From Hydrotalea sp. (GTDB lineage Bacteria; Bacteroidota; Bacteroidia; Chitinophagales; Chitinophagaceae), in the NCBI GenBank assembly GCA_022402565.1, contig JAKRSC010000021.1, positions 1,595-65,594 on the forward strand: DNA of 64,000 nt. Direction: 5' to 3'. Positions 1-64,000 of this stretch are shown one piece after another. The notes below the pieces were generated by a model. It ran no database searches, had not been told where the DNA came from, and was given only the letters and a program-made list of their open reading frames with translations. Numbering within the stretch: the first letter of the stretch is position 1; each line of letters begins with the position of its first letter. Both the position numbers and the translations under genes were made by a program.

Positions 1-1759
1 TTGTATTTCCAATACATACTTGCGCTGTTCCAGTAATAACTGCTGGTTGCGCTGGAGCTGCATTAACTGTAACATTTCTAGTAACTGCAGTTGAACAACC
101 AGGTGCAGATGTAACTGTATAAGTAATGGTAGCCGTTCCAGCGGCAACACCTGTAACAACACCATTTGAACTAACAGTAGCCACGCCACTGTTAGATGTT
201 GTCCAAGCACCACCTGCAGTTGTACTAGCAAAATTGGTTGTGTTACCAACACAAACCTGTTGTGTTCCTGTAAGCGCAGCAACTGTTGGAGGAACACATG
301 GAGGAGGAGCAACACTGCACGGAGTAATACATCCTAAGAAACGATAGTAATGAACCTCTCCACCTGATTGCATAAATGACTTACCTACAACCTGACCATC
401 TATGTTTGATTGGTTCACTGTCTTTACTATATCTGCACTCGGTGCAAATACAGTTCCCCATATATTGTTATTGCCATTAATGTTCAGTGTAGTTGTATTG
501 TAGAAGTTGTATATCACATAGCTCGCATCACTTCCTCCAATACCTGCTTGATTCCATACATTCCAGTTAAATGTTCCTGGTGCATTTACATTCACTACCA
601 ATATCCTATTCGCATTCGGCTTATTGTTGAATGTAAATACAGATACATTGTTCAAATCAGTTCCACTTACATTCAAGACGTTAATTCCATTATTCAAATT
701 TATCTTTACCTGATTTGGTAAATTCGTATTTCCAATGGCACCGCCATTTGGATTGGTAAGTGTTGCGTTATTCGCACAATTGGATAGGGTTGTTGCATTC
801 GCTCTTAAAGCACTAAATGCATCTGAAAAATTCACTAACCCACTCTGTATAATTGGATTCGCACTTGCACTTGTAGCTAACGTATTAGCATTGTTATTTA
901 AATGTATTCTTGGATTTGCATTGAAATTTCCTGAGGTAATTTGAATATTCGTAGCAGCATTGTTATTGTCTGTATACCAAACTGTTGATCCTGTTCCATT
1001 ACCAATTTTTACATTCCCATTATTAACTTGAATCTGATTGCCGCTGTTATAAAATACACGGCCATTGATTAATAAACCAACTGGAATATTATTCACCCTA
1101 AAGCTTCCTGCAGAATGGATAGCAACCTGATAATTATTGTTGTTACCAAAAGTTAAGTTGCCACCCATTGCAATGGGACCCTCTGTCTCATTTGTAATTA
1201 AAGTAGCTCCATTCTCTAAGAACACATTGAACTCCTGTGTTGGTGCTAATGGATTAAAACACTCAGTATTACATGGAGTAGTAATGGAAGGCCTTGTAGT
1301 GAATGCGTTAAACTGTGTGCCAGCTTTAGTCATGATAACTAAATTTGGATTACCAGCTAACCACGTTTTAATAGTTGAATAATTTGTACCGCTAAATGTG
1401 AAGGTATAAGTAATTGATGTTCCATTATCAGCACCTTCATCATCTTTAATACCTGACAAACTTGGAATACCAGAGATCTGACCAGAGTATGAACCATCAT
1501 TACCAAACGACCAGTCGGCACTTCCAGGTGTACGAGAGCGCGAATTTGCATTAACAGGAAAGGCAAATGTAATGTGACTTAACTCTTTTGAAGTAGATGG
1601 ACTGCTTGCAGTAAAACTAAAAGTTATAGAACTACAGTTATCTACAATGCTATTAGTTCTCACTGTCCACTGATTAGTATTACCACCTTGGGTAAACCCT
1701 ACTAAAGAAGAAATTACTAGTAAGGCCGACAAAAGAGCACGCGTAAAATTCCGAAACAT
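1..1759 (-). CDS. Choice-of-anchor A family surface protein, C-terminus outside window
   Basis: This is the amino-terminal part, about 586 codons, of a large exported protein whose 3' end lies beyond the window. The ATG at 1759 opens a signal peptide (MFRNFTRALLSALLV..., ending near TQGG). Next come a beta-rich domain with the phrases NQWTVRTNSIVDNC and LSHITFAFP, a choice-of-anchor A type domain at about residues 165-475, and the start of bacterial Ig-like (Big_2) repeats with TAGGAWTTSNSGVATV. Its sister gene at 1955-6784 has the same plan, and 285-1264 here is identical to 5319-6298 there. I infer a cell-surface adhesin or matrix protein exported by type IX secretion; the sorting domain itself is not visible for this copy. 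No enzyme motif was seen. Confidence 0.8.
   Translation of the reverse strand, partial: MFRNFTRALLSALLVISSLVGFTQGGNTNQWTVRTNSIVDNCSSITFSFTASSPSTSKELSHITFAFPVNANSRSRTPGSADWSFGNDGSYSGQISGIPSLSGIKDDEGADNGTSITYTFTFSGTNYSTIKTWLAGNPNLVIMTKAGTQFNAFTTRPSITTPCNTECFNPLAPTQEFNVFLENGATLITNETEGPIAMGGNLTFGNNNNYQVAIHSAGSFRVNNIPVGLLINGRVFYNSGNQIQVNNGNVKIGNGTGSTVWYTDNNNAATNIQITSGNFNANPRIHLNNNANTLATSASANPIIQSGLVNFSDAFSALRANATTLSNCANNATLTNPNGGAIGNTNLPNQVKINLNNGINVLNVSGTDLNNVSVFTFNNKPNANRILVVNVNAPGTFNWNVWNQAGIGGSDASYVIYNFYNTTTLNINGNNNIWGTVFAPSADIVKTVNQSNIDGQVVGKSFMQSGGEVHYYRFLGCITPCSVAPPPCVPPTVAALTGTQQVCVGNTTNFASTTAGGAWTTSNSGVATVSSNGVVTGVAAGTATITYTVTSAPGCSTAVTRNVTVNAAPAQPAVITGTAQVCIGNT
285..1264. repeat. 980-bp direct repeat, copy 1 (choice-of-anchor domain)
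   Basis: The block appears identical, base for base, to 5319-6298 at a constant offset of 5034. It starts in the linker before the Ig repeats and ends in the codons before the choice-of-anchor A domain. Sequence on either side is related but clearly diverged. Confidence 0.9.
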
Positions 1760-1902
1760 AGAATATTGTTTAGTTTTTACAAATAAGATATTGGTATGCA
1801 ATCGCGGAAATAGGGCATTTCCAGCGTGCAAGTTAGATTAAGGCCAATTCTGCATCAATTAATTAGTCCTTAAAAGGAGGTTTAAAAACTTAAAAAGGCA
1901 TT

Positions 1903-1930
1903 AAAAAAGGGAGCCCGTTGTGGGGCTCCC
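1903..1930 (-). terminator. Rho-independent terminator of the large surface-protein gene
   Basis: Stem GGGAGCCC (1909-1916) pairs with GGGCTCCC (1923-1930) around a 6-nt loop. On the minus strand it is followed by a run of six T. It sits 25 bases past the stop of the 1955-6784 gene and separates it from the second tandem gene. Confidence 0.85.
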
Positions 1931-1954
1931 TTCTCAAGATTAAAGTCTTAAATA

Positions 1955-4900
1955 TTATCTATTCTTACTTGTTACAGATAGCTTTGCCGGCTTATAACGC
2001 ACACCGTTAGCACCTTCTAAATGAACAATATACACACCTTGACTACGCTGCTGCTGAGCATTCATTTCCATGGTTACTTGGTTTTCACCTTGAATGGCTT
2101 GAATAGCTCTGCTCATAACAGGTCTACCAGTGGCAGCATCTGTTAACTTCACAGTCAATGGCATTTCTATCGGACTGCGGAACTGAATAGTAAAGCGTCC
2201 TTCAGATGGGTTAGGGAATAACTGAACATCTTTAGCTTCTAGGCTACGTAAGTAGTCAACATCTGTTTTTGTAAATCCTACTTTTCCAATCGTTGCATTA
2301 ACTGCCGTATTTGCACCAGTAGCTTCAATACTGAATACCACACTGGTTACATCATTCGGACGAATCTTACCAGCAACACCTTTAGAAACAAAGTCGCCCA
2401 AACTAATTTGGTATTCCTTCTTCTGAGGATCTAATTGCAAAGTATACGTGTACTGATCATTCCACTGAGCAATACCTTCTTTAACTAAAGTGATTTTCAT
2501 CTTTTGAGCACCAGTTGCTTCAAAGCGAAGTGATCTGTATGCACTGATGTTGGTAGCCAAACCTGCACCTCTTAAGAACTTGTATGCAGAGATATAATCA
2601 CTTGTAGTTCCTTCAATTTGAATATCTCTAAATAACGGATATTCATCTTTATAAACACGAGCAGGATCATTTGTAACTCGGAAGCTACGAATGGTAGTTT
2701 GGTTTCTATTATAATCTAGTCCCCAAATACCATCACTCATATACATTAGGTCTGTGATTTCACCATTGATAAATAAACGTACATCACTTTCAAATCCATC
2801 GCGCATTTCTAATTCAAGGGTGCTTCTACCTTGCTGATTAATAGTAAATGGCACTCTGCGCTTGGTTACGCTTGCTTGCTCATTTAATTTTTCATCCAAC
2901 TCAAAGTAACCATTGCTATTTGGAGTTCTGTTCTCAATAGTAAGGATTAATTTACCACCAGTTCTAACACCGCTCACTACATACACTTCTGGAACAACAG
3001 CGTTGTTGCGTGCTTGAACCAATACACCATTGCTGTTGAGGCGACTTAAGATATCTTCAGTTAAGCTGCGCATCAATGCAGGAGTTTCAGCCCATACCTG
3101 GAAGTTGTACATGACTTCATCGTTCTCATAATCTTTCGTAAACCACTTGCTTTCTATATTGAGGTTATTACGACCAGCTTTTGCACCAGCAGAGAAGCTG
3201 ACAGCATATTCTACCTTACCATTAGCTTGACGAATAGTGTAGCTTAACATATCTACATTATTAGCCAAAGTAATTTTTTGAACATCTAGTAACTGAGCTC
3301 CACGCAAACGGTCACAAATAGGTTTAGTATGGTTATATACTTCATCCATTGTCTTAGTAGCGAACGTAACCGCTCTTGCTACATTAGACCTTGTGAAGTC
3401 AACACTCATTACTTCAACCGCATTGGTAAACTGAGTTAAGTCGGTTGGAGATGTAACAAACGCTTGCAATCCTGGTACCTGAGATGGAATCAAATCACGC
3501 AAACGCATACTTGTTCCCTGCATTTGAATACCACCACGGTCGTTTGTAACTGGACCATCCCATTTAGGAGTAGCTCCATAATTGGTTTCACCTAATTGAC
3601 CGGCCTTCGCTTTAGCCATATTACGTTTTCCAATTACTTCACCTAAGCTGTAGCTTTCAATTCCACCACCAGAACCACCGCTAACTCCACAACCTTGTGT
3701 AACAGAGGGATTAACGACTAGAGCAGTGAATCCACCATTTGGTGTTGCACCAGCTTTCATTAATACTACCAAATTGGTATCACTTAATACCCAATTCAAC
3801 ATCCTATTGTAGTCATTTCCACTGAACGTGAATGTATAAGTCAAAGTAACACCGCCATCTTCGCCATTATCATCTTTTATACCAATGAAAGGAGCATTTA
3901 CACCTGTAATATCACCCGTGTTATAGGAACCATCCTGACCAAAAGACCATATAGCATTACCCGCAGCACGAGTTTTATTGTTTGTATTTACAGGGAAGCC
4001 AAAAGTAACATGACTTAAATCTTTTGAAGTCAATGGGCTCTTTACAGTCAATACAAAACGAATGCTATCACACAAATCAACTACAGAATCCAATGTAGCT
4101 GACCATTCGTTCTGATTACCACCACCGCCACCACAATTGGATACAGCTATTGATTTCGTTACTTGAGAACTACCGCAAGTTCCATTAACTGTATATGTAA
4201 TAATTGCAGTTCCGTTAGATACTCCAGTCACAACACCTGTTGCTGCATTGACGGTTGCAACAGCATTGTTGGAAGAGCTCCATGTACCACCTGCAGTTGC
4301 ACTAGTATAAGTAGTTGTACTGCCAGCGCAAACTGTAGCCACACCCTGAATTGCATCTGGAGTTGGAGGAGCTGCGCTTATTGTAACACTAACTTGGCGA
4401 CTAGAAGAACCACAAGAATTAGTTACTGTATAAATAATATTTAAAGTACCACCCACATGACCGGTTACTACACCAGTAGATGGATTAACAGTTGCTAGAT
4501 AAGTATTTGTTGAACTCCACACGCCACCTGCAGTTGCTGAAGCCAATGTTGTAGTGCCGTTGATACAAATTTGTGTATTTCCAGTAATGATAGCCGGCTG
4601 AGCAGGAAGAGGATTAACAGTCATTGGGAATGTAACAGAGTTACTTCCACAAGCATTAGAAACTGTATAGGTAATAGTTACTGATCCACCTGCAACACCT
4701 GTTACTACACCTGTGCTTGAAACAGATGCGATTGTTGGATCAGAACTTGACCATGTGCCACCTGCTGTAGCATGTGATAAAGTAGTGGAAGCGCCCTCGC
4801 ATACTGTGTTGTTACCAGTGATTGCACCATTTAAAGTAGGAGTGCTTAACGCAGTTAATACAGTTGCATCACTTCTTTCACTAGCACATGTTGCTGGAGA

Positions 4901-6784
4901 AACAATTTCAACTGAATAAGAACCTGGAGTGGTAACACTTAAAGTAGCACCACTCTGACCATTAATTAAAGTATTATTTAAATACCAACGATAAGTTGAA
5001 CCCGTAGCAGCAGATGTAGCTGTTAGTACTGTTGGATTTCCATTACAAATATTGGGAACACTAGCACTTATTGTTGGTTTAGCAGGAATAGCATTTACTG
5101 TCAACAATCTGGTTACAGTTGTAGCACAACCTGGAGCGTTTGTTACAGTATAGCGAATTTCAGCAGATCCAGCATTTAATGTTGTAACAACACCAGTAGT
5201 CGGATGAACTGTTGCAACAAAAGGATTTGAAGATTCGTATGTTCCACCCGCTGTTGATGAAGTGATGGTTGTTCCAGTTCCTACGCAAACTGAATTATTG
5301 CCAGTCAATGCTGCCACAGTTGGAGGAACACATGGAGGAGGAGCAACACTGCACGGAGTAATACATCCTAAGAAACGATAGTAATGAACCTCTCCACCTG
5401 ATTGCATAAATGACTTACCTACAACCTGACCATCTATGTTTGATTGGTTCACTGTCTTTACTATATCTGCACTCGGTGCAAATACAGTTCCCCATATATT
5501 GTTATTGCCATTAATGTTCAGTGTAGTTGTATTGTAGAAGTTGTATATCACATAGCTCGCATCACTTCCTCCAATACCTGCTTGATTCCATACATTCCAG
5601 TTAAATGTTCCTGGTGCATTTACATTCACTACCAATATCCTATTCGCATTCGGCTTATTGTTGAATGTAAATACAGATACATTGTTCAAATCAGTTCCAC
5701 TTACATTCAAGACGTTAATTCCATTATTCAAATTTATCTTTACCTGATTTGGTAAATTCGTATTTCCAATGGCACCGCCATTTGGATTGGTAAGTGTTGC
5801 GTTATTCGCACAATTGGATAGGGTTGTTGCATTCGCTCTTAAAGCACTAAATGCATCTGAAAAATTCACTAACCCACTCTGTATAATTGGATTCGCACTT
5901 GCACTTGTAGCTAACGTATTAGCATTGTTATTTAAATGTATTCTTGGATTTGCATTGAAATTTCCTGAGGTAATTTGAATATTCGTAGCAGCATTGTTAT
6001 TGTCTGTATACCAAACTGTTGATCCTGTTCCATTACCAATTTTTACATTCCCATTATTAACTTGAATCTGATTGCCGCTGTTATAAAATACACGGCCATT
6101 GATTAATAAACCAACTGGAATATTATTCACCCTAAAGCTTCCTGCAGAATGGATAGCAACCTGATAATTATTGTTGTTACCAAAAGTTAAGTTGCCACCC
6201 ATTGCAATGGGACCCTCTGTCTCATTTGTAATTAAAGTAGCTCCATTCTCTAAGAACACATTGAACTCCTGTGTTGGTGCTAATGGATTAAAACACTCGG
6301 TATTACATGGAGTAGTAATAGAAGGTTTTGTAGTAAATGCGTTGAACTGTGTACCAGCCTTAGTCATGATAACTAAATTTGGATTACCAGCTAACCAAGT
6401 CTTTATTGTGGTGTAATTTGTGCCGCTGAATGTGAAGGTGTAGGTATATGAAGTACCCTTATTTCCACCACCATCATCCTTTATACCCGACAAACTTGGA
6501 ATACCAGAGATCTGGCCAGAGTATGAACCATCATTACCAAACGACCAAACGGTACTTCCCGGATTTTTATTACGCGCTGATGCATCAACTGGAAACCCAA
6601 ATGTTGCATGACTTAAATCTTTTGAAGTTGATGGACTACTTACAGTAAAACTAAACGTAATAGAATTACAGTTGTCTACAATGCTATTAGTTTTTACTGT
6701 CCACTCATTTGTGTTACCACCCTGAGCCCATAGCCCAAGAAATAAAAAAAAAGATAAAATGGTAAGCGTAAATTTTTTATACAT
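1955..6784 (-). CDS. Large type IX-secreted surface protein: choice-of-anchor A domain plus Ig-like repeats
   Basis: A 1609-residue exported protein. It has a signal peptide (residues 1-20, ending LWAQ), a beta domain at about 25-165 (NEWTVKTNSIVDNC, LSHATFGFP), a choice-of-anchor A domain at about 170-475, and then four Big_2-like repeats (motif TAGG.W.SS...ATV...TGVVTG) and one other Ig-like repeat at about 485-880. After a GGGGG hinge near 885 a second copy of the N-terminal beta domain follows (NEWSATLDSVVDLC, LSHVTFGFP). A region of about 450 residues that I cannot assign comes next, and the protein ends in a type IX sorting domain from about 1520 (LFPNPSEGRFTIQF). I infer a large surface adhesin, delivered by the machinery that includes PorU/PorV at 45-50 kb. 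A terminator hairpin lies just past the stop. The tandem partner gene is immediately downstream. Confidence 0.88.
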   Translation of the reverse strand: MYKKFTLTILSFFLFLGLWAQGGNTNEWTVKTNSIVDNCNSITFSFTVSSPSTSKDLSHATFGFPVDASARNKNPGSTVWSFGNDGSYSGQISGIPSLSGIKDDGGGNKGTSYTYTFTFSGTNYTTIKTWLAGNPNLVIMTKAGTQFNAFTTKPSITTPCNTECFNPLAPTQEFNVFLENGATLITNETEGPIAMGGNLTFGNNNNYQVAIHSAGSFRVNNIPVGLLINGRVFYNSGNQIQVNNGNVKIGNGTGSTVWYTDNNNAATNIQITSGNFNANPRIHLNNNANTLATSASANPIIQSGLVNFSDAFSALRANATTLSNCANNATLTNPNGGAIGNTNLPNQVKINLNNGINVLNVSGTDLNNVSVFTFNNKPNANRILVVNVNAPGTFNWNVWNQAGIGGSDASYVIYNFYNTTTLNINGNNNIWGTVFAPSADIVKTVNQSNIDGQVVGKSFMQSGGEVHYYRFLGCITPCSVAPPPCVPPTVAALTGNNSVCVGTGTTITSSTAGGTYESSNPFVATVHPTTGVVTTLNAGSAEIRYTVTNAPGCATTVTRLLTVNAIPAKPTISASVPNICNGNPTVLTATSAATGSTYRWYLNNTLINGQSGATLSVTTPGSYSVEIVSPATCASERSDATVLTALSTPTLNGAITGNNTVCEGASTTLSHATAGGTWSSSDPTIASVSSTGVVTGVAGGSVTITYTVSNACGSNSVTFPMTVNPLPAQPAIITGNTQICINGTTTLASATAGGVWSSTNTYLATVNPSTGVVTGHVGGTLNIIYTVTNSCGSSSRQVSVTISAAPPTPDAIQGVATVCAGSTTTYTSATAGGTWSSSNNAVATVNAATGVVTGVSNGTAIITYTVNGTCGSSQVTKSIAVSNCGGGGGNQNEWSATLDSVVDLCDSIRFVLTVKSPLTSKDLSHVTFGFPVNTNNKTRAAGNAIWSFGQDGSYNTGDITGVNAPFIGIKDDNGEDGGVTLTYTFTFSGNDYNRMLNWVLSDTNLVVLMKAGATPNGGFTALVVNPSVTQGCGVSGGSGGGIESYSLGEVIGKRNMAKAKAGQLGETNYGATPKWDGPVTNDRGGIQMQGTSMRLRDLIPSQVPGLQAFVTSPTDLTQFTNAVEVMSVDFTRSNVARAVTFATKTMDEVYNHTKPICDRLRGAQLLDVQKITLANNVDMLSYTIRQANGKVEYAVSFSAGAKAGRNNLNIESKWFTKDYENDEVMYNFQVWAETPALMRSLTEDILSRLNSNGVLVQARNNAVVPEVYVVSGVRTGGKLILTIENRTPNSNGYFELDEKLNEQASVTKRRVPFTINQQGRSTLELEMRDGFESDVRLFINGEITDLMYMSDGIWGLDYNRNQTTIRSFRVTNDPARVYKDEYPLFRDIQIEGTTSDYISAYKFLRGAGLATNISAYRSLRFEATGAQKMKITLVKEGIAQWNDQYTYTLQLDPQKKEYQISLGDFVSKGVAGKIRPNDVTSVVFSIEATGANTAVNATIGKVGFTKTDVDYLRSLEAKDVQLFPNPSEGRFTIQFRSPIEMPLTVKLTDAATGRPVMSRAIQAIQGENQVTMEMNAQQQRSQGVYIVHLEGANGVRYKPAKLSVTSKNR
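5319..6298. repeat. 980-bp direct repeat, copy 2 (choice-of-anchor domain)
   Basis: Second copy of the block at 285-1264. It corresponds to about residues 162-488 of the 1609-residue surface protein. The first mismatch on the right is A at 1265 against G at 6299. Confidence 0.9.
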
Positions 6785-7033
6785 AGGTTGTTTTTAGGTA
6801 TTCCTGTTTTTGTTTTCGGATGTATTCATTCCGAATAACGTACAAATATCGTGTTAATTGTGGAAAACTCATTCAAACTATGACATTAAATTGACATTAA
6901 AAACTACAGTCTATGTGGTGTATCAACTACCTCGCAAGAGATTCTGATGCATTGTTGCAAATTCTAACGCTAAGAAACTAACAATTGCTTAATGTCAGAG
7001 GAGAAACGATAGCAAAAAAAGAATTCTAATTGA

Positions 7034-7957
7034 TTATCTATCGCTTATATTAAATCTAGACTTCACTCTACCCCCTTTTTTCCCCTCATACATCCTATGC
7101 ATCACCAACATATGTGGAAGGGTTAAAATAGAAAGCAATATGAAAATTGCTGGTAAAAATCCAATTTTTACCCAATCCTTGTTACCTAACCAAACAATAA
7201 CCCCCAGAAAAACCAATGCACCTGCTGTTGGAAACATGGCTTTTTTAACCAAAACTATTAACTGTTCGGTTTTAAACGCGCTTAAACGAATATGCTGTAA
7301 AGCATGTAGACTATGCCAACCTGTGAAGTAAATTACAAAACCCATAATGAGTGATGTATACCTGAGTAGAAGAAGAAAGATTAGGAAGAAAATTATAGCT
7401 AAGTAAGACTTTTTAGAGCCTTCATTGTTAAACACTAAGATTACTGCAAGGATCATGTACCACCAGTAAGGTGATATTGAGGTGAGTTTTTCTACGGTTA
7501 ATGTTGCCAGGGTATTTCCTTGAGTAATGATGCTTGTCCAATATATGAGTGTATCTTTTTCTTGCACCAATAACCATAGGGTGATTGAAGCGCCATATAA
7601 AAAAAGTAGTGGTGGACTATTCAATTTTAATTGAAAGGAATGGAAATCAGTTTCACCAAAATGCCAAGCAGTTATCAATAAAAAAATAATAAAAGCAACA
7701 CCAGGCCATACCATCCAAACTCCCAAATAAATTAGTGCAATAATTATATACAAAACTAGAAACCGAAGTAGCTGAAATTTTTTTCTTGTCCTGCCTTCCA
7801 CTTCATGATCAAGAGAACCATGAGGTACCCCAGCAATTAAAATTGCAACTACTGCAATACCAAATTCTAAAGATGAGCCCAACCACCAGCTCTTTGTTAA
7901 TAAAGCTACACATGCAATTAGAAGAACTCCAAAACTATGAAGGGCTACTTCTCTCAT
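7034..7957 (-). CDS. blh: Beta-carotene 15,15'-dioxygenase, Brp/Blh family
   Basis: Membrane enzyme that splits beta-carotene into two retinals, the chromophore of the rhodopsin encoded upstream. The 307-residue length fits the family, and the chain is hydrophobic almost throughout. The family's histidines, expected to hold iron, are visible: PHGSLDHE at 45-52, WHFGETDFH at 98-106, GWHSLHALQH at 214-222 and PHMLVMH at 281-287. The start codon overlaps the crtY stop by four bases (ATGA), so the two are translationally coupled and transcribed together. The function is well supported by family motifs and gene context. Confidence 0.93.
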   Translation of the reverse strand: MREVALHSFGVLLIACVALLTKSWWLGSSLEFGIAVVAILIAGVPHGSLDHEVEGRTRKKFQLLRFLVLYIIIALIYLGVWMVWPGVAFIIFLLITAWHFGETDFHSFQLKLNSPPLLFLYGASITLWLLVQEKDTLIYWTSIITQGNTLATLTVEKLTSISPYWWYMILAVILVFNNEGSKKSYLAIIFFLIFLLLLRYTSLIMGFVIYFTGWHSLHALQHIRLSAFKTEQLIVLVKKAMFPTAGALVFLGVIVWLGNKDWVKIGFLPAIFILLSILTLPHMLVMHRMYEGKKGGRVKSRFNISDR

Positions 7958-9075
7958 TTTAGGTTTTTAATTCGCTTTAAAAATGGCCACCAGGGCAGAT
8001 GTAAGAATAAAGCTAATTCTTGAACGAATGTAGTATCCTCGTCCAGAAAAAGTAGAATATCTGAGATTTTCTTTTTCGAGAAAAGCTTCTTAAAAATGTA
8101 GGTTGCCTTAGGTGCATCTTCTCGAATAATAGATAACAATAACCGATCATATATATGAAACCTTCGTGGTCTTGTTCTCCTTGTTATTTCACCTTCCATC
8201 ATTCGCGCTAAAAGCTGTGCATCTTCAACCATTCTTTGAAATGCATAGCCGGTACTTGGTTTTATCATGCCAGCCGATTGCCCAATTAGTATAGGAACTT
8301 TCTTGTAAGTATGATCTATCTGTGTTTTTTCTAACAGAGGTATTACTCCGTATTCTTCAGCATTAATTTTATAATCTGTTCCAAATCGTTTTGATATGTA
8401 TGCATCTAGTTGCGATTTAAAAACATCTTTCTGTATCAATTGGTCATAATAGTAAGTACACTCAATTAATGCAGAATTTTCATCAATGGGTAAAACATAA
8501 AAGAATTGAAACTTGCCTTGACACCCTTCAGAGAAATCCATCAATGTGGCAGCGTTCCTTTCAAATGTTTGTCTTGAAAAAGTAATATACTCACCATAAA
8601 ATTGCTGCAATAAGCAGCTGTGGTGTTTTTCTGTTGGTAAATTGGATACATATTCATTACAAAAAAAAGTGGAAGTATTTGTTTGAATGCGCCACTGATT
8701 ATCTTCAAATGATGAATGTTTAACTGAGCTTTTTAAGTAACTAATATTTTTCCATGAAGGAAAAAAAGTCTCAGTGAAAAATGAATCAAATTCCTCACCA
8801 CGAATACACGAGTATGAATATGGAAAAATTGACTGCTGAGTTTGAAAATTTTCTGCTTCAAAGTTGAGTAAATCCCATTTAGATGAAACCAAATGTTGAA
8901 ATGGGTGATTCCCTTTTTCCCAAAAACACCATGTTTTATCAGCTAACTTATTTTCCTCTTCAATGAAAAGGATTTTTTTGGAAGAAAATGAACTGTAGTT
9001 GGATAAAAAAAATAATAAAATCCTTCCAGCTGCACCACCTCCACCTATAATAATATCGTATGAAACGTTTTTCAT
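7954..9075 (-). CDS. crtY: Lycopene beta-cyclase
   Basis: FAD/NAD(P)-binding cyclase that turns lycopene into beta-carotene, the substrate of the Blh enzyme encoded next. The 373-residue chain opens with a dinucleotide-binding glycine motif (IIIGGGGAAG, residues 8-17). It carries the bacteroidete cyclase signature DKTWCFWE (46-53) and a later GQSAGMIKPSTGYAF stretch at about 265-280. It lies between rhodopsin (55 bases upstream, across a terminator hairpin) and blh (4-base overlap downstream). Earlier carotenoid genes (crtE, crtB, crtI) are not in this window, so lycopene must be made by genes elsewhere. Confidence 0.92.
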   Translation of the reverse strand: MKNVSYDIIIGGGGAAGRILLFFLSNYSSFSSKKILFIEEENKLADKTWCFWEKGNHPFQHLVSSKWDLLNFEAENFQTQQSIFPYSYSCIRGEEFDSFFTETFFPSWKNISYLKSSVKHSSFEDNQWRIQTNTSTFFCNEYVSNLPTEKHHSCLLQQFYGEYITFSRQTFERNAATLMDFSEGCQGKFQFFYVLPIDENSALIECTYYYDQLIQKDVFKSQLDAYISKRFGTDYKINAEEYGVIPLLEKTQIDHTYKKVPILIGQSAGMIKPSTGYAFQRMVEDAQLLARMMEGEITRRTRPRRFHIYDRLLLSIIREDAPKATYIFKKLFSKKKISDILLFLDEDTTFVQELALFLHLPWWPFLKRIKNLK

Positions 9076-9088
9076 TAGTTCATAAAAA

Positions 9089-9116
9089 AGAGGCTTGCTG
9101 TTACCAACAAGCCTCT
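9089..9116 (-). terminator. Terminator hairpin between rhodopsin and crtY
   Basis: Stem AGAGGCTTG (9089-9097) pairs with CAAGCCTCT (9108-9116) across a 10-nt loop. On the minus strand it is followed by a T run (9083-9088). It lies just after the rhodopsin stop and ahead of crtY in the same direction. It should end most transcripts after rhodopsin and let only some read into crtY-blh. Confidence 0.8.
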
Positions 9117-9129
9117 TCCTAGTGCATTA

Positions 9130-9870
9130 TTAAGCAGCAGAAGCTTTTCTTGATAATGCGTAAATCACTAATCCAAAACCAATTTTGTTTACAGCATCAC
9201 CAATGTTGTAAACAATATCCATTGATGCAGCAGCAGCAGCTGGATCTGCAACCAATTGCATTCCAAACAAACCACCTTTAGTACCTAGAATATAACCAAG
9301 TGGATAAATAGCCCAACCTACAAGTACAAACCAAGCTAAAGTCTTGTTTGCAGCTGCAACAGCTGGCCCAGCGTTGTTAGCAAGTTTTGCAACTTCACCA
9401 AACCAAACTAAGTAAACGATGTAGAAATAGAATGCTCCACTAATAGCACCCCACACCCAACTTACAGTTTCGGTAGGATAAATTGCTTCACCCATGTAAC
9501 CAGTCACCAACATACCAACTGATGCAGCAATGAGTTTCCATAGCAAGCCTTGTGTTGCACCAGATTTTTTGGTGATTAGGTAAAATTCAACGCACATAAG
9601 TGGTACAGTTAATAACCAGTCTACATAACGGAAAAAGGTTGGCGACTGTCCCGTTTCTAAATTGTAACCGCGCATATAATAATAATGCACAGCAGCAATA
9701 AATGTGATAAGTCCCGATACCAATACAGATGTGCGCCATTTTGGATCGGTGTTACCTACTTCAAAAAAGAAGAAAACGGAAGCAGCCATCATGGCCATTG
9801 TGCCGACAAAAAACGTGAATGCAACGTAATTGTCGTTCGCGAGCGGAGTGACGTCGAGAAGAAAATGCAT
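9130..9870 (-). CDS. Proton-pumping microbial rhodopsin (proteorhodopsin/xanthorhodopsin group)
   Basis: Seven-helix retinal protein of 246 residues that should pump protons outward in light. Helix C reads RYVDWLLTVPLMCVEFY, giving proton acceptor D84, T88 and proton donor E95 (the DTE motif of H+ pumps). M92 is at the position that tunes colour and suggests green absorption. The Schiff-base lysine is K229 (GDAVNKIGFG), and H62 matches the histidine that partners the acceptor. G141 aligns by eye with the position that is Phe152 in green proteorhodopsin and glycine in carotenoid-binding xanthorhodopsin. There is therefore possible room for an antenna carotenoid. crtY and blh follow after a terminator. 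Confidence 0.95.
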   Translation of the reverse strand: MHFLLDVTPLANDNYVAFTFFVGTMAMMAASVFFFFEVGNTDPKWRTSVLVSGLITFIAAVHYYYMRGYNLETGQSPTFFRYVDWLLTVPLMCVEFYLITKKSGATQGLLWKLIAASVGMLVTGYMGEAIYPTETVSWVWGAISGAFYFYIVYLVWFGEVAKLANNAGPAVAAANKTLAWFVLVGWAIYPLGYILGTKGGLFGMQLVADPAAAAASMDIVYNIGDAVNKIGFGLVIYALSRKASAA

Positions 9871-10075
9871 AAACTTTGGTTTTTGAGTTTAAGAATCCAG
9901 CTGTTGTTTAACATCTGGGTGATTACTATTAAACAAACCGACTCGACTGATACTTGTTCAGAAAAAAATAAACTTTTTTGGAAATGTTTAAATATTAGCC
10001 TATTTGACCATTAAAACCTCTACAATATGAAAGTAAAATGTGATATGTTGGACCCACTTAGCCCCCCATTGAATC

Positions 10076-11134
10076 CTATTTTTTGGCTTCCCCACCCTCT
10101 AGGAGCACGCGTAGGCTTTCTAGTAATATCGCTTGTTTTCGACCTAGAAATACCTTTTCTCGGTCTAACGGTATGCGCATTGCATACTTTTTTCCCTCGG
10201 ATAATGCTATATCAAATCCTGGGTTTAAACGATTAAACTGTTGGATATCTAATAACAATTGATTGCTCACAACAACCGACAAATACCTTCCACTTACTTC
10301 AATCTCAATGGTTTGTGCTAGCTCTTCCGCACTTAATCCACGGTCATTCGATAAAACTTGGTTAGATTTAAATTGAACTGTTTCTTCTTTTGTCATGGTG
10401 GTGAATCCCCCGCCCCCCTCAAACACATAATGCGTTCCAATAAACTTTTTAACATGATTCCTAGTCTCCTCAGGTAGAAAAAACTGTAAATCCCAAAAAT
10501 CCCTGCTCCCCGACCTTTTAATAGCCTGATTTACACGCCCCGCCCCCGCATTATACGCCGCAATCACCAATAACCAGTCGCCAAATTGGTTGTACAACTC
10601 TTTTAATAGTTTTGCCGCTGCATGGGTGCTTTTATAATAATCAGTTCGCTCATCGTATGGATATAACTTCAACCCTAATCTCTTTGCTTCAAAATCCATA
10701 ATCTGCCAAGGACCTACCGCGCCTGCCCAACTCACTAATCCGCTGCGTAAATGGCTTTCAATTACACTTAAGTATTTTAACTCACGTGGAAGTCCATAAG
10801 AAGTTAAGATTTGATCATATAAATCAAAATAAGGCCTGCCCCAATCTTTCATCTTCTCTAAACTCTTAGTATTCTTTCTCACATACTCCTGTACAAAGCC
10901 AACTGCACGCGGATTTAACTGAGATAGATATGGCTGACTTTTATCGTAAACATTGGCCGAAAATAAACTCTTAAACCCATAACGATCTACTGTGGTGTCT
11001 ACATAATACACATCGGCTCTTGCTTGTTGAAAACCGAGTATCAACAAGTACATAAAAGCCCATTTCCAACTAATGAAAGTTTGAAATGGCACTGCATGTA
11101 TTGGTTCAATATGCTTGACTTGAGATTTGAGCAT
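10076..11134 (-). CDS. Lytic murein transglycosylase (SLT domain, MltD-like)
   Basis: Cell-wall enzyme predicted to cleave the MurNAc-GlcNAc bond of peptidoglycan without water. It is 352 residues long. An N-terminal hydrophobic segment (about 25-40, ending QARA) looks like a signal peptide. The SLT domain covers about 105-220, with catalytic Glu126 in VIESHL, then GAVGPWQIM (138-146) and AYNAGAGR (193-200). The C-terminal third has no LysM repeat that I can recognise, unlike full-length MltD. It starts 6 bases past the gatA stop, so it probably shares that transcript. A later start such as Met28 is possible. Confidence 0.87.
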   Translation of the reverse strand: MLKSQVKHIEPIHAVPFQTFISWKWAFMYLLILGFQQARADVYYVDTTVDRYGFKSLFSANVYDKSQPYLSQLNPRAVGFVQEYVRKNTKSLEKMKDWGRPYFDLYDQILTSYGLPRELKYLSVIESHLRSGLVSWAGAVGPWQIMDFEAKRLGLKLYPYDERTDYYKSTHAAAKLLKELYNQFGDWLLVIAAYNAGAGRVNQAIKRSGSRDFWDLQFFLPEETRNHVKKFIGTHYVFEGGGGFTTMTKEETVQFKSNQVLSNDRGLSAEELAQTIEIEVSGRYLSVVVSNQLLLDIQQFNRLNPGFDIALSEGKKYAMRIPLDREKVFLGRKQAILLESLRVLLEGGEAKK

Positions 11135-11140
11135 GACTTT

Positions 11141-12586
11141 CTACCGCTGCATCTGTGCCATTAACTGGCTACTGATACTGAGCAAAGATAACTCCTCTCC
11201 GCGATTGGTCATGACTTGTAATCCAAATGGCAATCCGCTGCCATGTTTGAATAAGGGTAATGAAATAGCTGGCAAACCTGTTAAATTGGCTAGCACAGTA
11301 AATATGTCGGCTAAATACATATCGGTTGGGTTTTCCGACTTCTCGCCCATTTTCCATGCTGGTGCTGGAACTGTTGGCATCCAAATAGCATCGTAATTTT
11401 TGAAAATATCTGTTACTTGATTTAGCAACAAACGCCTAACCTGCTGCGCTTTACTGAAGTAAGCATCATAGTATCCAGAACTGAGTACATAAGTTCCAAG
11501 TAAAATCCTTCGCTGCACTTCCTTCCCAAAACCTTCCGATCTGCTTTTTACATACAAATCGCTGAGCTCAGGCATGGGCGCTTGGCTTCTGTATCCATAT
11601 CGTACACCATCGTACCTACTTAAGTTACTGGAAGCTTCTGCGGTAGTAAGGATGTAATAAGTTGGAACTATATAGTCGAGCAGAGGAAAATGTACTTCCT
11701 CTACGATATGTCCTAAAGCTTTAAATTCTGAACATGCTTTCAAAAAGGAAGCTTTGATTGCTGGATCTAATGAAGGATGATGAACCGCTGAGCCTATGTA
11801 TGCTACCTTTCTTTTCTGATCTAATTTCAACTGCTGTAATTCTTCCACATAGTTGGGTACCGACCAACTCGCAACTGTGCTATCCCACTCATCCTCACCT
11901 GCTATAATTTGTAAGAGTAGTGCGGCATCTTCAATGGTTCTGCTAAAAATCCCAATCTGATCGAAAGAAGAGGCGTAAGCTATTAAACCATGACGAGAAA
12001 CTCTACCATAACTTGGTTTCAATCCAACAATTCCACAAAAATCAGCAGGTTGTCGCACAGAACCACCTGTATCGGATCCAAGGCTGACCATGCAAAGATT
12101 TGCTGCAACTGCCGCAGCACTTCCACCCGATGAACCACCTGGTACTCGATCGGAATACTGGGGATGTTGGGCTGGGCCATACACTGAATGTTCATTGCTG
12201 CTGCCCATTGCAAATTCATCGCAGTTTTGTCGACCTATGATGATAGCACCAGCTGCCAATAATCGTTCAACCGCTGTTGCATGGTAAGTGGCCTTATAGC
12301 CTGCGAGCATTTTTGAGGCGGCGGTAACCGCTTTTCCTTTGTAATGTAATACGTCTTTAATACCAACAATAACTCCCTGAAGGGGCAATAGAGGGGTGCC
12401 AGATTGAATCAATTGATCCTGCTGAATTGCTTGTTCCAATGCCTCTTGTTCGAATACCTCAACATAGGCATTCATTGCCTTATACTGTTGAATCCGATTA
12501 AGATATGCCTCTGTAGTCTGAAGAATGGTGGTTGCACCTTGTGCCAATGCCTGATGATAGGCAGCAATACTTTGAAACGACTCCAC
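11141..12586 (-). CDS. gatA: Asp-tRNA(Asn)/Glu-tRNA(Gln) amidotransferase subunit A
   Basis: Amidase subunit that releases ammonia from glutamine so that GatB can convert mischarged Glu-tRNA(Gln) or Asp-tRNA(Asn). The 481 residues match the family. The amidase-signature triad is visible: Lys77 (GIKDVL), cis-Ser152 in GGSSGGSAAA, and nucleophile Ser176 in SDTGGSVRQP. gatB and gatC are not in the window, so the subunits are scattered, as is common in Bacteroidota. The gene follows tatA by 11 bases and precedes the transglycosylase by 6, suggesting a tatA-gatA-transglycosylase transcript. Confidence 0.95.
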   Translation of the reverse strand: MESFQSIAAYHQALAQGATTILQTTEAYLNRIQQYKAMNAYVEVFEQEALEQAIQQDQLIQSGTPLLPLQGVIVGIKDVLHYKGKAVTAASKMLAGYKATYHATAVERLLAAGAIIIGRQNCDEFAMGSSNEHSVYGPAQHPQYSDRVPGGSSGGSAAAVAANLCMVSLGSDTGGSVRQPADFCGIVGLKPSYGRVSRHGLIAYASSFDQIGIFSRTIEDAALLLQIIAGEDEWDSTVASWSVPNYVEELQQLKLDQKRKVAYIGSAVHHPSLDPAIKASFLKACSEFKALGHIVEEVHFPLLDYIVPTYYILTTAEASSNLSRYDGVRYGYRSQAPMPELSDLYVKSRSEGFGKEVQRRILLGTYVLSSGYYDAYFSKAQQVRRLLLNQVTDIFKNYDAIWMPTVPAPAWKMGEKSENPTDMYLADIFTVLANLTGLPAISLPLFKHGSGLPFGLQVMTNRGEELSLLSISSQLMAQMQR

Positions 12587-12597
12587 CCAAAATGAAT

Positions 12598-12783
12598 TTA
12601 AGACTGGCTTTCTTTATCCTTCATGCCCTCTTCAATCTCACGCTTTACGTTATTTTTAGCGTCGTTGAACTCACGAATACCCTTTCCAATTCCGCGCATG
12701 AATTCAGGTATTTTCCTGCCGCCGAACAGCACCAGAATGGCCAATACGATGATAATGATTTCGGTTGTGCCTAAGCTACCCAT
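12598..12783 (-). CDS. tatA: Twin-arginine translocase subunit TatA/TatE
   Basis: Small inner-membrane protein of the Tat pathway, which exports folded proteins. From the ATG at 12783 it is 61 residues: one membrane helix (TEIIIIVLAILVLF), the FGGRKIPE hinge, then an amphipathic helix with GIGKGIREF and a charged tail. I prefer this start over one 57 bases upstream because a TAnnTTTG box lies between them (12803-12810), which would put the longer start outside the mRNA. tatC is not in the window. gatA follows by 11 bases. Confidence 0.92.
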   Translation of the reverse strand: MGSLGTTEIIIIVLAILVLFGGRKIPEFMRGIGKGIREFNDAKNNVKREIEEGMKDKESQS

Positions 12784-12802
12784 ATTCAAAATTTTAGAAA
12801 CG

Positions 12803-12810
12803 CAAATGTA
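12803..12810 (-). promoter_or_regulatory. Putative -7 box of tatA
   Basis: TACATTTG on the minus strand matches the bacteroidete -7 consensus TAnnTTTG and ends 19 bases before the tatA ATG. The -33 element is not clear. Confidence 0.5.
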
Positions 12811-12843
12811 AGGTAAATATCGCCAACCCCATGACCGCACAAC

Positions 12844-12869
12844 AAAAAAGCGGAAGGATAACCTTCCGC
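12844..12869 (-). terminator. Rho-independent terminator of rplS
   Basis: Perfect stem GCGGAAGG (12850-12857) with CCTTCCGC (12862-12869), a 4-nt loop, and six T following on the minus strand. It lies 25 bases past the rplS stop and isolates rplS from tatA. Confidence 0.88.
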
Positions 12870-12893
12870 TTCTGCAAATATGTTAATGTATAA

Positions 12894-13244
12894 TTACATA
12901 CGTTTTTCCTTAATTCGTGCACTCTTACCACTGCGCTCACGCAAGTAAAACAGTTTAGCACGACGAACTTTACCTACCTTATTCAAAATGATAGACTCAA
13001 TGTTTGGAGAGTTGATAGGGAATAAACGCTCAACACCCACACCATCAGAGATTTTACGAACTGTAAAGCTCATAGTTGCTCCAACACCTTGAATCTTAAT
13101 AACGTCTCCACGGAAACCCTGGATACGCTCTTTACCACCTTCAATGATTTTATAGTTAACAGTTACATTATCACCTGCTTTAAACTTAGGGTGATTTCTC
13201 TTTGCTGTAAGCTGCTCGTGTACAAATTGAACTGCTGCGTTCAT
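12894..13244 (-). CDS. rplS: 50S ribosomal protein L19
   Basis: Ribosomal protein at the interface of the two subunits. Its 116 residues are normal for the family. Recognisable parts are [35 protein letters not shown]-like (here SFTVRKIS), [13 protein letters not shown] and the basic [20 protein letters not shown]. It stands alone between its own promoter box (13280-13287) and a strong terminator, with a hairpin in its leader at 13262-13276 that may control its synthesis. Confidence 0.97.
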
Positions 13245-13261
13245 AACTAAAAGTTTTTATC

Positions 13262-13276
13262 TCCGATTTTTTCGGA
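13262..13276 (-). promoter_or_regulatory. Leader hairpin upstream of rplS
   Basis: TCCGA (13262-13266) and TCGGA (13272-13276) form a 5-bp stem with a 5-nt A-rich loop on the minus strand. It lies between the -7 box and the rplS start codon, so it would be at or near the 5' end of the mRNA. It is a candidate autoregulatory leader; the fold is short and the function is inferred. Confidence 0.4.
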
Positions 13277-13279
13277 CGG

Positions 13280-13287
13280 CAAAGGTA
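13280..13287 (-). promoter_or_regulatory. Putative -7 box of rplS
   Basis: TACCTTTG on the minus strand, a match to TAnnTTTG, 35 bases before the rplS ATG. It is in the right place for a dedicated rplS promoter. Confidence 0.5.
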
Positions 13288-13325
13288 ATGACTTGCCCCG
13301 AAAAACAAAAGGATTTTCTAAAAAA

Positions 13326-14891
13326 TTATCTCGCCACGTTTACAGCACGCTTCTCGCGTATTACTGTAACCTTAATTTGACCAGGATAAGTCATCTCTGT
13401 TTGAATCTTTTGGGCAATTTCGAATGACAAACGGTCGCTATCGCTATCGCTGACCTTTTCAGCTTCTACAATCACCCTTAGTTCACGTCCTGCCTGTATA
13501 GCATATGCTTTCTCAACACCCTGATAACCAAGGGCTAAGTTCTCTAAATCTTTAATTCGTTGAATATACTGCTGCATAATCTCCCTGCGAGCACCCGGAC
13601 GAGCACCACTTATTGCGTCGCAAGCCTGAATAATTGGAGAAATCACATACAGCATCTCCATTTCATCGTGGTGAGCACCAATAGCATTTACTACTGCTGG
13701 GTTTTCACCATATTTTTCAGCAAGCTTAGCTCCCAGCAAAGCATGGCTTAGTTCTGTTTCCTCATCGGGCACTTTACCAATATCGTGCAATAAGCCAGCA
13801 CGCTTAGCCAATTTTGGATTCAAACCTAATTCAGCAGCCATTATACCACACAAATTGGCGGTTTCACGACTGTGCATTAAGAGGTTTTGTCCATAAGAAC
13901 TGCGGAATCGCATTCTTCCTACCATTCTAATGAGTTCTTTATGCAAACCATGAATACCAAGCTCCATAGCTGTTCGTTCGCCTATTTCTATCACCTGATC
14001 TTCAATCTGACGGCGGGTTTTCTCAACCACCTCTTCAATTCGAGCTGGGTGAATACGTCCATCTGCCACCAAACGTTGCAAGCTCAAACGAGCAATTTCT
14101 CTTCTTAGTGGATCGAAAGAAGAAAGAATGATAGCTTCTGGCGTGTCATCTACAATTAAATCAACCCCAGTAGCAGCTTCAATAGCTCGAATGTTTCTTC
14201 CCTCACGACCAATTATCTGCCCTTTAATTTCATCTGTATCTAAATGGAAAACAGTCACAGCATTTTCTATAGCCTGTTCAGCAGCGGTACGTTGGATGGT
14301 CTGAATAACAATCTTTCTTGCTTCTTTATTTGCTTTTTGTTTAGCGTCTTCAATAATTTCCTGTTGAAGCACCAATGCCCTGGTTTGCGCTTCTTGCTTA
14401 AGTGATTCCACTAACTGAGCTTTTGCATCTTCTGCGCTTAAACCAGCAATTTTTTCTAATCTGCGAATATGCTCTTCCTGGTGTTTTTCAAGTTCGGTGC
14501 GTTTCAAATTAACCACCTCAATTTGACGGTTGAGGTTTTCTTTAATGGCATCATTCTCGCGAATCTGCTTTTCTAAAGCAGTTTCCTTTTGATTAATGCT
14601 GATTTCTTTTTGCTTAATGCGGTTTTCTTGTTCACCAATCTTTCTGTTTTTGTCCAATACCTCTCTATCGTGCTCAGCTTTTAACTGCACGAATTTTTCC
14701 TTAGCCTCCAACATCTTCTCTTTTTTGATGGTTTCGGCTCTTATTTCGGCCTCTTTTAAGATTGTTTGAGCTTGTAATTCCGCTTCTTCAACTGCTTTTT
14801 GTGTGTTTTTAGCAAAAATGAATTTACCCGACACCACACCTACCGCTAAACCGGCAATTCCTGTGAGTATAGTTATGATAATAGGATCCAT
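13326..14891 (-). CDS. rny: Ribonuclease Y
   Basis: Membrane-anchored endoribonuclease that begins mRNA decay. From the ATG at 14891 it has 521 residues. An N-terminal membrane helix ([19 protein letters not shown]) is followed by a long charged coiled coil (about 30-200), a KH RNA-binding domain ([15 protein letters not shown], near 225), and an HD phosphohydrolase domain with LLHDIGK near 365. In-frame ATGs exist at 14900 and 14936, but the chosen one puts the membrane helix at the N-terminus as in the family. It lies about 140 bases downstream of zapA. Confidence 0.94.
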
Positions 14892-15031
14892 GAATGACAT
14901 GTGTTTTTTGAATATTCTGAATATGGCAGCACACAATTCTCATGCTTTCTGCACTTTGTATGTTGGCGAAGATAAAAAATTAACCCTTGCAATGTTGCAA
15001 TCGTCTAAGAATTCCACGAAACAGCCACTCA

Positions 15032-15331
15032 CTATTCGCGATCCGACTTAAGGGCATCTTGCAATGCAGTAGAAATTTGTTGTAATCGTGCTTGTACGTT
15101 GGCTACATCGCGTTTAAGTTCGGTTTCTTCTTTGGTTTCTGTAGCCAACCAAATAAGTACCATGGCAATGTAATCTTGCATATCCTTACCGGCAAACTGT
15201 CCCTTAAACTCAAGAATTTTATCGTTAATGAGTTTAACAGTACCTCTAACTGCCTCCTCATCATTTGGCTCAATCTTAATTCTATACGACCTGTCGCCAA
15301 TTACAATTTGTATAGGTATCAACTCTTCCAT
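15032..15331 (-). CDS. zapA: Cell division protein ZapA
   Basis: A 99-residue ZapA-family protein that bundles FtsZ filaments at mid-cell. It shows the typical N-terminal strand pattern IPIQIVIGDRSYRIKI, then NDEEAVRGTVKLINDKI and a C-terminal coiled coil. The start overlaps the stop of the upstream coiled-coil gene (TAATG at 15331), so the two are probably coupled. The order pheT, coiled coil, zapA, rny is a compact leftward run. Confidence 0.88.
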   Translation of the reverse strand: MEELIPIQIVIGDRSYRIKIEPNDEEAVRGTVKLINDKILEFKGQFAGKDMQDYIAMVLIWLATETKEETELKRDVANVQARLQQISTALQDALKSDRE

Positions 15332-15621
15332 TAGTTAGTATGCAAGATGGCCAAACAGGCATCTATTTCTTTGAGGTATTGATTAATCTTTTTTTCCAGC
15401 TGCTTCTTTTCATCTTCGCTCCAGCCCGCTTTTGCTAATTGAGCTTGTTCTAATTGTTGTCTTAACAACTGAAGCCCTTTTTCTTGATTTTCTTTGGCCA
15501 ATTCTGCATCCGACAACTGCTTGCGCAATCGCTGATTCTCCTTTTGCAATTGCTGTTGCAAACGAATCAACTTGGTGACCTGCTGCTGAATTTGTTCCAG
15601 TTGTTGGTGAATGGCTTCCAT
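15331..15621 (-). CDS. Small coiled-coil protein between pheT and zapA
   Basis: A 96-residue protein that is almost entirely heptad-rich coiled coil (many Q, L, E and K; for example QLEQIQQQVTKLIRLQQQLQ), with no catalytic motif or membrane segment. Its stop overlaps the zapA start and it begins 9 bases after pheT. The location and shape suggest a ZapA partner, functionally like ZapB, but I cannot show homology to ZapB from sequence by eye. The gene itself is well supported by its tight spacing. Confidence 0.75.
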   Translation of the reverse strand: MEAIHQQLEQIQQQVTKLIRLQQQLQKENQRLRKQLSDAELAKENQEKGLQLLRQQLEQAQLAKAGWSEDEKKQLEKKINQYLKEIDACLAILHTN

Positions 15622-15630
15622 GATAATCTT

Positions 15631-18075
15631 TTAGGCTTTTCTGATTTCAGCTTGAAGTTGCTGCTCCAACTGCTGCATCAGCTTATTCATCATGCTATCA
15701 ATTTCTTTATCGGTTAATGTCTTTTCAACATCTTGGAAAGTGCAACTAATAGCAATTGACTTCTTACCCTGTCCCAATTTATCACTTTCAAACACATCAA
15801 ACAAGCGAGTCGACTTTAATTTTCTCAAATTGGTCTGTTGAATCACTTCCTCTACCCTACTATATGTAATTTTTCGGTCAATAATCATTGCCACATCGCG
15901 CTGAACAGATGGGAATTTGGGTATTTCTTGGTACACTACAGGACTTTTACGAACTGCTTTTAATAAAGCAGCCACTTCTATCTGCGCGAAGTAAACTGGT
16001 TGCTTTATATCCCAAGTACTCATTTGCTTTGGAGATATTTCAGACAATTCACCTAGTTGTTGCTTGCCAGAAAATAGTTGAAGACTAGCTGTGTGCTCAT
16101 TTTGCTTCCATTGTAAGTTGGATATGCCTAGTGATAATCCTAAAGCATCTATTAATCCTTTTAATACATACAAATCACTGGCAATACCTTGCCCTTTCCA
16201 TGTAGCATCCTGCCATTGACCAGTCATCCAAATACCTAATTGCTCTTTTTCTTCATACTTACCTGCCTCTGAAGTGCTATATGTTTTACCAATTTCAAAG
16301 AACCGCAACTGCTGCATTTTCCTATTGAGGTTGTATGAAATAGATTCTAACCCAGTTTCCAATAAGGATGGACGCATAATATCTAAATCGGCACTCAAGC
16401 TATTCAACATCTTCACCGAAGTCGACAATACCTCTTCGCTGTAGTACTTACTATTGGTAATACTATTGGTCACAATTTCATGAAATCCTCTTCCTGCTAA
16501 ATATTGTGCAATTTTTTCTCTGAATTTTTCTTTGTCGGCATAACGATCAACTGCTGGACTTAATAAAATCTTTTCAGGAATAGGTATTTGATCCAAGCCA
16601 TCAATACGAAGAATTTCTTCAACAATATCTGCTGGGTGACTAATATCTGTTTTGCTGAAAGGCACGGCAACCCACATTTCATCCATACCCTCTTTAATAA
16701 AGTCAAATCCCAAACTTGTAAGGATTTTGCGAATGGCATCTGGATGATAATTTTTACCGCTGAGCTTTTTAATATAATGATACCTTACAGCAATTTCTTT
16801 CTTGGGTTGAGGGGAAGGATATACATCAATGACTGGCCCAACAATTTCGCCGCCTGCAATTTCTAGAATCATTTGTGCAGCGCGCTTCAATACTAGTGCT
16901 GTTTGACTAATATCAACTCCTTTTTCAAAACGTGTTGCAGCATCCGTTCTTAATCCATGACGCAAAGATGTTCTTCTTACAAATGTTGAATCAAAACATG
17001 CGCTTTCTAAAAAGATAGAAGTAGTTGCATCTGCAACACCACTATGCAATCCACCAAATACTCCCGCAATGCACATTGGCCCCTCTCCATCACAAATCAT
17101 TACATCAGATACATCTAATTTCCTTTCCTTCTCATCAAGTGTAATAAATGGGGTTCCTTCTTTCAAACATGCTACACGAACTTTCCCGCCTTTAATAGCT
17201 GCTGCATCAAAAGCATGAAGTGGCTGTCCCGTTTCATGTAAAATATAGTTGGTAATATCAACCAGGTTATTAATGGGTCGTAGTCCAATGGCTCGCAAAG
17301 CATTCGCTAACCAATCGGGCGAAGGCGCCACTTTTACACCTTGTATAGTAATGCCAGCGTAGCGTTTGCACCCAGTTGCTTCTTCAATAGTTACTTCAAA
17401 AGGAGCCGGCAATGTTGATTCAGGCAAATTGACCTGCACTAATGGAGAAGTTGGGCGAATATCTTTTTTGAAATGATGATTTAAATAGGCGCAAAGGTCG
17501 CGTGCAACACCCAAATGACTCATTGCATCCATTCTATTTGGAGTTAGTCCAATTTCATATACAAAATCTTGGTAAGGCTTGAAATATTCAGCCGCAGGCA
17601 TACCAACTTGTAAGTCATTTGGCAAAATCATAATGCCATCATGCGAAGAACCTATGCCTAATTCATCTTCAGCGCAAATCATGCCATAACTTTCAACCCC
17701 TCTGATTTTAGCAACTTTCATAGTTAATGGATCGCCAGAAGTAGGGTAAATAGTAGTACCAACTGTAGCAACTGCAACTGTTTGTCCAACTGCTACATTC
17801 GGAGCGCCGCAAACAATTTGCAATGGTGCCTCTGCTGCAATATCTACTGTTGTCAATCGAAGTTTATCTGCATTAGGATGCTGTTCGCAAGTCAATACTT
17901 TCCCTATCACAACGCCTGAAAGCCCACCTTGAATGGTTTCAAATGGAGTTATACTCTCTACTTCCAATCCTATTGATGTTAATATCTTACCGATTCTTTC
18001 AGGCTCCATCACTTCAGGTAACTCTTCCTGCACCTGACCGAGGTATCGGCATAGCCATTGATATGAAATTGTCAT
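15631..18075 (-). CDS. pheT: Phenylalanine-tRNA ligase beta subunit
   Basis: Beta chain of the alpha2-beta2 enzyme that charges tRNA-Phe; it holds the editing site. From the ATG at 18075 it is 814 residues, normal for the bacterial family. It begins MTISYQWLCRYL, has an EMAP/tRNA-binding domain at about 40-155 (LTCEQHPNADKLRLTTVDI), B3/B4 and B5 domains in the middle, and a C-terminal anticodon-binding fold (FPSVQRDVAMIID). A longer start at 18099 is unlikely because a TAnnTTTG box overlaps it. pheS is not nearby. Confidence 0.96.
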   Translation of the reverse strand: MTISYQWLCRYLGQVQEELPEVMEPERIGKILTSIGLEVESITPFETIQGGLSGVVIGKVLTCEQHPNADKLRLTTVDIAAEAPLQIVCGAPNVAVGQTVAVATVGTTIYPTSGDPLTMKVAKIRGVESYGMICAEDELGIGSSHDGIMILPNDLQVGMPAAEYFKPYQDFVYEIGLTPNRMDAMSHLGVARDLCAYLNHHFKKDIRPTSPLVQVNLPESTLPAPFEVTIEEATGCKRYAGITIQGVKVAPSPDWLANALRAIGLRPINNLVDITNYILHETGQPLHAFDAAAIKGGKVRVACLKEGTPFITLDEKERKLDVSDVMICDGEGPMCIAGVFGGLHSGVADATTSIFLESACFDSTFVRRTSLRHGLRTDAATRFEKGVDISQTALVLKRAAQMILEIAGGEIVGPVIDVYPSPQPKKEIAVRYHYIKKLSGKNYHPDAIRKILTSLGFDFIKEGMDEMWVAVPFSKTDISHPADIVEEILRIDGLDQIPIPEKILLSPAVDRYADKEKFREKIAQYLAGRGFHEIVTNSITNSKYYSEEVLSTSVKMLNSLSADLDIMRPSLLETGLESISYNLNRKMQQLRFFEIGKTYSTSEAGKYEEKEQLGIWMTGQWQDATWKGQGIASDLYVLKGLIDALGLSLGISNLQWKQNEHTASLQLFSGKQQLGELSEISPKQMSTWDIKQPVYFAQIEVAALLKAVRKSPVVYQEIPKFPSVQRDVAMIIDRKITYSRVEEVIQQTNLRKLKSTRLFDVFESDKLGQGKKSIAISCTFQDVEKTLTDKEIDSMMNKLMQQLEQQLQAEIRKA

Positions 18076-18096
18076 GCTTGTTTCTGTAATCTGCCG

Positions 18097-18104
18097 CAAA
18101 TATA
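18097..18104 (-). promoter_or_regulatory. Putative -7 box of pheT
   Basis: TATATTTG on the minus strand matches TAnnTTTG and ends 21 bases before the chosen pheT ATG. It helps rule out the longer start at 18099. Confidence 0.5.
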
Positions 18105-18469
18105 ACAGAATACCAACAGTTCAGGCTGCAACCTGTAGACACTTTCAACATGGGTAAATGGAGTATCGAAATTGTTTTGTGTATAAAAATTTTTCTGCAC
18201 AAAGGGTGTGCAAAAGACTGTGCAGATGTCGGAAAACTTTTTTAATTTGAGGATAAACCCAAACAAATCTGTGGAAAAGCAGGTTAAAAAGGTGAAGAAA
18301 CGGTGCAAAGCAGGTGGATTAAAATCGGTAGGAAGAAAGATGAATTAAGCCGTTTTCACCCCTTATATTCGTTTCCCTTTTGGAAAAAAGGACAAGAATT
18401 TACAAAAGCTTCACAAGGGCTTAACCTAAAGGAAACAAATCTTTCAGAATAACCAACAAGCAAGCAAAA
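18105..18469. other. Divergent intergenic region between pheT and dnaB
   Basis: About 365 bases with no credible gene. It holds a TATATTCG near-match to the -7 box for dnaB (18364-18371). Two nonamers each differ by one base from the DnaA box TGTGGATAA: TGAGGATAA (18248-18256) and TGTGGAAAA (18270-18278). All genes to the left point left, and the next several to the right point right. Confidence 0.45.
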
Positions 18470-20035
18470 ATGGATTTAGGCGGACTCAATATTGACAGAA
18501 AAAGAAGAAAACCAAGCGTTGATCTAAGCACAATGGTTTACGGAAAAGTGCCCCCACAAGCAAAAGAATTAGAAGAGGCAGTGCTGGGTGCTATTATGCT
18601 AGAAAAAAGTGCTTTTGATGCAGTAGCAGAAATTTTGAAACCTGAATGTTTTTATGTGGAGGCGCATCAGCACATTTATCAGGCTATGCAGAATCTGCAA
18701 ATGAAAAGCTTTCCAATTGATATTTTAACCGTTGTGGAAGAGTTGAAAACAATGGAAAAAATTGATTTGATTGGTGGGCCCTATTATGTAACTCGTTTAA
18801 CCAATACAGTTGTCTCAAGCGCAAACATTGATGCGCATGCGAGAATCATTTTACAAAAATTCATACAACGCGAATTGATTCGCATTAGCGGTGAAATTAT
18901 TGGCGATGCTTATGAGGATAGTACAGATGTTTTTGACTTGTTGGATGTGAGTGAAACCAAAATGTTCAATATCACCAACAATTACCTTAAAAAGAATTTT
19001 GTTGATATTGGCACTGCACTTACAAAAGCATTGGAGAGAATAGATGAGTTAAAAAATAAGAAAGATGATATTTCAGGTGTGCCAAGTGGATTTGCAAATT
19101 TGGATAGAATCACATTTGGATGGCAGCCAAGCGATTTAATCATATTAGCCGCTCGTCCAGCCGTGGGTAAAACAGCTTTTGCGCTTAACCTTGCAAGAAA
19201 TGCTGCGCTTCACCCAACCCATCCCAAAGCAGTTGGATTGTTTTCTTTAGAAATGAGTGCAGCTTCATTAGTGCAAAGAATTTTAAGTGCCGAGAGTGAA
19301 ATACCGATGGAAAAAATTTCAAGAGGCAAACTAGAAGACCACGAATACATTCAAATGCAAACAAAAGGTATTCGTCCACTTGAATCTGCTCCATTGTACA
19401 TAGATGATACAGCTGCGTTAAATATTTTTGAATTCAGAGCTAAAGCAAGACGCTTAGTGAACAAGCATAAGGTTGAACTCATCATTATCGACTATCTCCA
19501 ATTAATGAGTGGAAGTGGCGACAGGAACTCCAATCGTGAACAAGAAATCAGTGGTATATCTAGAAACTTGAAAATTCTTGCAAAAGAATTGAATATTCCC
19601 ATCATTGCATTGAGCCAGTTGAGTCGTGCTGTTGAAAGCAGAAAGGAATCAAAAATGCCTCAGCTAAGCGACTTAAGAGAATCGGGCGCTATTGAACAAG
19701 ATGCCGATATGGTTATGTTCTTATACAGACCTGACTATTACGACCAAAAAATGGATGAAAAAGGGGAAAACATAGAAGGACTTACACAAGTTAAAATTGC
19801 TAAACATAGAAATGGATCACTCGATACAGTGAACCTCAAAGCCAGACTTGAAATTCAAAAGTTTGAGGACTGGATGGGAAATATCACCCCATTAAAAGAT
19901 TACAGCAATTTTGTAAATAGAGGAAAGCCATCTGGAGAAGGCGAAGGTGGTCAAGTATATCGTCAAGTTGGTAGTAAGATGAATGATAATACAGATTTTG
20001 ATTCGGGTTTAGAACCAGATAACCCTATAGCGTAA
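18470..20035 (+). CDS. dnaB: Replicative DNA helicase
   Basis: Hexameric helicase that unwinds DNA at the replication fork. The 521 residues hold the N-terminal DnaB domain (PPQAKELEEAVLGAIMLE) and a RecA-like core with Walker A ARPAVGKTAFAL near 225. Later motifs include LFSLEMS, IIIDYLQLMSG and LRESGAIEQDADMV. No intein interrupts it. The next gene's reading frame starts at the stop codon (TAATG), although a later start is preferred for that gene. Confidence 0.97.
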   Translation: MDLGGLNIDRKRRKPSVDLSTMVYGKVPPQAKELEEAVLGAIMLEKSAFDAVAEILKPECFYVEAHQHIYQAMQNLQMKSFPIDILTVVEELKTMEKIDLIGGPYYVTRLTNTVVSSANIDAHARIILQKFIQRELIRISGEIIGDAYEDSTDVFDLLDVSETKMFNITNNYLKKNFVDIGTALTKALERIDELKNKKDDISGVPSGFANLDRITFGWQPSDLIILAARPAVGKTAFALNLARNAALHPTHPKAVGLFSLEMSAASLVQRILSAESEIPMEKISRGKLEDHEYIQMQTKGIRPLESAPLYIDDTAALNIFEFRAKARRLVNKHKVELIIIDYLQLMSGSGDRNSNREQEISGISRNLKILAKELNIPIIALSQLSRAVESRKESKMPQLSDLRESGAIEQDADMVMFLYRPDYYDQKMDEKGENIEGLTQVKIAKHRNGSLDTVNLKARLEIQKFEDWMGNITPLKDYSNFVNRGKPSGEGEGGQVYRQVGSKMNDNTDFDSGLEPDNPIA

Positions 20036-20061
20036 TGCTTCTTGAATTTTATAAGCATATT

Positions 20062-21357
20062 ATGAAGAAAACTTGCATTTCATGCATGCTATTTATATTG
20101 ATAGTACATGCATCCTTTTCGCAAAAAACCACCTGTACACCTCAATACTTGCCGGTTGTAATGGTGCATGGATTTTTAGGGGGTGGTGACAACTGGACTT
20201 CACTCTATCAAGATTTGATTTCAAATGGGTTTTGCAGAGAACAGGTATATGTGTTTGATTGGAATAGCACTAGCGGAAACAATACTGCCCAAGTTCCATT
20301 GTTAGACAGTTTCATTCAAACTGTATTGGCAAAACACCAAGTTAAACAGGTTCATTTAATTGGTCACTCTGCAGGTGGCGGATTAAGTTATGCTTACTGC
20401 AGTGATAAATCGCGCGCCGCTAAAATTGCACGCTATGTTCATATTGGAAGCAGCAAAATGAAGAACACAGTTGGCCAGGGTAAAATTCCGATGCTGAATA
20501 TCTATTCGAAAGATGATATGGTAGTTAAAACAGGCGGCGATATTGATGATGCCATTAATCTTGGGTTTGAAAAAATGGATCATTTTGAAATTATCACACA
20601 TAGCCAAACTGCTAGAGCTGTAGTAGAGTTTCTTCGAAATACTGAAACAGATTTAAGCAGACTCCCGCCTATTGAAACAATTCCTTACCACAAAAATTTA
20701 CATATCTCAGGAAAAGCGGTAACATTTGGTGATAACAAACCCCTTGTAGGAGCAACAATAGAAATATATGCTATTCGAACTAACACCGGACAGCGAATTT
20801 CAAAAAAGGCCGATGCAAAATTCGTGAGCGATGAAAAGGGTAACTGGGGAACCTTTAAAGCAAAACCTTTTACTAGTTATGAACTAGTACTTCGTCCATC
20901 AGATACCAGCATGAGAACAATTTATTACTACCGAGATATATTCATTGCCGAAAATCCACTTGTGTATTTAAGAGCACTTCCAAAATCAGGATTACCGGCC
21001 TTGCTTTTAGGCAATCTTCCCAAAAAAGAGGACCAAGCAGTACTTGCAATTTTTAGTGGAAGTAAGGCAATGATTCACGGAAGAGACAGTGTAACAGTTG
21101 ATAATCGAACGCTAACAACAGCAGAATTGAGTCCAGCCTCAAAAACAGCTATTGCACATTTTCTTTATGATAATGGAGATCAAAAAACTTCAGGTGCAGC
21201 ACATGCAGCATTTGGCTCAACCCCGTTTTTAGCCGCATCGGATCAGTCATTTCCGGCAAAGCCTAGCAAGCCTATTCAAGTTTATTTCAATACAAGAAAA
21301 TTAGCCATTCCAAACAGAAGCAGTCGTGATGGACTGATGGTTGTTATATTTGACTAA
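20062..21357 (+). CDS. Secreted alpha/beta-hydrolase, lipase-like
   Basis: Exported hydrolase of 431 residues from the ATG at 20062, chosen because it begins a clean signal peptide (MKKTCISCMLFILIVHASFS). The lipase signs are an oxyanion loop VVMVHGFLGGGDNW and the nucleophile elbow LIGHSAGGG. A catalytic aspartate is likely in the YSKDDMVV stretch and a histidine in the following DHFEIITH. The C-terminal half is a beta-rich region, starting like a regulatory Ig fold (ISGKAVTFGDNKPLVGATIEI), and resembles domains on bacterial lipases. The substrate is unknown. Its stop overlaps the rsmE start. Confidence 0.8.
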   Translation: MKKTCISCMLFILIVHASFSQKTTCTPQYLPVVMVHGFLGGGDNWTSLYQDLISNGFCREQVYVFDWNSTSGNNTAQVPLLDSFIQTVLAKHQVKQVHLIGHSAGGGLSYAYCSDKSRAAKIARYVHIGSSKMKNTVGQGKIPMLNIYSKDDMVVKTGGDIDDAINLGFEKMDHFEIITHSQTARAVVEFLRNTETDLSRLPPIETIPYHKNLHISGKAVTFGDNKPLVGATIEIYAIRTNTGQRISKKADAKFVSDEKGNWGTFKAKPFTSYELVLRPSDTSMRTIYYYRDIFIAENPLVYLRALPKSGLPALLLGNLPKKEDQAVLAIFSGSKAMIHGRDSVTVDNRTLTTAELSPASKTAIAHFLYDNGDQKTSGAAHAAFGSTPFLAASDQSFPAKPSKPIQVYFNTRKLAIPNRSSRDGLMVVIFD

Positions 21358-22064
21358 TGAATTTTTCACTTCCCTTTTTTTATGAACCCGACTGGAAAGA
21401 GCAAACCGAGCGACATACACTTCGCTCCGATAGCCACAAACATGCCGTACAGGTTCTACGAATTAAGACAGGAGAACGCATTCATCTTACTAACGGAAAA
21501 GGTTTATTAGGAACAGCAGTAGTAGAGATTGCTGATAAAAAAAATGCTACTGTTAGAATTGAAGAAGAAAAAACATTACCGCCTCATCCTAAACAAATTA
21601 TCCTAGCCGTTTCACCATTAAAAAATCCTAGTCGCTTTGAATGGATGTTGGAAAAACTAACTGAATTGGGCATCTCTCAAATTCAACCTATCATCTGCGA
21701 ACGAACAGAAAAGACATTTTTTAAACCAGAACGTTTCGAAAAAATTTTAATAGCAGCCATGTTGCAGAGCCAACAAGCTTATTTACCCATTTTGCAAGTA
21801 CCCCAACAATTGAAAGACTTGAATTGGGATACAAAAAATGCATGGATTGCACATTGTTTGGGAGTAGAAAAGTTTGAGTTAAATGCTGCTACACAATCAG
21901 ATCAATCCACTATAATTTTTATTGGTCCCGAAGGAGATTTTACAGAAGATGAGATTCATTACATCCAAGATAAAGGAGCCAAACCATTATCGCTAGGCAA
22001 CCTCCGACTAAGAACAGAGACGGCCGCCATAAAAGCTGCTGCATTTTTTTCGCACAGCTACTGA
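21357..22064 (+). CDS. rsmE: 16S rRNA (uracil-1498-N3)-methyltransferase
   Basis: SPOUT-fold enzyme that methylates U1498 of 16S rRNA using S-adenosylmethionine. The 235 residues are the usual length. It has the N-terminal PUA-like part (HAVQVLRIKTGERIHLTNGKG), then SPLKNPSRFEWMLEKLTELG, and the knotted SAM-binding end with IGPEGDFTEDEI near 190 and LGNLRLRTETAAIKA at the C-terminus. The start codon overlaps the hydrolase stop (TAATG). Confidence 0.95.
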   Translation: MNFSLPFFYEPDWKEQTERHTLRSDSHKHAVQVLRIKTGERIHLTNGKGLLGTAVVEIADKKNATVRIEEEKTLPPHPKQIILAVSPLKNPSRFEWMLEKLTELGISQIQPIICERTEKTFFKPERFEKILIAAMLQSQQAYLPILQVPQQLKDLNWDTKNAWIAHCLGVEKFELNAATQSDQSTIIFIGPEGDFTEDEIHYIQDKGAKPLSLGNLRLRTETAAIKAAAFFSHSY

Positions 22065-22083
22065 TTTGTATTATCTTAGAAAT

Positions 22084-23694
22084 ATGAGATATTGGATAAT
22101 AGCGGTATGCATTTGCTATACGCTCAGTTCATGCAAATATGGAGGGTCCCAAAAAGTGATTGTGGCAGATACATCTATCACATTCGACCTTGCATTCAAT
22201 CAACTTTTTCTAGATAGTGCAGATATTGAAGCATATGTAGAAATGAATCCCAGCTTCACGTCATTCCGTGATAGTTATTTTGATTTTTATAAAGAACGAA
22301 ATTTTAGCTATGCTTGGCTAGATGAAGATGGCATGGGTGAACAAGCTGCTAACTTCATGAATTTATTAGATAACCTTCTTGAAGAACAAAGAGACAGCAG
22401 TATCTATGAAAAAAGACTTCGTCCTTTGTATGATAGCCTTCAGTTAATACCCTCACCCTGGACTAAAGATGTAACAATTGAAAAATTTACAGAAGCAGAA
22501 TTATTACTTACGGGACAATTTTTTAGATATGCAACTAAAGTATATGCGGGCGCCGATATGGATGTAACGCAACTAGGATGGTTTATTCCAAGAAAAAAAA
22601 TTATTCTTACGAATGTCCTTGATTCATTAATTCAAAACAAAGGAAGAGCAATAGAACAATACGAACCACTTAATAAGCACTATAGAAGACTCGAAAAAAT
22701 GCTCGTGCGTTATAATGAAATTGAGAAGAATGGCAGGTGGGATAGTATTTCCTTTCGACAAAAATCTTATCAACTTGGAGATTCAAGTGAAGTAATCCTT
22801 CAAATTAAAAATAGACTTTTTGCCACAGGAGATTTACCAGCAATGGATAGCAGTTTGATTTTTGATAGCAGCTTACATAAGGCAATTCAACAATTTCAAA
22901 AAAGACATGGTTGGACAGCATCCGGCAAAGTGAACAGCAGCCTAATGAATGATTTGAATACGCCAATAACAGAAAAGATCAAAAAAATTCTTATCAACAT
23001 GGAAAGAGCCAGATGGATGCCTGCAGAATTCAGTGGTGACTTCATTTTGGTAAATATTCCTGAGTTTAAATTGCATGTATATGAAGATGGAACTCATGCT
23101 TATGATATGCCAGTAGTAGTGGGAAAGCAAGCCGATAATACAGTTATTTTCAATGGTAATATTTCTTATTTAGTATTTAGTCCGTCTTGGCATGTACCTC
23201 CTGGAATCTTAAAAAAAGAAGTATTACCCGGCATACAAAAAGATCCGAACTATCTATCGAAGCATAATATGGTGGTTGAAAAGTACCAGGGAAATACTCC
23301 CATAGCCGTTCGACAAGTGCCAGGAAAAAACAATCCATTAGGAGGAGTAAAATTTATGTTTCCCAACAGCCACAATATTTATTTACACGATACAAATAAT
23401 AAGAATGCTTTTAAGCAAGATAAACGCAGTTTGAGTCACGGCTGTATTAGAGTATCAGACCCAGAAAAGCTTGCAGTATTTGCATTAAAAGATCAGCCGA
23501 ATTTTACTTTAGACAGCATTAGGACTTCAATGAAAAGCGGTAAGGAACAATATGTTACGCTGAAAAGAAAAATCCCCGTGCTCATTACCTACTTTACTGC
23601 ATGGGTAGATTCGGAAGGCTTACTGCATATTCGCAACGATTTATATGGCCACGATGAAAAAATGGCCCAAAAATTGTTTACCAAACCCCAGTAA
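22084..23694 (+). CDS. L,D-transpeptidase lipoprotein, YcbB-like
   Basis: Predicted envelope enzyme that makes 3-3 cross-links in peptidoglycan. From the ATG at 22084 the N-terminus is a lipoprotein signal ending in LSSC; an in-frame start at 22066 would add six residues. Of 536 residues, about 235-290 form a peptidoglycan-binding domain (HKAIQQFQKRHGWTASGKV). The YkuD catalytic domain covers about 315-490, with IYLHDT and the active-site Cys452 in SHGCIRVSDPEKLA. The overall plan matches the large YcbB/LdtD group rather than short YkuD enzymes. It follows rsmE at once, and probably shares a transcript. Confidence 0.9.
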   Translation: MRYWIIAVCICYTLSSCKYGGSQKVIVADTSITFDLAFNQLFLDSADIEAYVEMNPSFTSFRDSYFDFYKERNFSYAWLDEDGMGEQAANFMNLLDNLLEEQRDSSIYEKRLRPLYDSLQLIPSPWTKDVTIEKFTEAELLLTGQFFRYATKVYAGADMDVTQLGWFIPRKKIILTNVLDSLIQNKGRAIEQYEPLNKHYRRLEKMLVRYNEIEKNGRWDSISFRQKSYQLGDSSEVILQIKNRLFATGDLPAMDSSLIFDSSLHKAIQQFQKRHGWTASGKVNSSLMNDLNTPITEKIKKILINMERARWMPAEFSGDFILVNIPEFKLHVYEDGTHAYDMPVVVGKQADNTVIFNGNISYLVFSPSWHVPPGILKKEVLPGIQKDPNYLSKHNMVVEKYQGNTPIAVRQVPGKNNPLGGVKFMFPNSHNIYLHDTNNKNAFKQDKRSLSHGCIRVSDPEKLAVFALKDQPNFTLDSIRTSMKSGKEQYVTLKRKIPVLITYFTAWVDSEGLLHIRNDLYGHDEKMAQKLFTKPQ

Positions 23695-23703
23695 ACACAT
23701 TTG

Positions 23704-23711
23704 TACATTTG
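23704..23711 (+). promoter_or_regulatory. Putative -7 box of the GNAT-like gene
   Basis: TACATTTG matches TAnnTTTG and ends 15 bases before the ATG at 23727. It supports that start over the in-frame codon at 23709, which overlaps the box. Confidence 0.45.
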
Positions 23712-23726
23712 CACAAATTTTCGGCT

Positions 23727-24914
23727 ATGCGTATTGAAGAAGTAGTGAACTCTTCACAGATAAGAGCTTTCTTAGATTTGAACCCAAGACTTCAAAAAGG
23801 GAATCCATTTTATATTCAGCCTTTGGATGAGCATATTGAAGAAGTATTTAATCCATCAAAGAACAAAGCATTCAAATACGGAACTGCAAAAAGATGGATT
23901 GTAAAAAGTGAGTCTAATGAGGTAGTGGGAAGAATTGCTGCGTTTACTACTAGCAAATACATAAACAAAGGAACCAACTTCAAAACAGGCGGTGTTGGCT
24001 TTTTTGACTGCATCAACGACTTTACAGTTGCTCAGACTCTTTTTGATACTGCTAAACAATGGCTGATAGAGCAGGGTATGGAAGCTATGGATGGCCCAAT
24101 AAATTTTGGCGACCGCGACAAATGGTGGGGACTATTGGTGGAAGGATTTGAAGATGAGCCGGTTTTTGGAATGCCTTACAATCCACCTTATTACGAATCA
24201 TTTTTTGAACAATATGGATTCAAAAATTACTACAACCAATATTGGTATCGAATGAATGTAGATGATCCCCTTGCTCCAAAATTTCAAGAACGATTTCAAA
24301 AGTTTGCTTCTAAACCAGATTATAGTGCTCGTCACGTTAAAATGAAAGACCTTTCAAAATATGCACAAGATTTTGCAACAGTATATAATTCGGCATGGGC
24401 GCAACACGGAGAGGCAAAAGAAATTACTCCCGAGCAGGTGATGAAGATTTTTAATTCTATGAAACCCATTATGGATGAAAGAATGGTTTGGTTTGCCTAT
24501 TACAAAGAAGATCCTATTGCCATGTTCATAAATATTCCGGATGTGAACCAGTATTTCAAGCACTTCAAGGGAAAACTTGGGTTATTTGAAAAGCTGCGCT
24601 TGCTTTGGATGAAAAAAACAGGTTATTGTAAAAAACTCACAGGACTGGCATTTGGTGTAGTTCCTAAATATCAATCTCTTGGAATTGATAGCTACTTAAT
24701 TCAATCCTGTGCAAACTTCATCCAAAACAAAGGGTGGTATAACCATTATGAAATGGGCTGGGCAGGCGATTGGAATCCACGTATGTTGAACATCTATAAA
24801 AATTTAGGTGGTACTCAAAACAGAAGGATGGTTACCTATCGTTTCATTTTCGATGAAAACAAGCACCCTTTTGAAAGACATCCGGTGATGGAATACAGTC
24901 AAACAGGCAAGTAA
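23727..24914 (+). CDS. GNAT-like N-acetyltransferase family protein
   Basis: A 395-residue soluble protein resembling a conserved bacteroidete family annotated as GNAT acetyltransferase. Typical stretches are NKAFKYGTAKRWIVK, VVGRIAAFT, GVGFFDCINDF, EAMDGPINFGDRDKWWGLLV and, near the end, GWAGDWNPRMLNIYKNLGG. The last part looks like the acetyl-CoA fold of GNAT proteins. No substrate can be named. The ATG at 23727 is preferred because a promoter box lies just upstream. It sits between an L,D-transpeptidase gene and dnaX in the same direction. Confidence 0.75.
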   Translation: MRIEEVVNSSQIRAFLDLNPRLQKGNPFYIQPLDEHIEEVFNPSKNKAFKYGTAKRWIVKSESNEVVGRIAAFTTSKYINKGTNFKTGGVGFFDCINDFTVAQTLFDTAKQWLIEQGMEAMDGPINFGDRDKWWGLLVEGFEDEPVFGMPYNPPYYESFFEQYGFKNYYNQYWYRMNVDDPLAPKFQERFQKFASKPDYSARHVKMKDLSKYAQDFATVYNSAWAQHGEAKEITPEQVMKIFNSMKPIMDERMVWFAYYKEDPIAMFINIPDVNQYFKHFKGKLGLFEKLRLLWMKKTGYCKKLTGLAFGVVPKYQSLGIDSYLIQSCANFIQNKGWYNHYEMGWAGDWNPRMLNIYKNLGGTQNRRMVTYRFIFDENKHPFERHPVMEYSQTGK

Positions 24915-24995
24915 CTTGGATGTGCAAAACTTTGCACCCTAAAATCCTTCAAAAACCAAGTTCTCTCCTACTGCATTTATTATATTGCGGCAGAT

Positions 24996-26834
24996 ATGGA
25001 TAAGTTCATTGTTTCTGCTAGAAAATACAGGCCCCAAAATTTTAATACTGTTGTGGGGCAATCGCATATTACCACAACCCTTAAAAATGCCATTCAGCAT
25101 AACCAATTGGCGCATGCTTTTTTATTTTGTGGACCAAGAGGTGTTGGAAAAACAACTTGTGCGAGAATTTTAGCGAAAACAATTAATTGTGAGAACAGAA
25201 CTGAAGAAGGAGAAGCTTGTAACGTATGCAACAGCTGCGTATCATTTGAAGCAGGCACTTCACTCAATATTCATGAATTAGATGCTGCCAGCAACAACTC
25301 GGTGGATGATATAAGAAGCTTAGTTGAACAAGTGCGCTTTGCTCCTCAAGCCGGCAAATACAAAGTGTATATAGTAGACGAGGTTCACATGCTAAGCTCA
25401 TCAGCTTTTAATGCATTCTTAAAAACCTTAGAAGAACCACCTTCCTACGCCATTTTTATTCTTGCTACGACCGAAAAACATAAAATACTTCCAACCATTT
25501 TAAGTCGTTGTCAAATTTTTGATTTCAAAAGAATCACTCACCACGATACGGTTGGCCATTTACAAGAGATTGCAGAAAAAGAGCATATCACAGCAGAAAA
25601 AGCAGCTCTTCAGGTTATAGCTCAAAAGAGTGAAGGCTGCATGCGCGACTCACTAAGTATTTTAGACAAGATTGTGAGCTTTACAAATGGTTCAGTAACC
25701 TATCAGAATACATTAGAGCATCTTAATATTCTCGATTACGATTATTTCTTTCAAATGCTCAATCATTTGACGGAACAAAATATTGGTGACGCTTTGCTTT
25801 TATTCGATGAAATAAATCAGAAAGGTTTTGAAGGAGATCAGTTTCTAAATGGATTCTCTGCATTTATGCGTGATCTTTTAGTGTGTAAAGATGAAAAAGC
25901 CATTGCCCTTTTAGATGTAGTTGAAGGGATGGAAGAGAAGTATAAAAAAGTGGCAGCTACATGCTCATTCTCCTACTTGGTGAGTGCGCTTAATATTTTG
26001 CAAGAAGCCGAGTTCTCTTACAAAATGGCTAAAAACAGAAAACTCCATGTTGAATTTACGCTCATCAAACTCAACTATTTGCCTAATGCCATTGACCTTG
26101 CTAAAGATGGCAATGCACAAGTTGTAAAAAAAAAGAGAATTGATCAGCCAGTCGCTTTAAAAACGAAAACTCTTCAACCATTTCAATCTACTGTAACAGA
26201 AAGCACATCTTCAAAACCGGCTTCAACACTTTCACAACAACCAAAAGAAGCTGTTTTGAAAGTGCAAGTTAAATCTGTTCCTCAATCAGCTCCACCGACA
26301 CCGCCAGCTTTGCTAGAAGAAAAGCCTGTTACAAAAAAATCATCCGACACTCTTTTGAGCGGCAAACTTCCAGGATTAACAAAAAAGAATTTATTACAAG
26401 CTTTACGTGATAAATATGGCGACGAATATAGAATTGATGAAGTAAAAGAAGCGGCGGTTTTGAATTTAGAGAAGCTCTTGGAAGTAAGAGATCAGTTTTG
26501 CAAATCACTTACAGAGTTAAACAAGCTCACTGCCGCCAATACCTTTCAATCGGCCATATTTGATGTGATTGATGAAGTTAATTTTAGTGCAGGTGTACAT
26601 GCAGTAGTAGCACAAAAATTCTTAGAATCTGAAAAAATTAATTTTCTAGAGCGAGTTCAAGAGGCATTTCATAACAAAGCTATTCGTATGCAAATCTTAC
26701 TCTTGAGTGAGCCAATCATGAATGAGTTAACCCCTGCGAATTTCAATAGCCGAGACCGATTTGCACATCTGGCAAAAAAATATCCTTTATTGAATGAATT
26801 GAAAGAAGCTTTAAAACTGCAAATCGATTATTAA
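24996..26834 (+). CDS. dnaX: DNA polymerase III subunits gamma and tau
   Basis: ATPase of the clamp loader that places the sliding clamp on DNA. In the 612-residue chain Walker A is GPRGVGKTT (about 46-54). The zinc-binding cysteines follow (CENRTEEGEACNVCNSC), then the VDEVHMLS Walker B region and the sensor motif LATTEKHKILPTILSRCQ. After about residue 370 comes a low-complexity linker rich in K, Q, S and P, then a C-terminal domain likely to contact the polymerase. I see no obvious slippery run that would mark gamma-form frameshifting, though an A-rich stretch lies near 26125. Confidence 0.95.
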   Translation: MDKFIVSARKYRPQNFNTVVGQSHITTTLKNAIQHNQLAHAFLFCGPRGVGKTTCARILAKTINCENRTEEGEACNVCNSCVSFEAGTSLNIHELDAASNNSVDDIRSLVEQVRFAPQAGKYKVYIVDEVHMLSSSAFNAFLKTLEEPPSYAIFILATTEKHKILPTILSRCQIFDFKRITHHDTVGHLQEIAEKEHITAEKAALQVIAQKSEGCMRDSLSILDKIVSFTNGSVTYQNTLEHLNILDYDYFFQMLNHLTEQNIGDALLLFDEINQKGFEGDQFLNGFSAFMRDLLVCKDEKAIALLDVVEGMEEKYKKVAATCSFSYLVSALNILQEAEFSYKMAKNRKLHVEFTLIKLNYLPNAIDLAKDGNAQVVKKKRIDQPVALKTKTLQPFQSTVTESTSSKPASTLSQQPKEAVLKVQVKSVPQSAPPTPPALLEEKPVTKKSSDTLLSGKLPGLTKKNLLQALRDKYGDEYRIDEVKEAAVLNLEKLLEVRDQFCKSLTELNKLTAANTFQSAIFDVIDEVNFSAGVHAVVAQKFLESEKINFLERVQEAFHNKAIRMQILLLSEPIMNELTPANFNSRDRFAHLAKKYPLLNELKEALKLQIDY

Positions 26835-26841
26835 CTGGATT

Positions 26842-27066
26842 TCAAAAAGGCATTTTCTTAATCAGCGCGAGTGAAACAATCACAACACTTACCATTCCGA
26901 TGACCGACATTACTAGGATGAGTTTAGCTTTTCTAAAGAGCGATTCATCTTTTTTCTGAATGGCTCTATAGAGCATTCGTATTCCCCAGAATGTCACTAA
27001 TAAACATCCTGTAAAAATGATGGAGTAGAGATAATACACTGCACCTGCTGCATCTAATAGCCACAT
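26842..27066 (-). CDS. Small two-helix membrane protein
   Basis: A 74-residue protein with two hydrophobic segments (about 8-30 and 50-70) joined by a charged loop (RAIQKKDESLFRKAK). It begins one base after the stop of the SUI1-like gene, so the two almost certainly share an mRNA. I do not recognise a family and see no catalytic residues. Its end faces the dnaX end, only 7 bases away. Confidence 0.65.
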   Translation of the reverse strand: MWLLDAAGAVYYLYSIIFTGCLLVTFWGIRMLYRAIQKKDESLFRKAKLILVMSVIGMVSVVIVSLALIKKMPF

Positions 27067-27067
27067 A

Positions 27068-27412
27068 CTAGATTTTTTTTGTTTTACTATACCCTTTCTG
27101 CAAAAGCCAGTTCAAAACTTTATCTCGGTGGTCACCCTGAATTATTATTTCACCATCTTTCACAGATCCTCCAGTGCCACATGCATTTTTCAATTGCTTA
27201 CCTAATGACTCCATATCTTCTAATGTACCAATAAAACCGAGCACCAATGTAACCGTCTTACCGCCTCGATGTTTGGTTTCTAATCGAATTCGTAAAACTT
27301 GACTAGCATTAGGCAATGTTTCTTGCTCCTCTGCATGCTCTGGCTCAAAGGAAAAAGACGGGTCGGTACTATAAACAAATCCCCTTGAATCGCCTTTATG
27401 TTTCTTTCCCAT
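27068..27412 (-). CDS. SUI1/YciH family translation factor homologue
   Basis: A 114-residue protein related to eIF1. After a variable first 30 residues comes the SUI1 fold: VLRIRLETKHRGGKTVTLV, then GFIGTLEDMESLGKQLKNACG, the conserved GTGGSVKDGEIIIQGDH, and a final helix VLNWLLQKGYS. Bacterial homologues (YciH) are thought to affect start-site selection; the role in this group is not settled. The downstream membrane-protein gene starts one base after its stop. Confidence 0.88.
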   Translation of the reverse strand: MGKKHKGDSRGFVYSTDPSFSFEPEHAEEQETLPNASQVLRIRLETKHRGGKTVTLVLGFIGTLEDMESLGKQLKNACGTGGSVKDGEIIIQGDHRDKVLNWLLQKGYSKTKKI

Positions 27413-27541
27413 AAGATCTGAAAGTTAAAGATTTAGAAACTATATATCTCGTTGAAATTACTATTTTGATAAGTTGATAAAAAAAATTGAACGAACATCT
27501 TAAAATCGCGCTTCAATTATAAATCTATCATTGCCGCGAAC

Positions 27542-30349
27542 TTAAAACCTAAACAATTTGTTGGAAATTTCCCCTGACTCTATCTTTCTCTTGCTCCAAT
27601 CACGAATATCATAGTAAAATGAAAGTAAGAAATATCGATTCAGAATATTAGAGTTAGTAACCGAAGTTGCTCGCTCTGTTATGGATCCAGTAACACCTCT
27701 GTTTGTATTAAAAACATCATTTAAATATAGTTTCAGCTGAGCTCTCCTACTTTGCAAAAATGAATAAGTAATATCTGCATTTGTTACAAAACTGTTAGGA
27801 GGTACAATTGGAGAGGATACAGATTGTTGGATATACCTAAAATTAGTTGTAATGGCAATCGATGTACTTGGCCTATAAATAATTGATCCTCCAATATCGT
27901 TTGTCACAAGGTTAAAATTATTTAAGATCTTATTGCTTGCAGGAAAACGACTTTGACTTAATCCTATTCTATATTGAGGTAAAATCTCAAACTTGTTATT
28001 GAAATTTAAGTTGATTGAAAGTGATATGTTTTGTGAAAACTGATTAGCTGTAAAACTGTTTTCATCAATTAATACTCTACTAAAATCATATGAACCAAAA
28101 AAACCTGTATTATATCCAAATGAAAATCCATTCTTAGCTCTATACTTCCTACTATAATTTATCGAAACGGAATGACTAAATATATTTCCAGCATTTTCTG
28201 GTGTATAAGTCTGCAAGCCTGATGAGTCTATTGAAAGACGATTTATAACTGGATTTGAATAAAAGGAAGAATTTGTTATTATGATAAGCATTGCACCTGT
28301 TTTGTTATTAACAAAATTAGCTGATGTATTAAAAGTACTTGATCTGATAGGTTGTAATAACCTATTGCCATTTATTACTTGAAATGGATTACTATTGTCT
28401 GCAACAGGTATTAAATTATTTATAGAAGGGGCCTCCACCCTTTGATAATATTGCATGTTAATCTTATTAATTGTTAATGACATATTAAGCAATACATTTG
28501 TTAGGTTTTGAATAAAATGGTTGTTATTAAAATTGCTGTACTTATCATTTATCAACTGATTTTGAAGAACAAATGAAGTTCTTAAACGTATTTTATTTAT
28601 TTTCCAGACAAGATTAACATCACCTTTGAACATATCTAACTGCCTTCTAAGATCATTAGTGCCAGATAAGATTAAGCTATCATACACCAAACCATTTGTA
28701 CTTTTTGTAACTGTTTGAACCTGTTTACCAGATATAGTTCGCTCGTATCTGCTAGATATATAGTAGCTCAAATATTTATTAAAAACATTCTCAAAATAAA
28801 CACTGCCACTAATACTAGAACTAGGAGTATTTGTTCTTCGAAGCTGCTCAAATACTTGACTCCCAATTTGGGGAAAAATTATAGTATTTATAGATTCAGT
28901 AATTTGTGACAATGGATTATTATTGTTAATATAGGAATGAGACATTGAAAATGATTTCTTTGAATTCGCTATTCTCCGAGAATAGAATATAGAATAATTA
29001 AATCGTTTTACTGAATCATTTGAAAATAAATCGCCGTTAAAATTGCTAAGATTTCCAATTTGGTCATTTTTAAAGCCCTGATTAGAATTATTTGACAGCA
29101 AGTTAAGCTGGCTCACATATCCAATTCTAAGCTGAATTCTTGAAAGAGAATCTAAACGCCAATTCAGACCACCGTTTAAATTATTGGATCTTTCAATGGT
29201 GTTCATAGCAGAAACTGTATTTGAAATATTAAAGCCATTAACCAAAGGAATTGTAGTTGTATTGCTTGAGATTACTTCATTTAGGTTTGAATTATAGAAA
29301 TATTGAGCAAATAATGATAGATCTTTAGACGGAGCATGATTCAAATTTGCACCAATACCTTGACTATTATTGATACCAGTTGTACCGCCACCAAATGCAA
29401 TTCCATTTATGTTAATTCGTTGCCCTGATACACCATAAGTAGAGCCAAAAGAACCCATACCACTTCTATTAAACCCTCCAGCTTCACTTAGGTCTTGTAA
29501 GGAAAAGGAACTCCTATTTAAGTTATTCTTATAACCAACAAGGCTTAACTGAAGAGTATCTCTAAACATGTTTAAAAGAGCTCCTAACTCATTTCTTTCA
29601 TTAGTACCGCCACCTAAATAAGCTCTACCAAAAAACCCACGTTTTACACCCTTTTTAAATGTTAAATTTATTACTTTACTTAAGGGGCCCTCTCTCCTCA
29701 CATTTTCAAATTCATATTGCTCAGTATCGTCAACAACTTGAACCTTATCGATAAGATTAGCAGGCAAATTCCTAGTAGCCATTTTATAATTACCACCAAA
29801 GAATTGTTTTCCATCCACCAAAATCCTAGTTACTGGTCTTCCCTGCACTTGAATGCTACCATCATCTCCTACTTCCACACCTGGAAGTTTTTTTAGCAAA
29901 TCATCTACCAAAGCAGTAGGCAGGGTTTTAAAAGAAGCTGCGTTAAACTCAATGGTATCTTTTTTAAAAAGCACAGGAGGTATTTCTGAAAAAACCACTA
30001 CTTCATCTAATTGCTTTTCACTTGTTTTAAGGGCAACAATACCAAAGTCTATTGAAGGGATGGCTGAGGTGAGTATAAACTCTTTACGGTATGGCTCATA
30101 TCCCGCAACAGTTATTAATAACCGAAGCAATATTCCTTCAGGTAAAGAAGGAACTTTAAAAGCTCCTTTTGTATCAGATAAACGATATTTTATAATAGAA
30201 GTATCTTTTGCATCATACACAGCTATAGTTGCCAAGTTTAAACCCTTTTTTGTAGCACTATCAACCACTATTCCATTTATACTTAATGTTTGAGCACTTA
30301 AGTTTTGGATCAAAAAAAATAAAAGAAGAAAAAAGGGTATTCTAAGCAT
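27542..30349 (-). CDS. TonB-receptor-like outer-membrane barrel, copy A
   Basis: A 935-residue outer-membrane protein from the ATG at 30349. It has a signal peptide (MLRIPFFLLLFFL...SAQ), a carboxypeptidase-regulatory-like domain at about 25-105 (SINGIVVDSATKKGLNLATIAVYD), and a plug-like domain at about 130-230 (LLKKLPGVEV, GRPVTRILVDGKQFFGG). The rest is a long beta-barrel of the OMP_b-brl_3 kind ending in ...ISNKLFRF with a terminal Phe. A near-identical paralogue lies at 59193-62000. The upstream sequence ATTTTGAAACAC is shared with that copy, so a TTG start at 30358 is also possible. The substrate is unknown. A RAYT gene diverges from it 176 bases away. Confidence 0.85.
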   Translation of the reverse strand: MLRIPFFLLLFFLIQNLSAQTLSINGIVVDSATKKGLNLATIAVYDAKDTSIIKYRLSDTKGAFKVPSLPEGILLRLLITVAGYEPYRKEFILTSAIPSIDFGIVALKTSEKQLDEVVVFSEIPPVLFKKDTIEFNAASFKTLPTALVDDLLKKLPGVEVGDDGSIQVQGRPVTRILVDGKQFFGGNYKMATRNLPANLIDKVQVVDDTEQYEFENVRREGPLSKVINLTFKKGVKRGFFGRAYLGGGTNERNELGALLNMFRDTLQLSLVGYKNNLNRSSFSLQDLSEAGGFNRSGMGSFGSTYGVSGQRININGIAFGGGTTGINNSQGIGANLNHAPSKDLSLFAQYFYNSNLNEVISSNTTTIPLVNGFNISNTVSAMNTIERSNNLNGGLNWRLDSLSRIQLRIGYVSQLNLLSNNSNQGFKNDQIGNLSNFNGDLFSNDSVKRFNYSIFYSRRIANSKKSFSMSHSYINNNNPLSQITESINTIIFPQIGSQVFEQLRRTNTPSSSISGSVYFENVFNKYLSYYISSRYERTISGKQVQTVTKSTNGLVYDSLILSGTNDLRRQLDMFKGDVNLVWKINKIRLRTSFVLQNQLINDKYSNFNNNHFIQNLTNVLLNMSLTINKINMQYYQRVEAPSINNLIPVADNSNPFQVINGNRLLQPIRSSTFNTSANFVNNKTGAMLIIITNSSFYSNPVINRLSIDSSGLQTYTPENAGNIFSHSVSINYSRKYRAKNGFSFGYNTGFFGSYDFSRVLIDENSFTANQFSQNISLSINLNFNNKFEILPQYRIGLSQSRFPASNKILNNFNLVTNDIGGSIIYRPSTSIAITTNFRYIQQSVSSPIVPPNSFVTNADITYSFLQSRRAQLKLYLNDVFNTNRGVTGSITERATSVTNSNILNRYFLLSFYYDIRDWSKRKIESGEISNKLFRF

Positions 30350-30525
30350 GTGTTTCAAAATGACATTTTTATATGTATAGATCCATAATGGTAAACTCAA
30401 ATTACAAAAATTATAAATACGTAATTCAAGTATTATTTTACTTCACTAAGTTGCTCAGATTTACAATAGGTGCAAATTAACTTATCCGAAACCCAACCCA
30501 CTGAAAATATTTTTATTTTAGTTGA

Positions 30526-31083
30526 ATGAGCAGAAAGTATAAGTTCACGAATAAAGATGGTATTTATTTCATCAGCTTCTCTACTGTTTCTTGGGTGGAT
30601 GTATTTACAAGAGTGGTTTATAAGGATATACTAGTTGAAAATCTGCGATATTGCCAAAATAACAAAGGCTTAGAACTATTTGCATGGTGTATCATGACCA
30701 ACCATGTCCATTTAATTGCAAGAGCGCAAGAAGGATTTCTGCTTCCAAATATTTTGAGAGATTTCAAAAAACATACCAGTAAACTGTTGATTAAAACTAT
30801 TAAAGAGAATCAACAAGAAAGTAGGCGTGCTTGGATGTTGGAAATATTTAGGACGGCTGGCGAGAATAACAATGCTAATTGTAGTTTCCAATTTTGGCAG
30901 CAGGATAATCACCCTATTGAAATATGGAGTGAAAAAGTTATTCTACAGAAACTCAATTATTTACATAATAATCCAGTTGTTGCAGGGATCGTACGGCATC
31001 CAGAAGACTATCTGTATAGTAGTGCTCGAAATTATTTTGATGAGAACTACCGTGGACTTTTGGAAATCAAGTTCATCACTTAA
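30526..31083 (+). CDS. REP-associated tyrosine transposase (RAYT, IS200-like Y1 family)
   Basis: A 185-residue HUH-type nuclease. It has the paired histidines of the family in TNHVHLIARA, and the likely catalytic tyrosine in KLNYLHNNPVVAGIV, followed by the usual PEDYLYSSARNY ending. It begins MSRKYKFTNKDGIYFISFST, typical of RAYTs. A cluster of palindromic repeats follows its stop within a few bases, as expected for a RAYT and its cognate REP sequences. RAYTs are normally single-copy and vertically kept rather than active insertion sequences. The gene appears intact. Confidence 0.9.
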   Translation: MSRKYKFTNKDGIYFISFSTVSWVDVFTRVVYKDILVENLRYCQNNKGLELFAWCIMTNHVHLIARAQEGFLLPNILRDFKKHTSKLLIKTIKENQQESRRAWMLEIFRTAGENNNANCSFQFWQQDNHPIEIWSEKVILQKLNYLHNNPVVAGIVRHPEDYLYSSARNYFDENYRGLLEIKFIT

Positions 31084-31090
31084 AAAGCGC

Positions 31091-31225
31091 TAGCGCGAGT
31101 TTGCAACTCGTGTTTAAACCTCTACTGTTGGCGCGAGTTTGTAACTAACATAGCACGGGTTGCAAACCCGCGCTAACGAATGATTGCAAACGCGCGCTAA
31201 CGAAAGATTGCAAATCCATCCTAAC
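31091..31225. repeat. REP-like palindrome cluster next to the RAYT gene
   Basis: About five related units built on GCGCGAGTTTGCAAC: two forward (31091-31112 and 31130-31151), one full palindrome (31151-31178, arms CGGGTT and AACCCG around GCA, with outer AGC/GCT), and two in the opposite sense (31182-31204 and 31206-31225, GATTGCAAA...CTAAC). The last units are degraded. Inverted pairs of this type match the BIME arrangement of REP elements. Confidence 0.8.
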
Positions 31226-31243
31226 AAAAAAGAGCTATGTTAC

Positions 31244-32101
31244 TTAAAGAATCTCCGCCTTCAAACTTAAATCGAGGCTTTGCGCTTGATGAATCAGTCC
31301 ACCTACACTTACATAAGTAACACCAGTATTGGCATATGAACGAATATTACTAAGATGAATACCGCCACTGGCTTCTGTTTCAAAATCAGCTCCTAATATT
31401 TGTAAAGCTTCCTCAATTTGCTCCGGCTTAAAATTATCCAACATCACACGAAACACTTTTCCCTTACCAACCTCTGCAACTTCATGTACCTCTTCCAAAC
31501 TGCGCGTTTCAACTTCAATCTTAAGATGTGGCTTATCTTGAATATACTGCCATGCTCTTTCAACAGCAGCACTAATACCACCTGCGTAATCAATATGATT
31601 ATCCTTTAGCATAATCATATCATACAAGCCAAATCTGTGGTTAATTCCTCCGCCAATTCTTACTGCTTCTTTTTCCAATAACCTAAAATTAGGAGTGGTT
31701 TTTCTTGTGTCTAACAAACCAGTTTTCGTTCCAGCGAGTTCATCCACATATTTCCTGGTTAAAGTAGCAATGCCACTCATCCTTTGCATGCAATTCAATA
31801 CCAACCTTTCTGCCTTCAATAAAACATGTACATTTCCAAATACTTCAAAAGCCTTTTCACCAACATGCATGGAATCGCCATCGGCTTTAAAAGCAACAAA
31901 CTGAATATTAGGTTGTAAATAAGTGAAAATTTCTTTTGCTACTTCAACTCCGGCTAAAATGCCTTCTTGTTTGATAAATAATACAGCTTTCCCTGGCTGA
32001 TCTGGAGGAATACAAGAAAGCGATGAATGATCGCCCTCCCCCACATCTTCTTGGATAGCCATATCTACTAATTTGTGCAGTTGAACTTTAAAATCGTGCA
32101 T
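31244..32101 (-). CDS. nadC: Nicotinate-nucleotide pyrophosphorylase (carboxylating)
   Basis: Quinolinate phosphoribosyltransferase of de novo NAD synthesis: quinolinate plus PRPP gives nicotinate mononucleotide and CO2. The 285 residues are the normal length. Family motifs are EDVGEGDHSS near the start, MSGIATLT, the substrate-binding LLDTRKTTPNFRLLEKEAV, GGGINHRFGLYDMIMLKDNH, and EVETRSLEE. A TAnnTTTG box ends only 5 bases before the ATG, which suggests a leaderless mRNA. nadA and nadB are not in the window. Confidence 0.96.
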   Translation of the reverse strand: MHDFKVQLHKLVDMAIQEDVGEGDHSSLSCIPPDQPGKAVLFIKQEGILAGVEVAKEIFTYLQPNIQFVAFKADGDSMHVGEKAFEVFGNVHVLLKAERLVLNCMQRMSGIATLTRKYVDELAGTKTGLLDTRKTTPNFRLLEKEAVRIGGGINHRFGLYDMIMLKDNHIDYAGGISAAVERAWQYIQDKPHLKIEVETRSLEEVHEVAEVGKGKVFRVMLDNFKPEQIEEALQILGADFETEASGGIHLSNIRSYANTGVTYVSVGGLIHQAQSLDLSLKAEIL

Positions 32102-32106
32102 AGCAG

Positions 32107-32114
32107 CAAAGCTA
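32107..32114 (-). promoter_or_regulatory. Putative -7 box of nadC, very close to start
   Basis: TAGCTTTG on the minus strand matches TAnnTTTG. Only 5 bases separate it from the nadC ATG, so transcription would begin at or about the start codon. Confidence 0.5.
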
Positions 32115-32142
32115 CAGTAAAAGAATATGCTGAAAAGATTGG

Positions 32143-32526
32143 TTAATTGATGCGCATAGCAACAATCTGAAAGCGGCCTTCTTTATTGCGCAGAATGAGC
32201 GTAACGCTAAATGATTTCCCAGAAGAAAGCATTTTGCCCGCCATATATAAAGTACCACTCATTTCACGTTGTGATAACAACTCGAACCCTTTAATACCAT
32301 TGTCTTTATAAAACGATTTCAAAGCCTGTGTTGCCTGATTTTTACTAACAGCTTTCATTTCCTCTTTCTCAGGAAATCTAAGGTCAATAAACTCATCGAA
32401 ATGTGCAGCAACCGATTCCGCATTGCCTGATTTTAAAGCTTTTACAATATCATCTACTTCGGCCCTAAACATCCATACCGACATAACAACAGCAAATGCG
32501 CCCCATCCAGCCATCAAATACTTCAT
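32143..32526 (-). CDS. DUF4783 family protein
   Basis: A 127-residue protein with an N-terminal hydrophobic segment (about 3-20, likely signal or anchor) followed by a compact NTF2-like fold as in the bacteroidete DUF4783 family: DDIVKALKSGNAESVAAHFDEFIDL, then QATQALKSFYKDNG and TLILRNKEGRFQIVAMRIN. The function is not known. It lies 41 bases upstream of nadC in the same direction, and each gene has its own TAnnTTTG box. The match to DUF4783 is by recollection of the family pattern. Confidence 0.8.
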   Translation of the reverse strand: MKYLMAGWGAFAVVMSVWMFRAEVDDIVKALKSGNAESVAAHFDEFIDLRFPEKEEMKAVSKNQATQALKSFYKDNGIKGFELLSQREMSGTLYMAGKMLSSGKSFSVTLILRNKEGRFQIVAMRIN

Positions 32527-32543
32527 GATCTATTAAAAGTTTT

Positions 32544-32551
32544 CAAATGTA
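32544..32551 (-). promoter_or_regulatory. Putative -7 box of the DUF4783 gene
   Basis: TACATTTG on the minus strand, 17 bases before the ATG at 32526. It matches TAnnTTTG. Confidence 0.45.
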
Positions 32552-32618
32552 ATATAGCAAAAAACCTGCCAAGGTCGAAGAACCAGTTTCCGAGCGCAAG
32601 ATATTGCCTGCAAAAATG

Positions 32619-32626
32619 TAGATTTG
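32619..32626 (+). promoter_or_regulatory. Putative -7 box of gpmI, very close to start
   Basis: TAGATTTG matches TAnnTTTG, with only 4 bases before the gpmI ATG at 32631. A leaderless transcript is likely if this box is used. Confidence 0.5.
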
Positions 32627-32630
32627 AGCC

Positions 32631-34154
32631 ATGAGTCAGAAAGTTATGTTAATGATCATGGATGGCTGGGGACTAGGACAGGTTTCTTCCTCAGATGCCA
32701 TTCAGCAGGCAAATGTGCCTTTTGTAAGTTCCTTGTTTGAAAAATATCCTAACGCAACATTAACCACTTGTGGAGAAGCAGTTGGGCTTCCAGATGGACA
32801 AATGGGCAACTCAGAGGTTGGGCACTTAAACCTTGGAGCTGGTCGAGTTGTGTACCAAGAGCTACAGAGAATTCATGTGGCTATTCGTGATAGATCTTTT
32901 TTTGATAATCCATCACTGCTAGCTTCCATAAGATATGCGAAAGAAAATAACACATCCCTACACCTTATTGGTTTGGTAAGTGATGGTGGTGTTCACAGCC
33001 ATATTAATCATGTAAAAGCCATTTGTGAATTATGTGCAAAAGAAGGACTGAACAAAGTTTTCATTCATGCATTTACCGATGGACGTGATTGTGATCCGAA
33101 AAGCGGCGCCGGTTTCATACAATCCCTACAAGAAGCCACTCAAAAGACCTGTGGCACTATTGCTAGTGTTACTGGAAGATATTACGCAATGGATCGTGAT
33201 AAAAGATGGGAAAGGGTTAAAAAAGCTTACGACGCACTGGTTCATGCAAATGGAGAAATTAGTGAAGACTTGGTTAAAAGCATTGAGGCCTCTTACCAAA
33301 AAGGAGTGACCGATGAATTCTTAGATCCTATCATTTCAGCAAATCTGAAGGACAATCCTGATGCATTTATTAAAAATGGTGATGCGGTTATCTGTTTTAA
33401 TTTCAGAACCGACAGATGTCGAGAAATTACAGAAGTGTTGAGTCAGCGTGCTATTCCTGAACAGGATATGCAACCTCTTGAATTGCATTATACCACCATG
33501 ACTGAATATGATGCAACTTACAAAAATGTGCATGTCATTTTTGAAAACGATAACCTTGTACAAACATTAGGTGAGGTTTTATCGAGCCATGGAAAAACGC
33601 AGCTGAGGATGGCAGAAACTGAAAAGTACCCGCATGTTACTTTTTTCTTTAGTGGGGGAAGAGAATCATTATTTCCAGGGGAAGACAGAAAAATGGCGGC
33701 TTCACCTAAGGTTGCTACCTACGATTTACAGCCCGAAATGAGTGCTATTGAATTAACTGATTATTTGGTTGCAGCTTTAGATGAGGCCAAAAATGATTTT
33801 ATCTGTATCAATTACGCAAATGCAGATATGGTAGGACACACAGGTGTGTTTGAAGCAGTTGTAAAAGCGGTGGAAACTGTTGACCAATGTGTTCAAAGAG
33901 CAGTTACCAAAGCGCTGGATAAAGGATACATTGTTTTACTCACTGCCGATCACGGAAATGCTGACTATATGATCAATGAAGACGGATCACCCAATACCCA
34001 ACATTCACTCAATCCAGTTCCAGTTTTCTTAATAGGTGCAGGAGCAGAAAAAAATATCCGATCGGGTAAATTAGGTGATATTGCCCCAACTATCTTGCAC
34101 CTTATGCAATTACCTATACCTAAGGAAATGACTGGTGAAGTACTTGTACATTAA
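32631..34154 (+). CDS. gpmI: 2,3-bisphosphoglycerate-independent phosphoglycerate mutase
   Basis: Glycolytic enzyme interconverting 3- and 2-phosphoglycerate with two manganese ions. The 507 residues match the family. D11 in MDGWG and phospho-acceptor Ser61 in GQMGNSEVGHLNLGAG are visible. They are followed by VHSHINH, FTDGRDCDPKSG, GRYYAMDRDKRWER, the FNFRTDRCREIT stretch, NYANADMVGHTG and TADHGNAD. The gene diverges from the DUF4783 gene. A haem-binding gene follows 29 bases later. Confidence 0.97.
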   Translation: MSQKVMLMIMDGWGLGQVSSSDAIQQANVPFVSSLFEKYPNATLTTCGEAVGLPDGQMGNSEVGHLNLGAGRVVYQELQRIHVAIRDRSFFDNPSLLASIRYAKENNTSLHLIGLVSDGGVHSHINHVKAICELCAKEGLNKVFIHAFTDGRDCDPKSGAGFIQSLQEATQKTCGTIASVTGRYYAMDRDKRWERVKKAYDALVHANGEISEDLVKSIEASYQKGVTDEFLDPIISANLKDNPDAFIKNGDAVICFNFRTDRCREITEVLSQRAIPEQDMQPLELHYTTMTEYDATYKNVHVIFENDNLVQTLGEVLSSHGKTQLRMAETEKYPHVTFFFSGGRESLFPGEDRKMAASPKVATYDLQPEMSAIELTDYLVAALDEAKNDFICINYANADMVGHTGVFEAVVKAVETVDQCVQRAVTKALDKGYIVLLTADHGNADYMINEDGSPNTQHSLNPVPVFLIGAGAEKNIRSGKLGDIAPTILHLMQLPIPKEMTGEVLVH

Positions 34155-34183
34155 ATTTTTCTAAGGTATTCAAACTGAAAAAC

Positions 34184-34678
34184 ATGACAACTAAATCAAA
34201 AATTTTAGCCGGACTAGTAGGTGTGTTTGTTTTAATACAGTTCTATAGACACGAACCAAATGTGCAAGAAGCACCAGCAAAAAACCATTTAACCACAGAA
34301 TATACAATACCCGCTAACGTTGAGCAGGTATTGGTGAATGCCTGTTATGATTGCCATAGTAACAATACAGTGTATCCTTGGTATAGTCAAGTACAGCCCT
34401 TAGCATATTGGATCAATCACCATGTAGAAGACGGAAAGAAGCACCTCAACTTTGATGAGTTTACCACTTATAGATTGCGCAAGCAATACCATAAAATGGA
34501 AGAAGTGGTTGAACAAATGCAAGAAAAAGAAATGCCACTCAAAAGCTATAGCCTCATTCATAGCAATGCACGCTTAAAAGATGAAGAAAGAACATTATTG
34601 ATCAATTGGGCAGAAGCAGTAATGAATGAAATGAAGGGACGTTATCCAATGGATAGCTTGGTGAAACCAAAAAGTTAA
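34184..34678 (+). CDS. Haem-binding domain protein with CxxCH motif
   Basis: A 164-residue envelope protein with an N-terminal hydrophobic helix (ILAGLVGVFVLIQF) and one c-type haem motif, CYDCH (54-58), in the context NACYDCHSNNTVYPWYSQVQP that marks the bacteroidete haem-binding domain family. A distal methionine ligand could be in EKEMPLKSYSLIH. It probably carries electrons or senses redox in the periplasm. It lies 11 bases upstream of a TonB-dependent receptor gene, so the two are likely co-transcribed, though a joint task is only inferred. Confidence 0.85.
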   Translation: MTTKSKILAGLVGVFVLIQFYRHEPNVQEAPAKNHLTTEYTIPANVEQVLVNACYDCHSNNTVYPWYSQVQPLAYWINHHVEDGKKHLNFDEFTTYRLRKQYHKMEEVVEQMQEKEMPLKSYSLIHSNARLKDEERTLLINWAEAVMNEMKGRYPMDSLVKPKS

Positions 34679-34689
34679 GTTTATAAGAC

Positions 34690-36903
34690 ATGCGATTTGG
34701 ATTGACTTTAAGTGGGCTACTTTGTCTACCGATACTTCTATTTGCACAATCAAAAAAAGATACTACCAACTTAGACCGAGAGTTGGAGGAGGTAACTGTA
34801 TTCTATAAAAAATGGGAGCAAAAACTGAATGATATCCCTAACAGAATTAGTAAGGTTAAATTAAGTGATGTACGCTTACGCAATCCAGCTACCATGGCAG
34901 ATGTACTTGCTGGAACTGGAGAAGTATTTATCCAAAAAAGCCAACAAGGCGGTGGAAGCCCAATGATTAGAGGATTTGCTACAAATAGAGTTTTACTAGT
35001 AGTGGATGGTGTTCGAATGAATAATGCGATCTATAGAAGTGGAAATATTCAGAATGTTATTTCTCTTGATCCACTTGCCTTAGAAGATGCCGAAGTTATA
35101 TTCGGACCAGGATCCTTAATTTATGGTAGTGATGCTATTGGTGGTGTTATGGACTTCCATACATTACAACCTCGATTTGCTAAAAAAAATAATACGTTGG
35201 TAAAGGGTAACCTTACAACTCGATATGCTTCAGCTAACCAAGAACAAACTGTACATGCCGATGTAAACATTGCTAACAATAAAGTTTCGTGGTTAGGTAG
35301 TTTTACTTTTAGTCACTTTGGCGACTTAAGAATGGGCAATAGAGGTGGACCAGATAGCTATTTGAGAAAGGAGTACATTCAAAGAATAGGCAGTGTAGAT
35401 TCCATCATAAAAAATGCTAACCCGCTTGTCCAACGTTTTACTGGCTATGAACAGAAAAACATCATGAGTAAACTTCGATGGAAGCCTACTGACAATTGGG
35501 ATATACAATATGCATTTCACTATTCAAATACCAGCAATATACCACGCTATGATAGGCTAATTGAATATGCTAATAACAGACTTCGTTTTGCCAGGTGGGA
35601 TTACGGACCACAAGCTTGGCAAATGCATCATGTGCAAGTGCAAAATAATAAAGCTTCAGTGCTATACGATGCCGTGAAATTAGTTGCCGCATTTCAACAA
35701 TATGAAGAAAGCAGAATTGATAGAAGAAGAGGCAATAACTGGGAAAGAAGTCAAATTGAAACAGTAAATGCATGGTCAATCAACCTCGACTTCAACAAAA
35801 GCTTCAATGAAAAGTCGGAAATATTTTATGGGGCTGAATGGGTGAAAAATGATATTGGTTCAAAAGCTTTTGAACGCAATATTATCAGCAATCAACAAAG
35901 ACCAGTTCAAACAAGATACCCCAATGGTTCCGATTGGAACTCGTGGGGAGCTTATGCAAGTTATAGGTATCGTCCAAAAGCAGGTATGACCATTACCAGT
36001 GGATTGCGCATTAACCAAAATAAATCGAGTGCAGAATTTGATAGAACCTTCTTTGCTTTTCCATTTAGCAATACATCTATACAAGCTGGTAATTTCACTG
36101 GGAATCTTGGAATGGCTTATCAGTTTGCAACAGGCTGGCAATTAAATGCACTGGTATCATCTGGATTTAGAATGCCCAACATAGATGACATTGGTAAAGT
36201 CTTTGAATCTGCTCCCGGATTGGTAGTTGTACCCAACCCCAATCTTCGTCCTGAGTATGTTTGGAATGGTGACTTAGGAATTCAATACAAACAGGAAAAC
36301 AATTGGGAAATGTATTTCACACTATTTGGCACAAGAATGAACAATGCACTTACAAGAAGGCCTTTTCAGTTCTTAGGTAGCGACAGTTTATTTTTTGATG
36401 GAGGAATGAGTTCGGTTGAAGCTATTCAAAATGTAGCATCTGCAACCGTATGGGGAATACAAGCTGGATGGGGAATTCATTTGCTACCTTCTCTAGTTTG
36501 GAAAACACAATTGAATTGGATTCAAGGAAGAGAAACAGATGATGTAAGGAATGAGCAAGTTCCGCTTAGGCATGCACCACCCTTTTATGGGAACACTTCT
36601 ATAACATTTCGAAATAAAAAATGGGAAATATTGTGGCAATTAGAGCATCACGGAGAAGTAAGAGCTGAACAATTAGCTCCCAGCGAAAGAGCAAAGCTAT
36701 TCATTTATGCAACCGATGCACAAGGAAGACCTTATTGTCCAAGTTGGTATGCCATGCATTTAAAATCTTCCTTTCAAGTGAGTTCTACTTTTAGTATGCA
36801 ATTAGGTTGGGAGAATATAACCAATCAACGTTACAGACCTTATTCATCAGGTATTGTTGCTCCCGGCTCACAAATCATCATAAGCGCACGCTTAAAATGG
36901 TAA
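34690..36903 (+). CDS. TonB-dependent outer-membrane receptor
   Basis: A 737-residue receptor with a signal peptide (MRFGLTLSGLLCLPILLFAQ), a plug domain at about 50-160 (PATMADVLAGTGEVFIQKSQQG, GGSPMIRGFATNRVLLVVDGVRMNNAIYR split by strands, IFGPGSLIYGSDAIGGV), and a 22-strand-type barrel to the end (LGWENITNQRYRPYSSGIVAPG, final W). It lacks the extra N-terminal domain of SusC proteins and has no SusD partner, so a metal complex or cofactor is more likely than a glycan. Preceded by the haem-binding gene and followed 36 bases later by engB, which has its own promoter box. Confidence 0.9.
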   Translation: MRFGLTLSGLLCLPILLFAQSKKDTTNLDRELEEVTVFYKKWEQKLNDIPNRISKVKLSDVRLRNPATMADVLAGTGEVFIQKSQQGGGSPMIRGFATNRVLLVVDGVRMNNAIYRSGNIQNVISLDPLALEDAEVIFGPGSLIYGSDAIGGVMDFHTLQPRFAKKNNTLVKGNLTTRYASANQEQTVHADVNIANNKVSWLGSFTFSHFGDLRMGNRGGPDSYLRKEYIQRIGSVDSIIKNANPLVQRFTGYEQKNIMSKLRWKPTDNWDIQYAFHYSNTSNIPRYDRLIEYANNRLRFARWDYGPQAWQMHHVQVQNNKASVLYDAVKLVAAFQQYEESRIDRRRGNNWERSQIETVNAWSINLDFNKSFNEKSEIFYGAEWVKNDIGSKAFERNIISNQQRPVQTRYPNGSDWNSWGAYASYRYRPKAGMTITSGLRINQNKSSAEFDRTFFAFPFSNTSIQAGNFTGNLGMAYQFATGWQLNALVSSGFRMPNIDDIGKVFESAPGLVVVPNPNLRPEYVWNGDLGIQYKQENNWEMYFTLFGTRMNNALTRRPFQFLGSDSLFFDGGMSSVEAIQNVASATVWGIQAGWGIHLLPSLVWKTQLNWIQGRETDDVRNEQVPLRHAPPFYGNTSITFRNKKWEILWQLEHHGEVRAEQLAPSERAKLFIYATDAQGRPYCPSWYAMHLKSSFQVSSTFSMQLGWENITNQRYRPYSSGIVAPGSQIIISARLKW

Positions 36904-36926
36904 ATATTGCAGCAGGCATATTTTCA

Positions 36927-36934
36927 TACCTTTG
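36927..36934 (+). promoter_or_regulatory. Putative -7 box of engB, very close to start
   Basis: TACCTTTG matches TAnnTTTG with 5 bases before the ATG at 36940. A TTG 17 bases upstream of it could serve as the -33 element. Confidence 0.5.
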
Positions 36935-36939
36935 CAGCT

Positions 36940-37581
36940 ATGGAAATTAAGTCAGCTGCTTATTTGATCTCTTCGCCTTCGCACGAAAAATGTCCGCAGA
37001 AAAATCTTCCCGAATATGCTTTTATTGGAAGAAGTAATGTGGGCAAATCGTCGTTGATCAATATGATAACTGGCCAGAAAAATTTAGCCAAAACCTCAGG
37101 TACTCCTGGTAAAACTCAATTGATCAACTATTTTGAAATCAGCAGCACAAAAAGTAAAAACGGCCCAAAAGAGTCTTGGTGGCTGGTAGATTTACCCGGA
37201 TATGGCTATGCGAAACGCTCATTAAAAGATAGAAGGCGTTGGGAACAGATGATTGAAGGATACTTAAGAAAAAGATCTCAACTAACGCAGCTTATGGTAC
37301 TCATTGATAGCAGGCATGAACCACAAAAAATTGATTTAGCTTTTATTAATCAACTTGGTGCTTGGCAAGTGCCTTTTGTATTGGTTTTTACCAAAAGTGA
37401 TAAAGAGAAGCCTAAAGTAGTTGAAAGAAATGTAGAAGCCTTTTTCAAAGCTATGCGTGAGACATGGCAGTTTCTCCCACGTTATTTTGTGACCAGTGCA
37501 GAAAAGAAAATTGGTCGCGATGAATTGCTAGGTTTCATTGCAGCATGCAATGATGAGATAAAAGGTTTAACCCCTCAGTAA
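36940..37581 (+). CDS. engB: Ribosome-biogenesis GTPase YihA/YsxC
   Basis: Small GTPase needed for 50S subunit assembly. From the ATG at 36940 it is 213 residues. All G motifs are present: G1 GRSNVGKSS (30-38), the switch KTSGTPGKTQ, G3 DLPGYGYAK, G4 TKSDKEKP, and G5 TSAEKKIG. An in-frame TTG at 36907 would add 11 residues but lies before the promoter box, so the ATG is preferred. Confidence 0.95.
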   Translation: MEIKSAAYLISSPSHEKCPQKNLPEYAFIGRSNVGKSSLINMITGQKNLAKTSGTPGKTQLINYFEISSTKSKNGPKESWWLVDLPGYGYAKRSLKDRRRWEQMIEGYLRKRSQLTQLMVLIDSRHEPQKIDLAFINQLGAWQVPFVLVFTKSDKEKPKVVERNVEAFFKAMRETWQFLPRYFVTSAEKKIGRDELLGFIAACNDEIKGLTPQ

Positions 37582-37614
37582 GAGGAGCAAAACCTTTCTA
37601 TTCAAATAACAGAA

Positions 37615-38088
37615 TTAATTACACATTTTATCGGCACAGCAACTGCTGGCAAATGCATCTGGCTTGGCTTTAAAAGCAAAGCCCATACCAAGTATGTATC
37701 CCATTGCTTCTTTAAGAGCATCATTGCTTTTAAAGTGCGGATTAGTATTGATATCTGCATGCACTTCCATATCCACTCCATACTCAATAAAAAGCGGACA
37801 AAGTTCATACGCAATTTCAATACTCTTGGCTACTTCAACCAGCATCCTTTCTTTGATGTGGTACTTTTGTAAACTCTTTTCGTTGTGGATATACATAAAT
37901 CCACCGCAATGTTCACGCAGAAAAACAATGACCGTTGCAAATTCTGTTTCGGCTCCTTTTACCTGGCTATCGGTTCCAATACATACCTTCAATTTTGTCC
38001 CTTTCTCTTTTTCTTTTTGCAGGGCATCGGCTACTGCATCTTTGATGGGAAGTTGAATGCGTTCCCCGTTGAATTTTCTCCAATGCAT
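37615..38088 (-). CDS. RNase H-like protein, YkuK/DUF458 family
   Basis: A 157-residue soluble protein with a ribonuclease-H-like pattern. The acidic positions of the fold are suggested by KVCIGTDSQVKG near the first strand and by VDMEVHADINTNPHFKSN. It ends in a cysteine-rich tail (ASSCCADKMCN). Homologues in Firmicutes (YkuK) have no settled function. It converges with engB, with no gene in the 33 bases between. Confidence in the family is good, in the activity low. Confidence 0.8.
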   Translation of the reverse strand: MHWRKFNGERIQLPIKDAVADALQKEKEKGTKLKVCIGTDSQVKGAETEFATVIVFLREHCGGFMYIHNEKSLQKYHIKERMLVEVAKSIEIAYELCPLFIEYGVDMEVHADINTNPHFKSNDALKEAMGYILGMGFAFKAKPDAFASSCCADKMCN

Positions 38089-38165
38089 GTGTAATGGGTT
38101 TTTTGAAGTTACACATAAAAGAAGGTGTCAACAGTTAATTTATTATTAACAGACGTGGAAAACCA

Positions 38166-38525
38166 TTAATACTGCCCTGTTGCCAACATTACCAATGTAC
38201 AAGCTTCAATTGTTTGAATACCTTTCGCTCTAGCCATTTCAACGAGTGCATCGTTTTCTGTACCCGGATTAAAAATGATTCTTTTGGGAGCTAAATTCAA
38301 GATGTAGTCATAATACATTTCTTGTCGACTTGGATTTAGGTAGAGTGTAATTGTATCCAAATCAGGAACTGTATCTATTTCTGTTTCAATAGGTGTTTCA
38401 TGCACATTACCCTTTTTACTACCAAGTGCCCAAACTGAATGCCCATGTGCTTTTAATCGCTCTACAGCCATATAACTATACCGATCTGGTTTATCTGAAG
38501 CCCCTAGAACAAGTGTGTTTTTCAT
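38166..38525 (-). CDS. CoA-binding domain protein, YccU-like
   Basis: A 119-residue single-domain Rossmann-fold protein. It opens with KNTLVLGASDKPDRYSYMA and continues with AHGHSVWALGSKKG, then LDTITLYLNPSRQ, and the IIFNPGTEND and GIQTIEACTLVML stretches typical of stand-alone CoA-binding proteins. It has no catalytic partner domain and its role is unknown. It begins 13 bases after the stop of the regulator gene at 38539-39054, so the two may be co-transcribed. Confidence 0.85.
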   Translation of the reverse strand: MKNTLVLGASDKPDRYSYMAVERLKAHGHSVWALGSKKGNVHETPIETEIDTVPDLDTITLYLNPSRQEMYYDYILNLAPKRIIFNPGTENDALVEMARAKGIQTIEACTLVMLATGQY

Positions 38526-38538
38526 AAAGTTTTTTTAA

Positions 38539-39054
38539 TTATTTAGGTCGAACCATGCGTACAAAATGACTCCAGAACCAACTTTCTTCTGCTTTTATGA
38601 TGGTTTGAAATGTTTGATCTGCTTGTTCTGCTAATGATTGAATACGGCTAATTGTTGAAGAGAAAGCCTCCCATTCAGGATCATTACTTGATGAAGGTGT
38701 TGAAGCAGACAAGTTTTGCAGCACCTCCAGCATTGGATCAAGCTCGCGCTTTTTCCGTTGATACATAATACGGGTAAGCACCTTCCACATATCTTTTTCA
38801 GCTACAAAAAACTCCCTTCGCTCACCTGCAATTACTTGCTTCTCTACCAATTTCCAATCCATTAATTCGCGCAAATTCATATTGGCGTTACCACGACTAA
38901 TTTTTAATTCAGACATAATATTATCGGTACTCATTGGGCTTGCTGCTACCAATAATAAAGCATGCACTTGAGCCATGGTCCTATTGATACCCCATTGAGT
39001 TGCCAGCGCACCCCAACTATTAATAAACTGCTCCTTCGCTTCAACCAAATTCAT
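38539..39054 (-). CDS. GbsR/MarR-family transcriptional regulator
   Basis: A 171-residue regulator with a winged helix of the GbsR type: GINRTMAQVHALLLVAASPM, SDNIMSELKISRGNANMNL-like recognition helix (MSTDNIMSELKISRGNANMN), and RELMDWKLVEKQ. The C-terminal half is helical and probably forms the dimer. Members respond to small molecules such as choline in other bacteria; the ligand here cannot be read from sequence. The neighbouring CoA-binding gene is the nearest possible target. Confidence 0.85.
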   Translation of the reverse strand: MNLVEAKEQFINSWGALATQWGINRTMAQVHALLLVAASPMSTDNIMSELKISRGNANMNLRELMDWKLVEKQVIAGERREFFVAEKDMWKVLTRIMYQRKKRELDPMLEVLQNLSASTPSSSNDPEWEAFSSTISRIQSLAEQADQTFQTIIKAEESWFWSHFVRMVRPK

Positions 39055-39220
39055 AGCTTAAAGGTACAGTTGCGAAGCTGGTTTCGAAAATCAACTTCAT
39101 TTCTGCTGTTAACCTGTTATACACAATCAAAAAAAAATCTATCATTCATGTTAAAAGATTCAGGAATCTTTCTAACTTTCATGCAGCATTTTATTCACTC
39201 CAAAAAACAAAGCATAACCC

Positions 39221-39700
39221 ATGGCTAAAGCAAAAAAGAAAGCTGCCGCAAAGAAAGCAGCTCCAAAGAAAAAAGCTGCTGCTAAAAAAACTGCTGCTAA
39301 GAAAGTAGCTAAAAAAGCTGCTCCTAAGAAAAAAGTTGCAGCTAAAAAACCTGCTGCTAAGAAAGTGGCTAAAAAAGCCGCTCCAAAAAAAGCTGCAAAA
39401 AAAGCCGCTCCTAAGAAAAAAGCTGCAGCTAAAAAACCTGCTGCTAAGAAAGTAGCTAAAAAAGCCGCTGCAAAAAAAGCTGCCCCTAAGAAAAAAGCTG
39501 CAGCTAAAAAACCTGCTGCTAAGAAGGTAGCTAAGAAAGCCGCTCCAAAAAAAGCTGCTCCTAAGAAAGCTGCTAAAAAAGTAACCAAGAAAAAGGTATC
39601 TGCACCAGTTGCTGCTCCGGCTCCAGCTCCCGCTCCAGCGCCAGAGGTAACTCCAGCAGCTCCAGTGGTTGAAAGCAGTTCAGAAAATACACAAGCATAA
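39221..39700 (+). CDS. Histone H1-like lysine/alanine-rich protein
   Basis: A 159-residue, extremely basic protein made almost wholly of KKAAPKKKAAAKK-type repeats up to about residue 125, followed by an alanine/proline stretch and a short acidic-neutral tail. It resembles the bacterial H1-like proteins (HctB/AlgP type) that bind DNA without sequence preference and compact the nucleoid. Longer near-identical units starting CCTAAGAAAAAAG recur in the DNA about 80 bases apart. A strong terminator follows. Low complexity makes homology weak evidence, but start, length and terminator support a real gene. Confidence 0.85.
   Translation: MAKAKKKAAAKKAAPKKKAAAKKTAAKKVAKKAAPKKKVAAKKPAAKKVAKKAAPKKAAKKAAPKKKAAAKKPAAKKVAKKAAAKKAAPKKKAAAKKPAAKKVAKKAAPKKAAPKKAAKKVTKKKVSAPVAAPAPAPAPAPEVTPAAPVVESSSENTQA
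39317..39545 (+). repeat. In-gene tandem repeat of the H1-like gene
   Basis: Three near-identical units of about 70 bases (starting near 39320, 39404 and 39482), each coding for APKKKxAAKKPAAKKVAKKAA. Spacing is a multiple of three, so unit gain or loss keeps the frame and changes tail length. Confidence 0.7.
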
Positions 39701-39721
39701 GTACTTGAATTATTGATTGAT

Positions 39722-39749
39722 CCTGCTTCAATTGAAGCAGGATTTTTTT
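39722..39749 (+). terminator. Terminator of the H1-like gene
   Basis: Perfect palindrome CCTGCTTCAATTGAAGCAGG (39722-39741) followed by a run of eight T. It lies 22 bases past the stop and just ahead of the next gene's ATG at 39756. That makes an in-frame start at 39717, inside the hairpin, unlikely. Confidence 0.88.
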
Positions 39750-39755
39750 TGCCTT

Positions 39756-41603
39756 ATGAAAAAGATATTTATCCTAATAGCTATTATAGCTGTTTTCAAC
39801 GCTTCGTTTGCACAAACAACAGCATTCCGATTTGTATTGTTAACTGATACACATATTGGTTCGCCAAATGGATCGGCTGAGGAAGACCTTAGACGAACCG
39901 TTAGGGATATTAACAACCAAAGAAATGAAATAGCTTTTGTAATAGTTTCTGGAGACATCACTGAATTAGGCAAAAAATCTGAACTTCTGCTGGCTAAAAA
40001 GCTACTTGACTCGTTGCAAATCCCCTACTACATTATACCTGGTAACCACGATACAGGGTGGAGTGAAAGCGGCGGACAAGACTTCATTGATATTTTCGGA
40101 AGCGACAAATTCGTTTTTGAATTTGGTGGCATTCAATTCATGGGATGTGCTTCTGGTCCATATGTAAGAATGAGTGATGGCCATATTCCAAGAGATGCCA
40201 TAGTTTGGATGGATAGTATTTTTCAAAAAACATCCGCAGAAAAACCACTTATATTTATCAACCACTATCCACTAGATCCTTCTCTCGATAATTGGTACGA
40301 AGCCACCAATAGATTATTGAATCGTAATACTTGGCTTACACTATGTGGGCATGGACATACGAATAAACAGTTTCAGGCAGATGGCATTCCATCTATTATG
40401 GGCAGATCGAATTTAAGGGCAAAAACAAATTCTGCTGGATACACTTTTGTTGATATAACACATAATCAAATTACAATCAGTGAGAGGCAAAGCTTTACCG
40501 AACTAACCAAAGTGTGGGCAAAGATTGGATTGAAAAATGAAAGTCGCCCAAACCCTAATTTACTACCTCGACCTAGCTATGAATTAAATAATCAATTTAA
40601 ACAAATAAGTGCAAGCTGGACATTCGCATCAGATGCAAATATTATTGCCTCACCACATGTTTCGGGAAAACAAGTATTTGTTGGAAATATGGTTGGTGAA
40701 ATTTTTGCATTATCAACTAAAAATGGAAAACCAATATGGACAAATCGTATTCCAGCCGGCATTTTTTCCAGTGCAGCCAGCAGCGAATCAATGGTTTTTG
40801 TACCCTGCGCAAATGGATCTTTGTATGCACTTGATAAGAAGAAAGGAAATATTCAATGGAGTTTTCAAGCAGAACAGTCCATACTAGGAACTCCTTTAGT
40901 ACAAAATAACATCGTATACTTTGGAGCAAGTGATGGTTACATGTATGCATTAGAAGCTACCTCAGGAAAATTACAATGGAAATCAAAATTGTTCTCTGGA
41001 CCAGTTGTAGGTGCCCCTGTTTATTACGATGGGCATTTACTTATTGGTGCTTGGGACACCAAACTTTATTGTATAGATGCAAGAACAGGATCTCAAAAAT
41101 GGAGTTGGAGTAATGGATCTGCAGTTGCCAATTTTTCTCCTGCTTCTTGTACGCCAATAGTGGTTAACAATACTGTTTTTATTGTGGCGCCTGACCGTTA
41201 CGCAACTGCTATTGATTTTACAACGGGTACTACCTTGTGGAGAACAAATAAAGCAACGGTTCGTGAATCAATTGGAGTTTCTACTGACAAACAATGGATT
41301 TATGCAAAAACAATGAATGATGTTATTGTGAAATTTTCTGCTTCCCGCAGCAATCCCGATTCTATTTATAGAATTGATTGTAAGTATGGATATGATCATG
41401 TACCAAGTATGTTGATTCCTGCAAATGATTTGATGCTTACTGGCACAAAAAATGGTATTATTTACGCTGTATCACAAAACGACAACACCATGAAGTGGGC
41501 TTATAAAATTGACAACTCAATGGTTCATACTGTTCAAGTGTCCAATAAAAAAACTTTGTTTGCATCTACCATGGATGGAAAAGTTGTTCGCCTGAATTGG
41601 TAA
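39756..41603 (+). CDS. Secreted metallophosphoesterase fused to a PQQ-like beta-propeller
   Basis: A 615-residue exported protein. After a signal peptide (MKKIFILIAIIAVFNASFAQ) comes a calcineurin-like phosphoesterase domain at about 22-260 with all metal motifs: LTDTHIG, SGDITELG, GNHDTGW, NHYPL and GHGHTN. From about 285 to the end is a PQQ-type beta-propeller (repeats like LYALDKKKGNIQWSF, MYALEATSGKLQWKS and LYCIDARTGSQKWSW). The propeller is likely to bind a partner or substrate rather than PQQ. The substrate could be a phosphodiester or nucleotide in the periplasm. The ATG at 39756 is chosen because the earlier one lies in a terminator. Confidence 0.87.
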   Translation: MKKIFILIAIIAVFNASFAQTTAFRFVLLTDTHIGSPNGSAEEDLRRTVRDINNQRNEIAFVIVSGDITELGKKSELLLAKKLLDSLQIPYYIIPGNHDTGWSESGGQDFIDIFGSDKFVFEFGGIQFMGCASGPYVRMSDGHIPRDAIVWMDSIFQKTSAEKPLIFINHYPLDPSLDNWYEATNRLLNRNTWLTLCGHGHTNKQFQADGIPSIMGRSNLRAKTNSAGYTFVDITHNQITISERQSFTELTKVWAKIGLKNESRPNPNLLPRPSYELNNQFKQISASWTFASDANIIASPHVSGKQVFVGNMVGEIFALSTKNGKPIWTNRIPAGIFSSAASSESMVFVPCANGSLYALDKKKGNIQWSFQAEQSILGTPLVQNNIVYFGASDGYMYALEATSGKLQWKSKLFSGPVVGAPVYYDGHLLIGAWDTKLYCIDARTGSQKWSWSNGSAVANFSPASCTPIVVNNTVFIVAPDRYATAIDFTTGTTLWRTNKATVRESIGVSTDKQWIYAKTMNDVIVKFSASRSNPDSIYRIDCKYGYDHVPSMLIPANDLMLTGTKNGIIYAVSQNDNTMKWAYKIDNSMVHTVQVSNKKTLFASTMDGKVVRLNW

Positions 41604-41607
41604 ATCA

Positions 41608-41615
41608 TAGCTTTG
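41608..41615 (+). promoter_or_regulatory. Putative -7 box of the EamA transporter gene, very close to start
   Basis: TAGCTTTG matches TAnnTTTG, 4 bases before the ATG at 41620. A TTG 21 bases upstream may be the -33 element. A leaderless mRNA is likely. Confidence 0.5.
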
Positions 41616-41619
41616 TACT

Positions 41620-42519
41620 ATGCTATCGGGCAAATACAGAGGTATCTTTTTTATGATCTTAGCCGCGCTTGGATTTTCTATCATGGGTGCTGCTGCAAAA
41701 ATGCTCAAAGGAGAACTCAACGCAGGTCAATTAACTTTTTATAGGAATGCAGTAGGACTTATCTTCTTAAGCATGAGTTGTATCATAAAGCCCCCAACTA
41801 TTATTGGAAATAAAACTGGCTGGCTGATATTTAGAGGACTAATGGGCACGACTGCACTGTATACTTTGCTATACTGTATTTTATATTTACCACTCGGCAC
41901 TGCAATGAGCTACAACTTAAGCTCAACTCTATTTATTGCAATTCTTTCTTTCCTTGTTTTTAAAGAGAAACTTGGGCAACTTATTTGGGGCGCTGTATTG
42001 TTAGGCTTTCTGGGTATGGGACTCATTTATCAGCCTAACATGAATTTTCCATGGTATTACCATGTAGCAGGACTAATTTCTGGGCTCACCTCTGCAATTG
42101 CATATCTTACAGTAGGACGTTTGACAAAACATTACGATAGCAGAATCATTGTTGCAGCATTTGTTGTAATGGGAACTATCATACCAATGCTTGGAATGTT
42201 ACTGAAATGGATATTCCAATTACCTACCGATGAAATTCTTTTTATTAATTTCATACTACCAAATTCTTCAACTTGGTTACCTATACTACTCATGGGAACT
42301 TCGGCACTTGCTGGACAATACTTTGTAACACTTGCCTACGGCTCAGATAAAGCTGGTATTGTTTCTGTATTTAGCTATAGCAATATAATTTTCTCGGTTT
42401 TTTTAGGCGTCTTACTGGGCGACACCTTTCCAAATATAATTGCATGGACAGGTATTGCTTGTATTATAGGAAGTGGTGTTTTAATTAGCCTCGAAAAACG
42501 AAAACAAATTGCTGTATGA
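41620..42519 (+). CDS. EamA-family (DMT) membrane transporter
   Basis: A 299-residue inner-membrane protein with about ten hydrophobic helices arranged as two EamA repeats. The first begins GIFFMILAALGFSIMGAAAK and the second begins YYHVAGLISGLTSAIAYLTVGRL. Typical small-residue features such as LPLGTAMSYNLSSTLF are seen. Such carriers export or import metabolites (for example amino acids or S-adenosylmethionine), and the substrate cannot be told here. Its stop overlaps the next gene's start by four bases. Confidence 0.88.
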   Translation: MLSGKYRGIFFMILAALGFSIMGAAAKMLKGELNAGQLTFYRNAVGLIFLSMSCIIKPPTIIGNKTGWLIFRGLMGTTALYTLLYCILYLPLGTAMSYNLSSTLFIAILSFLVFKEKLGQLIWGAVLLGFLGMGLIYQPNMNFPWYYHVAGLISGLTSAIAYLTVGRLTKHYDSRIIVAAFVVMGTIIPMLGMLLKWIFQLPTDEILFINFILPNSSTWLPILLMGTSALAGQYFVTLAYGSDKAGIVSVFSYSNIIFSVFLGVLLGDTFPNIIAWTGIACIIGSGVLISLEKRKQIAV

Positions 42520-42875
42520 ATATTGAACTCATCAGATCTACTTGTTTATCATTTCAGTTCACAGAAGAAGATTTCCCTTTTGGTGAAGAAAACTGGGTGT
42601 ACAAAGTTGGCGGAAAAATTTTTTGCATTATTGCTGCTACAGAAATACCCCTGCGATTAAGTTTAAAAGCACCCGCAGAAATGGTGCTGGAATTGCGAGA
42701 ACAATTTGCCGGTATTCAACCTCCTAGTTATTTGAATAAGAAATATTGGAATAGCTTTTCTATTGATGGAAGTTTTACATGGAAAGAACTACAGTCATGG
42801 ATAGAGGTTTCTTACAAAGAAGTTGTGAAAGGTTTACCTAAATCAGTTCAATCAAAAATACACAGCAAAAAATAA
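42516..42875 (+). CDS. MmcQ/YjbR family protein
   Basis: A 119-residue protein of the MmcQ/YjbR group, whose fold resembles a DNA-binding cyclic-AMP-receptor-like domain. The family signs are the opening helix ELIRSTCLSF, then FPFGEENWVYKVGGKIFC, the LSLKAPAEMVLELREQF stretch, YLNKKYWNSFSIDG and a final SYKEVVKGLPK helix. Its molecular function is unproven. It overlaps the DMT transporter gene by 4 bases (ATGA) and should be co-translated with it. It converges on the acyltransferase gene 3 bases away. Confidence 0.85.
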   Translation: MNIELIRSTCLSFQFTEEDFPFGEENWVYKVGGKIFCIIAATEIPLRLSLKAPAEMVLELREQFAGIQPPSYLNKKYWNSFSIDGSFTWKELQSWIEVSYKEVVKGLPKSVQSKIHSKK

Positions 42876-42878
42876 GAA

Positions 42879-43451
42879 CTACGATTTTTGCTTGAAGCGA
42901 ATAGAAGCTAAATCAAACAGCTCTGGGTGTTTCCCAGTTTTATCAGCATAAAATGAGCTGATTTTTTTCAAATCTGCATCTACATCTCCAGTCATTTTTT
43001 CCCCGCCTCCAAAGCCTGCTTCTTTTTTCGCATAATCTAAATAACCCAATAACACAGGAACATTCGCCTGAATGGCAGTATGATAAAAACCACTTTTCCA
43101 ATAAGACACTTTGCCTCTTGTTCCTTCGGCTGGAATAAGTAAAATCAGTTGTTGGTTTTTTTGAAAAAGTGTAGCCATATCAGTCACCAAATTCGACGCG
43201 CTTGACCTTTGTACTGGAATAGCTCCTGTTGCATTCAATAAGATACGAAGTGGCCAAAAAAATAATTCTTTCTTTGCTAAATACCTTAATGGTATACCCA
43301 TTATTTTACATGCAGCAAGTGTGTAAATAAAATCCCAATTTGATGTATGTGGAGCGGCAATTGCAACTGCTTGCTGAATTCCAACGGGAACACCATTATT
43401 TACTTTCCATCCCTTCCACTTAAACCACCAGACAAAAAATTTCGTCATCAT
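42879..43451 (-). CDS. 1-acyl-sn-glycerol-3-phosphate acyltransferase-like (PlsC family)
   Basis: A 190-residue short acyltransferase. The catalytic HX4D motif is in APHTSNWDF, the second motif is like AKKELFFWPLR, and the third is PAEGTRGKVSYWKSGFYH with the typical EGTR. It probably moves an acyl chain onto lysophosphatidate or a related lipid at the inner membrane. It has no long membrane region, unlike some PlsC proteins. The aceF-like gene upstream ends 48 bases before it with its own terminator. Confidence 0.85.
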   Translation of the reverse strand: MMTKFFVWWFKWKGWKVNNGVPVGIQQAVAIAAPHTSNWDFIYTLAACKIMGIPLRYLAKKELFFWPLRILLNATGAIPVQRSSASNLVTDMATLFQKNQQLILLIPAEGTRGKVSYWKSGFYHTAIQANVPVLLGYLDYAKKEAGFGGGEKMTGDVDADLKKISSFYADKTGKHPELFDLASIRFKQKS

Positions 43452-43466
43452 AAAAAATAGGTTTCA

Positions 43467-43489
43467 AAAAAAACCCACCATTTGGTGGG
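43467..43489 (-). terminator. Terminator of the pyruvate dehydrogenase E2 gene
   Basis: Stem CCCACCA (43474-43480) with TGGTGGG (43483-43489) and a 2-nt gap, followed on the minus strand by a run of eight T. It begins 10 bases past the aceF-like stop, ahead of the acyltransferase start. Confidence 0.85.
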
Positions 43490-43498
43490 CTTCTTTAT

Positions 43499-45145
43499 TT
43501 AAAGCATCATTCGAAGAGGCTCTTCTAAGAGTTGTTTTAAAGTTTGTAAGAAGGCAGCACCAGTTGCACCATCCACTACTCTGTGGTCGCAACTAAGTGT
43601 TACTTTCATAACATTGCCCGGTACAACAGCGCCATTTTTTACAACTGGCTCTTGCTGAATACCACCTACAGCAAGAATACATGCATCTGGCGGATTAATG
43701 ATAGCAGTAAACTGATCTATACCAAACATGCCCAAATTGGAAATGGTAAATGTGCTTCCTTCCCAATCTGCAGGTTGTAATTTTTTATCCTTCGCTTTCT
43801 GAGCGAATTCTTTCACTTGAGCAGCAATTTGAGTTAAACTTAACATGTTAGCATGTCGAACAACAGGCACAAGTAAACCTTCATCCACTGCAACTGCAAC
43901 ACCAATATTAACATGATGATTATAGCGAATGGTATCACCCAACCAACTACTATTCACTTTTGGATGTTGACGTAAAGCCAATGAAACAGCTTTAATGATC
44001 ATATCATTGAAACTGATTTTTACAGATGCTTGTTCATTCAATTTAGCTCTTGCCGCCACACATGCATCCATATCAATACTCATTGTGAGGTAGAAGTGAG
44101 GTGCAGTAAACAAGCTTTCACTCAATCGGCGCGCAATGGTTTTACGCATTTGCGAAACTGGCACTTCATCAAATGAAACTGTTCCAAGAGGTGCAACAGC
44201 TACTTGAGGAGTAGCACTCATTGGAGCAGATACTACCGTAGCTGGAGCAGCTGCCCCTGTTTGCGGTGCTTTATATTGATCAACATCACTTTTTATAATT
44301 CTGCCCTGATCACCACTGCCTTGCACATATCTTAAATCAATTCCCTTTTCAGCAGCTAATTTTCTAGCTAAAGGAGATGCTAAGATTCTACCATCATTCA
44401 CTACAACTGGCGCTGCCGACGGTGCAGGTGCACTTGGAGCAGGCGCAGGTGTTGCTTGACTTGTAGCAGCTGGAGTTGACACAACTGGAGCAGCAGTTCC
44501 GCCCGATTTAGCAGCAGCAATAACAGCTTGTACATCAAAGTCAGGCTGACCAATTATACAAAGCAAATCATTCACTTGAATTTTTTCGCCAGCAGCAGCA
44601 CCTTGGTGAAGGAGGATACCGTCTTTATAGCTTTCCAATTCCATAGTAGCTTTATCGGTCTCAATTTCTGCAAGTATTTCTCCCTTTTTAACAGCATCAC
44701 CCACCTTTTTCTGCCATGATGCAATCACACCTTCAGTCATGGTATCGCTTAAACGTGGCATCAATACAACTTCTTCCATTTGACTGATATCAACTGAAGT
44801 TGCAACAGAGTTAGCTGGTTGTGGAACAGGCGCCGATTCAACAGGTGCTTGTGCTGATGTAACAGCACCACCTTGATGCTGTGCAACCAGTGCTTGTACA
44901 TCTTCGCCTGGCTCACCTAAAATGGCTAACAAATCGTTCACCTGAAGCTTGCCTCCATTAGGTGTTCCTATATGCAATAAAACACCATTTTGGTAACTTT
45001 CCAGTTCCATGGTGGCTTTATCTGTTTCAATTTCAGCAAGAATTTCCCCTTTTTGTACCTTTTCGCCAACCTGCTTATGCCAAACAGCAACCACACCTTC
45101 GGTCATGGTATCACTTAATCGGGGCATTAATATCACTTCAGCCAT
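43499..45145 (-). CDS. aceF: Pyruvate dehydrogenase complex, dihydrolipoyl acetyltransferase (E2)
   Basis: Core enzyme passing the acetyl group from lipoate to CoA. The 548 residues comprise two lipoyl domains (first lipoyl Lys43 in EIETDKATMELES, and the same motif again near 165), each followed by an alanine/proline linker. Next are a peripheral-subunit-binding domain (ASPLARKLAAEKGIDL, near 257) and the catalytic domain with FTISNLGMFG and the active-site SCDHRVVDGATGAAFL near 520. Two lipoyl domains on one chain is common in this phylum. E1 and E3 genes are not adjacent. It may alternatively serve another 2-oxoacid complex, but the motifs favour pyruvate. Confidence 0.93.
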   Translation of the reverse strand: MAEVILMPRLSDTMTEGVVAVWHKQVGEKVQKGEILAEIETDKATMELESYQNGVLLHIGTPNGGKLQVNDLLAILGEPGEDVQALVAQHQGGAVTSAQAPVESAPVPQPANSVATSVDISQMEEVVLMPRLSDTMTEGVIASWQKKVGDAVKKGEILAEIETDKATMELESYKDGILLHQGAAAGEKIQVNDLLCIIGQPDFDVQAVIAAAKSGGTAAPVVSTPAATSQATPAPAPSAPAPSAAPVVVNDGRILASPLARKLAAEKGIDLRYVQGSGDQGRIIKSDVDQYKAPQTGAAAPATVVSAPMSATPQVAVAPLGTVSFDEVPVSQMRKTIARRLSESLFTAPHFYLTMSIDMDACVAARAKLNEQASVKISFNDMIIKAVSLALRQHPKVNSSWLGDTIRYNHHVNIGVAVAVDEGLLVPVVRHANMLSLTQIAAQVKEFAQKAKDKKLQPADWEGSTFTISNLGMFGIDQFTAIINPPDACILAVGGIQQEPVVKNGAVVPGNVMKVTLSCDHRVVDGATGAAFLQTLKQLLEEPLRMML

Positions 45146-45299
45146 TGCTTATCTGTCTTTATTGGTTATAATACCCTTACGGGCCTAAATTGGGCGTGAA
45201 ATTACAGCAAATTGAGTTTGTGACAAGGTTTATAAAATGCTTTGTGTGCCTTTTGTTGAAATATTTAGCACGAAAACGTTCGCACAAACCGCAATAAAG

Positions 45300-45319
45300 G
45301 AGTTTTATTGGTAAAACTC
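45300..45319. promoter_or_regulatory. Inverted repeat in the aceF-porU divergent region
   Basis: GAGTTTTA (45300-45307), four bases, then TAAAACTC (45312-45319). It sits just upstream of the possible porU start codons, so it is either an operator or an RNA hairpin near the porU ribosome site. The function is unknown. Confidence 0.4.
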
Positions 45320-45362
45320 GACAAAATTGAGCCTATTGCGCTCATTCTGCTACTTTTACAAA

Positions 45363-48300
45363 GTGGGAAAAAGGCCTATTTTATTCATACTGATCTTGAT
45401 GCTCTTGGCTAATTTGCCTGTATTGGCTCAGCGGAATTATACAAATCGCTCGGTCTTGGCTGATGGCAACTGGTATAAAATTGGGGTTGTTCGGGAAGGA
45501 GTATATAGAATTGATGGAAATTTCCTTCAAAATATGGGAATTACAACCCCAGTATCATCTGCTCAAATTAGGTTGTATGGAAATGGAGGAGGCTTACCAA
45601 TTGAAGATAACGGCATTGTTCCAATAGATGATTTATTTGAGAATGCCATTCAGGTGTTCGATGGTGGAGATGGTGTGTTACAGGGAACAGACTTCTTTAT
45701 CTTTTATGCTCCTGGACCTCACCAATGGAAATATGATTCTATTCAACAAAAGCATCTACCTATTCATAATATTTACAGTGATACCGCATTTTATTATTTA
45801 AGAATTGGTGGGAATGGCAAAAGAATTACATCTTCATCTTCACCAACTTCATCCAATACCGTCAATTGGAATCTCACAGAAGAACGAATCTATCATCAGC
45901 GAGATTCTTTCAATTTTTTATCAAGCGGACAAGAATGGTGGGGCGAAGAATTAAGCACACAAAGAGGCAATACATTCAATAGAACATTTAGTTGGACATT
46001 AAACGGCATGCCTTCTCCCTCGCCAGTCAAAATACATACCCGCTTTGCAGGTAGAAGCATTGGCACTTCAACTGCTTTACAACTTTGGCTAAACGGGCAA
46101 CTAATTCAACAAGCAAGTGTCCCTGCTGTTTCAGGATTTTATCTTGATCAGTTTGCGAGGGTTGCAGACATAAAACTAGAGCAAGTTATTACAGGAAATG
46201 ATATTCAAGTACAACTTAGGCATATAGCTGGAAACAACAATGCACAGGTTTGGATTCAGAAAATAATTGTTCAAGCAGAACGAGTGATTGCTTTCCCAAG
46301 CGGACTAGCATCGTGGGGTGTTAGGCATGCAAATGGATTTGTACGTGGACAATCACGCAGATTTACAGCCAGCCAAGCGCCTGAACAACTATTGGTTTGG
46401 GATATAACTAATTCTCTAGAGCCAAGCTTAGTAACAACCAGTAGAAATTCGAATACAATTAGTTGGTTAGAGTCTGATCAATATTGGCAAGAGTTTAGGT
46501 TGATTGTACCATCTGCTTGTCCAAGTCCAATTGCGCTGGGTTCAGTCGCTAATCAGAACCTGCATGGAATAGGTGCACACCAATATGTAATAGTTAGTCC
46601 ATCAAGTTGGATAACAGAAGCCAATCGTTTAGCCAATTTTCATAGAAATCAATATGGATATTCTGTTGCGGTAGTTCCGGTTGAGCAAGTCTTTAATGAG
46701 TTTGGAGGAGGCCAACAACATCCTGTGGCCATAAGGAATTTTTTGAAGATGATGTATGACCGATTTAAGGGTCAACCAAACCAAGAGCTGGAATATGTTT
46801 TATTACTTGGAGCAGGATCATTTGATTATAAAAATCGAATTCAAGGAAATATTAGATGGATCCCAACTTATCAGAGTCTATCTTCACTAGAGCCTTTAGT
46901 AACACATACGACTGATGATTTTTTTGGATTTTTAGATGATACTGAAAACATTAATAATGTAGTTCCTGCTCCATTATTAGATGTATCCATTGGAAGAATT
47001 CCTGCAAAAAATATCTCAGAAGTAAGAACAATGATTAATAAAATCATTGCCTACCACCAAGCTACAGCAAAAGGATCATGGAGATTGAAGTCGATGTATG
47101 TTGCAGATGATGAAGACTTAAATATTCACTTGCGCGATGCTGAATTTGTTTCATTTAATGCCAGGAATGTTAATCCACTTTTACAACAGCAAAAAATTTA
47201 TTTAGATGCCTTTCTATTACAAAATACAAATGGCCTACCCCGCTTTCCTGATGTAAATGAACAAATTGTAAATCAGGTGAATCAGGGTGCATTGTTTGTG
47301 AACTATAGTGGACATGGAAGCTTTGAAAGGTTAGCGGAAGAAGCCATTTTAAGCCAAACTGAACTAAATCGATTTAACAATCCAAGCAGGCTCCCTTTAT
47401 TCATAACTGCAACCTGTGATTTCGCTCCACATGATGATCCTACAAAAATATCATTAGGCAATCAGTTGCTCATTCAAAGTAGCAGGGGCGGCATTGCACT
47501 TCTAACCACTACCCGACCTGTATTCGCTTTTAGCAATAGAATCATGAATGATCAGTTTCTAGCGGCAGCTTTGAAAATTAATTCAACCGGAAAATTACCC
47601 AGTATTGGAGCGGCTTTACGTAGCGCAAAAAACATTACCTATTCAAATTTTGGAGATATTATCAACAATAGAAAATTCACATTATTGGGAGATCCTGCCA
47701 TGCAGTTGGCATTTCCGGCTTTACGCATACAACTTACAAACCTCCAACAAAAACCATTTTCGAATAACGATACACTCAAATCGTTGCAGAAATATACCAT
47801 TGGAGGAGAAATTAAAGACGTTCACGGAAACTTGATTAATGACTTTAATGGAAAGGCTGAAGTAGTGGTATTCGATAGGCCTTCACAACAAAGAACACTT
47901 GGAAACAAACCTACTTCACCAGTCACAACATTCATACAACAACAAACACAGTTATTCAGAGGGCAGGTGACAGTTGTACAAGGAAAGTTTGAATTTTCAT
48001 TTAGGATGCCTGCTGAATTGAACGTTGAGCCAGGGAGAGCCACCATTCAGATATATGCAGAAGACAGTTTAAGAGATGCGGTTGGCTCAGAACAAATTTG
48101 GGTTTCGGGCAATTCTTCAGCAACGCTTACTGATAATGTTGGACCCAAGATTTCACTGTACCTCAATGATACACTATTTAAAAATGGTGGACTAACAAAT
48201 GAACAACCCTTTTTACTTGCAAAATTATTCGATAGTTCAGGTATTCAAACAACAAGCACTGGCATTGGAAAAGACATTTTATTAATTCTGAATAACGATG

Positions 48301-48788
48301 AAAGAAATGCCATTGTTTTGAACGACTTTTTTACATCAGATTTAGATAGCTATCAAAGTGGAAGCCTACAGTTTCAACTTCCAATATTACCATCAGGCAA
48401 ACACAGCTTAACTTTAAGAGCTTGGGACATTGCAAACAATTCAAATACAGTTGAACTAAAATTCATAGTTGGCAATCAGGATAGTTTTAAGATTGCCAGG
48501 TTTATAAACTATCCTAATCCAATGAAAGTAAACACGATCTTCAGTTTTGAACATAATAGACCTAACTTACCATTAGAGACCAATTTAGAAATTTACCATG
48601 CAAATGGTCAGCTAGTCTACAAAACAAATAGAATTTTATTATCTGAAGGGACCCGCCAAGCAACTCTACAATGGGATGGTAAAGACGGAAAAGGAAGAAA
48701 ACTCCCTCCAAGCACATATTTTTTTCGTATTATTGTAGTACAAAACTCACAAAAACAACAAGCCAGCGGCCAACTCATTATTCACTAA
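45363..48788 (+). CDS. porU: Type IX secretion protease PorU (C25 family)
   Basis: Outer-membrane surface protease that trims the C-terminal sorting domain of type IX cargo and joins the cargo to lipopolysaccharide. The 1141-residue chain begins with a signal peptide (GKRPILFILILMLLANLPVLAQ). It has the gingipain-like C25 domain with His in FVNYSGHGSFE and Cys in TATCDFAPHDD about 32 residues later. It ends in a C-terminal beta domain (FINYPNPMKVNTIFSF). No ATG fits. I chose the GTG at 45363; a TTG at 45327 is the alternative and would add 12 residues. porV follows 60 bases on. Confidence 0.9.
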   Translation: MGKRPILFILILMLLANLPVLAQRNYTNRSVLADGNWYKIGVVREGVYRIDGNFLQNMGITTPVSSAQIRLYGNGGGLPIEDNGIVPIDDLFENAIQVFDGGDGVLQGTDFFIFYAPGPHQWKYDSIQQKHLPIHNIYSDTAFYYLRIGGNGKRITSSSSPTSSNTVNWNLTEERIYHQRDSFNFLSSGQEWWGEELSTQRGNTFNRTFSWTLNGMPSPSPVKIHTRFAGRSIGTSTALQLWLNGQLIQQASVPAVSGFYLDQFARVADIKLEQVITGNDIQVQLRHIAGNNNAQVWIQKIIVQAERVIAFPSGLASWGVRHANGFVRGQSRRFTASQAPEQLLVWDITNSLEPSLVTTSRNSNTISWLESDQYWQEFRLIVPSACPSPIALGSVANQNLHGIGAHQYVIVSPSSWITEANRLANFHRNQYGYSVAVVPVEQVFNEFGGGQQHPVAIRNFLKMMYDRFKGQPNQELEYVLLLGAGSFDYKNRIQGNIRWIPTYQSLSSLEPLVTHTTDDFFGFLDDTENINNVVPAPLLDVSIGRIPAKNISEVRTMINKIIAYHQATAKGSWRLKSMYVADDEDLNIHLRDAEFVSFNARNVNPLLQQQKIYLDAFLLQNTNGLPRFPDVNEQIVNQVNQGALFVNYSGHGSFERLAEEAILSQTELNRFNNPSRLPLFITATCDFAPHDDPTKISLGNQLLIQSSRGGIALLTTTRPVFAFSNRIMNDQFLAAALKINSTGKLPSIGAALRSAKNITYSNFGDIINNRKFTLLGDPAMQLAFPALRIQLTNLQQKPFSNNDTLKSLQKYTIGGEIKDVHGNLINDFNGKAEVVVFDRPSQQRTLGNKPTSPVTTFIQQQTQLFRGQVTVVQGKFEFSFRMPAELNVEPGRATIQIYAEDSLRDAVGSEQIWVSGNSSATLTDNVGPKISLYLNDTLFKNGGLTNEQPFLLAKLFDSSGIQTTSTGIGKDILLILNNDERNAIVLNDFFTSDLDSYQSGSLQFQLPILPSGKHSLTLRAWDIANNSNTVELKFIVGNQDSFKIARFINYPNPMKVNTIFSFEHNRPNLPLETNLEIYHANGQLVYKTNRILLSEGTRQATLQWDGKDGKGRKLPPSTYFFRIIVVQNSQKQQASGQLIIH

Positions 48789-48848
48789 ACTGTATGCATG
48801 ATCTGATATTTACTCAAAATTGCACGCACATTTAATTAAAAACAGTTT

Positions 48849-49994
48849 ATGAAAAAGTTCGCATTCCTATTAGGGGTATCTCTATCGTTATTGGGTATTC
48901 CTTCTGCAAAAGCTCAATTCGATTCATCCATTAATATAGTAACAACCGCAGTGCCTTTCCTTCGCATATCACCAGATGCTCGTTCAGGAGCAATGGGCGA
49001 TATGGGTATTTCATCGGCCCCAGACGCCAATGCACCCTTTTGGAATCTTGCAAAAACCACTTTTGCAAAAAAGAGATCGGCGGTAACATTTAATTACACG
49101 CCTTGGTTACGCGATTTAGGTTTAACAGACGTTTACCTTGCTAGTGCGGCTGCCTATCATCAGATTGATGAAGACCAAGCTGTTGGTGGATCACTTAGAT
49201 TTTTCAGCTTAGGAAATATTCAGTTAACCGACTTTTCTGGTAATATCTTGAATAATGTTCGTCCAGCAGAATTTGCCATAGATGCAGGTTATGCTAGAAA
49301 GCTGAATGACCGATTTAGCGTGGGAGTAGCTATGCGCTATATCAACTCAAGACTGGTAGTTGGAGATGTGGGTGGTGTTATTTATAAAGCAGGTAACGCA
49401 ATTGCAGGCGATGTTTCTCTATTCTATGATGGAACAGAGGGAGGAAATGCGCAAGGCTTAAATGCAGGCTTAACTATTTCAAACCTAGGAACAAAAATTG
49501 GATATACCAATGATGCAACTAACCGTGATTTTATTCCTGCAAATATTGGTTTAGGCTTGAGTTATAACTTTGTTTTGGATGGCGCCAATTTGCTAACGTT
49601 GGGAGTTGATGTGAATAAACTTCTTGTTCCCGCTCCTCCTATTAGAACTGGAAATTTCTCAGTTGATTCTGCTCGTTTAGCAGAATATAGAAACACAAGC
49701 GTGGTTTCTTCATGGATGAAATCGTTTAGTGATGGTTCTGGAGAATTCAAGGACCTTACTTTTTCTATAGGGGCTGAATATGCCTATAACGACCAATTTT
49801 TCTTCAGAGCTGGATACTTTTATGAAGACAGAACTAGAGGAAATAGAAAGTTCTTTTCGGCTGGTGCTGGATTTAAAACAAATGGCATCGGTATTAACCT
49901 GTCATATATAGTTCCCTCTGGTAGTGGAGTAAATAGAAACCCACTATCTAACACCTTGCGTTTTGGTGTATTGTTTGACTTTGGGGGCGAGTAA
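48849..49994 (+). CDS. porV: Type IX secretion outer-membrane protein PorV
   Basis: A 381-residue barrel of the FadL-like PorV/PorQ group that shuttles cargo from the translocon to PorU. It has a signal peptide ending AKAQ, and then the family opening AVPFLRISPDARSGAMGDMG, SSAPDANAPFWNLAK and FNYTPWLRDLG. The C-terminus ends in a strand (NTLRFGVLFDFGGE). The gene immediately follows porU in the same direction, the usual porU-porV pairing. Cargo with a type IX sorting domain is encoded at 1955-6784. Confidence 0.92.
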   Translation: MKKFAFLLGVSLSLLGIPSAKAQFDSSINIVTTAVPFLRISPDARSGAMGDMGISSAPDANAPFWNLAKTTFAKKRSAVTFNYTPWLRDLGLTDVYLASAAAYHQIDEDQAVGGSLRFFSLGNIQLTDFSGNILNNVRPAEFAIDAGYARKLNDRFSVGVAMRYINSRLVVGDVGGVIYKAGNAIAGDVSLFYDGTEGGNAQGLNAGLTISNLGTKIGYTNDATNRDFIPANIGLGLSYNFVLDGANLLTLGVDVNKLLVPAPPIRTGNFSVDSARLAEYRNTSVVSSWMKSFSDGSGEFKDLTFSIGAEYAYNDQFFFRAGYFYEDRTRGNRKFFSAGAGFKTNGIGINLSYIVPSGSGVNRNPLSNTLRFGVLFDFGGE

Positions 49995-50020
49995 TTATTT
50001 ACGAAGGAAATAAGAATTAC

Positions 50021-50506
50021 ATGCGACTAAGAATAGGCTATGGAATTGACTTCCATCAGTTGGTAGAAGGAAGAGACTTTTGGATGGGAGGAGTTTTATT
50101 ACCTCATCATAAAGGAGCTAAAGGACATAGCGATGCAGATGTGTTGCTGCATGCTATTTGTGATGCCATGTTGGGAGCAGCTTGCTTGGGTGATATTGGT
50201 GTACATTTTCCAGACACAGATGCATCGTTTAAGGATATTGATAGTAAGATTTTACTCCAAAAAACTTATCACCTTATTACAAATGCAGGCTATAAAGTAA
50301 ATAATATTGACGCCAGTATTTGCTTAGAGGCCCCCAAAGTAAAGCCGCATATTCCCGCCATGCAAAAAGTGATAGCTGATATTTTGCAAATAGAAATTAC
50401 AGATGTTTCTATTAAAGCAACCACGACCGAAAAAATGGGCTTTGTTGGCAGAGAAGAAGGTGTTGTTGCACACGCAGTTTGTTTGCTTGTTGGCAATACT
50501 AACTAA
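50021..50506 (+). CDS. ispF: 2-C-methyl-D-erythritol 2,4-cyclodiphosphate synthase
   Basis: Trimeric zinc enzyme of the MEP isoprenoid pathway that closes the cyclic diphosphate. The 161 residues carry the family motifs: GIDFHQLVEGR, GAKGHSDADVLLHAICDAMLGA, DIGVHFPDTDASFKDIDS, the INASIC-like NIDASICLEAPK, and IKATTTEKMGFVGREEGV. Its isoprenoid product also feeds carotenoid and retinal synthesis for the rhodopsin. It starts 26 bases after porV and its end overlaps the end of the convergent argD-like gene by a few bases. Confidence 0.96.
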   Translation: MRLRIGYGIDFHQLVEGRDFWMGGVLLPHHKGAKGHSDADVLLHAICDAMLGAACLGDIGVHFPDTDASFKDIDSKILLQKTYHLITNAGYKVNNIDASICLEAPKVKPHIPAMQKVIADILQIEITDVSIKATTTEKMGFVGREEGVVAHAVCLLVGNTN

Positions 50507-51641
50507 AAGAAGCAATATCAGCTTTAACAGCAGCAATAAAAATATCAATCTCTTCTTTTGTGATATTAAGTGCAGGTAAAAGCCGAATGACTTCTGGCTT
50601 AGCTTCACCAGTAAAAATTTTATGTTGCTCAAATAATCGCTTCTTCATTCCTGTGAATTCTGTCGGCACATCAAATCCAATCATCAATCCCCTACCTCTT
50701 ATATTTTTTATTGAAGGAATGGTTTTAAGTTGTTCTTTCAAATATGAACCCATTGAAGCTGCATGTTGCATTAATTGGTCTCGATCCATCACTTCCAACA
50801 CTGCTAATGCTGCAGCACATGCTAGTGGATTCCCACCAAATGTTGTACCCAACATAAAATAGCGCGGCTGAATATGAGGAGCAATGAAAATACCTGCAAC
50901 AGGGAATCCATTCCCCATACCTTTCGCCATAGTATAAATATCTGCAGAAACTCCTGCATGATCATGTGCAAAAAACTGTCCTGTCCTTCCATAACCACAC
51001 TGAACACTATCAGCGATATAAACAGCACCATACTCATCACACAAACGTCTTATTGACTGAAGGAAAATATCTGAGGCTTCATGAATGCCTCCTACACCCT
51101 GAATGCCTTCAATAATAACTGCTGCAACTTCTTCTCCATGCTGTGCAAAAAAATCTTCTATTGCAGCCACATCATTGAAGGGCAAAAAATGCACGTAGGA
51201 AGTTTCATTAACTGGCGCAACATAAGCAGGTTGATCAGTTGCCGCCACTGCCAATGATGTTCTACCATGAAATGCTTTTGTAAAGGAAACTATTAATTTT
51301 CTATTGGTATGAAACGAAGCAAGCTTCAATGCATTTTCATTGGCTTCAGCACCACTATTACACATGAACAATTGATAATTGGGATGCCCGCTTAACTTTC
51401 CCAACAAAGAGGCTACCTCTTGTTGTATTGGTATTCGAATTGAATTTGAATAGAATGCTATTTGCTGTAATTGATCTTGAATACGTGCAACCCAATGCGA
51501 ATGAGTATGCCCAATGCAAATAACTGCATGACCACCATACATATCCAAGTAGCGCTGATCTGAATCATCCCATACATAAGAACCTTGTGCCCTAGTAATA
51601 GTAACGGGAGCAAGCGGATAAACATCAAACATAGTGGCCAT
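50499..51641 (-). CDS. argD: Class III aminotransferase, acetylornithine aminotransferase-like
   Basis: PLP enzyme of 380 residues from the ATG at 51641. The family motifs are APVTITRAQGSYVWDDSDQRYLDMYGG, SGAEANENALKLA, GRTSLAVAATD, EGIQGVGG, the PLP lysine in YTMAKGMGNGFPVAG, and LGTTFGGNPLACAAALAVL. It most likely acts on N-acetylornithine in arginine synthesis, although related enzymes use N-succinylornithine or other omega-amino acids. A start 36 bases upstream is ruled out by a promoter box. No arginine genes lie beside it. Its 5' end and promoter recur exactly at 54180-54560. Confidence 0.8.
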   Translation of the reverse strand: MATMFDVYPLAPVTITRAQGSYVWDDSDQRYLDMYGGHAVICIGHTHSHWVARIQDQLQQIAFYSNSIRIPIQQEVASLLGKLSGHPNYQLFMCNSGAEANENALKLASFHTNRKLIVSFTKAFHGRTSLAVAATDQPAYVAPVNETSYVHFLPFNDVAAIEDFFAQHGEEVAAVIIEGIQGVGGIHEASDIFLQSIRRLCDEYGAVYIADSVQCGYGRTGQFFAHDHAGVSADIYTMAKGMGNGFPVAGIFIAPHIQPRYFMLGTTFGGNPLACAAALAVLEVMDRDQLMQHAASMGSYLKEQLKTIPSIKNIRGRGLMIGFDVPTEFTGMKKRLFEQHKIFTGEAKPEVIRLLPALNITKEEIDIFIAAVKADIASFS

Positions 51642-51899
51642 TGTGTACAATTTAGGGGCACAAAAATAGGCAAGCATACTACTGTGCCTAGAAAATTATT
51701 GAAACTCCCTGCAGGCGATTAGATTTAAACCCGCAAAAAGCTGCAAATCAGCACTTTGCAAAAACACTAAAATGTTAAAATATTGAAAAAGAATTTTTGG
51801 GTTTGAACAAATTCGGATAACAGAAATCAAGAAAATTAGGCCAATAAATTACGATTCTTTTCGTGAATACCGTAAAACGCGCAATGCGTGTTTTTGCGG
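51519..51899. repeat. 381-bp direct repeat, copy 1 (argD 5' end and promoter)
   Basis: Identical to 54180-54560 at offset 2661. It spans the first 123 bases of the argD-like gene, its promoter box and upstream DNA. It ends exactly at the outer end of an imperfect palindrome (51870-51899, CCGTAAAAC...GTTTTTGCGG). Just beyond, 51900-51950 and 54561-54611 are only partly alike. Confidence 0.9.
51661..51668 (-). promoter_or_regulatory. Putative -7 box of the argD-like gene
   Basis: TATTTTTG on the minus strand, 19 bases before the ATG at 51641. It matches TAnnTTTG and fixes the shorter start. Confidence 0.5.
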
Positions 51900-51925
51900 G
51901 CAATGTGTAGTAATTCCTCGACAAT

Positions 51926-51933
51926 TATTTTTG
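51926..51933 (+). promoter_or_regulatory. Putative -7 box of the lipoprotein gene
   Basis: TATTTTTG in the + direction, 119 bases before the ATG at 52053, embedded in ACAATTATTTTTG. The same box recurs beyond the second repeat copy at 54587-54594, where it would point into the aldehyde dehydrogenase gene from its 3' side. Confidence 0.4.
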
Positions 51934-52075
51934 CGACATTGAAAGTTATGGTAGTTGTAAAAATGCAACAAAGAAACTAGAGTCATTATTTTGACGATCT
52001 AAAATTGTTAATGCATTCAGCACCATATTTTATTTAACGATAAAATACAAAAATGAAAAAAAATCAATTATTGTA

Positions 52076-53392
52076 TTGAGTCTCGCTATTATTATTGGCG
52101 TGGGTTGCAAAAAACAAGAACTTGAGCTGGTACATCAAAATCAAGAATTAAAGGTCGACCCTTCCAAAATCCAGTACCAACCTCAAACTGCAACAGAAAA
52201 AAAACTAGTTGAAAATCTTGGTAAACTTTCAGACATTATAAAAAAACTCTACTTAAATAAGGCAAATCTTGATGTTGTAAATGCTGCTATATTTGCAAAG
52301 TCCTATACAGATGAGTCTATTTTAATTAAGGACTTAATCTATCCAGAGACAAGTATTTTAAAATCAAATAAGCGATTCACACAGGCAGTTGGTAATCCAT
52401 CAAATGTTCTTAACAATTTTGCATCCGCATTTTGGGCCGAAGTTATCACCAGGGGTGATAGCGAATTCAATAATTTCCTGTCCTCTTTAAGACCTGTACC
52501 AAATAATTCGATAACTTTAAATGATATAAATAGCTCAAATGGGGGAAATGAAGTTAGTATTTATTTCCCTTTCCATGAAGATTATATTAATACTCCCCCG
52601 TCTGTGGTAAGTATTATTTCTGCAACTGCCGACTCGGATGAAGGAATTGGCGAAATTCCGAATTTTAATTCTAGTGGTCAATTTGTTGGATTCACCCAGG
52701 TACTAATTAATGATGATTATGTTGCTATGAATCCTACTCACATAATAGGTCTAAACGGCGTAGAACCTTGGGATGATGGAGGAAATATTCCATTGAATCT
52801 CTATTGGCCAAGCAATCCAATAGATATCCCTGGTCTAACTAGGGAAGTAAAACAAGTGCATATTGGTTCAGTCAAAATACATGGTAAACAATATGATAGG
52901 TTGATTAGTTTCACTGGTAACGGTGGAGGTTCTGATATAGTATTTACCCGTTCGGATGGGTTTTTAAAGGTCTTAGATGGTCAAGTACAAGCTGATAATT
53001 TCTTTACCCCAGTAAAAACTGTTAGTAGAAAAAGTATTAGGCAACGTAAATGGGTTGATTTTTCATATGAATGGGATGGCGATTGGGAAGTAAACAATCA
53101 TAGACAAGTATTTGCAATATTTGAAGAAGATACTAGAAATCATTCTGAAATATCTGGTAAAATATCTACAACACTTAAGCTTTCAGATATGGTAACGACA
53201 ACTGTTGATTTGATTTCATGGAAAATTTCATTCAAAAGTGATGATCCAATTATAAAACAGACAGAAATGAAAAGAGAATCGTTTTTTGCTTTGAATAGAA
53301 CCAATCATACAGGGGAAATGTACCAAGGGTGGCCTGTAATTGATAAAACAGGTCCAGTAAGCTATACGCTTAATGACCGAACTTATTACTAA
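52076..53392 (+). CDS. Unknown lipoprotein, signal peptide frameshifted at an A8 tract
   Basis: A protein of about 438 residues with no family I recognise. The open frame as written can only start at TTG 52076. An ATG at 52053 is followed by eight A and then hits a stop. One more A would give a perfect lipoprotein signal (MKKKSIIVLSLAIIIGVGC, then KKQEL). The gene is therefore either off by slippage at A8, or read by polymerase slippage, or a sequencing error. The middle is rich in N, S, D and I, with DDYVAMNPTHIIGLNG and WVDFSYEWDGDWEVNNHRQ. It lies between the 381-bp repeats, ahead of a barrel gene. Confidence 0.65.
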   Translation: MSLAIIIGVGCKKQELELVHQNQELKVDPSKIQYQPQTATEKKLVENLGKLSDIIKKLYLNKANLDVVNAAIFAKSYTDESILIKDLIYPETSILKSNKRFTQAVGNPSNVLNNFASAFWAEVITRGDSEFNNFLSSLRPVPNNSITLNDINSSNGGNEVSIYFPFHEDYINTPPSVVSIISATADSDEGIGEIPNFNSSGQFVGFTQVLINDDYVAMNPTHIIGLNGVEPWDDGGNIPLNLYWPSNPIDIPGLTREVKQVHIGSVKIHGKQYDRLISFTGNGGGSDIVFTRSDGFLKVLDGQVQADNFFTPVKTVSRKSIRQRKWVDFSYEWDGDWEVNNHRQVFAIFEEDTRNHSEISGKISTTLKLSDMVTTTVDLISWKISFKSDDPIIKQTEMKRESFFALNRTNHTGEMYQGWPVIDKTGPVSYTLNDRTYY

Positions 53393-53400
53393 AATCACAG

Positions 53401-53421
53401 GGGGGGGCATTACGCCTCCCC
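53401..53421 (+). terminator. GC-rich hairpin after the lipoprotein gene
   Basis: GGGGGGGC (53401-53408) pairs with GCCTCCCC (53414-53421) around ATTAC, with one G-T pair. The T run after it is weak, so it may be a partial terminator or an mRNA end stabiliser between the lipoprotein and barrel genes. Confidence 0.5.
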
Positions 53422-53441
53422 TACTTTAATATCATAACACC

Positions 53442-54089
53442 ATGAGAGTAATCATTTTTATCTACCTGTGTTTTATTTCTTTTAAAATTCTTGCACAACA
53501 AAGTAAATTTTCCGTCGAAGCAAATTATGGATTTAATGGAAATTTCTTTGTAAGAAGTTATGACGAAGTAAGTGGCCCAACCAACAAAACATATTTTTAT
53601 AAAAAGAATTTTATTGGAACAATTGGCGGAATTCAAGCCAATTATCAAATTGGTAAAAAATCATCAATATTCTTCGGTTATAATAGAAGCATTAACTCTT
53701 CGCCAAAGAATTATTTTAATCAAATTGGTAACGCAGATTTTTTGATCCGCGATTTTAAGATTAGGGATATAAATAATATTTTTTTTATTGGCTACAGTAA
53801 AATCTTGTCAGAAAAGAAATTTAAAAGTTCTTTTGAGCTGGGACCCGTTTTGATGTATTCAGCAAATCAGACTATAATGATAGAAAACTGGGCCAATATT
53901 ATTTACTTAGAAGAATCTAACTTTAAAAACAGCCGATCAGTAGAAGGCGGCGTTTTCGCTGGCTTTCAAATTGAAAGAAAAATTGATAATCATTTTGATT
54001 TAGGTTTTCGGTTTAGGTTGCATTACTTAATATCTGTTTCTAGCCTTGAAATGATAACTTTAACGCCTACTTTAAGATATAGATTCTGA
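53442..54089 (+). CDS. Small outer-membrane beta-barrel protein
   Basis: A 215-residue exported protein with a signal peptide (MRVIIFIYLCFISFKILAQ) and alternating strand pattern typical of an 8- to 10-strand barrel, for example FSVEANYGFNGNFFV, SSIFFGYNRSINSS and FDLGFRFRLHYLIS. It ends in ...PTLRYRF with the terminal Phe used for barrel assembly. I do not recognise a specific family. It follows the lipoprotein gene by 49 bases and is the second and last gene inside the direct-repeat cassette, so the two may act together at the outer membrane. Confidence 0.75.
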   Translation: MRVIIFIYLCFISFKILAQQSKFSVEANYGFNGNFFVRSYDEVSGPTNKTYFYKKNFIGTIGGIQANYQIGKKSSIFFGYNRSINSSPKNYFNQIGNADFLIRDFKIRDINNIFFIGYSKILSEKKFKSSFELGPVLMYSANQTIMIENWANIIYLEESNFKNSRSVEGGVFAGFQIERKIDNHFDLGFRFRLHYLISVSSLEMITLTPTLRYRF

Positions 54090-54143
54090 TACACTTCTGT
54101 AAACATTTCATTTATACATGCACATTTAAAGTAGCTCGGTTAT

Positions 54144-54302
54144 TTAAAAGAATGTAAATGGATGCGTATGCCTAATACTAATAACTGCATGACCACCATA
54201 CATATCCAAGTAGCGCTGATCTGAATCATCCCATACATAAGAACCTTGTGCCCTAGTAATAGTAACGGGAGCAAGCGGATAAACATCAAACATAGTGGCC
54301 AT
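54144..54302 (-). pseudogene. Truncated 5' fragment of the argD-like gene
   Basis: Starts MATMFDVYPLAPVTITRAQG exactly as the intact gene does. The match is perfect back to 54180 and then decays (GGHAVISIRHTHPF against GGHAVICIGHTHSH), and the frame ends at 54144. It keeps its promoter box (54322-54329) but lacks the catalytic regions. It is the argD part of the second 381-bp repeat copy. Confidence 0.85.
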
Positions 54303-54560
54303 TGTGTACAATTTAGGGGCACAAAAATAGGCAAGCATACTACTGTGCCTAGAAAATTATTGAAACTCCCTGCAGGCGATTAGATTTAAACCCGCAAAAA
54401 GCTGCAAATCAGCACTTTGCAAAAACACTAAAATGTTAAAATATTGAAAAAGAATTTTTGGGTTTGAACAAATTCGGATAACAGAAATCAAGAAAATTAG
54501 GCCAATAAATTACGATTCTTTTCGTGAATACCGTAAAACGCGCAATGCGTGTTTTTGCGG
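54180..54560. repeat. 381-bp direct repeat, copy 2 (argD 5' fragment and promoter)
   Basis: Exact second copy of 51519-51899. With copy 1 it bounds a unit of 2661 bases that carries the lipoprotein and barrel genes. Confidence 0.9.
54322..54329 (-). promoter_or_regulatory. Duplicated -7 box of argD, driving the truncated fragment
   Basis: The same TATTTTTG as at 51661-51668. If active it would send a transcript leftward through the argD fragment toward the 3' end of the barrel gene, as antisense. Confidence 0.4.
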
Positions 54561-54671
54561 TATGATCGTAGTGTTTTACCTACAATTATTTTTGTCACCG
54601 TTATAGTATGGCGTTAGGTGTTACGGGATTGTTTTGAAAAAAATGAATCTCTGCCATATTCTTTTAAACAA

Positions 54672-56141
54672 TCAATTCCACTTTCCATTTACTCTTCTAC
54701 AAATTTTCCAAGGGTTTTCTGCTTGAAGAGGTTCGGGTAACAATTGATCGGGCCAATTCTGAAAAGAAACTGGCCTAGCAAATCTTTGAATAGCATCCTG
54801 ACCAACTGAACTGAATCTGCCGTCTATAGTTACTGGAAAAGGACCGCCATGATGCATAGCCGTAGTAACAGAAACACCAGTAGGAACGCCTCTCCAAATT
54901 AACCTTCCTGCTTTTAATATGGCCAGATCAAATATTGGTTGAAACTTATTATGCTCGTCCTGTTCAATCCAACAAGTAGTTGTTAATTGTCCTGGTAACG
55001 CTCGGTACACTTCTATCAATTCCTCAATATCTTTTGCAAGAATCAGCATTTGAAAAGGACCAAATACTTCTTCGCCCAACCAGCTATTATTCAAAAAATC
55101 TTTTGCATGTATCTCTGCTAAGACAGGATATGCAAACTCATCTACCCGATCTTCAGAAAATAAAAGCGTTTGAACAGATGGATGGTTAAGACGTTCTTCT
55201 ACCAATGTTTGATAACGATCCCAAATACCTCTGTGAAGCATTTTCTGAGTTGGAGTTAATCGAACAGCTTGTATAAATCTTTCCTTCCAAACTCCAAGTG
55301 AAGGACTCTCCACAGCCAATAGCAAACCTGGATTGGTACAATACTGGCCTGCGTGTAAGGTGAGCGACTGGGCAATTTTTTCAGCTATTTCGTTAGCATG
55401 CCGTTGAAGAGATAATTCTGAGAGAATGATTGGATTGACTGATCCCATTTCCGCAAATACAGGAATGGGTTTCGGTCTTTGTTGCGCCCACTGATGCAGC
55501 TGTGTTCCACCAGTAAATGACCCCGTAAATCCAATAGCAGCAGTATTTTCATGCATAACTAAATACTTGCCAACTTCATGGCTGGCTCCATAAATATGCT
55601 GTACAATTTCTCGAGGTAAATGATTCTTTTCTAAAGCAGCTACTATACACTCCCATACCAAAGTAGAAGTATTGGGATGAGCGGGATGTGCTTTAATGAC
55701 AACGGAGCAACCAGCAGCTAGCGCAGATGCAGTATCACCTCCCGCTGTAGAATAAGCAAAAGGGAAATTACTTGAACCAAAAACCACCACTGGACCAACA
55801 GGCATTAAACACTTTCTCAAATTGGGCTGCGGATCAGGAAGGTTATCAATAGTTGCTTGCATCCATGCACCTTCCTCGGTAGCATCTGCGTACTGTTGTA
55901 GCTGAATACAAGTACGGTTGATTTCTTGCTTTAAACGATCAATTGGGAGATGAGATTCAGCATGTGCAATTTCAATGAGTAGAGACTGTTTTGCTTGCAA
56001 CTCTTCAGCAATTGTGTACATTAATTTTTTACGAATACTGGGGGAAGTATTTTTATAGATTTGAAATGCTCCTTTAGAAGCACGCATAGTGCTATCAAGA
56101 ATATTTTCAGGAGTGTCAGTAAATATTTTTAATTCATGCAT
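54672..56141 (-). CDS. Aldehyde dehydrogenase, alpha-ketoglutarate-semialdehyde (2,5-dioxovalerate) type
   Basis: NAD(P)-dependent enzyme of 489 residues from ATG 56141. The first residues MHELKIFTDT are like the family; a longer start at 56186 would lie inside the upstream gene. It shows GSSNFPFAYSTAGGDTASALAAG, a glycine loop GFTGSFTGG, the general base in AEMGSVNP, and the nucleophile Cys in HAGQYCTNPG, the wording seen in KGSA dehydrogenases. It should oxidise 2,5-dioxopentanoate to 2-oxoglutarate. It overlaps the end of the D-amino-acid dehydrogenase gene by 8 bases, so the two are coupled, as in hydroxyproline catabolism. Confidence 0.85.
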   Translation of the reverse strand: MHELKIFTDTPENILDSTMRASKGAFQIYKNTSPSIRKKLMYTIAEELQAKQSLLIEIAHAESHLPIDRLKQEINRTCIQLQQYADATEEGAWMQATIDNLPDPQPNLRKCLMPVGPVVVFGSSNFPFAYSTAGGDTASALAAGCSVVIKAHPAHPNTSTLVWECIVAALEKNHLPREIVQHIYGASHEVGKYLVMHENTAAIGFTGSFTGGTQLHQWAQQRPKPIPVFAEMGSVNPIILSELSLQRHANEIAEKIAQSLTLHAGQYCTNPGLLLAVESPSLGVWKERFIQAVRLTPTQKMLHRGIWDRYQTLVEERLNHPSVQTLLFSEDRVDEFAYPVLAEIHAKDFLNNSWLGEEVFGPFQMLILAKDIEELIEVYRALPGQLTTTCWIEQDEHNKFQPIFDLAILKAGRLIWRGVPTGVSVTTAMHHGGPFPVTIDGRFSSVGQDAIQRFARPVSFQNWPDQLLPEPLQAENPWKICRRVNGKWN

Positions 56142-57384
56142 ATCGATCCGGCGAAAAAGATGACAGATCCATTGAAGTTGGTTCACCTTGAATAATTTCT
56201 GCTACTAGCTGTCCAGTTCCAGCTCCTAAACTTAATCCAATCATGGCATGTCCGGTTGCAACCACCAAGTTTTTACATGCAGCAGTTCTACCTATGTAAG
56301 GTAATCCATCTGCAGAACAAGGTCTAAATCCATACCAAACCTCTTCAGGCTTAGGCATCGGAATTTCAAACTTTGGAAAGAATCTTTGCACACCGCGAAT
56401 AATTCCTTCCACTCGTTTCATGCGAGGAGGGCGATTCGTTCTTGTAATTTCCATTGTACCACCAAACCTCATTTTATTTTCATCCATAGGTGTTATGGCC
56501 ACGCGCGATTCCATTAGAATTGCAGGATAATTCATCATTTGCGGATAGTCTTCAATGGTAATAGAATACCCCCTTCCACCAACCATCGGTAATTTCAAAC
56601 CAAGTTGTTTCGACAATTCACCACTCCATGCACCTGCAGCAAGAATCACTTCATTAGCTTCAACATTACCTTTAGTAGTTCTCACATCTTTTATTAGAGC
56701 ATGCTCTTTTTTAAAACCTATGACCTCAGCATTGGGGATAAAACTGACACCTATATCTGTAAGATGCTGCAAAAGACTGCGCATCATTTTGGGAGGATAT
56801 AAATGAGCATCACATCCAAAGAAAACTCCACCCCGCACATCCATCTCTATTCCTGGCTCTAATTGAAGGATTTGTTCTTTCGTCAAAAGTTGCGCATCTA
56901 GTCCAAGTACTTTCGATTTTTTGACAAGGTTTTCCGCGTAAGCTTCTTTTTCATCGGTTTGAAATAATTCCAACAGGCCTTTATGCATATAAGCCATATC
57001 TAAAGGAATTTCCTTGTGCCAAGATTCATAAGCGCGTTGACTAATTAGCGCAATATCCCGTAAAGGTACAGCCGAGTTAGCTACATGTTCAGGAGAAGCA
57101 ACTCGCATAAAGCGCCAGCCCCACTCAAACAATGACCAACTTAACCGGGGTTCTACATAAAAAGGACTTCTTGAATTCCACATCCATTTTAATCCTTGCT
57201 GAACAATGCCTGGCGTAGCAAGAGGTACAAAATGACTTGGGCATACATATCCTGCATTTCCATAAGAACAGTTATCAGAAAAATCACCCTTATCAATAAC
57301 AGTTACATCAAAACCCGATCTTTTTAAGTACAAAGCACTGCTTAATCCAACAATGCCACCACCTATGACGACTACCTTTTTCAT
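56134..57384 (-). CDS. FAD-dependent D-amino-acid dehydrogenase (DadA-like), probably D-hydroxyproline
   Basis: A 416-residue flavoprotein of the DAO family. The FAD-binding start is KVVVIGGGIVGLSSALYLKR. It continues DVTVIDKGDFSDNCSYGNAGYVCPSHFVPLA (typical of DadA-like enzymes), later GRGYSITIEDYPQ and near the end WYGFRPCSADGLPYIGR and VATGHAMIGLSLGAGTGQLV. Paired with a KGSA-type aldehyde dehydrogenase, the best guess is cis-4-hydroxy-D-proline oxidation. The epimerase and deaminase of that pathway are not in this window, so general D-amino-acid use cannot be excluded. Confidence 0.85.
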   Translation of the reverse strand: MKKVVVIGGGIVGLSSALYLKRSGFDVTVIDKGDFSDNCSYGNAGYVCPSHFVPLATPGIVQQGLKWMWNSRSPFYVEPRLSWSLFEWGWRFMRVASPEHVANSAVPLRDIALISQRAYESWHKEIPLDMAYMHKGLLELFQTDEKEAYAENLVKKSKVLGLDAQLLTKEQILQLEPGIEMDVRGGVFFGCDAHLYPPKMMRSLLQHLTDIGVSFIPNAEVIGFKKEHALIKDVRTTKGNVEANEVILAAGAWSGELSKQLGLKLPMVGGRGYSITIEDYPQMMNYPAILMESRVAITPMDENKMRFGGTMEITRTNRPPRMKRVEGIIRGVQRFFPKFEIPMPKPEEVWYGFRPCSADGLPYIGRTAACKNLVVATGHAMIGLSLGAGTGQLVAEIIQGEPTSMDLSSFSPDRYA

Positions 57385-57456
57385 TCCTTGAATTGCAATT
57401 AATCATTAAATGTACTGAGGGTTCATGTAACAGGACTTAAATGGAAGCGAAATCCT

Positions 57457-57464
57457 TATTTTTG
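57457..57464 (+). promoter_or_regulatory. Putative -7 box of tRNA-Ser
   Basis: TATTTTTG matches TAnnTTTG and ends 17 bases before the tRNA 5' end. Confidence 0.5.
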
Positions 57465-57481
57465 CGCCCCTACAAGTAAAC

Positions 57482-57568
<87 letters not shown>

Positions 57569-58167
57569 CAACATCTTTTTAGTACTAAACAGAAACTCTT
57601 TAAAAATCAACACTTTAAGGAGTTTTTTTATGGATTCTGTTCAGTTCTAAACAGCCCTTTTTAGTACCTAAAAGGTATCATTTGCGGTATCACAAAATTG
57701 AGGCTGTTTATAACCCTAGTTTTCAATCTACAACCTAGCCTACCCCAGTCATTTTCAAAACAGATTATTTATCCTGTAATGAAACAGCTCTGACTTAGCT
57801 TTTCAGGAAAAAATTCTGTACGCTTAAAATTCTATTGAGATTTATGTGTTTTCTTGGGTTTTTCTTATTGTATCATCATCGAAACAAAGACTACTCGCAA
57901 ATTTATTTTGACAACATATAAGAGCAAAGAATAAAAACCAATACAAGGTTAAAAATCTAAAATCATGAACCTGTAATGTACAATCAATCTAATATCTTAG
58001 CTCCGGAATTAAAATCCCAAATAACTGGAGAATCTTAATAGGTATTTTAACATTATTTTATTGCTTTAGCATTTATTTTACAGCATCTTCAAAACCAGGC
58101 AAACAGGTTCATGCATAATGCAACCACCTATTAGCCAAATGTTATATGTAATTAAAAACTTTTAAAA
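57569..58167. other. Gene-free stretch downstream of tRNA-Ser
   Basis: About 600 bases without a credible gene. It holds the tRNA terminator and a short direct repeat CTTTTTAGTAC (57575-57585 and 57657-57667), each beside a CTAAACAG motif. The rest is AT-rich with no structure that I could support. It is a plausible remnant of an integration site, but no integrase gene or second copy of the tRNA 3' end was found in the window. Confidence 0.4.
57593..57630 (+). terminator. Terminator after tRNA-Ser
   Basis: A 12-bp stem (57593-57604 with 57614-57625, one G-T pair) and 9-nt loop, followed by five more T. It lies 25 bases past the tRNA. Confidence 0.75.
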
Positions 58168-58899
58168 ATGAATATTAAATTCATTGCTATTGTCGCACTG
58201 TTCCTCGTTAATCTACATGCAAATGCACAGTCTCGCTATCTCAAATTTTACATCAAGCAGCAAAAGGAATCGAGCAAGATTATCGGAACAAGTATTCAAT
58301 CTCCACTACTAACTCTTGAAGAAAAAGAGGTCACTTTTGAGAATTATAGAGGCCAATTTCTCGTTATAGATTTCTGGTTCACCAAATGTTTCCCTTGTTT
58401 TAGAGAATTTCCGCACATGGATTCTGTAAAACAAATCTTTAAAAATCATAGTGAACTCGCTTTTATTAATATCTGTAGTAGATCAAGTATTGAAGACTGG
58501 AAAAAAGTTGTATCCGAAAGAAACATTTCGGGAATAAACCTATTTGACAACAATCCTTTCATTCCGAATCGAAAACTGATTGGAGCTCCAAAATCTAAAG
58601 GAGTAGGTATTATTCACGATCAGATGTATTTGAACGGCTATCCGACTTATGCATTCATAGATTCGACCGGCAAAATTCTTGGAGCAACAAGTGTTAAACC
58701 TAGTGACAAACTTTTGTTTGCGTACTACATTGAAAGTGTTCTGAAAGGTCAAAATATTGATGAAAGCCTTAGAAAATTCAAAATAGAAATCAATTCCAAA
58801 CAACAGAGCAAAGAGTTTCTTCAGTTTGTCATGAATAGATTTAATGTAGATGAAGCAGGGGCTGAAGCGCTTATTGAGCCATATAGAAAGTGGCTATAA
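58168..58899 (+). CDS. TlpA-like thioredoxin-fold protein
   Basis: A 243-residue exported protein with a signal peptide (MNIKFIAIVALFLVNLHANAQ) and a thioredoxin/redoxin domain at about 45-195. It shows FLVIDFWFTKCFPCFREFPHM, with the redox pair CFPC, and the cis-proline region YLNGYPTYAFIDSTGKI. Such proteins reduce or repair disulfides in the periplasm, often for cytochrome c or secreted peptides. About 45 extra C-terminal residues follow the fold. It stands alone after the tRNA-Ser, at the head of the accessory stretch. Confidence 0.85.
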   Translation: MNIKFIAIVALFLVNLHANAQSRYLKFYIKQQKESSKIIGTSIQSPLLTLEEKEVTFENYRGQFLVIDFWFTKCFPCFREFPHMDSVKQIFKNHSELAFINICSRSSIEDWKKVVSERNISGINLFDNNPFIPNRKLIGAPKSKGVGIIHDQMYLNGYPTYAFIDSTGKILGATSVKPSDKLLFAYYIESVLKGQNIDESLRKFKIEINSKQQSKEFLQFVMNRFNVDEAGAEALIEPYRKWL

Positions 58900-58941
58900 A
58901 AAAGACTTGCAAACTTGTTGAAATAACTGAGCCAAGAATAA

Positions 58942-59055
58942 GAAAGTACAATCATTTTTGACTATTTCTTGAAAGATCATCTAGGCAATGTTAGAATGGT
59001 CCTGACCGATGAAATAGTCCCTCAGAACTATCCAACACTGAATGGTGACGGTTGA
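58942..59055 (+). pseudogene. RHS repeat protein relic
   Basis: A short open stretch that reads DYFLKDHLGNVRMVLTDE, the highly conserved core phrase of RHS repeat-associated proteins, followed by IVPQNYPTLNGDG and a stop at 59053. A stop at 58939 cuts it off upstream. The rest of the RHS gene is gone, so this is a fossil of a polymorphic-toxin-like or cell-surface RHS protein. Confidence 0.75.
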
Positions 59056-59061
59056 ATTACC

Positions 59062-59111
59062 GACCTCCCCCCGAAAAGTATTTGTATAACCCGTACTCAA
59101 AATGGGAAGCC
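59062..59111. repeat. 50-bp repeat resembling an IS end, copy 1
   Basis: Begins GACCTCCCCCC and ends CTCAAAATGGGAAGCC. It recurs at 62179-62230 in the same orientation with a few changes and small indels. The two copies flank the TonB-type barrel copy B. The opening resembles the terminal inverted repeats of some bacteroidete IS elements, but no transposase is present. Confidence 0.6.
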
Positions 59112-59192
59112 AACATTTTAATCAAAAAGTATCTGTATTTTATTTAAATTACAATTATCATTAGGATATCAATACCTATAAATGTTACCATT

Positions 59193-62000
59193 TTGAAACA
59201 CCCGTTAAAATTACTTTTTTTCTTTTTTTTGTTACAAAACCTAGGAGCTCAAACGCTTAGTATAAATGGAATAGTGGTTGATAGTGCTACAAAAAAGGGG
59301 TTGAACTTGGCAACTATAGCAGTGTATGATGCAAAAGATTCTTCCTTTATAAAATTTCGTTTATCTGATTCGAAAGGGGCGTTTAAAGTTCCTTCTTTGC
59401 CCGAAGGAAAATTACTACGCTTATTAATTACAGTTGCTGGATATGAACCATACCGTAAAGAGTTTATACTCACTACAACCATACCTTCAGTAGACCTTGG
59501 TATAGTAGCACTTAAAATAAGTGAAAAACAATTGGAGGAGGTTGTAGTTTTTTCAGAAATACCTCCTGTACTTTTCAAAAAGGATACCATTGAGTTTAAT
59601 GCAGCTTCTTTTAATACCCTGCCTACTGCTTTGGTAGAAGATTTGCTAAAAAAGCTCCCGGGCGTGGAAGTGCGTGAAGATGGTAGCATTATGGTACAGG
59701 GAAGACCAGTAACTAGGATTTTGGTAGATGGAAAGCAATTCTTTGGCAATAATTATAAAATGGCTACAAGAAATTTGCCTGCTAATCTGATAGATAAGGT
59801 ACAAGTTGCTGACGATACTGAGCAGTATGAATTTGAAAGTGTAAAGCGAGAAGGCCCCTTAAATAAAATAATAAATTTAACTTTTAAGAAGGGGGTAAAA
59901 CAGGGGCTGTTTGGGAGAGCTTATTTAGGCGGTGGTACAAATGAACGAAATGAGTTAGGTGCTCTTTTAAATATGTTTAGAGACACTCTCCAGTTAAGTC
60001 TTGTTGGCTATCAGAATAACTTAAATAGAAGTTCTTTTTCCCTACAAGACCTAAGTGAAGCTGGTGGTTTTAACAGAAGTGGCATGGGTTCTTATGGCTC
60101 TACTTCCGGTGTTTCAGGGCAACGAATTAATATCAATGGAATTTCATTTGGAGGCGGTACAACTGGGATCAATAACAGTCAAGGAATTGGTGCAAATTTG
60201 AATCATGCTCCGTCTAAGGATCTATCATTATTTGCTCAATATTTTTATAATTCAAACTTGAATGAGGTCATCTCAAGCAATACAACCACAATTCCTTTGA
60301 CTAATGGCTTGAATGTCTCAAATACTGTTTCTGGTATAAATAGTCTTGAAAGATCAAATAATTTAAGCGGTGGTTTGAATTGGCGTATAGATTCTCTTTC
60401 AAGAATTCAACTTAGAATTGGATATGTGAGCCAACTAAACTTTGTTACTAATAATTCTAATCAGGGTTTTAAGAATGATCAAATTGGAAATCTTAGCAAT
60501 TTTAACGGTCAGTTGTTTTCAAATGATACATTAAAACGATTTAATTATTCTATTTCTTATTCTCGGAAAATAGCAAATTCAAAAAAATCGTTTTCTGTAT
60601 TTCATTCATATAATAATAATAATAACCCATTATCACAAATCACTGAATCGATTAATACTATAATTTTCCCCCAAGCCGGGAGTCAAGTATTTGAGCAGCT
60701 TAGAAAAACGAACACTCCCAGTTCTAATATTAGTGGTCGAGTCTATTTTGAGAATATTTTTAATAAATATTTGAGCTACTATGTAACTGGGAATTACGAG
60801 CAAACTATATCTGGTAAACAGATTGAAACAGTTACTAAAAGCCAAAATGGAATAGTTTATGATAGCTTAATCTTATCAGGCACTAATGATCTTAGAAGGC
60901 AAATAGATATCTTAAAGGGAGACGTTAATCTTGTCTTGAAAATGGATAAAGTACGTTTAAGAACTTCAATCGTTTTACAAAACCAACTTATAAATGACAA
61001 ATACAGCAATTTTAATAACAACCATTTTATTCAAGATCTAACAAATGTATTGCTTGATATGTCTTTAACAATTAATAAGATAAACATGCAATATTATCAA
61101 AGGGTAGATGCCCCTTCTATCAATAATTTAATACCTGTTGCAGATAACAGTAATCCATTTCAAGTAATAAACGGTAATAGATCATTACAGCCTATAAAAT
61201 CAAGCGTTTTTAATACATCAGCCAATTTTGTTAATAACAAAACAGGTGCAGCGCTTTTCATAATCACTAATTCTTCCTTTTCTTCAAATCCTGTTATAAT
61301 TCGACTATCAATAGATTCATCTGGATTGCAGAATTATACTCCAGAAAATGCTGGAAATATATTTAGTCATTCTATTACTCTAAATTATAGCAAGAAGTAT
61401 AGAGGTAAGAATGGATTTTCATTTGGATATAATACACGGTTTTACAGTGCATATGAATTTAGTAGAATTTTAATAGATGAAAACAGCTTTTCCGCCAATG
61501 AGTTTTCTCAAAATCTATCACTTTTAATCAATTTAAACTTCAATAACAAGCTTGAGATTTCCCCGCAATATAGAATTGGATTAAATCAAAGTCGTTTTCC
61601 TACAAACAATAAAATCTTAAATAATTTTAACCTCGTGACAAACGATATAGGCGCATCAATTATTTATAGGCCAAGTTCATCAATTGCCATAACAACTAAT
61701 TTTAAGTATTTACAACAATCTATTTCATCTCCAATTGTGCCGCCAAATAGTTTTGTAACAAATGCAGATATTACTTATTCTTTTTTGCAAAGCAGAAGGG
61801 CTCAATTAAAACTGTATTTAAATGATGTTTTTAATACAAACAGAGGTGTTACTGGATCAATAACAGAGCGCGAAACTTCGGTAACTAACTCTAATATCCT
61901 GAATCGTTATTTCTTACTTTCATTTTACTACGACATTCGTGATTGGAGTAAGAAAAAGATAGAGTCAGGTGAAATTTCAAACAAATTGTTTAGGTTTTAA
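59193..62000 (+). CDS. TonB-receptor-like outer-membrane barrel, copy B
   Basis: A 935-residue paralogue of the barrel at 27542-30349, agreeing in roughly nine of ten residues by eye over the whole length. It has the same signal peptide, regulatory-like domain (SINGIVVDSATKKGLNLATIAVYD), plug (LLKKLPGVEV, GRPVTRILVDGKQFFGN) and barrel ending ISNKLFRF. The only start that keeps the signal peptide is TTG at 59193 (MKHPLKLLFFFFLLQNLGAQ). The ATG used in copy A reads CCG here. It lies between the two 50-bp repeats, beside broken C39 genes, which suggests a link with peptide export, but this is inferred. Confidence 0.83.
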   Translation: MKHPLKLLFFFFLLQNLGAQTLSINGIVVDSATKKGLNLATIAVYDAKDSSFIKFRLSDSKGAFKVPSLPEGKLLRLLITVAGYEPYRKEFILTTTIPSVDLGIVALKISEKQLEEVVVFSEIPPVLFKKDTIEFNAASFNTLPTALVEDLLKKLPGVEVREDGSIMVQGRPVTRILVDGKQFFGNNYKMATRNLPANLIDKVQVADDTEQYEFESVKREGPLNKIINLTFKKGVKQGLFGRAYLGGGTNERNELGALLNMFRDTLQLSLVGYQNNLNRSSFSLQDLSEAGGFNRSGMGSYGSTSGVSGQRININGISFGGGTTGINNSQGIGANLNHAPSKDLSLFAQYFYNSNLNEVISSNTTTIPLTNGLNVSNTVSGINSLERSNNLSGGLNWRIDSLSRIQLRIGYVSQLNFVTNNSNQGFKNDQIGNLSNFNGQLFSNDTLKRFNYSISYSRKIANSKKSFSVFHSYNNNNNPLSQITESINTIIFPQAGSQVFEQLRKTNTPSSNISGRVYFENIFNKYLSYYVTGNYEQTISGKQIETVTKSQNGIVYDSLILSGTNDLRRQIDILKGDVNLVLKMDKVRLRTSIVLQNQLINDKYSNFNNNHFIQDLTNVLLDMSLTINKINMQYYQRVDAPSINNLIPVADNSNPFQVINGNRSLQPIKSSVFNTSANFVNNKTGAALFIITNSSFSSNPVIIRLSIDSSGLQNYTPENAGNIFSHSITLNYSKKYRGKNGFSFGYNTRFYSAYEFSRILIDENSFSANEFSQNLSLLINLNFNNKLEISPQYRIGLNQSRFPTNNKILNNFNLVTNDIGASIIYRPSSSIAITTNFKYLQQSISSPIVPPNSFVTNADITYSFLQSRRAQLKLYLNDVFNTNRGVTGSITERETSVTNSNILNRYFLLSFYYDIRDWSKKKIESGEISNKLFRF

Positions 62001-62014
62001 ATTATAATTTGAAA

Positions 62015-62233
62015 ATGTTCAAATTCATTAAGCAAAAGAATCAAATGGATTGTGGCCCATCATGCCTTCAAATGGTAGCTGGCTTTTATGGTAGAAATTT
62101 TTCAATTGAAAAATTGCGTGAGTTAACAGATATTGGCAAAGAGGGAGTAAGTTTACTTGGTATTAGTGACGCAGCAGTGACCTCCCCCCAGAAAAAGTAT
62201 TTGTGTAACTTGTACTCAAAATGGGAAGCCTAG
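62015..62233 (+). pseudogene. Truncated C39 peptidase / bacteriocin ABC exporter start
   Basis: Begins MFKFIKQKNQMDCGPSCLQM, the N-terminal cysteine peptidase domain (catalytic Cys in DCGPSC) of peptide-exporting ABC transporters, and continues to LLGISDAA. At 62179 the sequence switches to the 50-bp repeat, giving a short false tail and a stop at 62231. The histidine, membrane and ATPase parts are missing. It starts 14 bases after barrel copy B, so the barrel and exporter may once have formed an operon. Confidence 0.85.
62179..62230. repeat. 50-bp repeat resembling an IS end, copy 2
   Basis: Begins GACCTCCCCCC and ends CTCAAAATGGGAAGCC. It cuts the C39 peptidase reading frame after LLGISDAA. 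See copy 1 at 59062-59111. Confidence 0.6.
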
Positions 62234-62262
62234 AGTAACTGATCATTTTAATTATAAAGATT

Positions 62263-62997
62263 ATGACTTTTCAAAAAAATGAAGAATTCTATTTTCATAA
62301 CATGAAGCGTAATTTGTTCTTCTTGTTTTCGATGTCTCCTTTCATAATTTTGGTAATTGCATATGTAATTCATCATTACTTTGGTGTTGATCTTCCCCCT
62401 TTTTCTGAATTTTTCTCTAAGTTTTTTCTTGCACTTCAGTTGCTTTTTATAATAGGTATAAAAATAACTAGAAAGCCATTTCTACTAAAAACGAAAGTAT
62501 TATTATCAGAGGATCGCTGTATTATAAAAAGTGAACCTACACTTTTTTTTAAAGAAAAAAATATTGAGATAAGCCCAAGTGAAATAAATTACTTTCAGAT
62601 TACTGAATATTCTTTTAATGTAAAGAATACTTATAATATATCTTTTAAACTTTCGTATAACCATAAAAATTATTTTGCTTATTTCATTTTGAATGAAAGT
62701 GAAAAAGAATTTATTAATAAATTCATTTTATACCTAAAGCAAATTGAGGAGGGTGGTAAAAATCTAAATTTCTACTTTAAAGATTTTTGGATTTCCAAAA
62801 AGAATATTAGAAAATGGCTATTCCTTTATATTTTATTTGCCATATCATTGATTTCAATATTATTCATGCAAGGGAAAAATGTTGTCGCTTTTTCAACTTT
62901 TTTAAGTTTAGGTATTTTGTTGCAACTTTTTACTAGTTCAAAAGAACTATCAGAGTTACACAAGAAGATAAAGGGCAATGATTACCCTTTTGTATAA
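62263..62997 (+). CDS. Unknown membrane protein with two helix pairs
   Basis: A 244-residue protein of no family I recognise. There are two hydrophobic segments near the start (about 18-40 and 48-66), a charged middle of about 115 residues with strand-like pattern (KTKVLLSEDRCIIKSEPTLFF), and two more hydrophobic segments near 185-225. The middle could be a PH-like domain as in bacterial membrane proteins of this layout, but that is a guess from shape. It lies between two broken C39 genes; an immunity role is possible but unproven. Confidence 0.6.
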   Translation: MTFQKNEEFYFHNMKRNLFFLFSMSPFIILVIAYVIHHYFGVDLPPFSEFFSKFFLALQLLFIIGIKITRKPFLLKTKVLLSEDRCIIKSEPTLFFKEKNIEISPSEINYFQITEYSFNVKNTYNISFKLSYNHKNYFAYFILNESEKEFINKFILYLKQIEEGGKNLNFYFKDFWISKKNIRKWLFLYILFAISLISILFMQGKNVVAFSTFLSLGILLQLFTSSKELSELHKKIKGNDYPFV

Positions 62998-63001
62998 GCA
63001 A

Positions 63002-63133
63002 TCAAAAAATGTATATTCTTTTTATAAAAGAATTCCATCTGTACTTCAGATTGATTTAATGGATTGTGGGGCTGCGTGTATATAAATTGTTGGTCAGTAA
63101 TTTGGGAAGCCTGCACAGTGCAAAATCTTTTAA
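63002..63133 (+). pseudogene. Second C39 peptidase relic with in-frame stops
   Basis: Reads FYKRIPSVLQIDLMDCGAAC, the opening of a C39 peptide-export ABC transporter, then meets TAA, continues IVGQ, meets another TAA, and goes on FGKPAQCKI. The catalytic Cys is in DCGAAC. It differs in sequence from the relic at 62015, so it derives from a separate exporter gene. Confidence 0.75.
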
Positions 63134-63335
63134 CCCTTACAATGACTAATTCTTATAGGACCTTATTCTAAAACAAATCAATCTGCAATTTTCATTCAGC
63201 TATTTATTGAAATGACAACCACCAATACTTCATTTAAAGTATTTTAAACAGTTAGATACTTGCATATCAATACCTTACGTAAAACTTTCTTCTAGTTAAA
63301 AGAATAATTTTTGGAGGAAATGGGAATTATTCATT

Positions 63336-63354
63336 TACTTTGTATTTCAAAGTA
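63336..63354. promoter_or_regulatory. Palindromic operator-like site before the last gene
   Basis: TACTTTG (63336-63342), five bases, CAAAGTA (63348-63354): a perfect 7-bp inverted repeat ending 12 bases before the ATG at 63367. Its position over the expected promoter or transcription start suggests that a dimeric repressor binds it. The regulator is not in view. Confidence 0.55.
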
Positions 63355-63366
63355 CTTTTAGAAACA

Positions 63367-63990
63367 ATGAAAAATTCACAAAATCCACAAGAAACCCTGC
63401 GTGAGATTAAACAACTCATGGAACAATCAACCCGCTTCCTTTCATTAAGTGGCTGGTCGGGCATTACAGCAGGTGTATCTTCAATTGTTGGACTAGCATG
63501 GTTGATGCTCAAAATAAAACAACATCCATTTCAACCATTATCAATTCAAACCTACCTGATTGAATACCCAAACACACTGAACGAATTGCTCATAACCGCT
63601 ATGCTAATTTTTATCGTGGCAGCTGTTGGTGGAGTCCTGTTTTCTTGGAAGAAGTCGAAAGAAAGGTCATTACCTTTTTGGAACGCTGCAGCTCAAAGAA
63701 TGCTCTGGCACTTCGCGGTGCCCATGATTAGTGGTGGTGTAGTTTGCTTAACTATGATTCATGTAGGTCAATACGATTTGCTCGCTCCTCTTTCTCTAGT
63801 TTTTTATGGACTTGCTATTTTAAATGCAAGCAAGTTCACCATTCCCCAAACCTATTACCTCGGAATTACGCAATTACTACTTGGATTACTAGGGTGCCTC
63901 ATTCCTAACTTTGGTATTTTGATTTGGGGTGTAGGATTTGGAATGGTTCATTTAGCTTATGGCATCATTATGTACGCAAACAACGAATAA
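63367..63990 (+). CDS. Membrane protein of unknown function, five or six helices
   Basis: A 207-residue protein from the ATG at 63367. The first 30 residues are soluble and helical (NPQETLREIKQLMEQSTRFLSLSGW). Five or six hydrophobic segments follow (about 34-52, 78-97, 118-138, 142-160 and 165-195). Proteins of this shape often lie beside a winged-helix regulator in Bacteroidota; the next gene is outside the window, so I cannot check. An in-frame start at 63340 lies inside the palindrome and is less likely. Confidence 0.7.
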   Translation: MKNSQNPQETLREIKQLMEQSTRFLSLSGWSGITAGVSSIVGLAWLMLKIKQHPFQPLSIQTYLIEYPNTLNELLITAMLIFIVAAVGGVLFSWKKSKERSLPFWNAAAQRMLWHFAVPMISGGVVCLTMIHVGQYDLLAPLSLVFYGLAILNASKFTIPQTYYLGITQLLLGLLGCLIPNFGILIWGVGFGMVHLAYGIIMYANNE

Positions 63991-64000
63991 ATATGCACGC

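Follow-up and report, generated by a model that had tools for sequence, protein, structure and literature searches.

Kin4B8, KR1 from Dokdonia eikasta and EINA29G6 are described as rhodopsins that bind lutein or zeaxanthin, and in KR1, a proteorhodopsin (PR) of the Bacteroidota, energy transfer from hydroxylated xanthophylls was reported (Das et al. 2025, PMC12308411). According to this study, carotenoid binding calls for a glycine at position 153 and a tyrosine at position 204 (Kin4B8 numbering), and positions 208 and 209 are polar for 3-hydroxy xanthophylls and hydrophobic for 4-keto carotenoids. Carotenoid binding was lost in the S208A mutant of Kin4B8; the counterpart of S208 is a threonine in both KR1 and EINA29G6, and that of Y209 is an aspartate in KR1 and a glutamate in EINA29G6 (PMC12308411). 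In addition, a rhodopsin named NM-R1 in the title of its PDB entry was solved with zeaxanthin bound (9jou; 9jov is also NM-R1), and the title of Fujiwara et al. 2025 (cited in PMC13093654) presents carotenoids as photocycle-accelerating pigments that bind rhodopsins of marine Bacteroidota. Given KR1, 9jou and this title, the claim of an earlier note on the DNA studied here, that few bacteroidetes have a described antenna rhodopsin, holds less well now. Xanthophyll-binding pumps of the Bacteroidota are already described (KR1, NM-R1), and the rhodopsin reported below is not unusual.

We analysed a stretch of 64,000 nucleotides from Hydrotalea sp. (hereafter the window), in which an open reading frame of 246 aa on the minus strand (9130..9870) encodes the proteorhodopsin, hereafter Hydrotalea PR. 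It is the only rhodopsin gene found when the whole 2.98-Mb genome was searched, and it matches the Pfam family Bac_rhodopsin with 152 bits. By reading the residues directly we found H62, R81, D84, T88, M92, E95, G141, D225 and K229, which bears out the set D84/T88/E95, H62 and K229 that had been listed as typical of H+ pumps. The codon of D84, the Schiff-base proton acceptor and counterion, lies at 9619..9621 (-) and is followed by those of T88 and of the proton donor E95, and the codon of the retinal-binding lysine K229 lies at 9184..9186 (-). The seven-helix fold, the retinal lysine, the D-T-E motif and the histidine partner of the aspartate are all present. On these residues, and on the model and structural match described below, Hydrotalea PR is predicted to be a normal light-driven proton pump of the DTE type with outward H+ transport.

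Hydrotalea PR scored 285 bits against NM-R1 and 177 bits against green proteorhodopsin (GPR), versus 82-97 bits against xanthorhodopsin (XR), Kin4B8 and Gloeobacter rhodopsin (GR), and by these scores it groups with the proteorhodopsins, outside the xanthorhodopsin subfamily. An AlphaFold2 model built from 41 sequences reached a mean pLDDT of 90.1 and a pTM of 0.86. Foldseek and VIA-align agreed on 9jou, NM-R1 with bound zeaxanthin, as the top structural match of this model (60-62% identity; Z 31.1, with 230 residues superposed at an rmsd of 1.9), and the zeaxanthin-bound Kin4B8 structure 8i2z gave a Z of 25.9 at 29% identity.

We then considered the glycine itself (G141, codon GGT at 9448..9450 (-), helix E), for which the earlier note had proposed that it replaces Phe152 of GPR at the place of the xanthorhodopsin glycine. 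XR (the sequence used is that of PDB 3ddl, identical over all 273 residues), Kin4B8, GR, NM-R1 and GPR were aligned with Hydrotalea PR and 40 relatives by MAFFT in three modes. In all three, G141 shared its column with G156 of XR, G153 of Kin4B8, G178 of GR and G142 of NM-R1, and with F136 of the retrieved GPR stretch, that is F152 by the usual numbering, as proposed. Hydrotalea PR has a W-G-x-x-S motif in common with XR, Kin4B8, GR and NM-R1. The earlier note had doubts about the local alignment on account of a three-residue insertion; the pairwise phmmer alignment of Hydrotalea PR with GPR, which opens a three-residue gap just past the G141 site, explains them, and this gap is what would favour a misalignment in which a bulky residue in fact shuts the fenestration. 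The insertion sits in the D-E loop (131-136 in the model) and does not shift the register of helix E (137-156), which contains G141. Since the profile alignment and the predicted helix E both place the extra residues in this loop, the ambiguity is resolved. With every profile alignment and the W-G-x-x-S motif disagreeing with it, and with the model putting G141 within helix E, we consider such a misalignment highly improbable. Moreover, the bulky side chain that the earlier note had named as counter-evidence is absent from the fenestration in both the profile alignment and the model, and the closest solved structure, 9jou, has the same glycine. By alignment, then, G141 is the small residue that carotenoid-binding rhodopsins have at this place.

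The remainder of the predicted pocket was read from the same alignment. Y193 (codon 9292..9294 (-)) corresponds to Kin4B8 Y204 and XR Y207; this tyrosine is kept in the known carotenoid-binding rhodopsins, but it is found in GPR too and is hence not specific. T197 (codon 9280..9282 (-)) corresponds to Kin4B8 S208, where a polar contact with a 3-hydroxy ring is expected. The aligned sequences thus give Hydrotalea PR both the helix F tyrosine and the polar residue at position 208. The next residue, K198, aligns with Kin4B8 Y209 and is polar yet different from the Tyr, Asp and Glu of Kin4B8, KR1 and EINA29G6; most near relatives have a proline there. As the zeaxanthin-binding NM-R1 also has a proline (Pro199) at this position, a second polar residue does not seem to be required. 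Counting back from the aligned tyrosine, T177 and W180 correspond to Kin4B8 N188 and Y191, and these predicted ring-B contacts are identical in NM-R1. The counterpart of Kin4B8 T157 is G145; this difference and K198 both count against the xanthophyll-assisted pump proposed below. Taken together, the residues read at these positions would favour a hydroxylated over a 4-keto carotenoid.

In the direction of transcription, the rhodopsin gene is followed directly by a lycopene cyclase gene (Lycopene_cycl in Pfam; 7954..9075 (-)), confirming that the cluster encodes this enzyme, and by blh, encoding a beta-carotene 15,15'-dioxygenase for retinal formation (7034..7957 (-); TIGR03753, 150.8 bits for a cut-off of 95.25). 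This arrangement directly downstream of the pump ties retinal formation to it. In the flanking DNA available for the 80 nearest loci, we found both cyclase and Blh near the rhodopsin in 45 and Blh alone in 18 more. Record names put most of the near relatives in the Chitinophagaceae and point to freshwater as the main source of the samples.

A search for crtZ or another hydroxylase, suggested in the earlier note, was successful. On contig C21, which is distinct from the contig of the rhodopsin, a cluster with all genes on the minus strand (L007, 4889-11587) comprises crtY, crtZ, a cruF-like hydratase gene, crtD, idi, crtB and crtI, in the order crtI-crtB-idi-crtD-cruF-crtZ-crtY. CrtD (NF042421, 631 bits), CrtI (NF058655 CrtID, 735 bits) and Idi passed their NCBIfam cut-offs, and CruF, CrtB and CrtY were assigned above cut-off via Pfam. 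CrtZ, which had no match in the Pfam and NCBIfam libraries, was identified from the neighbourhood of crtB: it has four intact histidine boxes (HKYIMH, HEDHH, HDVIIH and HKMHH), and most of its sequence can be aligned with the sterol-desaturase-family gene that adjoins crtB in carotenoid clusters on Pantoea plasmids. Four sterol-desaturase-like genes found through PF04116 in the genome were rejected as crtZ candidates, none of them lying in a crt cluster, and this search missed the true CrtZ.

For the CrtW ketolase, an indirect test with PF00487 across the whole genome returned only two matches, whose open frames measure 364 and 376 aa; we read both, by their size, as fatty-acid desaturases, and nothing in this test points to 4-keto carotenoids. 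The membrane-type cyclase family PF18916 is absent from the Hydrotalea genome. In Nonlabens spongiae a nearly identical gene set together with crtA-OH makes myxol, and zeaxanthin and/or myxol were predicted (PMC11855829). By its gene content (crtZ, crtY, crtB, crtI, crtD and cruF), the host is predicted to make a suitable carotenoid, for which zeaxanthin or a saproxanthin-like product would be expected. The genome thus has two lycopene cyclases, 31% identical to each other, one at 7954-9075 with Blh and the pump and the other on contig C21 (L007:4889-6040) in the xanthophyll cluster, and it is possible that they serve separate lines for retinal and xanthophyll.

We also asked how common the glycine is. 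G141, Y193 and T197 are invariant in the 80 nearest homologues. Among 298 genomes of the order, a rhodopsin match was found in 65 and a crtZ relative in 215, crtZ being commoner in genomes with a rhodopsin (57/65) than in those without (158/233; Fisher p = 0.0016, shared ancestry ignored). All 59 DTE pumps of this survey have the fenestration glycine, as do all the NDQ, NTQ and DTK pumps seen, and the DSS type, with a tyrosine, is the only one that departs from it. We tested whether presence of the glycine follows that of crtZ across the order and rejected this idea, since the DTE pumps show no variation at this site. The glycine is present in all eight DTE pumps that come from genomes with no detectable crtZ (four of these genomes belonging to one genus and two having no crtB found), so that G141 alone does not predict an antenna. 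Hence, the fenestration glycine is permissive and inherited, and is not diagnostic of antenna use: the earlier note was right to read it as a fenestration, but as a hint of an antenna it is a clade-wide state that is not special to this gene.

Several loci of the survey deserve mention in their own right. In L099, L100, L101 and L103, which belong to one genus and in which crtZ was not detected, the glycine is kept and helix E is changed (WGGISGLGHFYII); in the one genome of this genus that was examined, crtI and crtB form a crt cluster together with the gene of a short membrane protein, which we read as a membrane-type cyclase. At L190 (G096, 7279-9929) the rhodopsin adjoins crtB and a short membrane protein, and Blh (PF15461) was not found in the genome. 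At L122 and L123 (G188 and G043) rhodopsin and Blh are present, with crtB and crtZ not detected in the genomes; uptake of carotenoid precursors by these hosts, or a crt cluster missing from the assemblies, may account for this. L165 (G247:C53:310990-311541), a DSS-group rhodopsin, contains an in-frame TAG; its genome gave five rhodopsin matches. Finally, L018 and L054 are near-identical Bacteroidota-type rhodopsins (81% and 78% identity) in MAGs titled Myxococcales and Methylotenera, and probably reflect mislabelled or contaminated bins and not transfer. Within the window itself, a direct repeat of 300 bases (246-545 and 5280-5579, 94% identity) belongs to a tandem-like duplication of genes that encode large surface proteins rich in repeats; the duplication involves the ORF of 1609 aa at 1955-6784 and, upstream, a region that is partly repeated.

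The alignment of the glycine, the match to 9jou and the crtZ cluster together suggest that Hydrotalea PR probably binds a 3-hydroxy xanthophyll, either zeaxanthin or a saproxanthin-like monocycle. A bound xanthophyll would most likely act as an antenna. We therefore propose, with a probability of about 75%, an outward-pumping proteorhodopsin in which a separately made 3-hydroxy xanthophyll is seated at G141 and transfers energy and/or changes the photocycle. The pump would be green-tuned (M92), and its retinal would come from the adjacent lycopene cyclase and Blh; the separate crt cluster would supply the 3-hydroxylated xanthophyll, which would be either zeaxanthin or a monocyclic carotenoid resembling saproxanthin. 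The xanthophyll would lie along the protein surface, with its hydroxylated beta-ring in the G141 opening near the retinal ring and in contact with Y193, T197 and K198. From there, the carotenoid would pass absorbed blue light to the retinal and/or alter the photocycle. Carotenoid binding, the identity of the carotenoid and energy transfer are what we infer here.

Zeaxanthin could also be only a membrane protectant, and the fenestration only an inherited structure in a pump that works with retinal alone in vivo. The constancy of the glycine in 59/59 DTE pumps and in all NDQ, NTQ and DTK pumps, with or without crtZ, fits this explanation, as do the separate contigs of rhodopsin and crtZ and the presence of crtZ in 158/233 genomes that have no rhodopsin. 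We nevertheless hold it to be unlikely, for the nearest solved relative has zeaxanthin bound, the polar T197 of the pocket is invariant in 80 near relatives and crtZ is commoner in genomes with a rhodopsin, a comparison that ignores relatedness. That a bound carotenoid mainly alters the speed or stability of the photocycle, and is not an antenna, would agree with the "photocycle-accelerating pigments" in the title of Fujiwara et al. 2025 (cited in PMC13093654); the energy transfer from hydroxylated xanthophylls in KR1 (PMC12308411) and the fact that both effects can coexist make this quite unlikely. On a more tentative note, and one that we find doubtful, two carotenoid lines might converge on one pump, with the first cyclase and Blh leading to retinal and the second cyclase, crtZ, cruF and crtD to a monocyclic saproxanthin-type antenna that has one ring like salinixanthin.

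If the proposed xanthophyll antenna is real, phototrophy assisted by hydroxy-xanthophylls would reach beyond the described marine Bacteroidota to the group of Hydrotalea PR, with both pigment pathways within one genome. The survey also carries a general caution: tallies of fenestrated rhodopsins overstate the number of working antennas, the glycine being fixed in the order even where crtZ is not detectable.

Among the known systems, Hydrotalea PR most resembles NM-R1 (9jou/9jov), also a DTE-type PR, with which it shares 60-62% identity, the glycine, the helix F tyrosine and threonine, and the fold; it differs from NM-R1 by K198 for Pro, I194 for Met and A142 for Leu, and additional residues make both its D-E loop and the segment ahead of helix G longer. 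Judged by their published residues, KR1 and EINA29G6 share with it the PR family, the glycine of the fenestration and the Y and T of helix F, but have Asp and Glu, respectively, where Hydrotalea PR has Lys198. Kin4B8 (8i2z; Z 25.9) belongs to the xanthorhodopsin family and is only 29% identical; its G153, Y204 and S208 match G141, Y193 and T197, whereas its Y209 and T157 are replaced by K198 and G145. Finally, Salinibacter ruber xanthorhodopsin (3ddl) and Gloeobacter rhodopsin (6nwd) have the same fenestration glycine and tyrosine at 27-33% identity, but their helix F position is a hydrophobic methionine that suits 4-keto carotenoids, where Hydrotalea PR has a threonine.
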